64,000 nucleotides of DNA from Beroe forskalii (taxonomy: Eukaryota; Ctenophora; Nuda; Beroida; Beroidae), in contig WFMF01000256.1 of the NCBI GenBank assembly GCA_011033025.1, positions 62,001-126,000 on the forward strand, read 5' to 3'. The notes under the pieces were generated by a model that did not search any database, was not told where the DNA came from, and saw nothing but the letters and a program-made list of their open reading frames with translations. The position numbers and the translations under genes were made by a program. Below, piece after piece: positions 1 through 64,000 of the stretch (its first letter is position 1; every line of letters begins with the position of its first letter).

Positions 1-900
1 CCCAGCAGTATAACTTTTGAGATGGTCCGATGGACAAATTATCAGGACAACTTCTTTGCTAACAATTGTTGCACATAACTCATCAAGTTTCTTTTTGAAA
101 AGATTTCAGCTAAACATGTATACGTACGCGTACCCCGGCCAGTTGTTTGTGCACAAACACCTTGCCAGGCGTTGCCTGGCCCCCTCGCGCGCGCGAAGCG
201 CGCGCGCCCCGACTGGCCGACTCGCAGAAAAAAATATGGGGCAGGCAACGTCCGGCAACAAACACCTATACCGGCTTAGGAAACTAAAGGTGCATAACCA
301 TCAATATATCAAAATTTCACAAATAGCACAATTATAATTTGATTTGCTTGACCTTCCCCTAACCATGCCAGGGGTGTCGATGCGATAGACGATACGTTCC
401 TAAGCCCGCATAGGTGTGTGTACGCGCCGCGCGCTTCCCTACGGGACACACGCTGGGGAAGCGCGCCGCGCCGCCGCGCGAGCCACACAGGGATATACGT
501 GTTTAGCAAGACGATACGACACTCCCTGCGCGTAACCAGGGCCCTGGTTAGGGCCATGCTTGACCCTGTCGCGCAATGGCGATCGCCACAATTCGTTAAA
601 CAAAATTTGATATAAATAACTGACGTCTGACATGACTTGCCCTAACCAGTAACCAGGACCCTGGTTACGCGCACGGAGTGCGCGGCGCGGCAAGCGACGC
701 CCCTGGTTAGGGGAAGACATGACAACGACCTTTTCAGTTTTCATGCCTTCATGGTGTTTGTCATCATTTTTGTCTAGCCCTAGCCAGCGCCCTGTCCTGC
801 GCGCGCCTTCAGGTAGGTCTCCCATATAAACGGGAGCCTTCATTATCTATGACAATGACGTCACTCAGAAAATATAATTAAGCGCATCTAGCGCTTTAAG
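1..900. repeat. Complex GC-rich dispersed repeat, copy 1
   Basis: The first 900 bases match 19720-20863 in the same orientation over most of their length, with extra blocks in one or the other copy. The shared parts include an AT-rich start, two modules ending in CCTATACCGGCTTAGGAA, a block with GACGTCACTCAG, and GC-rich palindromic stretches rich in GCGCGC. No protein signature is seen; the short open frames here are by-products of GC-rich repeats. A module at about 396-512 is present in the other copy in inverted orientation, so small units inside the repeat seem to move or flip on their own. Confidence 0.8.
163..257. mobile_element. 95-bp MITE with 10-bp target duplication
   Basis: A 95-bp GC-rich insertion begins TGCCAGGCGTTGCC and ends with the inverse of TGCCGGACGTTGCC, giving imperfect terminal inverted repeats of about 20 bp. 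It is flanked by a direct repeat ACAAACACCT (153-162 and 258-267). The paralogous repeat copy at about 19990-20012 has a single uninterrupted ACAAACACCT, so it is an empty site. A 9-10 bp duplication is typical of Mutator-like elements, but the assignment is inference because no transposase is present. Confidence 0.75.
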
Positions 901-2389
901 CAGTTAGGTTAAAGTAATCCTCAATCAAAAATACACTTCACTATTTTTCATCGCGCGTTCCATTGCTTTTGCGCGTTCCCGATGCATTGCGCTCCCAAAC
1001 CAATTAATATACGCGCGCAAAATCGATTTCAAGTCATGAAATGCTTAGTTACGCCGCGCGCTGTCTTTTGTGAAGAACTTCTACGTAAAAGTGATATTTA
1101 ATTTCGCGTTGGATAAAACGAAATTCATTTATAAATCGAATCACTGTGCAGAAGCCGGACATTTCCATTTGCTGCTTGTTGTATCGTGGTGACTTTTTAT
1201 GAATGAACATTGAATGCAATAATTTTTGGTGCCACTCTTGACAGGGAAACTCATTCCCTTCGACTTTATGTTACGTAGCGTTTAATGGTTCGCATGAATC
1301 GTCGTATTATGATCATGATCAACCGTCTCCGGCAACTTTCATAATTTAGTAATTCGACCTGAAAGTGAACATATCTCATTCAAGCAATTTGAACTGAACG
1401 AATGAACGATCCTGGGTCCTTGCAATTTGCATGTAAGAACGAATAAAATTTAAAAGGACTGCCGTCAAATTAACTATGGCTGTTTTCGAGTTACTACTCA
1501 GTCCGACTCAAAAATATTGACTGAAGGGAACATTTTGGTAGGTCTAGGACACAATTTAACGGTAACATTTATCCCTATTATCAGCAATTACTTTTTGGCG
1601 TAATTTTGAATGTGGAAGGGTGATGTGACGGATTTTTCGTATTTTTTTGTTAATGTAATGTATCATGTGATTTGTAATGTCTTTTATTTTTCTGCAACAA
1701 TTTCTACAGCATTGTTTTGTGACAACGAAATTAATTTTATCTTAGATTTTTACTGCTACACATGTCATTTTTCTCAGAATTTAAGTGGCAGTCAGTTGGT
1801 GGTAGATTTGTTTCGAAAAATCTCGATTGAAATTTCACTTAATTTCATTTTCTACAATTATTTGATTTTGACTCTTTTAGTGGAGATGTTGGAAAGATGA
1901 ATCGAAGCAGAGATAGAAGATCCTTGATGAAAATGGAAAACTGTTTCTTCTCATCGTTCCTTGCATCTGTGGCGTAGTGCAGAATATTCCCTATGTGGCG
2001 TCCTATCATTCCTCTGTCCTTTTCAAATTTCACTTGTAAGTTAACCGCTTGGTTCCTTTGCCTATGACTTACCAAATGACCAATGTGTGAAGATATGTCA
2101 GAGCTCTACGATAATGGTGATTACATGGTGGTACAATCGGATCCCCTTGGAATAAAAGTAAAAGATCCCCTGCTATCGCTCATTGATTTTTGTACGACGC
2201 CCCATGCAAGTCAAAGCTTCAGCCTTACCAACTTTTTGGAGGTTAATGAAAGAGAGAAACCTCTGCCAACTTCCCCTGATTCAAGCCCTCAACCCCCATG
2301 CATTGTCTCCATAGGGAAAATTGGGCCCGGGGTTTCCAAAAATGAAAAGGTTTGCCCCTTCAAGAAGAGTATTTAAGACCCTTTTAATA
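901..2389. other. No gene recognised
   Basis: AT-rich DNA with only short open frames that lack any recognisable motif. No tandem array or long inverted repeat was noticed. Confidence 0.5.
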
Positions 2390-3010
2390 AGCGTATATTA
2401 GCGCATTCCCAGCCATGCTCTAAGCGTATATTATTGCACTCGGCTACGCCGAATGCAATAATTTCTATAATACCACTCCAGAGCAGATAACCAAAGTGCA
2501 ATAACAGGGCATATTGCACTGGTCGTGGTATTATACACTAATCTAACTCAGTAACTCCCCAGAAGTGATATTGTTGCATTGGCTGACTCTCAGCACATTA
2601 GTGTACTAACCAACACTCGGCTTCACCTCGTGATTAGTACACTAATTGGCACTCGGCTTCGCCTCGTGCAATAAGTGCAACAATACCACAATGCGTCGTT
2701 AGATTAGCGTATATTAGCGCATTCCTTGCCATGCTGTAAGTGTATATTAGCGCATTTCCAGCCATGCTCTAATAGCGTATAATATACGCTTAGAGCATGG
2801 CTGGGAATGCGCTAATAGAAATTATTGCACGAGGCGTAGCCGAGTGCAATAATTTGTATTGTCGCACGAGGAGCAGGCCGAGTGGGTGACACATTAAATT
2901 ATTGCACGAGGCGAAGTCATAAATAATTTATTAGCGTCATGACCATTGCCATGCTCTTAGTGTATTAGCCAATGTGAGGAGTGCAATATTACTTATTATT
3001 GCACGCCTAC
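2390..3010. mobile_element. Fold-back repeat with nested hairpins
   Basis: GCATTCCCAGCCATGCTCTA near 2403 is repeated inverted at about 2791-2810, and the stretch holds several copies of a hairpin-forming unit that pairs GCACTCGGCTTCGCC with CGTGCAATA (around 2440, 2610, 2660, 2820 and 2905). AGCGTATATTAGCGC occurs several times in direct orientation. The layout is that of a non-autonomous fold-back element or nested MITEs. No coding capacity is seen. Confidence 0.65.
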
Positions 3011-3399
3011 AAGTACCCTCAAAATTGGCTAATATCTTTTCAGATATCAAAGGCATGGACGAGTCAGGACAGTACGAGGCAGCTATGTTCCTCTATTGCA
3101 CTCTCAACGCAAACTGAGGAGGGATTCCGTGACATGCGCTGACTACTTATAAATCTTGGAATGAATTACACAAACACTCGCATCTGATCTTAAGATATGT
3201 TTTAAGGAATTGAAAAATGGCCTACTTTTGTCCTTGGATTTTCTATGTTTGAAGTTAAATATATTCTTACGTTAACTATTTTACAGTTTATTTGATTATC
3301 TAACACCGTCCTATTTTGTATTCTGGTTGAACCCAGTTGCTTTTACCATCAATTGAAAGTTTTATTCATGGACGAAGTGCTCCACTTATATTGAAGTTG

Positions 3400-3600
3400 A
3401 ACGGGGGGAAGACTTCTCACCTCACGACACTTAACCTCACGACACTTGACCTCGTAAAAATTCACCTCTAGAAAGAGGTTAGGGTTAGGACTTAGGGTTA
3501 GAAGTTAAGGTGTTAGGTAAGGATATGGTCGGGGTCAGGACTGGGAGATTAAGCGCTGTGAAGTGAACATGAAACGTCGTGAGGTGAAAAGTCGGGCTCC
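3400..3600. repeat. Short inverted-repeat element
   Basis: TCACCTCACGAC near 3416 is matched inverted by GTCGTGAGGTGA near 3577. Between them is a degenerate GTTAGG-type stretch (3478-3530). The likely explanation is a small MITE; no target duplication could be fixed. Confidence 0.45.
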
Positions 3601-4650
3601 TGCCTCACTTTGGCCATATAAATATACATTTGCTTCCATCTGTTGGTTATCAACATTTATAATATGTTTGCATGTGTGCAATGATAAAAATGCCAAAACT
3701 TTGTTTACTTAATTTGATGTTAGTCTAAAGTTTTCTATAAATTAAAAACTTAATTTCAGCCTGGTGATAGCATATTATGCTATGATGAAAAATTCGCTGC
3801 TACTTACATGTCGCGGTTACTTGTTCTGATTTCGGTCTATTATAATAGAGATGTCACACTCAGTCCAGTAGCATTGGTTATGAAAACCAGCCACAAATTA
3901 ATGAATTCAACTCAAAGTTAAGAAGAACATCCGTTATATCTTATGGGGTACCCCTCACTTTGGAGGGGTTCTGAGGGGGTTGCCCCCTCCCCCGTTGGGG
4001 AAAGAGCGTGAGGCTGGCAAAGATAGAGATCAGGACCCTTTTCTTTAGACATTGTGTGAATAGGGAAAGCGTGCTTTAGCTGTTTCAGTAACTAGAAATT
4101 CGTTGCAAATGAACAACTGATGGAATACTATAAAATGTTACTTAACAATTACACAAGTGGTTTACACAATGACACTGAACGAGATCTAGTACCAACATAT
4201 AGTAACTTAATTGCGTGTTTGAGTGCAATACAATAATGAAACTGAGAAAATCAACAAATCGCTATTAAGCTATAAGACGGTGTGTATATAAATACAACAA
4301 ATCTGGGTTCTGTAATAAGCTGAAGTTCTATGAACCTAATTTGTATATCACCAAATCAGAACTGTGCCGAATAAAAGTGAATAGTGATGAATAATATAAA
4401 TTAGTAAGTTAATAATTGGAATTGTGAAACTAGTAACAAAACCATCAAGTAGTATACGGACTACGGTGTCTTATAGCTTATTAATTTCAAACCATAGCTC
4501 CATAGAATGGGGTGATATCAAACACGATCTAGGAGTTATACAGGTGTCTACTGTTAGCCTAGACAAGTATTGGCTTGTACTCTTAATTTCTTATATGTCA
4601 GGAAATCAGAAATGTACAGATTCTGATAAGGAAATATTGGGACAAATACT
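3601..4650. other. No gene recognised
   Basis: AT-rich sequence with no convincing coding frame, array or inverted repeat. It ends at the target duplication of the element that follows. Confidence 0.45.
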
Positions 4651-6345
4651 GGTCGTATGAAAGTATACCAATGACCCCCTGCTGACCCCCTGCTGACCCC
4701 CTACTGACCCCCTGCTGACCCCCTACTGACCCCCTACTGACCCCCTGGTGAACCCCTACTGACCCTGGTGACCCCTGGTGAACCCTACTGACCCCCTACT
4801 GACCCCCCTGCTGACCTCCTATTGCCCCCCTGCTGGCCCCTACTGAACCCCTGGTGAACCCCTGGTGAACCCTACTGACCCCCTACTGACCGCTTCCTGA
4901 TCATAATTCTAACATATATCATGAATGTTTTTTAAAGCATCTAAAATAGCACTCAGCCTTATAATGACGCTTTATTGGTCAATTGCCACTCGATCAAGGC
5001 ACCCTAAACGCACGCTCAAAACATAAACGAGTCAGTTATATTTTTCATGTTCGTTATGTTATTCTGTTATTCAAGTCAGTCACGTTAGTCAAGTTATTCA
5101 AGTCATTCAAGTCAGTTCTGTCAGTCAGGTCGGTCAAGTTGGTCAAGTTAGTCAAGCCAAATTAGTCAAGCCACTCAAGTCAAGTTACTTTGATCAAGTC
5201 GCGTCAAGGTCAGTCATGTCAGTCATGTCAGTCATGTCAGTCATGTCAGTCATGTCAGTCATGTCAGTCATGTCAGTCATGGCAGTCATGTCAGTCATGT
5301 CAGGGCAGTCATGTCATGTCAGTCCGCTGGCGTCAGTCATGTCAGTCATGTCAGTCATGTCAGTCATGTCAGTCATGTCAGTCATGTCAGTCATGTCAGT
5401 CATGTCAGTCATGTCAGTCATGTCAGTCATGTCAGTCAAGTGAAGTTAGTTCGATTAAGTTATTCAAGTCAGCCAGGTCAGCCATACGGTAAAGTCAGAC
5501 AAGTCAATCATATCGGTCATGACTGACATGACTGACATGACTGACATGACTGACATGACTGACATGACTGATATGACTGACATGACTGACATGACTGACA
5601 TGACCCATGACGACATGACTGACATGACTGACATGACTGACATGACTGACATGACTGACATGACTGACATGACTGACATGACTGACACATGACTGACATG
5701 ACTGACATGACTGACATGACTGACATGACTGACATGACTGACATGACTATATGACTGACATGACTGACACATGACTGACATGACTGACATGACTGACATG
5801 ACATGACTTGATCAAAGTAACTTGACTTGAGTGGCTTGACTAATTTGGCTTGACTAACTTGACCAACTTGACCGACCTGACTGACAGAACTGAGTTGAAT
5901 TACTTGAATAACTTGACTAACGTGACTGTCCTGACTTATTTGGCTGACTTGAATAACAGAATAACATAACGAACATGAAAATATAACTGACCTGTTTATG
6001 TTTTGAGTGTGTTTAGGGTGCCTGATCGAGTGGCAATTGACCAATAAAGCGTCATTATAAGGCTGAGTGCTATTTTTAAATGCTTTTAAAAACATTCAAG
6101 GATATATGTTAGAATTATGATCAGGAAGTGGTCAGTAGGGGTTCACCAGGGGGTCACCAGGGGGTCAGTAGGGGGTCACCAGGGGGTCAAAGGGGGGTCA
6201 GCAGGGGGGTCAGTAGGGGCTCACCAGGGTGTCACCAGGGGCTGTAGGGGGTCCAGGGGTCAGTAGGGGGCCAGTAGGGGTCAGTAGGGGGTCAGCAGGG
6301 GGTCAGTAGGGGGTCAGCAGGGGGTCATTGGTATACTTTCAGACC
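4651..6345. mobile_element. Fold-back TIR element with 8-bp target duplication, copy A
   Basis: The element starts GGTCGTATGAAAGTATACC and ends with the inverse of GGTCTGAAAGTATACC. It is flanked by a perfect direct repeat CAAATACT (4643-4650 and 6346-6353). Both ends carry GACCCCCTRCT-type minisatellites of about 10 bp. The interior is a near-complete palindrome with arms of about 700-800 bp, including single-copy DNA (for example CGTTATGTTATTCTGTTATT near 5050, inverted near 5960), and the centre is an array of the 9-mer CATGTCAGT that flips to its reverse complement at about 5515. No transposase is present. Ends beginning GG with an 8-bp duplication suggest a Merlin- or hAT-like source; this is inference. 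Confidence 0.88.
5213..5802. repeat. 9-bp satellite, palindromic halves
   Basis: CATGTCAGT repeats in tandem at 5213-5440 and its reverse complement ACTGACATG at 5519-5802. Interruptions at about 5291-5335 and 5600-5612 are not symmetric, so the two arms have drifted separately. The apparent proteins of M-S-V or Q-S-C repeats are artefacts of this array. Confidence 0.9.
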
Positions 6346-6870
6346 CAAATACTAAATAAGCAGTTTTATAGGTTGATCAAAATAAATAAAGTACTAATTA
6401 ACGGATAATAAGAATCAAAGTTTACGATCCAATGCAACTATCCAAGGAGCAAAAAGGAAAAAGTTCATTTACTCATATAGAATAATATGATGCCCAAATA
6501 TACACCCTTAAGAAGCTAGGAGAAGGTGAAATCCCCGCTCAATCCATCTTGGATGAGGTTGAACGGCACCTCTGAAATTGGGATATGCAGTTAACAAGGC
6601 CCATGATGAGTAATAAATAGGAACGCAGTGAATACAACGCGCTAAATGGACAAAACATCCACCGACGAAACGTCATGGGAAACATGTTTTTGCAAATGTT
6701 ACCACTCAGTCGCGCAGAGAATAAAGGCGCGAACTGAGGTCGCGCGCGTCCTGCCATGCGCGCACGTACGTACGATCGATCGACGCGGCGCGAACATTTT
6801 GACCACAGTAAGTATATTTTGGGGTCGTTTGTACGGCAGTTTGTTTTAGCGCGTTCCGCAAAGTTGATTA
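6346..6870. other. No gene recognised
   Basis: No supported coding region; a short GC-rich patch with clustered CGCGCG and CGATCGATCG lies near 6725-6790. Confidence 0.4.
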
Positions 6871-6883
6871 AAAGTTGCGTCAG

Positions 6884-7570
6884 TCTTTAGATTTTCTCCT
6901 TCCTAGGATCACACTATCACAGTGATTCTAGGAAGGAGAAACACTTAAGATTGCTGATTGTCTGCTAAAGATTCAAGAGTGATCCGATCACTCTTCAATC
7001 GATTGCAAGTTTTGATGAAATGCTTATGACTTTGAAGGAATTCGGAGATATGACCGTTGTACCAAATCGACCTCAAAATCAAAACAAATCCTACAGTTTG
7101 ACTGTTAAAAAACACGTTTTACGTTTTTTTCCTCCAAAGATCACTCTCGAGTAGATTGAAAGTTTCATGAAATTTTGTGTAGAATGAATTCAGTCTATGC
7201 ACGTTGTACCAAATCGACTTTGGTAAAATCAAAATTAATCTTGTGTTTCAGTGTTTGACTGCATCGAAAAAATTAGCACATAGACATTCGATTTTTGACG
7301 TTTTACCCTTCCCAGGATCACACCTCGAATAGATACAAAAGTTTCAAAAGAAATTATGACGAAAGAATTCCGGATATATGACCGTTGTACCAAATCGACC
7401 TTGGTAAAATCAAAATAAACCTTTGTGTTCGGTGTATGAAAAATTAGCATATATAATTTGATTTTTCTTATATTTCTCCCCTTGTAGGATCATACTCGAA
7501 TAGAATGGAAGGTTTCATGAAATTATGACAAAAGGAATTTGGAGATATGATCGTTGCACCCAAGATAATG
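6884..7570. repeat. Hairpin followed by diverged 150-180 bp tandem repeats
   Basis: TTCTCCTTCCTAGGATCAC (near 6894) faces its inverse within about 55 bp. Downstream, GTTGTACCAAATCGAC recurs near 7056, 7204 and 7386 with a degenerate fourth copy near 7552. Each is followed by a segment containing AAATCAAAA and a block resembling CCAGGATCACACTCGAATAGA. These are old tandem copies of a unit of roughly 150-180 bp. Confidence 0.6.
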
Positions 7571-7879
7571 CATGCGGAACAGTTTGGTACACTCAGATCC
7601 GGCTTTTAGATTCTCCACCCCCAAAGGCAAAACTACCATAAATATGATATTCATAATAATCAGAATATCCCAATCAGCCAACCATGAACCATACTGAATA
7701 TGCAAAACCAGAACGGAACTCAACTCGAGAATACCAGCAACAATTATCCTCATACGATCATTCAACGGAGTTATCACCGAATTTCAGCTCATTTCGCAAT
7801 AGCGGGGGTTTTCAGGAAAGTTATCGAATTTCAGAAGAATTCCTCGACCGAATCGAAATTTCTAAATTGGAATTATCTT

Positions 7880-8380
7880 GGATAGTGACAGACACAGATA
7901 TACCCTAGTGATAGAGACAGAGTCCAGAGATAGTGACGATGGAGACAATAGGACGGAAGAGACAGTGATGTGCGAGAATGACGTGTCAGGGTAGGACCAG
8001 TCAGAGATAGTGAGAGACAGAGATATGACGGGAGAGATAAGGAGAAGGATATTTAAAACAGAGATAAAGGAAAGACAAATTTAGGGGAAAAATTGGGAGA
8101 CAGAATGTGAAGAGAAAGAAGGGGGCCCGGGGAAGAATATGACGTAGTCAGAGATAGACGAGACAGAAAAAGAAAAACCCGGGCAAAGTTTAAACAAAGG
8201 GTTTGGGGGGAAAAAGGGAAGGGCGGGGAATTTTAAAGGGAAAAGAAATAGTGACGTAGTCAAAATAGTAGGAGACAGAATAGTGACGGGGACAGAGTAG
8301 TACAAAGGGATAGTGCACAGACAGAGATAGTGTCGGAGACAGAATGTAATGACAGAGATAGTGAAGTGGGGCAGAATTTG
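7880..8380. repeat. Purine-rich low-complexity repeat
   Basis: Imperfect repeats of GAGATAGTGACGGAGACAGA and relatives. One strand is almost free of pyrimidine runs. No coding signature. Confidence 0.6.
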
Positions 8381-11300
8381 GGTGGAGACCAGGAGACAGG
8401 AAATTACTTATAAAAAAGCAATACTGGGGTTTGGGAAAAATTTTGTCCCTGATGAGGCGTCAGATTACACCTACATTCTTAGCACGGAAATGAGCAAGTG
8501 TATACGCGGTACGATTTTATTCTTTTACAAGATAGTACCAGTAAATTGAGCGATCCGTCTAGCCAGTATGACGCCAGTATTGCGCCAGTATCAATGCCAG
8601 TAATAGTTTGTCTTCTATTATTCTAGAAAACCAATGAGTAAGACCACGTGGTTTCAGCTAAACAGGATTCAGTTAAATAAAGACCGTTCCTTGCAGTTTC
8701 AGTGGCAGCAATATCAGTGAGGATGGCACCAACAACTCAACATAAGAACCATTTTGAATCTCTATTCTCTGGATATTTATTTTGGTAAAGAGTGATTAGA
8801 TAACGAATGGGAGTGTCTCAGAACAATAGGAAACAAAATATTTAGATACTTCTCAGACCATTTGGATTTTAAAAACTACCCTGCTCAACTACTTTATAGC
8901 ATGAAATTTGGAGATCACTACGAATTTCACCGCCCGTCTTATCAATTACTAAGGCGACAGGTTTAATTTTCACTTAATTTTGTTAGTTAAAATTAGTTTC
9001 AAGTGTTAACTATGTACAAACGAATGTATGATGTTTATTGTATAACATACGTTTATCAATGGATGTGTTTGACATGTATTTCAAAATAATATATGTATGC
9101 AACTTGACTAATAAATACATACAAATATCGCGGGCTGATTCAAATTTACGAAGTGTCGTAAGTTGAGTGGTGGTCACATCGCAGAAATAGGTTATGACGT
9201 AGGCATAGTAAAATAACACTAAGTGATACCCTGGAAGTGTACATAGCATATTATTATAGATAATATGGAAAGATATAATGACACACGAAATGACACAGCA
9301 CATAAGAAGATGTATTATGATAATATACACGTGTCATATTGTTGGTAACAGTTTTGCTGGTGTAACATTGTCACGTGAAGTAGTTTGAAATGTTCTCCTG
9401 TAACAATGTAACACTTTATACAATATACATCTATCACATTACATTGCACTAACATGGCTGTGTACATGTGTGATGCCCCCACTATGGCTTAGAATGGTAA
9501 AATTATGACACAAACTGACAATTTAAACTCCATGAGTGAAAAATATGCGATTCAACGTCATCAACTTCCTTCATAGCGCTATGATAATGACGACATATTA
9601 CTATTCAGTCTGGACGCTTATTATTGCACGTGTGACATGGTACTATGCTTCCCGGCTTATCAGAAAAGATAAGATTCATCAGAACTGCGAGCAAACCTTT
9701 CAGGTTTGATAACGAAGTTACATTTGCTGTGATGCCCAGATGGCTCCGTATTAACTACTGAGGCTACCTAGGTATATGATAGATAGGCATGAATTCCCCC
9801 CCTCCCCCCCCCCTCCCTTTTCAAAATTAAGGTATTGATGAACTACAATAGTGCAATAGTGCAATGAGTTGAATCACAAAGAATACAAGATCCAAATTTT
9901 ATTTTTCAAGCAAAATACTCAAAGTATGTAAGTAAAACAAGATGAGTAATTCTGTATTACAGTTTAGCTCTATAAGCTCTCAGAAATCACCCTGTAGTTT
10001 TTGTAGGAGCTATTGCGCTGTCCTCAGGTCGGCGCGGGTTCTGATTTGAATGTTGTGTGGGGATTTCACCTTCTAACCCCGTGTCGGCTATACTGTTATC
10101 TTTAAAACAGACTCTAGGCCATACAATAATTATTACGGGAAGTTTGGTTTTTAGAATTTTTACAATTGGTCGCACATGTCTCAAGTGTAATTTGAATCTC
10201 GGTATTTGCTAAGATACACAACGGGAGGCTATTAAATTGCACGATTCTTTTCAAATTGTACATTTATTGGTAGCAACCAGCTTAGTAATCAAGAAGTAGC
10301 TACTGAGGCTTTTTTCACAAGGGCGTCCACTGAGATTATAAACAGTGTATATCTCATTATATCAGTGGATTGAGTTCATTTCACCACTTCCAAAAGAGGG
10401 TGATATTACTGGAAAATCAAGAGGCCCTCATCAACTATTTAGCTATAAAAGGACCCTCATCAACAGGCCCTCATCAACTAAAGCTATAATGGGCTCTCCT
10501 TAACAGGTCCTCATCAAGTAAAGCTATTTACGGGTCCTCTTTAACGGCCCGAATTAAGTAAAGCTATATATAATATATGGGCCTTCTTTTACCTCTTATT
10601 CCAGCGGAAATTCCCGGAAGGAGTGCTGGCACATCGTAAATCACGAGATGACGTAACCTCAGACTGGTGAATTCCAAGTATGGCAGTGTAATATAACAGC
10701 TCCATATATTGCTATTTTACTCATGTTGACACGTATCCGGACAAGAACTTAATACGGCAATTCAAGCTCAGACAAGTAGCACGCGTTGAAGTAGTAAAGT
10801 ACATATTCTCATATTATCATTAAATAGGTGTACAGTAATTGGTGATTTCAACTTCTGAAACAAATCACAGTAGCAGGGGAAATCTTAAGGCGGGGATGGA
10901 CTCCATTTCCAATGAATGGCACACACTCATTGGGACTGGGCAGCTGACACAAAGTATCCTATTTCCAGGAGTAAAACCGCCATTTACAGTGGTGATATTA
11001 TGACCGTTTACAGTGGTTATATTATGACTGAATTTGCTGTTCTGCGATGACAATCAAATAGTTCACCAGCAATTTATCACTTGCCATGGGAAATGGCAAT
11101 GTAGACACAGCAGAGATCACAATGACACGCCATGAGCAGTAATGTATATCACTAATATCCGATACGTAGCCGCAAATAATGCTTGCATTATCTCGTTACT
11201 CTTGCTACAAAACGTGGAAGAAGTGCAATTCAGTAAGTGTTTTTGTGTAACAGAATACTTGATTATTTTCTATGTTATGTGCTTTACCTGGTGAATTCAG

Positions 11301-11418
11301 TGCAACTAGGTCAGGTACTTGCTGTACAGTATGCTACTATTTAATCAGGAAATATCTTATTATAGCCAGGAGTTGGCCACGTTCATGCCACTGACGTTTA
11401 AAAGAAGCTAAAACTCAC
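8381..11418. other. No gene recognised
   Basis: No exon could be supported here on either strand, although missing downstream Ras-like exons would be expected in this direction. Notable only for a C-rich run at about 9797-9825, a triple GGCCCTCATCAACT-like repeat at 10420-10570, and a 24-25 bp duplication near 10975-11030. Confidence 0.4.
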
Positions 11419-11554
11419 GTCTTGGACTCGAAGTATCACAATTATTGAGTTCCCTGCACCTCTTCGAAGCTCCTCTTGTCAGATGTATTGAGAAGATGAG
11501 GAGGAAGCCGTCTCCTGCCCCCCTGATGTACTGCTCCCGCATTGCACTGAACTC
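11419..11554 (-). CDS. Ras-like GTPase, switch II / helix 3 exon, frame-broken
   Basis: Between an acceptor CCTCCAG and a donor GTGAGT, the minus strand encodes EFSAMREQYIRGAGDGFLLI, the segment following DTAGQ in Ras proteins. The reading then shifts to a frame giving SDKRSFEEVQ, and shifts again to ILRVQD just before the donor. These are the next blocks of the Ras fold (compare SFEE...ILRVKD). Two single-base losses would explain both shifts. The exon is recognisable end to end but cannot be translated as it stands. It belongs with the pieces at 11843-11863 and 15030-15154. Either the gene is decaying or the sequence carries indel errors; cDNA would decide. Confidence 0.72.
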
Positions 11555-11842
11555 CTGGAGGCGAACTTTATGTTAAACAGGCAGTAAAACACACATGATC
11601 TCTAGTATTCTACAGTTAATTTGTAAGCCATTACACAATACACAGTCTTTAAAGATCGGTTACTAAGCAAAGTGCAAAAACAAAAATTAAATGGAATGAC
11701 ATTTGGAATTTTGCATCATAGCATAGGTAATTTGTAATCATAAAATCATGCTATGAAAATGAAAAGTTATTTCCTTACATTTGATTTACAAATGAAAATA
11801 AATAAGGGAATAGAGTTTCATATTAAGGTAATATTTCCTCAC

Positions 11843-11863
11843 TTTGTCCTGCTGTGTCGAGAA
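11843..11863 (-). CDS. Ras-like GTPase, putative 21-nt DTAGQ exon
   Basis: Preceded by TATTTTCAG and followed by GTGAGG, 21 nt read L-D-T-A-G-Q when joined after one base. DTAGQ is the G3 motif of Ras GTPases, with the Gln that takes part in GTP hydrolysis. An exon for the preceding effector-loop to beta-3 part (residues about 39-56) was not found. The exit phase does not fit the next exon at 11554, so either an extra base is present in the AAA before the donor or the gene is broken. A 21-nt exon is unusually short, so confidence is moderate. Confidence 0.5.
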
Positions 11864-14103
11864 CTGAAAATACCATCATTTAAAAATACAACTTTGCATT
11901 CAAATTAGTTTCAACAAGCACGATAATACGATATTTTCAGGAGTCAACATGTTGGCACTTTACAGTACTCTCGATATGCTTGCAAATATCTACTGCACTT
12001 ACAACTTTACAAATTGAATCATCTCACATCAAAGTATCTTTTAAACTACTAAACTATCTAATACCTTCTAAAAAAGCAAAAAAGCATGATAAATAAGAAA
12101 TAATTCTAAATATTACATATAGGATTCTCTTTGCAAGATGAAAAATACCTAATTTAGTAATGACACAATATTTAAAAATTTTGTTCATCTAAAAGTATAT
12201 AATATAAATGTACTACAGATTTCATATCATATTAAGTTTATTAGCTATGAATTTTAATGTCCGTGAAACTAAAGTCCATGACAATTATGTCCAATAAGGT
12301 ATTCTGTCCTAAGGTATTGTACATGACATAAGTTGAAAGTCTAATTCAATTAGAATTTCTGAAAACTTACTGTCGAGCAAAGCAACTTGTTCATCAACTT
12401 TAGTCTGTTTTCGATAACTGAAAAATTTGGCATTTGGTACAATGTTACCTATGTATGAAAGTCATTCCATGCTTTGCCCCATTCTAGAACCTGTAATAAT
12501 GTTAGTACAACCTGATTTTTGAAGGACGTCATGTTAGTATTGTTTCAGTGTCGTCACACAATCATAATTATGACTATACTATCGCAACATTCATACATGT
12601 TTCTACCTCCTCTAAAATGGGACGTAATGCAATAACCAGCCACCACCGAGCGCTATTCAAGTTCTTAAGTATTTTTAGCACATTTCTTCAAGGAGTAACC
12701 TTGTATATCAATGGAATTGGGGATAATATGCAAGCATTTTGATTGAATTATGAAATAGCTCAGAGCATAGCGTGGAGAGGAACAGGACACCCCTCTCTCT
12801 ACATAGTGCCAATTCGATTATCTACCTCCCCACTTCACTGTTGGACTAACATGAAAATGACTAACACGCTTGCAACGCAACACAATAATACAGTGGGTTG
12901 TTTAGATCTGGGCAACCTGACATACAAATATGAACGGGGTTGCCTGTTTCTGTAACTTGAGCTCCTGGCAGAGGAGGAGCAATGCTGCAATAGCATTTGT
13001 AAACAGTGATGAACAGTGTCCTCTAGCGACTGGTAAATGTATACAATCGGAACTGTTGATTATTTTCACAATTTTATTTCTGTGGATGTTTGTTGTCAAC
13101 CGTCAAGCAGGTCACATGTTAGTAATTTTGTCCTTTTATTATCCTAGATGTTAGTACAATATGTTGCATAAGTTGCCTGGGTTTTTGAATGGGGATGCTT
13201 AGACATTTTTAAATACTACTGCCTGAGAAATATTCAGCCATTCAACTATTCAACTGATCATTTCAAATTCAATTCATATAAGGTCCATCAAGATATCAGT
13301 TCTGAAATTCATCTATGAGTTCTATAATTATTAATTACATCTCCAGTTATAAATAACTCCAGTAATAAAAAGCTATTATAAAAAATATTGTGAATCTAAT
13401 TATTCTTCAAAGTCAGACATTGTGCTACAATTCATTCAATTCTTTCAAATGCCAGATCAAAATAGTGTGTTTTAGTTGCTTTTTAGATTTTCCTATATCA
13501 GATAATCAGATAAGCTCCTGGCATTGTAGAGAAGAATGTTCCATATTCTAGGTGCTGCATGTTTGAGGAAACCTTCTGTGTTGGGGACTTTTAGAATGAA
13601 GAAGCCATCATAAAATATATAATATCACACTTAGATAGAATATCATTGCAAGGTAACAGTCCCTTGACCAACTCTCAGCAGCAGTCCATGGTAATAAACA
13701 GAGGACCATGGTGCCAGCCAAGGGCTGAAATGCGAATGCATATGAGAGCAGACCCCTTGTTTGACAGAGGCGTCGATAGAGGGACGTGGATTTTCTCTGT
13801 GCACCTCAACTTTCTATATTAATTCCGTGAAAAGCACACAATTTTGCATGTCTTTATCAAGGCCTTTTTAAAACATTTGGGTAATCTGTACATATATGGG
13901 TAATTGGGACATGTGCTATAGAGCACCTTTCTGGCCAAGCTTTGAAGGCCCATGAAGGAAAACATTTCCTTAATGGATTTCAAAAAGACAAAATAGAATT
14001 TTCCAAAATTCAATCCAAAAGTGATTTTGGTTGTACTACCAAGCAAAGCAGCAGTTAAATTGCAGGACCATATTTTGGTAGTTATTACCAGTGCAAGCTA
14101 TGT
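11864..14103 (-). other. Putative Ras-like intron, no exon recognised
   Basis: AT-rich. The exon for the Ras effector region after the first splice site (YRKQ...-like) should lie here if the gene is whole, but was not found on reading. Confidence 0.35.
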
Positions 14104-14111
14104 AATAACTG

Positions 14112-14937
14112 GGTCGTATGAAAGTATACCAATGACCCCCTACTGACCCCCTGCTGACCCCCTACTGACCCCTGCTGACCCCCTACTGAACCCCTGCTGA
14201 ACCCCTGCTGACCCCCTGGTGAACCCCTGCTGACCCCTGGTGAACCCCCCTGCTGACCCCTAGTGACCCCTACTGACCCCTGCTGACCCCTCTGAACCCC
14301 TGCTGACCCCCGACAGACCCCCTGGTGAACCCCTACTGACCCCCTGGTGAACCCCTACTGACCACTTTCTGATCATTGTTTCAATTCTTATCATGAGTGA
14401 TTTTGAACATCTAAAATCACTTTAAATTTCACTTTGCCTTATCACAAAGTAATAAGGCAAATGACTTGTCGACTGATGCACCCTCAACACACCTAAATAC
14501 CATAAACGCACCCTATATGTTAAGTATGCTATGTTATTATTTTAGCTATATTAGTTGTGTTAGTTATGTTTGCCATAACTAACATAAATAACATGCCAAG
14601 CATCATGATAAGGCAAAGTGAACTTTAAAGTGCTTTTAGATGTTCAAAATCACTTATGATTAGAATTGAAACAATGATCAGAAAGTGGTCAGTAGGGGTT
14701 CAAATTAGGGGTCAGTAGGGGTTCAAGGTCAGTAGGGGGTCAGCAGGGGTTCAGTAGAGGGTCAGTAGAGGTCAGCAGGGGGTCAGTAGGGGTTCACCAG
14801 GGGGTCAGCAGGGGTTCACCAGGGGGTCAGTAGGGGGTCAGCAGGGGTTCAGTAGGGGGTCAGCAGGGGGTTAGTAGGGGGTCAGCAGGGGGTCAGTAGG
14901 GGGTCATTGGTATACTTTCATATGACCAATAACTGAT
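14112..14937. mobile_element. Fold-back TIR element with 8-bp target duplication, copy B
   Basis: Same family as 4651-6345: ends GGTCGTATGAAAGTATACC and inverse of GGTCATATGAAAGTATACC, with GACCCCCTGCT-type subterminal minisatellites on both sides. It is flanked by a perfect duplication AATAACTG (14104-14111 and 14938-14945). The interior is a shorter palindrome (ATTTTGAACATCTAAAATCA near 14390, inverted near 14640) without the 9-bp satellite. No transposase. It inserted 85 bp beyond the donor site of the Ras-like P-loop exon, inside its intron. Confidence 0.9.
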
Positions 14938-15029
14938 ATTTACTAGAATAGTTCCGCAGAGAAGAATATTATCCTTCAAATTCTTCATCAGTTGAAATTT
15001 GCAAATAAACAGAGCAACAAACCACAAAC

Positions 15030-15154
15030 CTGTCTTCAATTGTTGGGTCATAGTCTTCAACAAAATGGCGCTGTATGAACTGAATTGTTAGAGCACTCTT
15101 GCCAACTCCCCCACCTCCAAGGAGCACCAGCTTGTGGGACTCTATTTCTGTCAT
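15030..15154 (-). CDS. Ras-family small GTPase, first coding exon
   Basis: Starting at an ATG at 15154, 41 codons read [20 protein letters not shown] and continue ALTIQFIQ, then [11 protein letters not shown]. This is the N-terminal beta-1 strand, P-loop (G1, GxxxxGKS), helix 1 and the start of the effector loop of Ras/R-Ras/Rap GTPases. The exon ends GACAG followed by GTTTGT, splitting the expected Ser codon after D. An in-frame ATG 12 bases upstream is a possible alternative start, but MTE at the N-terminus is the Ras pattern. Ras proteins bind GTP at membranes and signal to Raf. G1 is intact here, but the downstream exons are disrupted or missing. Confidence 0.85.
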
Positions 15155-15403
15155 GAATTTGCTCAATAACTACATTCTATACTACTGTTTTAGTTATTTT
15201 AGGGATTGTTCACATATCACGTAATCACCAAAGGGGAGGGGGGTGATTCCGAATGATTACGTAACATGTTATTGTAACAAATACAACTACTGTAAACTTG
15301 ATTACGAGGGGGAGGGGGTTAAAATCGGCCAAAAATTGATTATGTGAACGATCCCTTATTGCATCAAGTGACAGGCAAATAAATACTGTATATAAAGAAA
15401 GAG

Positions 15404-16519
15404 CTTTTTAATGAATGCGAACGCCTCCTAGATGTAAGACAGCATGGTTTTATAAATGAGAAATCGTGTACCACTCAAATGGTCCCATTTATTCACAACA
15501 TTTCGATATCCCTTAACAATAAATCTAAAACTGATATTATTTACTTTGACTTTGCCAAAGCCTTTGACAGTGTCTCACATGACTTGATATTGCGTAAACT
15601 AAAGGATAAATTTAATATAAATGGACCCATGCTCAGATTTATTCGTGCATATTTGAAGGACAGGAAACAGCAGGTAGTAATTGGTGGATCACTGTCGACT
15701 CAGTTACCAGTCAACTCAGGAGTACCCCAAGGTTCTATTCTACGTCCCTTGCTATTTGTTTTATTTATTAATGACATGTTCGACTGTATAAGTCCTGAAA
15801 CTAGCATCGCCCTTTATGCCGATGATACAAAAATCTGGAGAGAAATTGAGATATCGGCTGATCATTTTGCTCTACAAGCTGACATAGATAATCTTCATAA
15901 CTGGTCTGTACTAAACAAGATGAAATTTCATCCTTCGAAATGTAAAGCTTTAGCTGTAACAAACCAAAGAAACATACTCCATAATCTACCATGTACAATC
16001 TTCCAGTACAAGCTTCACAATACTTACATAGATTATGTTGCATCTCAAGTAGATCTGGGAGTCACAGTAAACTCTAGACTTTTATGGTCAGAACAATGCA
16101 ACAGTCTCTTATCTAAGGCAAGCTCCCGTCTAGGACTTGTAACACGTATTTGTCATTTCACCTGTGATAAAAGACAGAAAAGAACCTTTTACCTTACACT
16201 AGTTAGGTCTTTATTTGAGCATTGCTCTATCATTTGGCATCCAGTCAGCTCCAACCAGCTCAGTGGTTTTGAGGCCATCCAAAAGCGGGCCATTAAGTGG
16301 ATTGAAGGCCGTCCCCATGACCATATCTGTGATACTGAATACTATAATAAACTGAAAACCCTGAATATCCCTCCAATAAAACACAAATTTATCATAAATG
16401 ACCTAATCATGATGTTCAAAATCATACACTCTCTTATCACCATCACCTTACCAGAAGGCTTTCATATCATTAAACATACTGAAGTAAGGAGCACTGCAGA
16501 AGTACACATGATATTGTGA
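15404..16519 (+). CDS. LINE reverse transcriptase, truncated
   Basis: The frame is open from about 15404 and contains CLLD/QHGF-type residues, then IYFDFAKAFDSVSHD (palm motif A), SGVPQGSILRPLLF (motif B, with R where G is usual before PLLF) and ALYADDTKIW (motif C, YADD, near 15815-15826). The thumb region with SLFEHCSIIWHP follows. This is the polymerase of a non-LTR retrotransposon of the CR1/Jockey type, copying element RNA into DNA at the nick site. The endonuclease domain and ORF1 are absent because of 5' truncation. The frame stops at 16519 and continues in another frame, so the copy is dead. Confidence 0.92.
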   Translation, partial: LFNECERLLDVRQHGFINEKSCTTQMVPFIHNISISLNNKSKTDIIYFDFAKAFDSVSHDLILRKLKDKFNINGPMLRFIRAYLKDRKQQVVIGGSLSTQLPVNSGVPQGSILRPLLFVLFINDMFDCISPETSIALYADDTKIWREIEISADHFALQADIDNLHNWSVLNKMKFHPSKCKALAVTNQRNILHNLPCTIFQYKLHNTYIDYVASQVDLGVTVNSRLLWSEQCNSLLSKASSRLGLVTRICHFTCDKRQKRTFYLTLVRSLFEHCSIIWHPVSSNQLSGFEAIQKRAIKWIEGRPHDHICDTEYYNKLKTLNIPPIKHKFIINDLIMMFKIIHSLITITLPEGFHIIKHTEVRSTAEVHMIL

Positions 16520-16713
16520 GCAAAGAGGATTGTTCAAGGTTAAAATGTACCATAAGGCCCAATTGTGATAATTTTAGGAATTCATTTTTCTATAGAACAA
16601 TGGTCATATGGAACAAAATCCCTTATAGTATTAGGCAAGTTAAAAGCATCTCCACCTTTAAATCACAACTCAAAACTTTCCTTTGGAAAGCAGATCTAGA
16701 CTGGCCCGATTAA
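16516..16713 (+). pseudogene. LINE reverse transcriptase, C-terminal end after frameshift
   Basis: The frame beginning at 16516 reads RNSFFYRTMVIWNKIP and STFKSQLKTFLWK, the usual C-terminal block of CR1/Jockey polymerases (SFF-R-...W-N-LP...FK..L). It continues the preceding frame after a shift at about 16500. Confidence 0.85.
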
Positions 16714-17190
16714 TTCAATTTACTCAGTCCGTGAACTAGATGGTCATTAAGTTATAAGGCAAGAGCAAAATACCCTTATACAAGAAATTATTAACAAATT
16801 TGTATTTTTCGAAATGATGGTCTTGATGCAGAAAAGTAATTTCTATGTGGCCTAGGACTTTAAGTGTGACAATTTAAATACCAATCTACGATTACAATTG
16901 ACAACCATATTATTTGTGAGTTTGTGATTTAATTTTATCAGATGACGTATTTATTTATTATTATTGTTATCATTTATTTTATACCCTATTTATTGATTGA
17001 TGTTTTTGACGGGCCTCCCTGTAATAATGGTTAACGCTGTGTTGGGAGTTAAGCCCAGATTTTGCACTTGATTTATATTTTCTGTGCTATTTTGGTTAAG
17101 TAGGAATGACAGAATATTTTAACCTGAATGACATTGTAAAATATATTTCATGTAAAATTTGAATTTTGAAATAAAAAAAAATAAAAAAAA

Positions 17191-17729
17191 TCATGTATAA
17201 TTCATCATTATACTCTGAGACATATGCAGTGTTCCTATAAGAACAGGGATAAAACATCCTTGATGTGATATTCCAAGTGGTTTAGAGGTTCTGATACTCC
17301 TGGGGTGATTCTTACTAGGAAATTCTATTATTTGGATGCCCATATTATATGAACCCCACATATGCCAGCTGTGGTGGTTCATATGAAGCTATCTCTGTCT
17401 GTCCAATGCCAACAGGACAGAATAAAATAAAATAAATTATTTTGATGAATACATCAACACTGTTCACACTGTTCAACCTTCCACTTTTTACTGGATCTCG
17501 CAGCCTCTAATAACTAACATAATTGAAATTTAAAGAACAGCAAATGATCAAAAAGATTAAAAAGGATTGTTGAACAGAACAACGACTTAAACAAATCCAA
17601 TTTTGAATTTGTAATGTAATGTAATGTAAAGATTTTGCCATAAAGCAACTCAATTGGTCAGAAAATTCTTTCATCACACTTTATCATTTTAGCATGTACC
17701 CTAAACAAGGTACTCAAAATATTTAACTA
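17191..17729. other. No gene recognised
   Basis: AT-rich spacer between the LINE tail and a TIR element. Only short tracts such as (TGTAA)n near 17610 stand out. Confidence 0.4.
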
Positions 17730-17731
17730 TA

Positions 17732-18577
17732 GGGGAGCGATGGGGCAAATGGGACCCTAAAATTCTTAAGTCTGTAGAGTTTTCATTTTAGCCGATTTCC
17801 ATGAAATTTTTTGCATAGATACTCGCTATTGCCTGAAGATTAGTGTAATAACATCAAACTTCACCATTCCCCGCCCATTTTGTGGGTGTGGCCTCATCCC
17901 GTTTGGCCAACCCTCATTTGATTTTTCTGTGAAAGTTTGTCAAATGGGACCCACATAAATAGCCCAAATGGGATATCCCATTTGACCAACTTCCAGTGTC
18001 CCATTTAACATCTTGTATTTAAAACAAAATTTTTGGATGCCTGGAAAGTGCAAATGAAATAGGAACACATTTTTATGATAAAATGATAAAATTCAAACCA
18101 TGTCCCAATTAAATAGAAAATTAGAAAAACCATAGTTGGTCAAATGGGATATAGCAAAATGGCCAAATGGGATATCCCATATTGCAAATTCATGAGTATC
18201 CCATTTTACAAATTATATGGCAGTTCAATTTATGGCTAATTGACATATTAGACTATCATTAACCAACCAAAAACCCATCAATCACTGGAGAATACATGAT
18301 GACGAACCAAATACAATCAAACATAAAGGGAATATTCCAATACAAATCATGTCATGATAGGAGTAAAACAAGCAACATCGTTACTCATTATCTGGTGTAA
18401 GGAAGTATGTGTGTGAAGAAGAGCCTGATTGAATTACCTCAGTGACTTCATGGTTTAAGTGAACTATCTCGGTGACCCATTGAGCAGCAACAAAAATTTT
18501 AGTCCCAACCCATGTATATTCCCAGGAATTGCAAGGGTCCCATTTGGTATACTATCCCATTTGCCCCATCGCTCCCC
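17732..18577. mobile_element. TA-flanked TIR element with repeated end motif
   Basis: The ends are GGGGAGCGATGGGGCAAAT and its inverse, with TA on both outer sides as for Tc1/mariner-type insertions. The word CAAATGGGA and its inverse TCCCATTTG occur many times inside (near 17940, 17970, 18140, 18165, 18185), several fused as CAAATGGGATATCCCATTTG. The TIR motif is therefore scattered through the body, possibly as multiple transposase binding sites. No transposase frame is seen. Confidence 0.75.
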
Positions 18578-18693
18578 TAAGTATTTTCATCAAAGTTGTT
18601 AAAAACCCATATATATATACAAAGATCCATATGCATAACAGACTGCTATTCATAACTTAACAGTAGGTTGATGGCATACTGTCATTAACTCTG

Positions 18694-19604
18694 TCACACA
18701 GTCTTCTCAACACTGTTTACGATTCCACTTTTGATGAAATGTCGCTTGTTAGGCTCATCAGCCTTCTTTCTCTTCAACTCTGCAACAAGAGTCCTGTGTG
18801 CAAGCCTCTGATCGTAGGACCTGTCAGGAGACAGGAAAACACTCTTATACTTGTCCTTCTCACTGAGTAGGGGAGATTTAGCAATGACCTCTGAAACAAT
18901 CAAGGAACTGGTCAAGGCAACCTTGACAGGGCGTGGTCTACTGTCCTTAGCCTTGCCCACTCTAAACACCTCCATCTTTGGTTTTTCTCCAATTACTTCC
19001 ATGATGCTACATATCTTCTCATTGAGGTCCTCCTTGTCCTCCTCTACAAGACCATATACCATGATGTTTCGGCTTCTGTCCTCCTCCTCTACAACTTTCT
19101 TAACAACAGATACAATGCTGGCTGGTGTCACTGATGTCTGCTCCTGCAGTCCTGACTTCACAACTGAGCTGTAGCTCTTGAACTCCTCTTTGACTGTTTC
19201 CTGGACAGATGACTTCACACATGATGTGACTGAACACAACTGTTTATCTTTAAACTCCAGCAACTGCTTCTGAAGCTGTACCACGTTCTCCTGAGACTCA
19301 ATCAGCTTCCTTTGCAGCACAACCATCTCATCAGAGATTTGGCTGATTGGCTGAAGGGAGAAGTCTTCAGTGACTCATCATGCTTTACCTGCATATTATG
19401 ATTCTCTTCCTCCAACCCTCGAACAGTACGGTGCATATCTGATATATGGACAAAAGCTTGACAAAGCATTGCAGCAAGTTTATCCTTTCCAATTGATTCA
19501 CAGTGGTTAACAGTCAACTCCTTGGTACTTTGACAACTCAAAATCTTTAGTTTTCTCTTTATCCACTTATCCCACATGTCCACATTATCTTCAGCATGAT
19601 CCAT
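18694..19604 (-). pseudogene. LINE ORF1-like protein, frameshifted
   Basis: Two overlapping frames on the minus strand form one product. The first starts at 19604 (MDHAEDNVDMWDKW) and runs into the second near 19326, where the reading frame shifts. The second part has a leucine/glutamine-rich coiled coil (VVLQRKLIESQENVVQLQKQ) then EEEDRSRNIMVYGLVEE, RPRPVKVAL and RSYDQRLAHRTLVAELKRKK. This matches the RRM-like ORF1 of LINE elements, an RNA-binding coat protein of the retrotransposon particle. It stops at 18694 without an RT following. Most likely a broken LINE remnant; it could also be a domesticated copy. Confidence 0.75.
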
Positions 19605-19719
19605 TGCAGCAACAACTCAAAGTTCCTCAATCAACATTGATTCTAATAAGCCCGCATAATTTAAGTTTTAAGGAAATTTATAAACAGACTCCTGGCGTTT
19701 TATCTAATGGAATGAGTCT

Positions 19720-20863
19720 CCCAGCAGTATAACTTTTGAGATGGTCCGATGGACAAATTATCAGGACAACTTCTTTGCTTGCTAAACACGTATATCCCTG
19801 TGTGGCTCGCGCGGCGCGCTTCCCCAGCACGGGACTGTGTGTCCCGTAGGGAAGCGCGCGGCGCGTACACACACCTATGCGGGCTTAGGAACTTCTTTGC
19901 TAACTTAGCAATTGTTGCACATAACTCATCAAGTTTCTTTTTGAAAAGATTTCAGCTAAACACGTATACGTACGCGTATCCCGGCCAGCTGTTTGTGCAC
20001 AAACACCTATACCGGCTTAGGAAACTAAAGGTGCATAACCATCAATATATCAAAATTTCACAAATAGCACAATTATAATTTGATTTGCTTGACCTTCCCC
20101 TAACCATGCCAGGGGTGTCGATAGACGATACGACACTCCCTGCGCGTAACCAGGGCCCTGGTTAGGGCCGGGCCATGCTTGACCTTACCACATGTTACGT
20201 GTCCCTGAAGCGCGCCTCTGAAGAGGCGCGCTTGCGCGCGCAAAATAAGGCTAGTGTCCCATATAACTCTGAGCTTTTCATTATCTATGATAATGACGTC
20301 ACTCAGAAAATTACGTTTAAGCGCACCTAGCGCTTTTAGGATTAGAGTTAGGGTCATGATTAGGATCAGGATTTGTTAGGGTTAGGGTAAGGATTAAGGT
20401 TAGGGTTTTGGTTAGGGTCATGGTTAGGTTTAGGATACAGAAAAATTGACGTTTAGATCTGTGACGTCACTCAGCCGGCGTTATATGGGACACATACCCA
20501 AAATAAGGCTCCGTAACATGGAGTAAGCTTGACCCTGTCGCGCAATGGCGATCGCCACAATTCGTTAAACAAAATTTGGTATAAATAACTGACGTCTGAC
20601 ATGACTTGCCCTAACCAGGACTCTGGTTACGCGCACGGAGTGCGCGGCGCGGCAAGCGACGCCCCTGGTTAGGGGAAGACATGACAACGACTTTTTCAGT
20701 TTTCATGCCTTCATGGTGTTTGTCATCATTTTTGTCTAGCCCTAGTCACTAGCACCCTGTCCTGCGCGCGCGGCGCGCTTTCAGGTAGGTCTCCCATATA
20801 AACGGGAGCCTTCATTATCTATGAGTATGACAATGACGTCACTAGCGCTTTAAGCAGTTAGGT
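19720..20863. repeat. Complex GC-rich dispersed repeat, copy 2
   Basis: It matches 1-900 in the same orientation. It differs by an inserted inverted module at about 19780-19893, an extra block at 20190-20510 with GTTAGGGTTAGGG-like degenerate repeats, and by lacking the MITE of copy 1. Shared tracts include GGTTAGGGGAAGACATGACA and ACTGACGTCTGACATGACTT. Confidence 0.8.
20330..20440. repeat. Degenerate telomere-like TTAGGG stretch
   Basis: Several TTAGGG, TTAGGA and GTTAGGGT units in loose tandem. TTAGGG is the ancestral animal telomere repeat, but the units here are too irregular to call a telomere. A related patch lies at 3478-3530 and another at 21255. Confidence 0.45.
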
Positions 20864-20865
20864 TA

Positions 20866-21002
20866 CCGTGGTGTTTCCACATTCAAGACGGCGCGCACTG
20901 AGTGCGCGCCACTGAGTGCGCGCCATTCCCACCTTGGAGATTTAATGGTGGGAATGGCGCGCACTCAGTGCGCGCCGGTTTTATCATGTGGAAACACCAC
21001 GG
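20866..21002. mobile_element. 137-bp MITE with TA duplication
   Basis: The ends are CCGTGGTGTTTCCACAT and its perfect inverse, each bounded by TA (20864-20865 and 21003-21004). Inside are two inverted GCGCGCACTGAGTGCGCGCC-type palindromes. Copy 1 of the host repeat reads GGTTAAAG at the matching place, consistent with an unoccupied TTAA target. Confidence 0.75.
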
Positions 21003-21005
21003 TAA

Positions 21006-22433
21006 GTGTTCTGATTAGGGTCAGGATTTGGTAGGTCTCCCATTCGACGGGCGATGTCCGTCCCTTTCTTCTGACTTGTTGTTGGCGCAAAGTGACGTCC
21101 AATTCCAAATGTGGAACGTTGCGCCGCGCGCGCGAGGGTAGGGTAACATCCTACGAGTCTCCCATATAAACCGTAAACGGGAGCCTTCATTATCTATGAC
21201 AATGACGTCACTCAGAAAAATAGAATTAAGCGCACCTAGCGTCCTAGGCTATGGTTAGGTTTAGGATACAGAAAAATTGACGTTTAGATCTGTGAGTGTG
21301 ACGTCACTCAGCCCCGTTTACATGGGAGACATACCCGATCCTGAGACCTGAAAGTGAGACCCAAACGCACTGTGCACATTTCACCACGTGTGGTCGTGTG
21401 AATTTGCAAAAACCAAAGCTCTGGTTCAGCTGAGCAAAATCAAAAAAACATCGTATTCTATTTCTTAATCCTAATGTCGACAAAGAAACAAACGAACTCT
21501 TTATTGTAAGAAATTATAGTTCAAAAGATGAACAATAAGCAAGAACTTAGAACATTATAGTTATATGATAAATGATTATCAATAAACTGAAAGGGACTGT
21601 CCATAACTCTAACTGAAAACGCATACGAATGCAATCCGGCTCCCTGGCACTGGCAGCACCCTGGCAACAGGAGAGCACTATACATACATACGAATGCGAT
21701 CATGAGTGCGGATGCCGCCGGATGATCGATTAAAACTAAAATGAAATGACTATGAGTGATCGATAGATACGCACTTTATATTAAATTTAAATTTGATCTT
21801 TAAAAGTAAAAATAAAATACCCGACGAACAACGAAACTGCAGGACTTCTCATAAAATTCTGTAGTCACATTTGGCAAGCCATAAAATAACCCGACCGCAA
21901 TGGTCAAACTCACCCTCCTCATCGAAGCGTTCTTTATTCTGTTATGGACGGCCCCTAAGTGAATATGCTCCGAATTTGGGTTCAAAAATATCATCATAAT
22001 TTAATTACAAATACCATATCTGCTGTCGGTATAACTATACTTAGGAGTATATTTTAACTTAAACTCCCTACTCTCGTTCATGTCACAAGGCACTTGCACA
22101 AAGTGACTACCAGTACCAGCTGTGACCATTCCGATTCTTACTTTAAAACCATGAAATTCTAATGAGCACATTTTGAATTAAATTAATAAACTGATAATTA
22201 CATCCAACTTCTTTCAGTCCGAAAACATTGGATTTAGAAATAGAATTAGAATAATCTTTTCGTTATTTATAGATTTTTACATTATACAGCGCTACGATTT
22301 AGCAATTAAAAACAGTTCTCGTGGGTTTATCTTTACACGTGATTATATGAGCATATGATTATTGAGTGTCGTATGAACTATCATGACGCCATCAAACTGC
22401 GTGAGTGCTCACGCCACGTACTTCCTTCAAACG
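21006..22433. other. No gene recognised
   Basis: 21010-21340 repeats modules from the GC-rich repeat family (GACGTCACTCAG, GGGAGCCTTCATTATCTATG). The rest is AT-rich without a supported exon. Confidence 0.4.
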
Positions 22434-22509
22434 ACCGTGGTTGATGCGATCGTAGACTGCACTGATTGGCTCGTGGATAGTAACTCCTGACCAGCCATCA
22501 CGGAACCTG
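22434..22509 (-). CDS. Possible downstream CNK exon
   Basis: On the minus strand CTGCTGCTTTCAG is followed by 76 nt and then GTACGT, a good acceptor and donor. Two of the frames are open: one gives FRDGWSGVTIHEPISAV, the other SVMAGQELLSTSQSVQ. Neither is recognised as a domain. It lies about 300 bp beyond the PH domain exon on the same strand, so it may encode part of the CNK C-terminal tail. Confidence 0.3.
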
Positions 22510-22669
22510 AAAGCAGCAGCACATTAAAACACTACATGCCAGCAACTACTCCAAATCAGAACATTGTAGGGAGCACACATATTCGAGTTTCAGAGTTTCT
22601 GCTGGAACTGGTCAAGTTTTGCTAATGCTATTATTCAGTAAGCATAGCAGAGTGAACAAAAACATACAA

Positions 22670-22830
22670 AATTGTGGGGGGAGGGAACGAGTAAACACCC
22701 TTAACTTATATGGGGGGCGGCGAGTTAATATGCGAGTAAACATACAAACTTGTGGGGGGAGTAAACATACAAACTTGTGGGGGGAAAGAGGGGCGAGTAA
22801 ACATACAAACTTGTGGGACGAGGGACGAGG
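22670..22830 (-). repeat. Short tandem array at the end of the PH exon
   Basis: On the minus strand the unit CCCACAAGTTTGTATGTTTA occurs three times with a fourth altered copy, spaced about 25-32 bp. The first copy overlaps the probable end of the PH exon; each full copy offers the same candidate donor CACAA/GTTTGT. Confidence 0.6.
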
Positions 22831-22997
22831 GGGGCGGGTAGCCGGCGGGTGAGGGGGGCGTGTAGGGTTCGTTCTCGTCGTAGAGGATGCTGGCGAGGAG
22901 GAGCTTGTCCATCCACCGCTGCTTATCCTCCGGGCAGTCCGCTATGAAGTAGTAGGTGCGGGTGTTCTTGTGGTACGCCTTAAAGGCGTTCTTCTTC
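22811..22997 (-). CDS. cnk: CNK homologue, PH domain C-terminal half
   Basis: After the acceptor GGTCTCCTTAG the exon reads KKNAFKAYH, then TRTYYFIAD and DKQRWMDKLLLASI. These are the last beta strands and the C-terminal helix, with its invariant Trp, of a PH domain. The entry phase (one base completing the Lys codon) fits the exon at 23707-23923. The domain is followed by a proline-rich stretch YTPPSPAGYPPPSS. The end at 22811 (CCACAA/GTTTGT) is a guess: the open frame runs on to a stop at 22706 through a short tandem repeat, so this could be the last exon. PH domains bring CNK to the plasma membrane. Confidence 0.82.
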
Positions 22998-23124
22998 CTA
23001 AGGAGACCAGAGGTCACAGACTCATACACGTGACGGAAGAAACGCTAAATGGCAAAACAATCAACAGCTATCAAAACATAAGATGATTCCGAACCGCCAT
23101 CTTCTTAGGAGTAGACGTAAGGCA

Positions 23125-23636
23125 TCATAAGACCTGTTCTAGACAGGAGCTCTCAGGGGCTATAGCCCGAGCTATAGCTCGGGTCAGAGTTACTTTCTAT
23201 ACAGGGTGACCCTTTACGCTGACCCGGGATATCGTCCGATACAAAATTCTTTCTAGACAGGGCTGCTCGAGCTATAGCTCCTGTCAGCTTACGCATAGTG
23301 TCACGTGTGCAAAAAGGTGTAACGTTACAATATCAAATAAGATGATGCGCAACTATGATCTGCTTCCTATTTCGCGTTGTTTTCATGACGCGCACCACGT
23401 GACAGGGTCACGTGTATCAGTGAGAACTATAGCTGGGGTCAGAGTGCTTTCTAGACAGGAATGATAACCCGAACTATAGCCGGAGCTATAGCCGGGGTAA
23501 TACCTCCAACTATTACCCCTCCTATAGCCGGTACTATAGCCGAGGTCATCGAAAAATCCCATTCTAGACAGGCTTGCTCGAGCTATAGCTCGAGCTATAG
23601 CCCCTAAAAAATCCCTGTCTAGAACGGGTCTAAGAC
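23125..23636. mobile_element. TIR element built of CTATAG palindromes
   Basis: The ends share AGACCTGTTCTAGACAGG (left) and the inverse of AGACCCGTTCTAGACAGG (right), followed inward on both sides by AGGGGCTATAGC and CGAGCTATAGCTCG. GAGCTATAGCTC-type palindromes recur near 23180, 23270, 23430, 23475, 23520 and 23580. No coding capacity. It lies in the CNK intron between the two PH exons. Confidence 0.65.
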
Positions 23637-23706
23637 AAATCTAGAAAAATGAAGTGAGAAAATAAGGAAAAACGATTTCAGTAATGCATTTACACTCTGG
23701 ACTTAC

Positions 23707-23923
23707 TTAATCTCGCTGGCAGTAGCAATGTTGAAGCTCGGCAGTGTGATGACGCCCAGAGCTGTGGTGTCTTGGGGTGTTTTGAAGTAGTACAAACAGA
23801 AACCCTTCAAAACGAACCACCTCCTCCGCCAGTTTCGGGGCGTTAGACCACTTCCTCCCAACTTCATTAGCCAGCCCTCGCACGCATTGGGGTACAGAGA
23901 CTTGCAGGATACGTTGGTATCCC
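23707..23923 (-). CDS. cnk: CNK homologue, PH domain N-terminal half
   Basis: Starting after CCTCAG at 23924, the exon reads DTNVSCKSLYPNACEGWLMK, then RNWRRRWFVLKGFCLYYF, TALGVITLPSF and ASEIK before the donor GTAAGT. This is beta strands 1-4 of a PH domain; the C-K...CEGWL signature and RWFVLK match the CNK family. The apparent longest open frame over this DNA is a different one and is not the coding frame. Entry phase 1 fits the exon at 26152, exit phase 2 fits 22997. The first 35 bases of the exon and the preceding acceptor are part of a 56-bp tandem repeat. Confidence 0.9.
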
Positions 23924-24256
23924 CTGAGGTTATAAGGGTTAGTTGGGGTACAGAGACTTGCAGGAAACGTTGGTATCCCCTGAGGTTGCAAGGGTTAGTT
24001 GGGGTACAGAGACTTGCAGGATACGTTGGTATCCCCTGAGGTTATGAGGGTTAGTTGTGGTATAGAGACTTGAAGGATACGTTGGTATCCCCTGAGGTTG
24101 CAAGGGTTAGTTGGGGTACAGAGACTTGCAGGATACGTTGGTATCCCCTGAGGTTATGAGGGTTAGTTGTGGTATAGACTCTTGAAGGATACGTTGGTAT
24201 CCCCTGAGGTTATAAGGGTTAGTTGGGGTACAGAGACTTGCAGGATACGTTGGTAA
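23889..24256 (-). repeat. 56-bp minisatellite repeating a 3' splice site
   Basis: About 6.5 copies of a 56-bp unit start at 23889, 23945, 24001, 24057, 24113, 24169 and 24225. On the minus strand each unit reads AACTAACCC (branch-point-like), a short AT stretch, CCTCAG (acceptor), then the first exonic bases GGGATACCAACGTATCC and GCAAGTCTCTGTACCCC. The copy nearest the exon is used to start the PH domain. All units keep the AG acceptor and nearly all keep the CTAAC word. Confidence 0.92.
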
Positions 24257-24583
24257 GGTTACTTAGGACTGGTCAATTGTTGAATACGATGTCATAGGAT
24301 ATTAAAGCTTCTGAGACGTCTCGGTGGTAGGTATTGTTATGAGAATTAGTGATTAGGGTTTGCATTATCGGATCAAAATTTCTAATCGGCAATAGTCCAT
24401 AATTTTTCATAATTATCGCCGATACCGATAACTATCACCGAAACAATTTTAACCTCATTTTTCGAACTGATATGAGGTTTAGAATTGGCCGCTATTAATG
24501 AAACATTATATAACTATGTTTTGTTTTGCTTTGCTATACTGAATCGACGGTACGAAGGAGGTTGAAGTTGTTGAAAAAACGTA

Positions 24584-25512
24584 TAACGGGTGATGACTAA
24601 TTATCTGGAATTATTTCAATGTATTCTTGCGGGCAAATAAAGATCATGTTAGAGCTCAGATGTGGTTATTCTGGACCTAAAAAGCCTGCTGATTCAGAAT
24701 AACACCATGAGAAAATTTTACAACCCTGTTTTCCCATGCTGCTGGCCGATTTGTTTGAGAAGGTACAAAAAAATCTTGCACAAATTCAAAGATTGACTTC
24801 CTTACATATGATTGGAATATTGCATACAGGAGCATTCCCATCAGTTGCCATGAACTTCGTTAGCTGAGGCACTAATTAAGACCTCTACATGCATTTTTTG
24901 TTGAATATCGAGAAAATTCTTAGATTTTAGAGCTAAAATCATGCCAAATTTCTGGAAAAAGGTATGTGTTTTTTTTGCTACACCAGGCCTTAAGAAAGTC
25001 TTAGAACAGGACCTAGGTGGTCTAAACACTCAGATTTGATGGCAGGGACCTCATTAAACATAACCCATTTCTTTGGACCACTTCCATTATTGGTATGCAG
25101 AATTCTGGACTAACGATTACCCAAAATCACAGTTTTATCAAGGTGAAATTATCCTAGAATTGACGATTTTAAACACGTTTTAGGTACCATGGGGTCACCA
25201 CTGGATAAGTTAGTGATGCTACTTACTGCAGTCACTCTTGAGACCCTCCTGCTCAGAATCATCCCATAGTAAGGCTTAAATAACACTTTTGGAGATAATT
25301 ATTGCCTTTGAAATTTTGTGCAAGATTTTTTTGTACCTTCTCAAACTAATCGGCCTGTAGCATGGGAAGACAGGGTTGTAAAATTTTCTCATGATGTTAT
25401 TCTGAATCAGCAGGCTTTTTAGGTTAGAATAACCACATCTTTTGCTTTGCTATATGAATCGACGGCCTAAAAGAGGTTGAAATAATTCCAGATAAATAGT
25501 CATCACCCGTTA
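24584..25512. mobile_element. TIR element, about 930 bp
   Basis: TAACGGGTGATGACTA and TTATCTGGAATTATTTCAA at the left are matched inverted at 25477-25512. A second inner inverted pair of about 130 bp (24658-24793 against 25308-25440) contains CCTGCTGATTCAGAATAACA. A segment with TTTTGCTTTGCTATA lies just outside the left TIR (24525) and also inside the right end (25440), hinting at an older, larger element. No transposase frame. Intronic to CNK. Confidence 0.65.
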
Positions 25513-26151
25513 ATCTAAAATCATAAAATGAGAATAATTCCATTAATCTGCACAAACCGAGAATGGCGGATGAAGATCGGGACGGTTTCTTGTTTTTCTT
25601 CTTTTTGAGTGTTCCATTTTCATCGAGATCTGCAAGCGAAAACCGGATATTCTTTGGTAACGTGGCGCTTTTAATGTCACCTACCAAAAACAGTCAGCGT
25701 AACATAACCAGCAAATTAGGAACAAGCATGATGGACATACCGCAATCAAAACGGGGAGATAAACGGGATAAAACATGCATTAAATACTGAATCATATGGT
25801 ACATTATTAAACTGTGCTTTATGTTACAAAGTTCATGCTGAATATAACAAAGAGTTATGATTATAGATACATTTGAAATCAGGGAAATTTCATTCGAAAA
25901 TAGGGCTTCCATGACGGATTTTGGAACATGATATTGATATGTTTGATCGTTTCATTATTCTGAGCAAATCAAGGACACACAGCCGTCGTATGATTAGCAA
26001 GTTAACAAATATTACTTCTTACTATGGCCCAATGGGCTGAACTTGGAAACATACACCTAACGGCTTAATATTTAATAAACGCTTTAAAGCGAAACACTGA
26101 CATCAGAAACCTAATTACCACGACCAGGATAAGAAATAAAGTTCAACTCAC
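25513..26151 (-). other. CNK intron, no feature recognised
   Basis: AT-rich, no supported exon, array or inverted repeat. Confidence 0.4.
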
Positions 26152-26292
26152 TTGTGATTGACCAGGATGCGCGTTTGTTCTGCCTCTTCCTGTTTTTAGT
26201 GGCAGTATTGTTTTTGTTGGCGTTAGTATCGGGGTGCTGTTTGTTGGGTGAAGTGACGGCTGTGTCCACTGGGATCTTGTGTACTACGCCTC
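26152..26292 (-). CDS. cnk: CNK homologue, basic linker exon before PH
   Basis: Between CCAATCCTAG and GTGAGT, 141 nt encode GVVHKIPVDTAVTSPNKQHP, then an Asn/Lys/Arg-rich stretch NRKRQNKRASWSI. Phase 1 at both ends fits its neighbours (26704 and 23923) and leads into DTNVSCK. A basic stretch just before SCK...CEGW also occurs in vertebrate CNK2. No domain is recognised; this is a charged linker that may aid membrane contact (inference). The opposite strand has a longer open frame (26154-26393) that is not supported. Confidence 0.7.
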
Positions 26293-26510
26293 CTAGGATT
26301 GGGAGGAGAGAGGGTTTAGAGGGGGTTAGAGAAGAGGTAAAGAGGGGGCAGGAGGGTTTAGAAGGGGTTAGAGAAGGGTTAAAGAGAGAGTAGGAGGGTT
26401 AAGAGGGGTTAGAGAAGGGGTAAAGAGAGTAGGAGGGGTTTAGAGGGGATTAGGAAAGGGATAAGAAGAAGGTGGAGGGGGTTAGTGAAGGGGTAAGGAG
26501 ATAAGGAAGG
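26293..26510 (-). repeat. Pyrimidine and branch-point array upstream of a 3' splice site
   Basis: On the minus strand this is a string of CCCCTTCTCTAACCCC and CTCTAAACCCTCCTACTC-type units of roughly 20-30 bp, running directly into CTCCTCCCAATCCTAG, the acceptor of the exon at 26292. Many units carry CTAAC or CTAAA, which resemble branch-point sequences. Confidence 0.75.
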
Positions 26511-26703
26511 GTTTATCTAGGTTCAATGAGGTAAAGGTAAAAGGATAGCCCAAAGATTGAGCGATAGTTATAGGAATGCGACGTCTAAGGCGTATGCTTA
26601 TCGAGAATGACTTGTTACTTAAGTTTGTACACATGCATAATCACATGCATATTGTAGGTATTATAAAATCCTTCAAACACTTCTGCGGCTGAATTCGACC
26701 CAC

Positions 26704-26834
26704 CTATAACTACAGTAGTGCAGATGCTCTCCTTGGAGACAGGGAAGTTCTTGAACTCGCCCACGTCCTCAGCAGGCGTTGTACGCCGGGTGGGAAGTGT
26801 CTTAGTGCTCAGCGTCGAATGGTTCGTTACTTCG
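26704..26834 (-). CDS. cnk: CNK homologue, linker exon
   Basis: After the strong acceptor CATCTTCCCCCGCAG the exon reads EVTNHSTLSTKTLPTRRTTP, then AEDVGEFKNFPVSKESIC and TTVVI, ending ATAG/GTGGGT. Entry phase 2 fits 30035 and exit phase 1 fits 26292. No domain recognised; composition is that of a flexible Ser/Thr-rich linker between PDZ and PH. A 21-bp tandem duplication CAGGAATTTAAAATGAATTT lies 10-50 bp upstream of the acceptor and offers two decoy AGs. Confidence 0.72.
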
Positions 26835-26984
26835 CTGCGGGGGAAGATGTGTAAATTCATTTTAAATTCCTGTAAATTCATTTTAAATTCCTGGACGTGC
26901 TGACTATAGAAATGAAACATGCCGAATCAATTAATTTAATTTTCATCAAAAGAGACAGAAATCTTTCCCCTTTACATAATGAGA

Positions 26985-28768
26985 CGGGGGAGATTCAGGT
27001 ACTAAGTTGCAGACACAGGGCCGACGATCCTGCATTTTGGCCTTTTTTTGAGTTGAGACCACCCACCTGTATTTTGGTACCTGGGTACTAAGTGGTTTTG
27101 GCATAAAAAATTAAGACACCCACCCTAAATTTAAGTTTTTGGAGCAGTTCCAGAATAGAAAATTTAATTCCAGACTCTGGTAGTACAAAGGAATCTGAAA
27201 AAGTGCTATTTGAGTATTTGATATTGAAATAGGCACAATTACAATAGTTTCAACCATCATACAACTGAATTCCTCATTTATTTTGTGCCAGGCAAAGTTG
27301 AAATTCGTGCCCACTGCCCTGCAAAATAACCTTGTGGGAAAACATCTTCCCACAGTTATAAGCAATTTTTTATGCTCTTCGGTATTTTGGATTTATTTTG
27401 TCCAGTGAAGGCTTATTCATAATCAATCGACCCAAGCTCTCCTCTCCATTTCATTCCCTTCATTCCTTTTTTATAAAGCCCTAGCCCCTACATTTGGGTG
27501 CGTCGATTATTGTTGTTTTTTTTGAGATAATCATGATGGTGGAATGTTTTTGTTGCTTCATCTGTAATCTGGTTCTAAAATGACTCTGGTAGCAGTTTTT
27601 GAGAACAAAACTGAAGTTTCATGGTTTAACCAGTCATATGATATTTTAGCACGTCATGCTTTTCCAAGTGAAGTTGGAGGTGATTCTTTATCTTTACCTA
27701 CAATCTTTCGAAATAGAGGATATTCCAGCTTGTTTTATAGCTCTGAAAACCCCTAACAGTATCCGAAAACTTTGATTGGGCCCAAGCCAAAAGCATAGAA
27801 TCAAACTTTCGGATTTTGATCGCGTGACTTAGATCACATGATCATGAAAATTAATAAGATGCGTTTTTTAATGTTTACATATAATGAACTTTAGATACTG
27901 CAATCGTTTTGTCAAAATATATAAAAATTAATTTGCGACCTGATAGTGATGAAGTTAAATTTTCCATTTCGGCTAAGGGACGAGAACTAAAATTCTTAAT
28001 ATGGTCACGTGACTAGCTAAGAATTGCCCTAAAATCGCCACTTTAATGATTCCACTCGAAACTTTTGGATCTTTATCAAATTATCAAGGTTTCATAACCA
28101 TTTACCTAACACTTAGGTGTGTTGGTAAAAGTACCTACGTCTAACCCTTTACAGGATTTATGGGTGACTACACCATGTTCGAAGTTTTGTGACCATCTTT
28201 CTAGCTTGCACAGCTCATTGCACATTGAAAATTTAAGTTTCAATTCATGTGAGCACTCGCCATACGAAAGCACTAGGTATTCTTAGAGCGCACCTTAAAA
28301 GTGAGATGTACTTAAAGAGTGAGATATACCAGAATATGTTCATTGTACAAGTGATTAAAACCAAACAAAATTGCTAAATGTTTACAGAATGTTTGGTGGC
28401 CAGGTAGCTCAGTCAGTCGGATTTAGCAATCGAGAAGTTGCTGTTCCTGCTCATTCTAATTTTGTGCTAACGTGCGTGTTATTTGGCTCCAAAATGTATC
28501 GCATTATCTAATTAATGTGTGATCAGGCAGAAAATTAAATTTTGGAGATGAATTTCCCGCAGTTTACGGGGGGAAAGTAAATATTTCACACTCTGATACT
28601 ACGAAATCAGTAGATATCGACGTATTTTAGTACCCAGGTACCAACTGATTTTTCAAATTCCAGCTGATGACCACGTATTTTAGTACCCAGGTACTAAACG
28701 ACATTCGGGGAAAAAATAGACCCACCCACCGGCCCTGTGTCTGCAACTTAGTACCCGAATCTCCCCCG
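26985..28768. mobile_element. TIR element with 7-bp target duplication
   Basis: The ends are CGGGGGAGATTCAGGTACTA and the inverse of CGGGGGAGATTCGGGTACTA; the match continues inward through AGTTGCAGACACAGGGCC. A perfect AATGAGA flanks both sides (26978-26984 and 28769-28775). TACCTGGGTACTAA recurs inside each end. The 1.78-kb body has no transposase frame but includes a tRNA-like A-box stretch (28400-28420). A 7-bp duplication fits few superfamilies (P elements have 7-8); assignment is open. Confidence 0.8.
28400..28450 (+). other. tRNA-like A-box, possible SINE remnant
   Basis: CCAGGTAGCTCAGTCAGTCGG resembles the 5' acceptor/D-arm and A-box of a tRNA gene. No clear B box or complete cloverleaf follows. 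TTAGCTCAGTCAGTA near 31617 is similar. Possibly tRNA-derived SINE remnants. Confidence 0.3.
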
Positions 28769-28933
28769 AATGAGAACATGCTGAGTAATGGATACAGCAA
28801 CCTGCAAAGAAAATGAAAACATTTGAGCCGCGAGGATGCCTTCCGAATTGTGAACTGTAAAATTATTGTAGGTATTTTATGCATCGGTATATTGTGCATT
28901 TGTGGTTATTCTTACTCTTATGTAACATGTTAG

Positions 28934-30075
28934 CTATGCTCACCTGTTAGCATTAGAATTGATGGAAGGTGTGGTAGCTATGCTCACCGGTTAGCATTAG
29001 AATTTATGGAAGGTGTGGTAGCTATGCTCACCTGTTAGCATTAGAATTGATGGAAGGTGTGGTAGATATGCTCACCTGTTAGCATTAGAATTGATGGAAG
29101 GTGTGGTAGCTATGCTCAACTGTTAGCATTATAATTGATGGAAGGTGTGGTAGAGACACTCACCCGTTAGCATTAGAATTGATGGAAGGTGTGGTAGCTA
29201 TGCTCACCTGTTAGCATTAGAATTGATGGAAGGTGTGGTAGCTATGCTCACCTGTTAGCATTAGAATTGATGGAAGGTGTGGTAGCTATGCTCACCTGTT
29301 AGCATTAGAATTGATGGAAGGTGTGGTAGCTATGCTCACCTGTTAGCATTAGAATTGATGGAAGGTGTGGTAGCTATGCTCACCTATTAGCATTAGAATT
29401 GATGGAAGGTGTGGTAGCTATGCTCACCTGTTAGCATTAGAATTGATGGAAGGTGTGGTAGAGACACTCACCCGTTAGCATTAGAATTGATGGAAGGTGT
29501 GGTAGCTATGCTCACCTGTTAGCATTAGAATTGTTGGAGGGTGTGGTAGATATGCTCACCTGTTAGCATTAGAATTGATGGAAGGTGTGGTAGCTATGCT
29601 CACCTGTTAGCATTAGAATTGATGGAGGGTGTGGTAGCTATGCTCACCTGTTAGCATTAGAATTGATGGAAGGTGTGGTAGCTATATACCTGTTAGCATT
29701 AGAATTGATGGAAGGTGTGGTAGAGACACTCACCCGTTAGCATTAGAATTGATGGAAGGTGTGGTAGCTATGCTCACCTGTTAGCATTAGAATTGATGGA
29801 AGGTGTGGTAGATATGCTCACCTGTTAGCATTAGAATTGATGGAAGGTGTGGTAGCTATGCTCACCTGTTAGCATTAGAATTGATGGAAGGTGTGGTACT
29901 CACCCGTTAGCATTAGAATTGATGGAGGGTGTGGTAGCTATGCTCACCTGTTAGCATTAGAATTGATGGAGGTGTGGTAGCTATGCTCACCTGTTAGCAT
30001 CAGAATTGATGGAGGGTGTGGTAGCTATGCTCACCTGTTAGCATTAGAATTGATGGAGGGTGTGGTAGAAATGCT
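28934..30075 (-). repeat. 44-bp minisatellite repeating a 5' splice site
   Basis: About 26 tandem copies of a 44-bp unit. On the minus strand each carries ACCCTCCATCAATTCTAATG, then CTAACAG/GTGAGCATAGC. The first copy is the real end of the CNK exon at 30035 and its donor; every later copy repeats the last ~30 exonic bases and the first ~12 intronic bases. A few units read CTAACGG/GTGAGTGTCTC instead. In the exon frame the unit has TGA right after the junction and is not a multiple of three, so use of a later donor would give a premature stop. Confidence 0.93.
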
Positions 30076-30415
30076 GTATTCTGAGACATTGTTTTCCTCG
30101 TCTGACAGCCCTGCATCGCACTCCTCATTACAGTTGTTATTCTCGTTGAGGTATTGCTCGCAATAAAGCGCAATGTTCTTCACTACATCCGGTTTTTCGG
30201 ACGTCATACTATTCCGGGGGGAAGTGATGCTGTTGCTGCGTGACGTAACGCTGTTTCCACGTGACGTAACGCTGTTACCACGCGACGTAACGCTGTTACC
30301 ACGCGACGTAACGCTGTTGTTAAGGGAGGAGATGAGGTGGCGCTGTTGGGGCGTGAGAGTGGAGTCCATGTCACGTGACTTGTCCAGGTGGTCGGGGGAG
30401 ATGTCGGGCATGCTC
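30035..30415 (-). CDS. cnk: CNK homologue, Ser/Thr-rich repeat linker exon
   Basis: Acceptor TTCCCTCAG, donor AACAG/GTGAGC; 381 nt with phase 2 at both ends. It encodes SMPDISPDHLDKSRDMDS, then four copies of a seven-residue repeat NSVTSRG with variants (SNSITSPRN), then an acidic stretch with Cys (NENNNCNEECDAGLSDEENN) and ISTTPSINSNAN. The heptad is a 21-bp DNA repeat (30235-30315). The Ser/Thr-Arg composition suggests phosphorylation sites; this is inference. No domain recognised. Reading on past the donor gives an immediate stop, which supports splicing here. Confidence 0.78.
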
Positions 30416-31430
30416 CTGAGGGAACGTGGCAAGTAAATAACTTATTATCCTGTAAACATCTCAATTTCTCGGTAATTTACAATCAATTCATAGAAATGAA
30501 ATATCTGTGAAACAGTGCTGCCCTCATAAAATTATGTGATCTGATAGTTAATAATAACATATTGATGATATTCTGACTGCATCAGCCCGGGTATGGAGAC
30601 GCACGATATTGAATCAGAGTTTAATTTAGTAATATATAAGGTAGACTTTAGAATGCCCAACTGACGTTTTATGGTATAAAATCAGAAGCCTTGCCGGACA
30701 GGGCAGTTTTACTATTGCGAAAAAATATCGAGGGAAATCTAAGCGAATGGCTCCCTGATTATGTGTAAAGTTGAATTTCAAGACGAAGTAACTTTTAAAC
30801 CTTCAGAGACAGAAAGTAAATCCTGAAATAATGGTTAAACTGCATCATGATGTCATGTAGAGTGACGCAAAAATAATTGCCGCTAAAAGCAATTATATGC
30901 AACGTCAAAAGCAACTTAATTATTATCGACTTTAATTTATCTTTCTATTAAGTACTTTGAATGATCTAAAATCTTCAAGTGGAAGTGATGGAAGCGATGT
31001 TAAAAGCTCCTACAAAATGTGATTTTATTAAATCTAACTTTAATTTGAGTAGTGTGCACCCCGACTTGACGACTTCCTTGAAATTAATTTCTACAAAATA
31101 TTTAATACAGTTATATTCATAATTCACATATTATTATATCTATAACTGCGCCAGAGCGTCTCCATTATTTATTAAGGGCAACTTAAACCGTTTTAACATT
31201 ATTATTAAACCGTTTTATTATTATAATATTATTTGGTATTTGTTATGTAATGCGGAAGAACATAGGCCTCTTGCGTCAAACTAACCCCATCGAAATTCAA
31301 CCAGTTTTGTTGCAAGTCATTTCCTCGACCGATGGATACTGACAATGAACATCGCGTGATGATCGATATCAGGTAGGAAATAATCAAATCAAGAGAGTGA
31401 GTGTATTGAAAAGAAATCAGCATCGGAATA
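30416..31430 (-). other. CNK intron, no feature recognised
   Basis: AT-rich; nothing supported. Confidence 0.4.
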
Positions 31431-31438
31431 TCCATAAT

Positions 31439-31615
31439 AAAGCAATGTGCCAATAAACAATGTGCCAATGAACAATGTGCCGATGAACAATGTGCCGATG
31501 AACAATGTGCCGATGAACAATGTGCCGATGAACAATGTGCCGATGAACAATGTGCCGATGAACAATGTGCCGATGAACAATGTGCCGATGAACAATGTGC
31601 CGATGAACAATGTGC
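31439..31615. repeat. 15-bp minisatellite
   Basis: About 12 nearly identical copies of AACAATGTGCCGATG, the first two with an A for G change. The repeat keeps all frames open, making false proteins of FIGTL or HRHIV repeats. It is in a CNK intron and not near a recognised splice site. Confidence 0.95.
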
Positions 31616-32097
31616 ATTAGCTCAGTCAGTACACGATAGTACACGCGGGCAACATTTCTCGTACAAAAGTAACGAAACCACACTATCTGATCCCTTGAAC
31701 GAGAACCCAGCGACCAAAAGAGTCCTAGATGTATGAAAACAAGCTAGGTCCTTCTAAAATGTGGAATTATTTCTTCAAGGTTCAAGGTGAAGGGAAGGTC
31801 AAAGGCGTGTTTCCAAGGAGGAATCGTGAATATATGGCTTCATGCACTATAATTTCAATAGTTCAGAATGTGCATCAGGGGGAATACTCGGCATTTTGCC
31901 AACGGTTTTTAACAGGGCGTTAAGACATCGAATGTATACCAAACATATCTCTGTCTGTAATTTTGTGGTGCAAGTCTCATCCCGTGAACTGCACTCTTAT
32001 ATCAAATCACTGACCAATGCTGGTTTCCATGAACTTTTTCATTCCAAGTGTATAGTCACGTGACAACTAATATCCCTTTGGTTTTTTTTTAAAGTTA

Positions 32098-32256
32098 CTA
32101 AAGCTGTAGTATAACTCTACGACCACTATGAAGTGGTCTTACGAATACTCTTGGAAAATTTGCACCAATGAGAAGGCGCGATTTTTGACTGAATGACTTA
32201 CAGTATTCAGACCATATAGTGGTCGTAGAGATACTTCGTAATATGGATTCCATCGT
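32098..32256. mobile_element. Small inverted-repeat element
   Basis: TCTACGACCACTATGAAGTGG near 32116 is matched inverted by GACCATATAGTGGTCGTAGA near 32211. About 150 bp overall, no coding capacity; MITE-like. Target duplication not determined. Confidence 0.5.
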
Positions 32257-32635
32257 GACGTGTAGTGAAATGTATAGTTGTCACGTGACTGCCACAAAAG
32301 ATAAACCGTTCATGGAAGAGCCCCTGGTTATTGCTTTCATCCCACATATTGTAAAGTAATATGCCTATGGTTTTAAAGAATTACTAAAAGTGTAAGATAG
32401 AGCCTAGTAAGGTACTAGAGCCTAGTACCCAACTATACCACTGGAAACAACGTCGCCAAATAAAGTAATAACAGAAATTACCAGCGCAGTGAAATATAAT
32501 GTCAATATTAGAATATAGATTCAATATGCACTTGTAGGGAGTTCAGCGAATCCTCAAAAGATAATTGAAAGTTAGCACCCCATGTCAATTTGGCAAAGTG
32601 CCCAGCAGATTGCTACACCCTTGAAGAGTGGGAAG

Positions 32636-33262
32636 TGACCAAAAGGGGGAATAGGGATATTAAAGTTGTGACCAAAAGGGGGAATAGGGAGTGAAGTTGT
32701 GACCAAAAGGGGAATGAAGAGAAGTAGTGAAATGAAAGGGGAATAGGGAGAAGTTGTGACAGAATAAGGAATGAATAGAGAATGAAGGGGGATTGGGAGT
32801 GAAGGGGGGATAGGGTGAAGAGGGAATAGGGCGAAGAGGGAATAGGGAATGAAGGGGGGATAGAGATGAAGGGGGAATAGGGAGTGAAGGGGGAATAGGG
32901 AGTGAAGAGGGAATAGGGAATGAAGGGGGAATAGGGAGTGAAGGAGGAATTGGGAGTGAAGGGGGAATATGGAGAGCGGGGGATAGGGAGTGAAGGGGGA
33001 ATAGGGAGTGAAGGGGAATAGGGAGTGCGGGGGATAGGGAGTGAAGGAGGAATCTAGGGAGTGAAGAGGGAATAGGGAGTGAAGAGGGAATTGGGAGTGA
33101 AGGGGAATAGGGAATGAAGGTGGAATTGGGAGTGAAGAGGGAATAGGGAATGAAGGGGGAATAGGGAATGAAGGGGGAATAGGGAGTGAAGGGGATAGGG
33201 AATGAAGGGGGATTAGGGAGTGAAGAGGGAATAGGGGTGAAGGGGGAATTGGAAGAGAAGTT
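32636..33262. repeat. GGGAATAGGGAGTGAAG minisatellite
   Basis: A run of about 35 imperfect copies of GGGGGAATAGGGAGTGAA. On the minus strand, the sense strand of CNK, it is a 600-bp pyrimidine tract. No recognised exon follows it, although a weak one could (see findings). Confidence 0.9.
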
Positions 33263-36200
33263 GTGACAAGTTCCTATTAGCCTGTTTAGTGTTTAAAAGG
33301 AATCTGTTTTATAGTTGAATCCCAGACACATCCATCTCAGACTCTAGAGGGTATATATTATAAACGATTAAAGATTTGAAACCTCTCGCGAAAAATGGAA
33401 ATTCAAAAATTGAAACCAATGCATGCATAAAAGATTTCAAAAATGGAGATGGAACTGAAGCAAATTACCCTTTCCAGTTTTCCGGTATTCAAAGAATTAT
33501 TTTCATACATGATATACGTATTGATGGAACGATCCTAAAGATTTCTTCATTCAAGATAAACGATTCAAGCGTTTGTGCAACGAAAGTTTCTCTTTCCAGT
33601 TCAATAAATAACAGACTTGAAGTAAAACTAAACGGGGGGTTATTACAGAAAATCAAGGAACGCTGATCTGACATCGAATTAATCATTTTATTCAAAAATT
33701 TGAGACATTTTCACGATAAAACAGCATATAAAGCAGAGAATTCGCCGAGAGCCGTCAAAAGATTGACAAAACATCACCATGAACGGAAGACTTACTGGCG
33801 GCGCATTCTGTCGGAAATGCAATAGAATCCGAAGTATGCAAAGCTGCAATGTACCCGTATACTATCCAACACAAACGCTAACTATCTGAAAAAATGCGAA
33901 ACCCTACGCAGTATATCCCTCCCATCCACACACTAATGTGCGAGGAGGACTGAGAGTGACGTCATTATCAGAGTTTAGAGTGGGGAACTGATGACGCTCC
34001 AGAGCTACCCGGTATCCGCTAGTAGCCGTGGAATGTGCTGGAGTGAACACAAGTCTCAGGAGAAAGAGTGACAATTAGTGCAAATTACATACTTCTGGTG
34101 TGTACTCGGTGGCTCACATTGGAAACACGCGCTGATGTTGGCTCATGTGACCCAGAGGCACGTGGTCGAAGGAATGTGGTCTGGCGCTGCTGTTTGCGGG
34201 GGCTATGGCCCTGTGGTGAGAAACCCAGCCACAATTCATCAGGGGCTGGGTCACATGACTGGGCGCGGATTTAAATCTTGGTCTTACGATCTCATAATTT
34301 CTAGTTACCATGACAACCAATCACTAACCTAATTAAATACTTGCTATACTGTGTTATATCTGGAGTAGCTGAGAATTATATCGTGATTAGTAAGGGGTGT
34401 ATAGAGCCCTCACTAAAATGAGGATTATCAACAAATAAACGCGACGCACTTGAATTAAGCCAGTAATTCGGTCACGTGAAAAAAATTGAACTGAACTGCG
34501 GCTGAACATGAAACTTCCAGTTCATGAAATGTAGAGGCGACACGATAATCACATGATTTTCGAAAGCTCCTGATTTTTAAACTCTATCGTATCATTGAAC
34601 GTTTTAACTTGCTCCCTAAAATGAGTGTTTCTTGTCAATAGGTGTTTCAGTTTCTGCGCCAGGTCAGATCAAAGGATTGAGTCATGTGACCAACCCGGCA
34701 AAATTCAAATAGGGCGAGTAAAGTCAATGTTTGGATTGATTTACCAAATTACAACGCTTTCACAGGATTTTAAACAATCAACGATCGAATATTCACAAAA
34801 ATTAGCTGCGAAGGATTGAGATAAAAACCGCCCCTGCGAATTATTGACTAGGATGAGAGAAGGAATTCAAAGCGAGCGAACCAATGATCCATTAATAAAT
34901 AATAATCTAGCTGCCGACAATTCGAGCGACGGCAAACAATTAGATCTAACTCACATAATGAGCTCTCAAATCAACACACCTAGTCTGATATGATCGTTAA
35001 TGAGATTAGCGTGAGTACACACAGTACACCCACACAAATGTGTTTACAGGAGATCAGCTGGAATAGCAGCTCGCTAACCACCGACTCTAATTGGGAAGGA
35101 AAGAAGAGCCAGGGCCGGGCAATGTAATTGTCAGCGCTATTTCAATAAGTTCATGCAACAAAACCTGGATCAGCAGCGATTTATATAAATAGCAACAGTT
35201 TGATCTAGCAACAATTTGATCTGCGGTGTTTGCCCGACGTGGTGGCTTGTGCGTCACCATCGGCATTTGTTTTTATTTTTCCTGCTTTTTACCGGGTTTT
35301 ACGATGGCCAAAAATATCAACATATTATGAACGAATATTATAACGCAGCAACTATCTAACTATCTTGAAATTGATATATTTTTGACATGTTGTGCGGAAA
35401 CTAGATACATCTAGTCGATTAAACGGTTTGGAAACCCAAACTTAAATAGATTCTTTTATTTGTCAACACTCTAGTGTTCAACCCTTACAGTGAACCATAA
35501 ATTGCAATCGAATTCTTAAACTTATTGAACAGAACTAATGAATTCTGGTAGCATTCAAATTACTAAACTCCCTGAAACAGAACCAATGAACTCTGAACGA
35601 AACCAACAAAATGTAATTTGATGAAGCTTTCTCTCTCCTTCGCGCCCATCTTCCGCAGAAGTTCAGGTACGGAGATGGTCACTATTCTTGTGTACTAATG
35701 AATTGGATTCAGAGAACGAGCATATTAAATATCTTAGCTTCATGCTATATATTCCTCTTTAATTACAGAGAAAACACGGAAAACAACGCATTTTCAAGTC
35801 CAATTTCCATGATTTCTAAGGAGATGATGATGGACTTTCATTATACATGAATAAAAATCAAGCTCGTTTTCAGCGACATCCATCGGTTCAGAGGATCCGA
35901 TAGAACCAACAAACAAACAAACAGGAATGTGGACTTCTTCTGTCTACATAGAATATCCGACTCGTGATTACAACTTTCTCACAATGATATAAAACACATA
36001 ATGTTACAAAACTTCCTCTGAATAGATTTTAAAACGTCCGCAACTTTCGTAAACTGTAAAATATATGCACTGAATTTTGATTGAAGACTTTGACAGTGAA
36101 CAGTAGGAGAGATGTCCTCGAGAGAGAAAGAATAAAAGAGAGGGATTGTGTTATAAATCGTCTTATATTACGCAGTATATCATAAGCCATTATATTTCCT

Positions 36201-39146
36201 TAATTAATTTTTATTATTTATCAATTAAAATAAAAATTGCTCACTGAATTGCTCACGAAATTGCTTTAACTTTAATTATCCTGTCGTTTGCAAGCTGAGT
36301 TAATACAGCAGTATATTCGACATTCGTATCACCGCATGTATGTTGTCCGATTGTTATTATACGACAGTTTGAGTTGACAAGTACCTACTTAAACGCAGCT
36401 ATATTTAGAAAAACGATTATTTCAAATACAACTTTTAATAATTCAAAATTTCATAACAACAATACTTAGAAAATATAATATTATTCAAAGGGATAAAGTC
36501 ACGAGACAATGACAAACATAAGTTGTCAACTGGCGACCTGTACAACATTAAACACTGTCAATAAGTCAGTAGCAGGCCTTGGATTGGAGACGCGGTTAAA
36601 TTGGGTGACAAAGTGCAATACACTACTCAGCGACATGGATAGGAAGCTTGGAAATGAGAATAACAGGTGCAGTTCGAACTAAAGCTTGCGCGTCTTTTGT
36701 GTGCGCGGCGCCGCGGCTTACGTTTGCGCGGCGTAAAGACATATAAATGACATGTCTGTACGCCGCGCAAACTTAAGTAGAGCTGCTTTTTGTGTAACTC
36801 AACAGAGGGAGAATTTTGTGTGAAATATTTATATGGAACAAAATTTGAGAATTTTACGAAAAAATAATTTCGAGTCCTCAAAATTTTGATTCTTCGAATT
36901 ATTGTCGTAAGGCGCGAAAAAAGGAAAAATAGATGAAGATGAATTTCGAAATTTAACACGTTGCTACTTCAACACAAGAAACGACGCATAAGTTACGAAG
37001 GAAAGAAAGATTCCATAAGCAGAAAATGTCGACAAATTTTAGTGACGTAACATTGGCAATTAGTATTTACAGTTAAAATCCAGAAGACAGACGCATACCA
37101 CAGACCTGCGTTGAAGAAGTGGAAAATGTGAGGAAATTCCTGGGATCTGTCCTCACATCCCAGATTCACAGAACATTTCACAGCAAATACAAGTTACAGT
37201 GTGAGAAAACACGAGGTACACAGCTTGTACAGTCCGTGATGGAAGTTATGAAAGGAATGCAAAGTACGGTTTTCAAATAAATGAGATTTTAAAAGCACAT
37301 TTAAATGAGAATTTAAAAGCAGTAAAGCAAATTTAAAAGCACATTTCAATGAGAATTTAAAAGCACATTTCACAGGACGACGAATCGTGTAAAGCACAGT
37401 CTGGAAACATTCCCACAATAATAATATCCATTATTTTCCAATACCCCGAGGAGGTTTTAAAGCAGTCTGAGCATGATACCGCAATGTAAGAGAAAGAGAG
37501 GCTTTACTGCTGAGACTAGGAGCTGGTACAAGGAAGGCGCAGACCTTGCTGTACTTGCTAAGTGGTATTTAGCAACATATGAGGGGTTGGTGTACTGGCT
37601 CATTCCATTGACACACACTTAACAATATGTGAGGAGGAGGAAGAGGGTAAGAGGAAATGACAACACTTCATAGTTTCTTGTCAATGCTCTAGTTATTTCT
37701 AGGATCGAGTAGTAAGGTACGGTATAAGGTCGGGAGCTTCATGGTTGAAAGGAATATTATATTATTTCCGGCACAAACCCCACCCATTTCGCCTCTAACA
37801 TTGCAAAGTTGCACAAACAAACAAATAAACAAACAATGAATAACAACATCTCATCAAGTAACTACTCCAGTAGTACACTACAGCTCAACAATAAAAGAAG
37901 CAACACACAATGGAGACCCTGGGGCAAGTGATGGGGACAAGGATCCCAGTTAAAGGAAGAATAGACTGAGTAACCTCGTCAATGGAACACGTTAACTCCA
38001 GACAGTGACGTAACCAGCGCAAGCCTTGGGATCGAGCTATAATGAGGATCTAGAGGGTATACAGCGAACATGTGCTGATGGAAACGTGATATGTACAGAT
38101 TCGCAATGTACGGATCCACAAACTAACGTCAACGGATCTAGGGGAGGATCTATGTTTAAAGATACATGATCTACAATAACGGATCTGAGCGAGAATCTCT
38201 GTTTGAATTAACTAGCAGCTGACGCCGTATCAACTTTCTCAGAGATCGTATGGTAATGTACTCATTTTCATAATACTCTTGTGGTTGTTTTCGAACGTGA
38301 GACTTTTCTGAATGGGCTGTAAAAAGAACAAAAAAGAAAAAAAATAGAAAAATAATAATTTGGCAAAAATTTTAACAATTGAAAAAAAAGTTCTCTTCAG
38401 ACGCAGAATTTAGACAGATAGGAATTAATGTTCTTGATTTAGACGGCTTTAACTTAATCAGCGGAATTCTATTTAAATATCAATTAAGTAACTCACACGT
38501 TGATAGGACGTCGTGTCTTGGTGGTTTTAACCCTGGGCCCTGTACCGTAGACACACTGGTTCATGTTCTTCACGTTATCTTCCCGCTTTATCACGCTGTC
38601 AAACCACTCCCTAATTGGATGGGCGTCAGGGGAGAGTAATTAGGAAATAGTGAAGTGTAATCAGGGAATTCCTAATAGCACACGCCTACCTAGAACCCAT
38701 CACCATTGGTTTAATCATGATAACGTTTCTCTTGTTACACGGAATTTCAGTTGTTTAATTGGGAAGAATTTACACTGTTCAAGACGTTTTGAGAATTTGA
38801 ATAACGATTGGATTAGATGAAACTCGCGCTAATTGCTGATGACATGCAATTGGGGTCCATCATTAACTGAACTCAATCACACCTTTAAAGATCATTAGAC
38901 CACAACAAGCTTCAATCAATGCGATTGGTGAATCTAAACATTATCATGCAATTATCACCAATTCTAAAGAAAATAGCAACGTTAAATTTTCAAAGGATCG
39001 CCTTCAAGCCAAGAAGAGAGTATCGAAAATTTTTCATTTCTAATGCAGCTCATGAATAATTATCCATTGATAAGGTCATAATATGTCACTGTCAATTGCC
39101 AGGTTTCACAGCACTTGAATGATTAATTTTCCACGATCATAGTAAC
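33263..39146 (-). other. Long CNK intron
   Basis: No exon recognised on either strand. Seen within: a near-perfect 51-bp palindrome with arms GTTTGCGCGGCGTA (36722-36735 and 36759-36772) and a short tandem repeat with AAATGAGAATTTAAAAGCA (37280-37370). Confidence 0.4.
36722..36772. repeat. 51-bp palindrome
   Basis: GTTTGCGCGGCGTA and its exact inverse enclose a second inverted pair AGACAT/ATGTCT. It could be a tiny MITE or a hairpin; GCGCGGCG words recall the GC-rich repeat family elsewhere in the window. Confidence 0.6.
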
Positions 39147-39334
39147 CTGTTGGAGAGGATGTTGTACTTGTCGAGGGGGTTGGAGCTGTTTCTCTTGTGG
39201 TGAGCAGGTGGGGCGGGGTGGGTCCGCTTCCTCCGGTTGGGACACGTCAGATACCCCTCACTGCGGTCCGCGGGAGCCGGAGCCGAGTCTATCATGTCCT
39301 CGAATCCGAAGGGGATTGAGTTTGAGATAGGGTG
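39147..39334 (-). CDS. cnk: CNK homologue, linker exon
   Basis: After TATCTCACCCAG the exon reads HPISNSIPFGFEDMIDSAP, then RSEGYLTCPNRRKRTHPAPP and KRNSSNPLDKYNILSN, ending AACAG/GTTACT. Entry phase 0, exit phase 2; the latter joins the exon at 30415 exactly. GC-rich codon third positions in the middle support the frame. No domain recognised. The intron just upstream is a repeat of branch-point-like units. The junction with the preceding exon is the one place where the phase is uncertain. Confidence 0.75.
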
Positions 39335-39475
39335 CTGGGTGAGATAGAGTGAGAGATAAAGTCAGAGACTCAGAAATAAAGTTAGGGATAAAGTTAGAGA
39401 ATATAATGATAGAGATAAAGTTAGGGATAACGTTAGATTAAGTAAGAGATTAAGTGAGATAATTTGAAGATAAAT
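39335..39475 (-). repeat. Branch-point/pyrimidine array upstream of a 3' splice site
   Basis: On the minus strand, imperfect repeats of CCCTAACTTTATCTCT (CTAACTTTAT at least three times, plus GACTTTATCTC variants) run into CTCACTCTATCTCACCCAG, the acceptor at 39335. Same arrangement as at 26293-26510 but with a different unit. Confidence 0.7.
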
Positions 39476-40004
39476 CTGGGCGAGGGAGATTGATAATGGA
39501 AATTGAGCTTTGACAAGTGAACAACAGTCCGGCGAACTTATAATTGAACGTTCCTCGTGTCAAGTCCAGTGTTTTGGGGAATCATACGCCAGTTCCCCGT
39601 TCCATTATCACCCAGTTAAAAGCCTCTTTTCCAGAGCCATCAAGAAGACATGTTACAAGTATCAGATGTTAATAGTCTGTCAGTAGCTACTTAGAGAAGC
39701 TCAAGAGAAGAGGAGGAGGAGGGTTCTGATATTCCGATATTATTCCTGCATAATACTGGGACTTGTACGGGTTTAGACATCGGAACTCGTACAAGTGATA
39801 TCCTCCAATACACACACGCACACTATCTCAGGCTTACGAACTTACGACTATCACATGAATCATATAGGAAGTCGCATCTACTCTGCAGCGAAATAAAATT
39901 GCAGATTTCATATTGCTGCGAGTTACGACATATTATATTATGCATCTTTTACCAAAAATCAAGGAAAGTTTGAAATAATCCGAAATCTTCACGCTGCCTG
40001 CCCT

Positions 40005-40183
40005 CGCTTACCCCACTAACCCGAGGTAAGAGGTTCGGGTCCCCGTATATCGCTTACCCCACTAACCCGAGGTAGAGGTTCGGGTCCCCGTATACCCCAC
40101 TAACCCGAGGTAAGGTTCGGGTCCCCCTATTTCGCTTACCCCACTAACCCGAGGTAGAGGTTCGGGTCCCCGTATATCTGGGA
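40005..40183 (-). repeat. 41-46 bp minisatellite repeating a 5' splice site
   Basis: Four copies. On the minus strand each reads GGGGACCCGAACCTCTACC, then TCGG/GTTAGTGG/GTAAGCG, holding two possible donors 9 nt apart in the same phase. The first copy is the end of the exon at 40565. Copies differ by small indels (CTCTACC, CTTACC, CTCTTACC). Confidence 0.85.
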
Positions 40184-40565
40184 GAGCCGCTTGGGGTTGT
40201 GGACGGTCTTGAAGTGCTGGTCCAGCTCGTTGCTGCTCTTGCACCGCTCCCGCAGCACGGAGTCCTTGGGCCGGGGCGGCTTCTTGGGCGTGTCCGTGGC
40301 GGGCTCCGAGTGGGTCCCTGACAGCTGCTGGAGCCGGGACCGGCCCTGCTTGGGGGTCAGGTACCCGGAAGCGAGGGGCGGGGCTGACGCCGTCACATGG
40401 GCAGGAGTCCGAGGGGGCGTGGGACGAGGGGGTGTGAGATGAGGGGGAGGAGGGGGAGGCGAGGGGGTCTTCTTCTTGTGAGAGGTGGTAGTGACGAACT
40501 ACCATGACAAGGCCGAAGGGCTGCGAGCGAATGAGTTCAACTACCTTCTTAATCTTCCAACCAAC
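40140..40565 (-). CDS. cnk: CNK homologue, PDZ end and proline-rich linker exon
   Basis: After CCTTTGCAG the exon reads VGWKIKKVVELIRSQPFGLV, the last helix and strand of the PDZ domain (compare VGWQLKNLV in CNK2). Further on, a different frame clearly codes: HKKKTPSPPPPPPHLTPPRP, SGYLTPKQGRSRLQQLSG, KKPPRPKDSVLRERCKSS and NELDQHFKTVHNPKRLSQ, with almost every third base G or C. The two frames differ by one base between about 40490 and 40525. The frame from the PDZ part is also open but gives an Ala/Pro/Arg-rich product of unlikely composition, although it fits the next exon's phase. A sequencing indel, or a pair, is the likely cause. PPRP motifs suggest SH3 binding. Donor at 40149 or 40140. 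Confidence 0.8.
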
Positions 40566-40733
40566 CTGCAAAGGAAAGGGCTGATAAGACGAAAACAAAG
40601 ATTACATATTCCGTTATGCAGATAATATCAGAGTGGAACAATCCACTCCAGCCAACTCACTGAAATTTGAAACACAAATAGAACAATGCGTTGTTAAGTT
40701 CGGAAAAGAACTCCCTCCAAATATTCGACTTAC

Positions 40734-40802
40734 GATATTCTGATCGTTGACTTCTATAACTTCGTCTCCGCTCTTAATCCGACCACTTTTATCAGCTGGA
40801 GT
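40734..40802 (-). CDS. cnk: CNK homologue, PDZ middle exon
   Basis: 69 nt between TTTGTGTAG and GTAAGT encode TPADKSGRIKSGDEVIEVND and QNI, phase 0 at both ends. This is the PDZ core with the G-D-E-V/I-x-x-V-N signature between strands beta-3 and beta-4. It matches CNK (AGDEVIQVN) and joins exactly with its neighbours. Confidence 0.93.
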
Positions 40803-43800
40803 CTACACAAAGATAGCAAGGTTACAAAACACGAAATGAAATACTCAATTCATATTCATTGAATCTTGAATCTTCAAAGATAAAAAATCGATAATAAGCG
40901 CTATTCTAATCAGAGATAATCGGGATTAACGATAAGAAGCATAATGAGACTGGTCGTGGAGGTAAGGACTGAGAGGTCATTATAATTCCAACCTAAAGAT
41001 ATTTGTAGGAAATCACGACAGGTTCAAAAGAGTACTATTACACCACGATATGAATTCGAATTAGTGAGGCAAGAACTCATCACATTGTAGATGTATAATG
41101 AGGATTCAGGAGGCATTAAAAGGTACCTCTTGTAACAGTAAAAAGCAATACAACTGATCTATGCTATATCTAAATCACACCATCTATAAATAGCTCCTAA
41201 AATCAGACAACAGCACTCCACTGAGGTCTGAGATATCAACAAAACTTCAGGCGCGGAGAGAAACAAGAAATTCGCCTAACAATCGTCAAATTTTCTCCTA
41301 AAACCGTTGTTTTCCGTCGCGTGGAGAGCGCTCCAGTTAGGCTAGGCAAGCGGTCGTTGAAGGGTAAAACCCAAAGCTGGTGACGGTTGGTGCTGACTAC
41401 GGAGTATTCTTGTAGTGCGGAGTAATTTAACCAGACGTCAGTTAACAAGCGAGGTGTGTGTTCAGACGCAAACACACAGCGCCAGGATGTCTACTAAACG
41501 TACACACAAACATACATACAACCATGTAGGAAATCAAACACAACACACAAACATGTAGTAAATCAAATACACACGACAAACCACTGACTACCACCGACAT
41601 GCTCCCTCCCCTGCTTGCAATCCCAAGGATTGAAGGATTGGAGGGGAGTGACGGTGTTTCTATGGTGTAAAGCAGGGGTGACGTCAAATCGCTAATTCGT
41701 TGTCTGCAACAATTTGCACAAAACATTACATTCCTGATGCTTGGCAAACGTGTCAATCTGCAGAGAGCTGAAAACCAATCAACGACCACCGCTAAATTAA
41801 CGCAGCCAAAGTGACGAAAACAAATTAAATCAATACAATAGAACAATACGGTAGGGCGGGGAATCGCGTTGCTGTGGAGGCAGTCAAGGCAGCAAAACAT
41901 CCTAATATAGGACTAGAATATCCACTGACCACCCATTTTCTGTTTTCGCAAGAAGCAGTGGCAACCCTCCACGAGCCATGGCGGAGTGTCACAAATCCCG
42001 GAGATTTTAATTTCTAGGGAAGGAGTGTTGCAAATCCCGGAGACAGGTATAGAGCAGTACTGCTGCAGTGCCGCACCTCTACAACAAAGTACTGTACTAG
42101 ACCTGACGCTAATTAGGGGGAGTATAACGTACGTACTGCCCTCAATAAACCAGTCTGTGACGATGCAAAGCGTTTCACTAAACGAGAGAGAGAGAACTCT
42201 GACTTAACGCAGAGTGAGGGGAAATAACGGCAAATTTACCTGCCTTTTAGCAAAACCAATTCTCAGCATTCTTGGAACTGGGGTAGCGAAATTAAATGGC
42301 ACATTGAACTGGGCTTCAAATTATCACGAGAGTTTAGAGTCGGGTTTAAGTGGTTGTGATGATATGACTTAAATGCTTTAAGCTTAAAATGAAGGAGTGC
42401 CAATGTCATTTAATTCGTATGGGAATTTTTTAGAAATAAGTTCTTGCAATAGCAATGTAAGTTAGCTTCTTGGGTAAAATATCAAGGGATTTATAACTTC
42501 ATAACCAAAGAGGATTTAAGATTCAAACAAAAATTGCGCTCGTTTTCTCTAACTTCGGCGAGCTCTTAATTGCCCTCTTCCGTTAAATTCACGAAACATA
42601 CGTAAGTGGCACGCGTGTATCTTGCATTTTATCGCGCGCGCGGTACAGAAACATCGCGGTGCAGGAACACCCCATTTCATCACGATCGATGCTAACCCTC
42701 TTCAATGCCTTTTTGTATTAATTCAAAAAATGCGCTTGGAAGAGGGAATGTTATGTTCAAATTCAATGAACGGTTCACAGCATGAAAATCAGACGAATGG
42801 CAGGAACAACCCTTAACACACAGACAATTACAAGGGTTCACAGAAATAGCCACACCCGCTTACCACTGACTCCTTCCAATATCGACAAAACGCTATTTCA
42901 ATGCCAAATACGGCAGTTAATAAGATCTGTTGCTATAAAAGATACGCAAATCATGCCGTCGTGGCACCACTGTCAGTATCACACGCAGAGTGTGTCTCGA
43001 GGACAACAGAGACGAAACCAAACCTACGTAGGTCGAGAGAGCTGCTGGTAGTATGTGGTATATAACCGAGTGTTATATACGGCCCGACATATACACGCAC
43101 AGCTAAAACTGGCGGCTGAACGTCACCAACTTAACACTTTGAGGCATGAAGATGACATCACCGGGAGCGCCTTCACTTGAACCTGGTGTTTGAGCAGCAC
43201 TCAGAGAGCTCTCAAGAGAGTTGACTGACGTAAACCAGAGACTTTTAGCGGTGCCGTGTTATAACGCAACGCACAGAGTGGGTGCTATAGCAACCTAAAA
43301 CTTAACTATAAACGCAGAATTTCTGAATTTTAATCAATACCTGTGGCAATTTCGACTTGTCGAATACTTCAACGATTTGCATAATAGGGTGTAATATGGT
43401 AACTATCGGTAACAATTGAGTACTGTAATGAGGTTTAAAATTTTATTAAGTTCTGATCCGAGTGAATTGTATAGACGAAAAGCTCGCGATTTTGTGATAA
43501 AATAAGAAGTCATTAGGAAAGCCACGTAGAAGACTAACATCAAGACACGCGGGGAGCGGAAAGGAGCGAAACATTGTATGGGGGGACGGTATTAATGAAG
43601 GTATAAAGGCTGGTGAGTCACCTGACACCAGAGTGTTATCTACCCTCATACTCCACCAGTGGGGGAGGGTATTATCTGGCCAGGGTTTGGCATTCCGCCA
43701 AACCCTGGGACGGATCTAGGGTTACATTCCTGCACACTTCACAACACAGCGTGTTTCTTGACTACAGGACTTACAGGAGTAACGCATGTGTGTGGAGAAC

Positions 43801-46800
43801 GCTCGATTTCAGGAGGACTAGAAAAAACATGCGGATTTACTGCTCGCTCGTTAACTTTATTAATAGATTCTGTCGAAAGCCCTCCGGTATAATCTAATGG
43901 TTCGCACAGACATATACGTAAGGAACGTGGTGTGGTGCTGGATAGGAATGTAAGTGGTGGGCCGTGGGGCATGACTACGGTTATGGTTGGGGGACCACGG
44001 TTGTGGATACTTGCATCGAGAAGCGAGACCCTCGCTACAGGAACAACGCTATATAGGTAGCGTGGAAATCAACTGTGATTTCTTAGTCTCAAGTCAATCT
44101 GCTTGAGAGAGAAGCAAAAGCAATCCAGTGTTCTGGGGTGATTTAATCTCAGCATGCAGATTGCAGGTTCAGGCAAGAAGAAAGAATGGGAAAAGAGATT
44201 GCAGTTCAATTGCGTTATTTTCGAAACTTGCGCAATATTGAGACTTTTGCATATCCTAAAGTTGACGAATCTTCATCTTATCATGACAAAGAATTTCAAT
44301 TAAATTACATACTGTTATCACACACCTCAAAGGACCTCTAAAACTCAAATTAAAATCATCCAGCTTAAAGTAAACTCAGCTCGCAAATCTTCATATGTCC
44401 ATGTGAAGCTCAGAGCACATACTATAAATAAAAACAGCCCAACTAAGACGTTCTAAGCTTATAAATCACACTAAACGGTCTCTGCCAAAAAGCTGTCAAG
44501 AGATCATCACAATCTTGAGATCTCTATACACTCAAACACAAGAAAAAGTGCTCTCAAGAGCCGGTCTGAGAGCAGTGAGCGCTATTGGCACAGTTTTCAC
44601 AGTGTATGAAGTGTAGAGGTGGTGACAGAACTGAGAACACAGTAGTCCGATACACGCCACAAACGGGTATATAAATAGAGTGGAGAAAAGACGACAAGAC
44701 GTGGGCTATTGGATACGTTAAATCGTGATACTGTTGTCACTGTCAGCTGCCAATAAAGTGTTCAGAGCCTACAATGGAAGGGAGAAAAGTTGGCACGTGA
44801 AATGAAAAAAACATATATATTTAAGAAAAACATTAAATTACATGTCCAGTTATAACTTATAGGGCTTCCTTATCAAAATACAAGAATATATGTAGTGACT
44901 TCATTAATAGTGACTTCATTTATAGTAATTATTTCATAATTGTGTACTGGCTCCCCGATAATATTTTTCAGACCAACTGGACTGAAAAGAGACTACAATG
45001 CCTGAAAATATTGCACTTGAAATCGCTCAGAACTCACTTGAAATCGCTCAGAACTCACTTGAAATCGCTCAGAACTCACAAAAATTGGCCAGAAAAAAAG
45101 AAATTAAACGAATCAAACGATGGATAATAATATATAGGAGTGAATATAAAAATAATCGTGGAGACTATAACAAATATAATACTGGGTAAAGTAGTTTCCG
45201 AGCAATACGATAAGTTGTAACACTATTGTCTAAATTAGCGATTTCAATACAGGTGAAGCAGTAGATGTGCCCGTGTCGTCACGCCGTTAGAGGGTGTTTA
45301 AATAACAACAACAACAGCAGCAATAATATACGCATTATTAATATTTAATGTGTGTCACAGGGCTCATGGGGAAACGTTTTGACATCTGTCATTAACCACA
45401 CGTCTTTAGGGGGGCAACCCCTATTAACCACCCATCTAAAGGAGTGAACCCCCATTAACCACCCGTCTATGGGGAGCAGCCTCACTCCAGCACGCATCGG
45501 ACAAGGGGGGATCGGTCTAACACACCAACACAACCTTTAATCAACTCTACTTGGACAACAGTCCACAGACAGTGGCGCTTACCTACGACTAGAAACTCTC
45601 TCACACTCTGAGGAAGTAGGAACTATGAGAAATTAACTGAGCTCTGAAGTAGCAATGTCAGATATGCCCCAGTTCACCCCAAAACATGACGTAATGTCAC
45701 AGCAGTCTCGTGCACATGATCGTTTGTGCATTACCGTGATATGGCATCATGTCAATTAGAAGGAACAAGGAGTTGGTGATTGAGAGGCATTATCATAGGT
45801 TAGAATGGTGGATAGATGACGTCATTATCATAGGTTAGAATGGTGAATTGATGATGTCACTCCACTAACTCTTAGCCAAGAGTACATAAGTACAGTGCCA
45901 CGGGTGCAATGAAGTACAAAGTGTCCCACGGATCTCCATGGTACAATTAACAGATGCCAGCCTCAACAAGTTTTACGTCCTCAATGAGCCATTTTAAACT
46001 ATAATTATGACGTCACACACTATGCCTCCTAGACTTCTTGGACTTGTTGTGCCCCCTAGCTGATAACCCCAGGGTCACATTATGATTACCTCCACGAACC
46101 AGAGCTCTAATTCTGTATGTTGTTAGAACATTGGACATCGTTGCTATGGCAACGGTTGCTATAGTCTTGTTGTTAGTGACAACTTGACAAGTATTTCCTT
46201 GGTTGCGACTTCATGTGACAGTAACCCGTCGTAAAACTACAGTTTCCTGGTGCGCGTCCAAGTCTCAAGGTTTTGTAAGATCTGTCATAGTATGAGGGGT
46301 TAAGTAACGAGTAAAAAGTTCAGACTGTCATATTACGCACCGTAGGCGATACTGTGATAGCCACCGTAATATCTCAATGAAACGAGGCCGATGGCCGAGG
46401 TTTCAGTCGAAAGGATTTAATTCGCACGGGTTTTCAAACTGATTTATGCACCGAAGTACCAAACTCCTAACGCGTTGAAAAGAGCCTTTTCACAATTCAC
46501 TTATGTAGAACTGGCACTACCGTTCACAATAAATGCCTAAATGGTTACACAGCGCACACTGTTCCAAAGAGCATTACAAATTATTGTTCGGCCCTGGTTC
46601 AAGAAGCGTAACGGGGTTGAAAATACACTTCTTAAACGATATGTGTAGTAATACGGTGAGAAATAATGTCATCATGACTTACGAACCGTGACTGTATCAC
46701 GTACGAATGCTGCAATCACTAGGGACAAACGTTTTTTAATCGGATTCGTTTCGATAACCACCCGTTTTTAGCAGTTTCGCAATATGCACGTCCTTGCAAG

Positions 46801-49800
46801 CAGTTGCAGTATTGACACGGTAATAAGGTGAAAAATTCGAGTTTCTGAAATATCATGTTAACCACATGCCGCTTCCGCTACAAGATCAAGTTTACGTTTA
46901 TTGTATTCAGAGAAATCAGATCAAATTCATGTCAAAAATCCTTAAAATGTGAAAGTAAGCAGTAGATAGAAAATGGATCAGCGTAGGATTTACAAAATAT
47001 GATGGAATCACTATATATCAACGCCCTGTTCATTATCCCAAGTTAACCAAGTTACCAGGCTGAAGAAAAAAGTGTTAAAATCCTCGGTAATCATCCTATA
47101 AATGGGCAGGGAGACAGAAAGACATTATCAACGTATTCGCTCGCTTTATAATCTCATGGATCAAAGCAGGGCCATAAGATACAATGTGACAATCGATTGT
47201 CAGCAATAGTGGGGGGCAGCACAAATATATAGAAGGTAAGTTGTCAAACGCTGATATTATAACGTCTGAACTCCCAATATTATCAGCAACCTCATGTCAA
47301 AATGCATAGAGGTCAAAATGCATAGAGGTCAGAATGCACTGATAGTCAAAATGATGGTCAAAGACAAAATGCACATGATCGAAAGCACCATTAGCCAGAG
47401 ATACCATAATAATTTCACAACGAAACATCAAATTCATGTGTCCACATCATGATGATAAACGATGAAACGATCAATCTATGATAGAATAGTTAACCGATAA
47501 AGAGCAGTAAGAGTCCACACCCACAGTGGTTATATGACAAGGATAAAGGAGTAATAATAAAGTAATAATAACCAATTGCTGGAATGGAGGGGGGTCAACT
47601 GGTCACTATTCCCACCCTCCTCCAATCACCATCCACCTGCCACTCCTCCTCTGTTAATGATACTCTAATACAGCCCGTCAGTAGTGAGTGTATCATTCGA
47701 TGCCGTGCACGCCACCAATAACCATTGTAAACACGACTAACAAACACACACACACACACAAACACACACTCACGAAGGCACAACACAAACAAACGCACAA
47801 CCATTAGGACAAGCACACGAACGTCTCGATCAATGATCAGAATATACAAATTCTTGACACACAGTTAGGTGTGAGCCGTGAGGAAACCATTATAATTACT
47901 CATTTTATATTTATTTTTAGGGAGTTGAAAAGAAAAAAGGAATTGAAGAACAGGTTAAAATAGCAATATAGAAGTTTGGGCTTAGTAGTAAGTCACTTGT
48001 CAAATTAAGTTCTAAATGGCCAATACGCACGATAATTTACAAATTGACTTTGTAGGAGCCAACTAAACTTATCGATAAGGTTCGATTAGGCACGGAACAC
48101 GGATACAAACTCGTAAATGCCCCCTCACAAACCAAATAAGGGTTTGAAAATAATTGATTGTTTGAAGCCATGATAATGACGTCAATTTCTCATCAGCCTT
48201 GTGAACGAATTGTACGGGAAGGTTTAGTAATACATAAATTGAAAGTTTATCCGAACTAACGAAGTTTGCATATCTGAGGTGCCACGGAACAATTTGCTTT
48301 TGAGGTCTAATATTAACCCCATTAACGTTTAATGCGATTGTACTGACATTACATGTACTCTCTCTTCTTCTGTGCTGACAGAGTTCTGACAACACGTTGA
48401 CGGACTGTACTTTACATATATCAGGAGTCAAAGTACTACAATTCAGTACTTTGTGAGGAGGTTTTGCGGGCTGAGTTACGCCCAGTGAAAGTACCGAAGT
48501 AGGTACCGACTACAAGTAGAAACTGGTAAGATTCGCGCCAGGCACACTGCACAGTGGCCGGGTTGGGACTCTTCGACCGCCTTGGGTAAAGGGCTCGGAG
48601 TTAGGTTTCTAATGAGTGTGGCAAAAAAACGTGATGTACTCTATTACTGTGCATACAGTACAAAGTACGATTAGACAATAAAACATACAATAAGATAAAA
48701 CATACAATAATATATACAATGTGCATCTGAGACAAAATCGACCTACAAATACACCGGGCTGCAAGGAAGGAAAGCAAATGAACCAAACAACTCGGCAGCG
48801 TTAAATGACACACGCAATCAGCATACTGCCCCTGAATAATTCAATAAAGCGATATACAAAGTGGATTATGTAGCTGGAAATACGGGGGATATGATAATCA
48901 GTGAAAACACGCACTGAATAATGCGATCAAAAGCATTGCGAATGTAAGGTATTTATGTAAGTTATTTTTCGCTCCGTTGGCCGTTATCACACAAGTATTC
49001 TATTCTTGTCTCCCAGTACAGTCCCTAGAAATTACCAAATTACCATAACCTAGCAAGATCACAAAGAAAGGCCTGAGGGGAATTGATCATTGATCTGATT
49101 GTCAAAAATAAATTATGTCCTAGGCTCGCCATAATTCTGGAATTTGGCGACACTACAAGTATTTGGAATGGATCAAACTTTTGAGATTCCGAAGCAAATG
49201 TAAGGTAAATTTAAGGCATTTCTACTATTTCTCATTAACTTTTTCACTTAATCATGTTTCCTCTGGAATTTGGTAGCTTAATGCCAACATTTAACAATCC
49301 TACACGCATTGGACTCAGGGCTAACGCAAGTGCAGTGGTAAGAGAGTAAACGCAGCATGGAAGTTGGGCTGATCTAAATCTAGTCGGTGTTAAAACGTCG
49401 AAGTGGAGGTGAAAACAAGCTGTTAAACTCAGATTTTGATGTTTAAAGCGATGAAAACAGCTGCAGAGACCGGCAGAGCTGACGACAAAACAAGAAAATA
49501 AAGAATATCCAACGCTAGCGTATTTATATATCATTATATATCATTGAACGCGGAGGAGGACAAAAATAGCGCGGGATAAGGTTTTCTATTCGATAAAACA
49601 CTTCAATTAGCTATTAAAAGAAAAGACAAGTCTATACTTGAGGAATATACGGAAATCGGCGCCTCTAAACCTCCAGTGAGATAAGAAGCTCAAATAATAA
49701 TATATCCCTCTTATTTGAGAATGAAGGCTCACGTCGCCACGTGGCCTCGAGCGAGATATAATTAAGATACGAAACACATTTACAAGTTCACATTAAACGA

Positions 49801-49935
49801 TCTCATTAAGGCAAAATCAGAGATCTCAGAGCAAAATCAGAGATCGCGCTTGCGACAAAATTAACGAAATATATCATGATTAATGATCCTCAGTATGAGG
49901 TCAAGCATATAAGGAAGTGTTGAGAAAGTACTCAC
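40803..49935 (-). other. Long CNK intron
   Basis: About 9.1 kb without a supported exon on either strand. Seen: three copies of a 21-bp repeat CACTTGAAATCGCTCAGAAC at 45006-45078, a two-copy ACCCCCATTAACCACCC-like repeat at 45415-45480, and a CA-rich tract at 47740-47770. Confidence 0.45.
45006..45078. repeat. 21-bp tandem repeat, three copies
   Basis: CACTTGAAATCGCTCAGAAC plus T, repeated in perfect register. Intronic, with no splice site near. Confidence 0.85.
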
Positions 49936-49995
49936 GTTCGGTAGGATCCGCTTCACGATGTAGAGTCCACTCGACGTTTCACGGAAGGAGAAACC
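49936..49995 (-). CDS. cnk: CNK homologue, PDZ carboxylate-loop exon
   Basis: 60 nt between ATTTCTAG and GTGAGT encode GFSFRETSSGLYIVKRILPN, phase 0 at both ends. With the preceding ...DTGW this forms G-W-G-F-S-F, the ligand-binding loop and strand beta-2 of a PDZ domain, followed by beta-3 (LYIVKRILPN). It continues directly into TPADKSGRIKSGDEV. Confidence 0.92.
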
Positions 49996-51370
49996 CTAGA
50001 AATGAGTGAGAGCGTCAGAACAGCCCGGTTATACGTATACTGTATACTAAAAAAGGCAATACGTTCAAAGACATGCTACTGACTCGCGAGTATGTCAGCT
50101 AATAGAAAGTTTGGATGACGTCACTACTAGAAGTTTTCAGGGGGAATTGATGACGTTACCAAGCCTCCATTCAGAGCATGGCATATCATGAGTGTCATTA
50201 AGTAATGATGTGGTAATGTTGGAAACACAACCATGTGTCGGGCCACTGAAAGTCACACAGGACAATACATTCTCGCGGACAGAACCAAAATATTACATTT
50301 TATATTGGACTTCATATACGCTGGTATTATATATGGGTAATGAAACATTTGAGGTATGGTATCTATATTTGCAAGGTAATATGGTTGATTTGAGGTCGGT
50401 TACCATAGTAATTAATTGGATTTCAGTATTATGGGACATGGTTTGATGTGCGTTAGAGTGGTAGTCCTGTATTTATCAATTGGATACTACTTTAGATTCT
50501 TGAGATGATAGAGCCTTGAGCTATCACGTTTATTCGAGGAAAACCTAAAAAGTACCGTTTTGTGAACACTTTAAATTCCAATTTTCATTATTTCGCTGGT
50601 TCAAAAGTGAATATTGTTTTTGGCATATGCATGTTATACGCAACAAACCATGACATAAAATCATATGGTAAGTTGAAATTCAAATCATAATATGCTCTGT
50701 CGAACTATTTAATTTTCTTGTAAATTAACTTCCTTTCCTGGAAACTCTGGAAGGCTCGGAAGTTTAATTTCTACCCATAATTTCAAGGAGGAAACATACC
50801 AGCTACCATTCATTATGACAGCTGTTAAAATTATAAATAACTTAATTAGTTCCACAAAATTTCAAAATAGTCTGATAGTGGCAGGACGGGAAAATTTAAG
50901 AATAAACAAAAAATCTTGTGGAACGCAGTAATTTGGTTGAGTATATATAATAAAGGGAGCAAAGTATAGACTGTAAGAACGCAGCATTTAATTATATCGA
51001 ACAAAAACCATTCTCGCATGACGTCAATGAATGACGTTCACAATCACGGGGATCGTAGAATTTATTTAATCTTTTCAAAGCAAATTGATCCATTTTGTGC
51101 AGTAATCCAGTAGATTAATTAAACATGTTTTCTTGTTCATGCAGTGTCAGAGAACTGTAGTCTGACGTACTGGTGTCAGGCAACCAAGTCTAATGTTAGG
51201 TCCTTCGTGAAGCCTTGGGTAAGAATTGAGGGAACCACTACTTGATGATTTCACGTTGATTCCATGATCGGCAGTGCCGTAGCAGTTTCCAACTTTATAC
51301 ACTTATATTAACCTGATTTATGTTCCTAAGCGGTCCAAATAATTTCCACCACGGGAGGAGGAGTGGAGAA
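49996..51370 (-). other. CNK intron, no feature recognised
   Basis: AT-rich. A plus-strand open frame at 50192-50446 has no recognisable motif and is not supported. Confidence 0.4.
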
Positions 51371-51378
51371 GGTTCAAA

Positions 51379-51810
51379 GGGAGTGTCTTTGCGGGTTGGG
51401 AGTGTCTTTGCGGGTGGGGAGTGTCTTTGCAGGAGGGGAGTGTCTTTGCGGGTGGGGAGTGTCTTTGCGGGTGGGGAGTGTCTTTGCGGGTTGGGAGTGT
51501 CTTTGCAGGTGGGGAGAGTCTTTGCGGGTGGGGAGTGTCTTTGCGGGTGGGGAGTGTCTTTGCGGGTTAGCAGTGTCTTTGCGGGTGGGGAGAGTCTTTG
51601 CGGGTGGGGAGTGTCTTTGCGGGTGGGGAGTGTCTTTGCGGGTTAGCAGTGTCTTTGCTGGTGGGGAGTGTCTTTGCGGGTGGGGAGTGTCTTTGCGGGT
51701 TGGGAGTGTCTTTGCTGGTGGGGAGTGTCTTTGCGGGTGGGGAGTGTCTTTGCGGGTTGGGAGTGTCTTTGCTGGTGGGGAGTGTCTTTGCGGGTTGGGA
51801 GTGTCTTTGT
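51379..51810. repeat. 19-bp minisatellite
   Basis: About 22 copies of GGGAGTGTCTTTGCGGGTG with variants (GGGTT, GCTGG, GTTAGCA). Both strands stay open, giving false GECLCG/VSLRV repeats. On the minus strand the unit encodes TKTLPTRKDTP-like text. Confidence 0.93.
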
Positions 51811-52448
51811 GATGATGGGTTGGTTTGATGGGTTGAGGATGTCCTCTGCCGGCCAGGCTGCTACACCTGACCTTTTAGCAGATGAGGCTGTAGAGGTCCC
51901 AATGACAGAGCTTGTGATCAGAGACAACTGATGGACATAGTTGGCAGAGAGATTACAACTGTCCAAGATCAACCGTCAACCAAATGGGACAGATAATGGG
52001 GAGAACTACCAAATAAGAGGACGAGGCCCGACTAGGATGTCTAGCTAAAGTCACACGTCAAGGACACGTATACCGGTATCCTTCCTTACCCAAGGGCTGA
52101 GCTGATGAGGGGCTGAGGGAGTTATGGTAACTGGACTGGTTAAAAGACTGGTTAATGGAGAATGGACTGGTCAATGGAGAATGGGCATTGGGCAGGCATG
52201 GCATGCGTTCAACGCTGGCTAAGGTTCATGCTTTACCTGTGCAGAGGATGGGAGGAACAGAAGTTCACAGTGGCTCAGCGGACATGGTAAATATTAATGC
52301 CCCAAAACAGAAAACCTTGAGACAGGGAGCTCGTTCAAGAAGAAATACCCCATAAGTCCCTGTCCAAAGATTCACCGTTTATCCCGATAAAGTGACTGCA
52401 TCGCATCTGTGACAGTTCGTACGTTTTGGTGAGTTTGACTGGGCGTGC

Positions 52449-53105
52449 TCAGGACATCTGCGTCATGCGCGTCTCCTTCCAGCTCAGCAATGAGTTGTTG
52501 TTCATAGCTGTGTACCCCGGAACAGGTGGCGTGTCCGGGAACTGCTCAAGGAACCTGCCCAAACCGATCTTGAAGCTTTCAAGTGAAATCAGTTGTGAGA
52601 CGTCATGCGGCAAGATATTCCAAAGCTGAGCTGCTTTAACACCAAAAGAACTGTCATAGTCACTACGAACAGAAAGCTGGGCTTTGGTGTTTAACTGTGA
52701 AATGAGTGCCTTGATCCCAAGCCGAGGATGGTGCTTAAACTGCATTTCAAGGTCATTAGGGGCATGCCCGTTAATGATTTTCCAAACTTGGATGATGCAG
52801 TATCTTTCTCTTCGGCGTTGCAGTGACATTATTTTTAGTTTCTTGAGACGATCCCAATAGCTCATATCTCTGAGACCAGCTATCTTTCGGACGAAACATC
52901 GTTGAACGTTTTCTAACTTCTGGATGTCTATGATCTTGCTTGGGTTCCAAACAGGGCAGCAGTATTCTAGTCTTGAGCGCACCATGGACTTGTAAAGTGT
53001 GAGCATGACTACTGACGAACGATCACAGAAGGCACTGAGTACCCAGGATGCCATTTTTCGAGCTGCTTGAGAAGTCTGTTCAATATCTGTTCTTTCCTGA
53101 TTTTA
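52449..53105 (-). pseudogene. LINE reverse transcriptase C-terminal fragment
   Basis: The minus-strand frame reads DIEQTSQAARKMASWVLSAF, then LTLYKSMVRSRLEYCCPVWN, LENVQRCFVRKIAG, RRRERYCIIQVWKIINGHAP and SFKIGLGRFLEQFPDTPP. This is the thumb and C-terminal part of a CR1/Jockey-like RT (LYKSLVRPHLEYCCPVWNP is a hallmark). All catalytic motifs are missing through 5' truncation at about 53105, where a stop appears. It is a different family from the LINE at 15.4 kb. No poly-A tail was recognised. Confidence 0.88.
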
Positions 53106-55178
53106 CTCTGGTTTCCTTCTGAATGTGGTTAGGGATGGTTTTGAAACATAACCTATGGCTAGTGGCACCCACTTCGACATTGAAAAACGATAAAGGAGCA
53201 AAAACCGATAAGGGAGCAAAAGCTTCCATGATTGAATTGGTAATTTAATTGAAGCACGTGTGTGCGCGCGCGACAAACGCGCAATTTTTTTTGCGCCAAA
53301 CAGTATTTGTTCGTTGAAATGTCATCGCGGATTACGCATACGACGGAAATTTATCGAATTTTCGGCCATTTACTCTATAAAAACATAGAAAACACTAGCC
53401 AGATCACAAAACAAACATCGCTTCTTCCCCAAAACAAATTGATTCATTTCACCTGCATCTCTGTATATTTCATATTTCTTATTGAGGCAAATGATAGCGC
53501 CGACTGGGGGTTTTCAATCAATCGAATTCTGCACTTTAAAGTCGTCCAGTAAAAGGTTCAGGAAGGTTCACTTTTTAGAAGCAGCTGATATAGTTCTGTG
53601 ACAGTGCAAGTATCTATGACACAGCTAACTCCATCAGACTTCATTGTTCATATCAGTAGGTCTACCATGAGATTTTCTGCAGAATATCGCAGAGAGAAAC
53701 CCACTCTTTAACAACGGATATATACAATTTCTACCATTCGATGCTTGCTTATTTATGCATATCATTTCTGCAACAGAGCATATTCCTTTTTAAATTCCCC
53801 TATTCGCTGCGATAGCTCTAAATAGCAGTTTCTCCAATAGCAGTTAACACAGGCTTTAGTTTGCTATACTGACAACACTCGATAACAACAGAAGATGACG
53901 AACTCACTGTATGAAGTTTTGCTGTACTGGTGATGTGAAAGAGATGACGTGTGCACTTCATTGTGTTGTATTCAAAAGCATTTCGTCATTATACAGTAAT
54001 TGAAAAAAGCGTTAATAAGTAAACGCGAAATTTTACGATAATTTTTGATGGTTCAGGGAAAATGTCGTTCACAAAACCAGGGATAAAAACTGTCACCAGC
54101 TGTCGTGTATAAAGTAATATTAAATTAGAATATTATTACATTTGTATACCTGCTGCTACAACGTAATGTTTATTCATTAATAACAGACCAGATATTACTA
54201 AGGGCAAGGTGTTTCATAATAGGTCATTATGGTAATTCCCTTTGGCAATCTTCCCACACAGCATAATATCACAGCATAAAAACAATGCTGTTAATGAGAT
54301 GATGGTGAGGAGATTGAGGTTGTGGATAAGCTTCTAACTTTCTTACTAAGGCATATTCCAACTTTTGCTTTTGAGCCAAGGAACAGCCTAGAAAAATTAA
54401 TGGTTTTGCTTTATTCTGTCACGGTCATGATTCAGCAATAGAATAACAGTCTGGAAGATTCTGTAACCTTTTCGACCACACAAACGACATACGAATCTCT
54501 TTTGTCCTACGTACTAAGAAGCTTGAGGTATTGTCTGCGATGGGGTATTGTTTGATTACAGTGTATAACGCATAAAGCACAATGCCAAGCTATTGTTAGC
54601 TTTCATTCTATTATTGTTAGCTTTCATTCTATTGTTTTTAAGGCTCAGGTATTACGTCAGTACATATTATCATATTGTGTATCATGCAAATCTTAGGTTA
54701 TTTTAGGTAAATCTTAAGATGTCATGAGGGCGCATAAGCAGAACATTTGCTTTTGAGACGGTACATGGGAAGTGTTATTGTAGTCTACTCTTCTTGTAGA
54801 TTTAATAAAAGGGTGACGTCAAATAATAAACAAATCTACTGCCGGCTGTTTCTTAGAGTATAAACAATGCATAGCTTTGAAATAGCAGCCTTTCTTGTGA
54901 AGGACAATACAAGTAAATGTAAGTTTATACTGATTAATAATAGCTTACTTAAATTAAATTGCATAATAAACGTCAGCTTACTTAACCATTGTAAACTTTT
55001 TAACCTTTTTTAACCTCTTTTAAAATTACTGTAATGAAATGGTAATTTATTCTGCATTTAACCATTTCATTGCACACCAAATGATAACAATAAACTCATG
55101 AAATAATTGTAATAAGAACTTTACTTTAGTAATCTGTATTTAATCTAGAATATTCTTTTAAATCTAGAATATTCTTAC
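53106..55178 (-). other. CNK intron, no feature recognised
   Basis: AT-rich, no exon supported on either strand. Confidence 0.4.
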
Positions 55179-55292
55179 CCAGCCTGTGTCCCCGTCAGGA
55201 TGGAGCGTAATCCTCTCAAAAGTAGGGCAGCCCCTGTCTCCCATCACACTCTGTTCTACCATGTATCTAGTGTTGTCACACAGCGAGGACAG
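55179..55292 (-). CDS. cnk: CNK homologue, CRIC end / PDZ start exon
   Basis: 114 nt between CCTCCTCATTCAG and GTAAGA, phase 0 at both ends, encode LSSLCDNTRYMVEQSVMGD, then RGCPTFERITLHPDGDTGW. LSSLCDN resembles the CRIC end of CNK2 (LSGVCDH), and TFERITLHP is the first PDZ strand. Joined to the next exon the carboxylate loop GWGFSF forms. The plus-strand open frame over the same DNA is a shadow. Just after the donor a 19-bp piece (AAGAATATTCTAGATT) is duplicated. Confidence 0.85.
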
Positions 55293-55669
55293 CTGAATGA
55301 GGAGGGGTTAGAATGGGCAGAGGACTTAGATGAAACTATGGGCATTGCAGCAACAGGGCCGATACTAACTAAAATGTTTTTTATTCTCTCTAAAGGACGG
55401 CAACCCCACGTTTCCACACCAACGTGCGTCGCACTGCTGATGATCTATGGAGATGACACCCCTCCTTGCGGTGTCAAGGTGCCCCGTGAGGCCAAAGTAA
55501 GGGAACCCTTCCTTAAAATACTCACACAATATTCAGAATATTTTACTATACATTATATTCATTATATAACACTATTAGGAGTAGACATAACATATATATG
55601 ATATTATACCCCTCCCAAGCTTGTTTTAGCGACCGTGTAAGTTTGGTTATACGGTCTCCACTAAATTAC

Positions 55670-56380
55670 AGTGCAAAAAAGGTTAAAATGAAATTTGATT
55701 TTATGAAGGAGCACTCAAAAATCTACTTAAGCGTTGAATCCACGAGGGTCGACCCGAGTAGGAAGAAATACTGTAGTTTGGTCAGATAATAGTAGGCCCC
55801 AGCTGTTTCCGGTCGGGGTATAATCCGGTTCCATGATCTCAGCTGTGACCGTATACCTTCGATAATGAACTCGGCACGCCTCGTCCATTATCCAACTTAC
55901 ACAGTCTCGGCTGTCGCCTCGACCATGTAAGTTGCGGTATACGGTCACCACTTCGACATGTAACCGCTTATTAGCTAAGCATATATATTAATGTACAATG
56001 CAGGTCACCACTCACCAGCGCAAAAAGTAGGTAGGAGTGTGTAGCGGTGGGAATTAGCGTGGTAGATTAGTAAATTTACATACGCTCATTGGACCGCCAT
56101 TAGCCCATGGGATTGTCAAGTTTTATTGCTACAGGTGTGTACATTGTACATTATTACCCTCCCGTGGCTCAAACTCCAGTGTGATAATTATCGATATATC
56201 ACTCCTTTATAGGACTACTGAACATTGGCGGAATAATAGAGCAGAATATCGTTAAATAAATTGTTGATTTTATGAAGGAGCACTCGAAAATCTATAAAAA
56301 CGTTGAATTCAGACGAGGTCGTCAGACCCGAGTGGTAAGAGTATTGTTTTGTCGGGTAATAATACAATTAACAAACTCAT
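55670..56380. repeat. Pair of diverged ~100-bp repeats
   Basis: GATTTTATGAAGGAGCACTC near 55697 and again near 56268, each followed by AAAATCTA, CGTTGAAT, ACGAG, GACCCGAGT and GTCRGRTAATA. Between them are inverted words TGTAAGTTGCGGTATACGG and GTAAGTTTGGTTATACGG and a CTCGGCACGCCTCG-type hairpin. Probably two overlapping copies of one mobile repeat. Confidence 0.6.
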
Positions 56381-56658
56381 GGATCGTGTAATATCGAAAA
56401 TTGTCAAACTCGGCTGACGCCTCGTGTGATAATTTTTGATATAACACTCCCATTCGTTTGTTAATCGTACAATATATTATATAGTCTTATGTCACGAGGT
56501 AGATTGAATTGGAGTAGTTTGTGTTTTATGAGCGAAATAATGGCAGTGGCATTTCTATTCCTACTTTGCACGCCACTCGCCAGTGATGACTCGACACGAT
56601 TTGGAGTGAGAAAGGCATATATTTGATATGCTATAAAAAAGGAAGAAGCAATACTCAC

Positions 56659-56712
56659 TGAGGCTTGTAGACACGTAGCGAAGCAGCTGTTCCTAGTGTT
56701 GAATGGCAACTC
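56659..56712 (-). CDS. Possible CNK CRIC exon
   Basis: 54 nt between CTGTTTTCAG and GTGAGT, phase 0 both ends, read ELPFNTRNSCFATCLQAS. Alignment with the CNK CRIC region (PF...TRN...LCLE) is loose. Splice sites, phase, strand and position all fit, but an exon between it and 55292 seems to be missing. Confidence 0.5.
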
Positions 56713-58080
56713 CTGAAAACAGAAAATTTGGGAATCGGGTTATATTCAAAATTAGGGCATATTTACGCATTTCAGAAAAATGTATTAATATTTAATTACA
56801 AGATTTCAGTATGATAAATAAGGCAGTCGATTGAAAATTTTAATCTTCAAAGTTTGGTCTGTCTGTTGAAATTTTGTTACTATTTAGAACGCCATTAAGT
56901 ATGTAAATCGTGCAATAAGACAGATTTGTTACATTTTAATTGTCAAATCTGAAGAATCCTTTACACTCTCAGAGATCTTATTGTGACAGAAAGCAATACA
57001 TGTCGCTACAATGCCAGTAGCTCTCTCTCGCGCTGAGAGCTCATTGTTAATGACAAGCAATGAAAAGAACACCATTATACGAGCCTGCAGTAGCCCACTT
57101 TGACTGTCAAGCACACACCTGAGTGTCACTGTCACACAAACTACTACAACTACAATAGTGTGACACGTTGTTACAAAGAGCTATTGTTGTACATCTTGTA
57201 AATCTTAATAGCAGTGGAACCACGCAGACTACGTGCTCGAGCCCATTACCTCGAGGGCTAGCACTCTTCCAATAGGATGGATTGCACGAGTCGTCTGTGA
57301 AGACAGCAGCGTTTAAAGACAGAGAGATATTAATTTATCATTATTATGTGAATTAGACCCAATCCAGACTCTGATTTTATAATGTATGGACCAGTCTACC
57401 AACAAAATGAAAAGACAAATCTCCCTCCCCAATTCCCTTCTAATTAGTAATTTTGTAAAAGATCACCAAATGAGAAGACTGCGGGCAGCAGACACACCAT
57501 TTTGTACTAAAATACCATGTAGAGCTCTGATGGAAATCCCATTAACCATCCGCCCAAAGAGTCTTTGAGTCACTTTGAGATGTTTACTATATTATATATC
57601 CAGTGTAATATTATATGAAATACATGAGTTGTACAGGACAAAGTCTCCTCAAATTAATGCAGTCCACTGAGAAATACAATATCCACTATGTATGTCTGGT
57701 TGTATGTTTGTATGTATGTATGCATGTATGTATATTCCAGTATTCCACGCATGCAATCTCCAGATTAAAGAACTCAGGGCCTTGCATTATCCTGCCACGA
57801 AAACACTCGATATTAGGATGGAACAACAGGCGGCTTGCTTGCACAACGCCCCATTCTAAACCATGATAATGACGTCGTCTGAAGCACCTATTGGTGGACG
57901 ACCTCTAACCTATCATGCTCCTGCAAAGACACATGCTGGCGTGGAGGGGGGGCCACTTTCATGGCATAGTGGGGAATACCCAGAAAAAATGTGATTAATT
58001 AAATCACTATATAACTAAATTTGGGAAAACCACTTCAACTCATTAAAGCACTGGGTTTTTTAAAATTATTCCACGACACA
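56713..58080. other. No gene recognised
   Basis: No exon supported. A plus-strand open frame at 57386-57568 lacks motifs; a TATG-rich tract lies near 57700-57730. Confidence 0.4.
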
Positions 58081-58113
58081 CAACCCATTGTTTGTTTGTG
58101 AAAAAAAAAACAG

Positions 58114-59540
58114 GACGGAATCTACGGAACGAATCGGAAATGATGGGTAAGAGGTTCCGATCCTTCCTGAAATTCCATGCAATAGTTGAGGAGGTGAACA
58201 ATGACGACTCACTGCCCTACACCGCTGCAGACAACTTCATGTCTATTCTCACCGATGAAGAACGCCGACTTTATCGTGGTCTGAATGTCACTGAGAATTC
58301 TGAAGATACTGAAGATGATGAAATCCCTCTGGACTCCAGATCTTCTCTTCCTGAGCACAGAGACTTCACTTCAGTTCTTCCTGACATCAAGTTTCAGGAA
58401 TATTGTGGTTCCTGCTGGGCCTTTGCAGCTGCAGCATCTCTGGAAGGAGAAATCTACTTCACAACAGGCACTGAGAAAGTCAGCCTCTCAGAACAGGAAT
58501 ATGTGGAGTGTGCTAAAAGGCCAGGGTATGACGGCTGCGGTGGTGGTATGCCCAGTGAGTGCTTTGAGTATTCCCGAGCAAAGGACAGGATCGCCCCAAG
58601 CAGTGAATACCCCTATCTGGGCAGGAACAGATGGAAATGTCACGCAGACGCAAGCACACCCAATGCTCTTGTTGACAACAATGTCAAGGTCATTGAAAGT
58701 ATCTTCTTTGGAAAAGGTGACTACGGCTTGCTACATCATGCCAGCAGGCATATTATAGCAGTTGCAATTCATACCAATGACCACTTTATAGTCTACGAAA
58801 CTGGGGTCTACGTAGACGACACATGCCAACAGAAAGTGGACCATGCTGTAGCTTTAGTGGGATATGGGAAGGACAGTGCTAGTGGAAGGAAGTACTGGAA
58901 GATAAGAAACAGCTGGGGGACTTGGTGGGGTGACAAAGGGTACATGCTGATGGACAGGGAGAAGGATAACATGTGCTTTATATCCAGATATCCCTATTAT
59001 CCCAGAGTGAAGTGTAGGAACGGTGATTGTGTAGCTCCAAACCCAGATGAGGGGGATAGTTCTTTTAACGGACAGGATGAGGGAGAAGAAGAGGCCGAGG
59101 AGAAGGATAATTGGTCGTTTGGATACAAGCAGGCTTGCTTCAAGAAGCGCTACACCAGTTTTTGCATGAAAGAGGAGGAAAGGGCTCGGGCCCAATGCAA
59201 AAACCCTAAAGACTGCATTGTAGGGTATGTAAGAAAAAACTGTTATGTCGCAACTAATGGAGCGACTTGGGCCAAAAACTACATTGAGGAAACGTACGAC
59301 TGCAAACACCACGCGACTACTTATGATGAAGTGGCTCCAGCAAAAGGTAGAACCATGACCTGTGAAAACTTCATGCCGCTCAGTGGATGTCTTCCAACCA
59401 GAGCGAAAGCACTAAACACCTGTGTGAAGAAGCGTGTCCGTGCCGAATATTGCATGATCGTGAAACAAGGTGACTGCTTCTACGCATCGAATGGCTTTGG
59501 GTCAGGGGGCACTTGGGTTGAGAAAAACTTCATCTGCTGA
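58114..59540 (+). CDS. Papain-family (C1A) cysteine protease with two C-terminal six-Cys modules
   Basis: From the first in-frame ATG (58140) the product is 466 residues. In order: part of an I29-type prodomain (RFRSFLKFHA...DNFMSILTDEE), an acidic spacer, then the peptidase with FQEYCGSCWAF (oxyanion Gln 86, catalytic Cys 92), DGCGGG, VDHAVALVGYG (His 235) and RNSWGTWWG (Asn 257). The catalytic set is complete. No signal peptide is seen and the prodomain lacks its first helix, so a 5' exon is likely; AACAG at 58109-58113 is a possible acceptor and the start is given there. After an acidic linker come two copies of a six-Cys module (about residues 333-388 and 408-466). C1A proteases act in lysosomes or are secreted. 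The whole catalytic part lacks introns. AATAAA lies at 59815. Confidence 0.88.
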
Positions 59541-59814
59541 TCTTCTGATTCTGACACCGCGTGGTATCTCTGGAAACAGTCCAATCTAGGCGTCCATGGA
59601 GGTGTCAATAGATCTGGACAACGTACTAACTTGCATTATTCATGATTGTTTCATAGCAATTAATTTTACTCTTCAAAATTCAATCTGGGGTTCTTTCATT
59701 CCCAGAAGTCTCGATTATTGATACTATCATCCACAACAATCCCATGCCTAAAGCTGGTCAATGAACCGGCATGACAATTTACCAGGTGACATGCCTCCTC
59801 AAAATATCAACAAT

Positions 59815-59820
59815 AATAAA
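59815..59820 (+). terminator. Candidate poly(A) signal of the protease gene
   Basis: AATAAA 275 bp after the stop codon on the same strand. No downstream GU-rich element was confirmed. Confidence 0.4.
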
Positions 59821-59866
59821 CATGGTGGGAACAATGTCATTTCATCAAGTATTTGGCATATATGTA

Positions 59867-60043
59867 CTTTAGCGAAAGACCAGGAATTAACATATCTCTA
59901 TTACATACGAATGAAATGAGTATGTAATAGGATATAAATATTGAGTAGCTTGCTACGAAATATTTATATCTAATTTATCACGCGACACTCGAAGAGTGGA
60001 GCCGTGATAAATTTAGATATGTTATGAATGGCTTTCGCTAAAG
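59867..60043. mobile_element. 177-bp MITE with TA duplication
   Basis: Ends CTTTAGCGAAAG and exact inverse CTTTCGCTAAAG, each flanked by TA. Two inner hairpins: ATTACATAC/GTATGTAAT and TATCACG.../CGTGATA. Confidence 0.78.
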
Positions 60044-60050
60044 TAATCTA

Positions 60051-60561
60051 CCTTAGTACACTTAAGAACGGCATCACGTAATTTGCGCGCACTTTAAGAT
60101 CGGAGCACTTTATTAGTGCGGTTTTTTTATGAGATAGAAAACGATGTGGAAATTTGAATAAATTTGAAATTTTCATACTTTCATAAGATCAACGATCGAA
60201 AATTTTACAATTATGAAAATAAATCAAATTTTCTACAGTAATAGTAACCATTACTATTTCTTTCTTTAAACTATTTAAGTTTTAGCTAGTACGGTCACGA
60301 TATACAGCTCGTTTTGTAATTGTACTTATATTATTGGCCACTATAAACTTATCAAGTACCTATACATTTAAATCCGGTAGTATAGTTATTCATTAATTCA
60401 TGTCCGAAAAAAACAAAATCGAAAAAACGCAAAATTCACAAAATTGTTCACTTAATTAGCATACACTTAATTTTATGCGCACTTAAATACTATACACTTA
60501 ATTAGTGCGGTTTTTTCCAAACCGCACTAATTAAGTGACGCCGTTCTTAAGTGTACTAAGG
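60051..60561. mobile_element. 511-bp MITE with TA duplication
   Basis: Ends CCTTAGTACACTTAAGAACGG and its exact inverse, with TA on both outer sides; the TIR goes on inward for about 20 more bases with mismatches. It starts 7 bp after the preceding MITE. TTAATTAGTGCGGTTTTTT occurs in both halves. Confidence 0.85.
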
Positions 60562-61165
60562 TAATAGTCGAACGTGTTATGCATATTTGTAACACGTAGG
60601 TTATATGTAGCTGTGGTTTGGGGATGACTGTGAATAATATTCATCTTGGGGCTATAAATTACATGAGGATACAAAGAAGACGCATGATATCTTGGCATGT
60701 GAATTAGCAAAGATCTATTTTATATGATGTTGATGTAGAGAAGATATTACATTGATGCGGTGTCGGATTTATCAAATAGAGCTCATGTAATAGATGGGTT
60801 TTTCATTTAGCATCCTTATAAAGTGTATGTGAGAGACGCTAGATATCAAGGGATGTAATTCGCAGAGGAGCTATGTTAAATGTGCGTGAGACTATTATAA
60901 TACATTGTTTATCTCGCTATGATGACAATATAGCATGCTGAATATAAATGTTAGGTTAGGCTATCTGATGGGTATACACCTCATTAAACTTAATAAGGTT
61001 TGTATGATATACACATTACACAATACGTCATGTATATAATCATTACGTAATTATATATAAGATACAGGCTTCCAAAATACGGTGATTTTTCAGACAAAAT
61101 TCACAGCAGATGAAACTTGAATTCAAGTTTTAAAACGTTTTCTCTCAATACTTTAATATTAATTA

Positions 61166-61310
61166 CACCACCAAAACCGTTGGACGGTTGGTCTAGTAAC
61201 CCCCCGCTGGTTTGGATGTGATCAGCCCATTTTGTCTCTTTTCAGGTTCCATTGTCACATCCAAACCCGCGGGGGGTTACTAGACCAACCGTCCAACGGT
61301 TTTGGTGGTG
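61166..61310. mobile_element. 145-bp hairpin MITE
   Basis: CACCACCAAAACCGTTGGAC and the next 35 bases are repeated almost perfectly inverted at the right end, leaving a loop of about 35 bp. Arms of about 55 bp make this nearly a complete hairpin. No coding capacity; target duplication unclear. Confidence 0.8.
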
Positions 61311-61319
61311 ATATCTTGA

Positions 61320-61460
61320 CAGATGTATGTAGTTTGAACCCATGTTACTTGCCCAAAGGCAGTTTGGACCCACGTAACTTGCCCTCACGTAGTCCGAACC
61401 CACGTTACTAGCCCACACGCAAGTCTAACCCACGCAACTTACCCAGACGAAGACCCAAAC
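61320..61460. repeat. About 28-bp tandem repeat
   Basis: Five imperfect units of the form CCCACGTAACTTGCCC with TAGTTTGAAC or AGTCCGAAC between. Confidence 0.6.
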
Positions 61461-61499
61461 TACGTTATTCTAACTTGGAATTACTAGAATTGATATATT

Positions 61500-61830
61500 T
61501 CTTAATTTCTACAAATCGTCCACGTGAACTCACGTGCTAAAATATAGCAACCAGATCTAATTTCACGTGCATAAGTCGTATTTGAACTCATTTCAACGTA
61601 ACCAAGTCGAAAATCCCGTGTGAATATCAATTTCTTCAAATCCCCTAATTTCTACAAATCGTCCGTGTGTACTCACGTGCTGAAATATAGCAACCCGATC
61701 TAATTTCACGTGCATTAGTCGTATTTAAACTCATTTCAACGTAATCAAGTCGAAAATCCCGTTTGAATATCAATTTCTTTAAATCCCCTAATTTCTACAA
61801 AACGTCCGCGTGAACTCACGTGCTCCACTA
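61500..61830. repeat. About 143-bp tandem repeat
   Basis: CTAATTTCTACAAATCGTCC starts near 61505, 61648 and 61788. Each is followed by CGTGAACTCACGTGCT, and the full copies continue AAATATAGCAACC and TCATTTCAACGTAA. A lone start recurs at 62868. Confidence 0.8.
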
Positions 61831-61959
61831 GTTCATCGTATATTTCCCATCCCTATTCACTGTGAGACATGGAGAAACCATTATCAGTTCACCATCGTAT
61901 CACAGAATAGGACTACAGTACAAATTTTTTCATTAACATAATTTCCATCATTTTGAAGT

Positions 61960-63600
61960 TCAATTTTTAGAAGCCTCGCACGACAACAATCTTCGACCGA
62001 TCGCCCTGAAACTCGTTTTATAGCTAAATCTCAAGGTCCAAAAGCAGCAGATCAAAGTAAAACATAATCCGATGAAAACTCTTTGAGTTAGAGATGTCCA
62101 AAGTAGCGCAAAATAGCGTCCTATCGCAAAATACGCTATTTTAGTGGTTTTACGCGATTTTGATGACGTCATCACAGCACCCAAATAGGCTCAAACCAAC
62201 TTCCCATATAGCCTATAAGACAAATTCGCCTTAGTACAACATACTTTGACCGGTCTCATCTCAAGATAAGTCGCAGTTCTTGACATATCACTCGTTTAAA
62301 GTTTTGTCCTATAATTTGGAAATCGATTTTTCACCGTACCTTAGAAAATCGCGTATATCTCGATGAAAAATCGAGATAGCCCAATAATCCATATGATTTT
62401 CTGAAAGCTCTTTAAATTTGCTAAAAATCGTTCCGAAAAATCAGACAGCTATCTCCTTTCCTTCTTGGTGAAAAATGCGCTTGAAAATGGCCTATTTTCG
62501 CTAAAAATGCAATAAAATTTCGCTAAGTTGATGACGTCATAGTAACGTGAAAATGACGTCACCAGAACTTCTCTTATAGCCTATAACACTTTCCCATCTT
62601 AGATAAACAAAACCTGACCTCAATCATGGCTCTACCATTTCCCGTTCTTGACATCTCAGCGTTTCAAATTTGCTCCCAATTATCATGATCTATCTTATTA
62701 TATCTACCTCAGACAAAACCGCAAGCGGTCGTCATAGCAACCCCCTCACAGAGTCACAGGGGCGCCGCCTTTTAATTGTAAGAGGTTTTTGTCTATTGCA
62801 TTGTGACTTGTTTCAATCAAATCAAGTCGAAAATTCGGTCTTAAGACTCAAATTTCAAATTTGCCTAATTTCTACAAAACGTCCACGTGAACTCACGTGC
62901 CCTTCATTTCATATAGGCCATTTCTTGTTCTATTCGAGTACCAAGTAAATCAAAATGTTGATTCAGTCACTATCGTATAGCACAACAGCCCTGCACTTTT
63001 GGAATTCGGCCTGAAATTGGACTTAGCCAAATTTTCGACTTTTTCGCGCGGCTCAAATTTACGTTTTTGAGGGGCCACCACACCTTCTCCTTAAATCGGG
63101 AAGACTTGAAACTTTTTACCCTTGATATTTGACTGAGAAATAACATTGATACGCCTGGAAAAGATGGAGCAATGTTGGTGAGCTGAGATATAGATGCTCA
63201 AAGTCACCATATTTTGGCCTAGTAAAGATCCTCGATTTTTGGAGGCCCCCCACGACCTCATTTTTTCACCAATCACCATGAAACTTCTTTTGTGGCTAAA
63301 TCTCGAGGTCTTGATGCTACATAAGTCGGGAAAACATGACGCGGTAGAAAACTTTTCAGATACAATGCTTCAAAGTGGTCCAAAATTACGTTTTTCGCTA
63401 AAAATCGTGATTTAATCGATTTTGATGACGTCATAACAGCAAAAAAATCGATCCGCAAAACTTCCTATATAGCCTAAGCCACAATTTCATCTTAGCTGAA
63501 AAAAACCCGCCCTCGATCAAGGCTCTACCATTTGTGGTTCTCGATATCTCAGCGATTCAAATTTGGTCCTAAATTATCAGCTATAAGTATATAAGTAAGT
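61960..63600. repeat. Diverged long repeat with TGATGACGTCAT
   Basis: Three old copies of a segment with the order: GCTAAATCTCRAGGTC, TTTTGATGACGTCAT, ACTTCYYATATAGCCTATA, GCTCTACCATTT, GTTCTTGACATCTCAGC, TTCAAATTTG. They lie near 62020-62310, 62525-62685 and 63290-63580. No coding frame is kept. Probably remnants of one mobile repeat family. Confidence 0.65.
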
Positions 63601-64000
63601 ATATAAATATTCCCAACTATTTCTTGTAAGTATAGTGTCCTGGCAAGGTTACGTTCGAGGGGAGGATATCTCGAGATTTTGGCATACGCATTCACTCGAG
63701 ACGGGTCGACTCCTACGTAAAATTTAACGAGGAATCTTTTAAGATAGGTTTCAAAGCTCTCAGATGCTTCCTTCACATTTTTAAACGCAAGTTTTTTTTT
63801 CCTTACTGTGAGGGGGTTGCCGTCCTTGCCAGGACGGAAATATTAGTACTGTGACACCGAATTCTCTCATATATAGCCCTGGCCAGTTACGTTACTGTAG
63901 CGCCCGATCTAAGTATACGCGTATCTATAAGAACGGTTGTTCTAGACCTAAAATTTTACGACGAATCGTTCTAGATAGGTCCCAACTCTCTATTTCTTTT
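63601..64000. other. No gene recognised
   Basis: A small inverted pair CCGTCCTTGCCAGGACGG lies at 63820-63838. Minus-strand open text KEASESFETYLKRF and ISRYPPLERNLART has no recognised match. Confidence 0.4.

Follow-up and report, generated by a model that had tools for sequence, protein, structure and literature searches.

A tandem array of 26 exon–intron border units at a 5' splice site of a CNK-like gene in the ctenophore Beroe forskalii

An exon of a CNK-like gene of Beroe forskalii ends at the first of 26 head-to-tail copies of its own exon–intron border. The array lies in a stretch of 64,000 nucleotides, hereafter the window (NCBI GenBank assembly GCA_011033025.1, contig WFMF01000256.1, positions 62,001 to 126,000 of the forward strand), and is a long representative of a type of repeat already described, the 'mirages' of amphioxus; several such repeats lie in the same gene, and the animal group is new for them within the literature searched. 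We consider it quite probable that a minisatellite with a unit straddling the border arose here by duplication, expanded, and was tolerated as a silent repeat. Twenty-six copies are beyond the reach of chance; whether their position matters is a separate question, which is addressed below together with the alternative explanations.

Results

The array and its host gene

The array (Table 1) was delimited with TRF, which reported it at 28931-30075 with a period of 44, 26.2 copies, 92% matches and a score of 1989, and by splitting the sequence unit by unit, which gave 26 units, 23 of them of 44 bp and the remaining three of 43, 42 and 38 bp. On the minus strand, the commonest unit reads TACCACACCTTCCATCAATTCTAATGCTAACAG|GTGAGCATAGC, namely, 33 exonic and 11 intronic bases, and the order is therefore exon end, donor, 11 intron bases and then the last 33 exon bases again, repeated 26 times with small variations. 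The earlier note on this DNA, which had described about 26 tandem copies of a unit made of the last bases of a CNK exon and the first of the following intron, was right in both respects. Its placement of the exon at 30035-30415 (E5) also agrees with the acceptor, TTCCCTCAG/G, with the donor at 30035/30034, and with the reading frame: when E5 ends at donor 1, a single frame is open from within E4 to E10, that is, over seven exons with 0 stops. Translation through donors 2, 3 and 4, those that were tried, gave in each case the first stop after the codon spanning the border, in line with the claim that later donors add a stop.

With respect to the host, the PDZ residues (40802-40734 and from 40565 on) had as best PDB chains those of CNK2 (1.4e-10) and CNK (4.1e-7), using a query whose tail residues were not taken from the sequence. 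The PH domain formed by E9 and E10 gave a Pfam match of 6e-18, and the best PDB matches of this part were PLEKHA and IPCEF1 chains, with 0 CNK chains among 25. The CRIC profile had no match in this genome, and the control genomes gave no match either. With a PDZ domain closest to CNK and a PH domain present, the gene is classed by homology as CNK-like, as had been proposed.

Some additional features of the locus are worth recording. Within E4, at ~40470-40500 (minus strand), a frame switch of 1 nt separates the PDZ part (...GLVMVVR) from the proline-rich part (...KKKTPSP), and may represent an assembly indel, a micro-intron or a missed border. Inside E5, at 30229-30319 (minus strand), there is an in-frame coding repeat of 21 bp (NSVTSRG). 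A Ras-family GTPase exon is located downstream of CNK, at 14972-15169 (minus strand; Pfam Ras, 8.3e-11).

Table 1. Arrays, exons and intron described in this study. Positions are those of the window, except for the kinesin array.
Feature	Position	Strand	Description	Basis
Array at E5 donor	28933..30067	-	26 head-to-tail units	TRF, split by unit
Array across E4 donor	40004..40178	-	45-bp unit, 4 copies	TRF, sequence
Array across E9 acceptor	23887..24255	-	56-bp unit, 6.6 copies	TRF, sequence
Repeat adjoining presumed E10 donor (tentative)	22734..22785	-	25-bp repeat, 2.1 copies	TRF
Exon E4	40149..40565	-	C-terminal PDZ part followed by a proline-rich region	ends within second array
Exon E5	30035..30415	-	CNK-like, 381 bp, ends at first array donor	open frame, splice sites
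Intron E5-E6	30034-26835	-	3200 bp
Exon E6	26704..26834	-	next coding exon, acceptor CTTCCCCCGCAG|C	in phase if E5 ends at donor 1
Exon E9	23707..23923	-	PH domain, first half	Pfam PH, phase
Exon E10	22811..22997	-	PH domain, second half	Pfam PH, phase
Kinesin array	L072 1134-4006 (G000:C897)		56-bp unit or multiples, ~2.9 kb	TRF, among the rows listed

The donors of the array and the explanations they allow

The GT at the junction is kept in 25 of the 26 units. The earlier note had seen a CAG/GTGAGC donor in every copy, a claim that stands for the GT with this single exception, and for the exact motif in only 18 units; the other eight read CGG/GTGAGT (four units), CAG/GTATAT, TAG/GTGAGC, CCG/GTGAGC and CAG/TTGAGC (one unit each). 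The motif AG|GT is present in 20 units. Since 22 of the 26 donors score between 6.0 and 6.5, compared with a median of 2.8 for 62 donors called in other genes, the first donor is not singled out by its strength. The 23 full-length units fall into nine types. The CGG/GTGAGT variant occupies units 4, 8, 14 and 21; units 6-8 carry the series CATATC, CATAGC, CGGGTGAGT, which appears again at units 12-14, as block copying would predict.

The earlier note had suggested a switch or a buffer of redundant donors. If the inner donors were used at times, the array could act as a switch, with a stop and nonsense-mediated decay as the outcome, or as a backup for the first donor. The stop directly behind the exon via donors 2, 3 or 4 and the retention of GT would suit such a role. 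Low divergence alone, however, predicts this retention: full-length units differ at 29 of 1012 positions, and at the array's own mismatch rate 1.5 losses of GT are expected in 26 units, compared with the one observed. Moreover, donor positions vary more than exon-derived ones, with 1.0 and 0.27 mismatches per position among the 23 units, respectively, and 2.4 at other intronic positions, a contrast that is driven by a few shared variants. Neither the loss of GT nor the variability in these 23 units gives a sign of selection for keeping inner donors. The buffer of redundant donors thus loses its footing, we regard a switch or buffer as quite improbable, and the product of slippage or duplication is the best supported of the three options that had been offered.

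A different role for the inner sites would be that of tandem dual-specific sites, where each AG|GT serves both as acceptor and donor and the intron is removed stepwise, by recursive splicing. Wrong choices would then be healed, because donor 1 spliced to any later AG restores the same donor. The 20 units with AG|GT would provide such sites, with acceptor scores of 1.3 to 2.4, mostly 2.4 (the median of 62 called acceptors is 2.8), and a score of 6.5 for the commonest donor; tandem arrays of these sites are in use in human UBC, according to the passages of PMC10809524 drawn on here. Yet a PWM score close to the median is little proof, the motif shows no sign of selection, and the other junction arrays are not dual (CGG|GT at E4, CAG|GG at E9 and CAG|CT in kinesin), which makes this explanation unlikely. 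An assembly artefact, with one or a few units inflated by the assembler, also deserves consideration, as assemblers are well known to err in tandem arrays. The nine classes of units, the three other unit lengths, the block structure and the existence of like arrays on other contigs speak against it, and we hold it to be very improbable.

Other arrays across junctions of the same gene

Further junctions of the CNK gene are spanned by repeats (Table 1). The array at E4 has the donor CTCGG|GTTAGT, and its unit also holds a possible second donor, GTGGG|GTAAGC. The array at E9 has the acceptor AACCTCAG|GG, where this PH-domain exon encodes GDTNVSCKSLYPN. The tentative fourth case depends on the 3' end of E10, CACAA|GTTTGT, which is itself tentative.

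These cases were counted with a near-copy test, in which the window of -20/+20 around each of 16 called CNK splice sites had to be found again within 4 kb with at least 32 of 40 matches. The best near-copies had 40/40 matches for the E5 donor, 39/40 for the E4 donor, 39/40 for the E9 acceptor and 32/40 for the tentative E10 donor, so that 3/15 sites have a near-copy, or 4/16 when the last one is included. In a post hoc comparison with sites of myosin and kinesin genes (2/124), this amounts to a Fisher p of 0.009 for 3/15 and of 0.0015 for 4/16, and to a p of 0.051 when the E5 array is left out (2/14). The excess of junction arrays in CNK, which counts against our preferred explanation of a tolerated minisatellite, may hint at something specific to this locus.

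Arrays at junctions elsewhere in the genome

The sample for this comparison consisted of 198 myosin and kinesin matches (78 and 120), of which 142 entered; those lying within the sampled DNA yielded 62 automatically called junctions, some of them doubtful. Near-copies with at least 32/40 matches were found at 0/62 donors and 2/62 acceptors, both of them in kinesins; with at least 28/40, the counts are 1 and 3. The control positions gave 1/62 at exon -45, 4/62 at mid-intron and 1/62 at intron +45 (1, 4 and 2, respectively, at the lower threshold), and random positions had a near-copy at 32/40 in 7% of cases in the window and in 9% in the other DNA sampled. Over-representation at junctions was therefore not seen in the sampled genes (2/124 at junctions versus 5/124 at intron positions): a junction is about as likely to be hit by an array as an intronic position is, or less so. 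The suggestion that spanning a functional site takes the CNK array beyond an ordinary minisatellite holds only in part, as such arrays recur in this genome, are known from amphioxus, and are no commoner than intronic ones in this sample.

One of the two kinesin acceptors has 44 near-copies of its window at 28/40 or better. Its 56-bp unit includes TTTCAG and a coding stretch read as SLVDLAGSERA, and the copies fill most of the intron. The second kinesin acceptor has two degenerate upstream near-copies, the better one 303 bases away.

Tandem donors were also looked for with a genome-wide word search. For three CAGGTRAG words separated by gaps of 16-46, the search counted 1514+1107 matches, compared with 65+86 for the reversed pattern, and CAGGTAAGT gave 135+32 matches, compared with 1+8 when reversed. 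A better control, in which GT is changed to TG (CAGTGRAG), gave 584+545 matches, and its own reversal 571+460; with this control, the genome-wide enrichment was dropped. We claim no enrichment from these counts, because the places listed (~100 per search) lie in a few long arrays.

Six tandem-donor arrays from the first 100 listed places were inspected on their upstream sides. Three of them lie at donors and one at the acceptor of likely coding exons, and two have no clear placement. The first donor array belongs to a HECT gene (Pfam, 2e-5), the only one of the four placed cases that is backed by homology; the three others had no match in Pfam and were placed by open frame or phase. Among these, donor array L079 is preceded by an in-phase exon, donor array L076 was placed by its open frame alone, and L075, at an acceptor, is in phase with the preceding exon and had no match when compared with PDB. 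Two arrays of CAGGTGAGC, at G000:C110:1157953-1159446 and 1212863-1214200, are found ~55 kb apart; in both, words are often spaced by 27 or 54 bp, and the pattern of spacings is similar.

Origin of the array

The exon contains the stretch AGCATTTCTACC, and one unit downstream follows the first intron stretch, AGCATAGCTACC; after the last array donor, the intron sequence is AGCATAGCTAAC. Thus, AGCATTTCTACC and AGCATAGCTAAC/AGCATAGCTACC form an imperfect microhomology on both flanks of the duplicated segment. We propose a first tandem duplication between the exonic stretch AGCATTTCTACC and AGCATAGCTAAC, immediately downstream of the donor, which was probably mediated by this microhomology and duplicated 33 bases of exon and 11 of intron. 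The number of units would then have risen to about 26 by unequal exchange or slippage, in the course of which variant units were copied together in blocks. If the spliceosome picks the exon-proximal donor, as its proximity would allow, all other copies become intronic and the mRNA is unchanged, and the array would be a silent, tolerated by-product which extends the intron from its edge. The same process may have acted at other donors and acceptors of this genome.

The origin from a dispersed mobile element was considered and is unlikely. An 88-base query against the genome of 216 Mb gave 13 matches, all of them inside the array, and the query with exon E5 found no second genomic place, in searches that score the best candidates only.

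The position of the copy seam merits attention. Read by eye, the donor arrays have units made up largely of exon, and their seam coincides with the splice site or follows it closely. The automatic estimate of the exonic share gave 41 for E5 (shift 44), 8 for E4 (44), 19 for L074 (30), 12 for L076 (24) and 19 for L079 (36), a split that is thrown off by indels and unit variants and is clear for E5 only (41/44). Random breakpoints would not be expected to place the seam so close to the splice site or to include so little intron, a tendency that counts against the tolerated minisatellite. A more far-reaching possibility, to which we give a small chance, is that introns of this ctenophore lineage grow from their edges by the copying of splice sites, convergently with amphioxus, and that units with AG|GT make the arrays self-healing, given that the first donor is regenerated whenever it is joined to an AG further down the array. 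Were this the case, dozens of strong sites would coexist with an unchanged mRNA, and CNK would represent a natural 26-fold test of the use of the exon-proximal donor.

Comparison with known systems

The published cases are compared here as described in the passages of the cited papers on which we draw. In amphioxus, tandem repeats termed mirages run across exon-intron borders of Adh3, globins, troponin C and PGBD5; they are reported to leave the mRNA undisturbed and to be unstable in length, and have been proposed as a route to new introns (PMC3087553, PMC3902484). The B. forskalii arrays resemble those of Adh3, BflGb6/BflGb9, troponin C and PGBD5, in that both 5' and 3' borders are affected (the donors of E4 and E5, the acceptor of E9 and two kinesin acceptors) and in that AG/GT occurs in many units. 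The E5 unit holds exon end and intron start together with splice signals, in the proportions given above, and its 44 bp fall within the 10-72 bp of the Adh3 mirage unit. Unlike BflGb6, with 6 and 3 units in two haplotypes, the E5 array has 26 units and the kinesin array 44 near-copies; the host phylum also differs, and the array is known here from the sequence of one assembly. Among the matches listed, no mirage from a ctenophore was found in the open-licence literature. Two further observations on this genome suit a ctenophore: three glutamate-receptor segments matched first the chains named ML032222a iGluR and then 4zdm, which come from the ctenophores Mnemiopsis and Pleurobrachia, and the mitochondrial COX1, on a contig of 13,339 bases, is very divergent, with TGA inside its reading frame and AGA at conserved Arg positions.

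Other systems share part of these features. The tandem dual-specific sites of UBC and VCX3A (PMC10809524) also have a repeat unit that holds AG|GT; the UBC units are coding and are spliced in or out, whereas the CNK array is intronic if donor 1 is used, and reading through it leads to stops. Intron gain by tandem duplication, as in the Rogers model, the RdRp gene of potato and the 24-bp AGGT repeats of fission yeast (PMC4974935), is alike in that the duplication supplies extra splice signals, and the potato case crosses an intron-exon border; it is unlike the present case, where the array sits at the 5' end of an ordinary-looking 3.2-kb intron. Finally, variable tandem repeats of human segmental duplications include minisatellites at exon-intron borders, which reportedly change the transcripts and give rise to new introns (PMC2812944), whereas the CNK array is known from sequence alone.

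If splicing always takes the first of these roughly two dozen donors of nearly equal strength, the CNK array would be a natural test of exon-proximal choice by the spliceosome. Should arrays of this type prove general in ctenophores, a phenomenon reported from amphioxus would be phylogenetically wide, and a source of intron growth and of new splice sites. Gene predictors may misplace exon ends at loci of this kind.

Other features of the window

A minisatellite of 11/22 bp (TGACCCCCTRC), apparently of a single family, is found at 4672-4891 and 14133-14363, and in the opposite orientation at 6130-6327 and 14687-14906. A long open frame at 52452-53102 (minus strand) resembles the reverse transcriptase of non-LTR retrotransposons and may be its C-terminal part.
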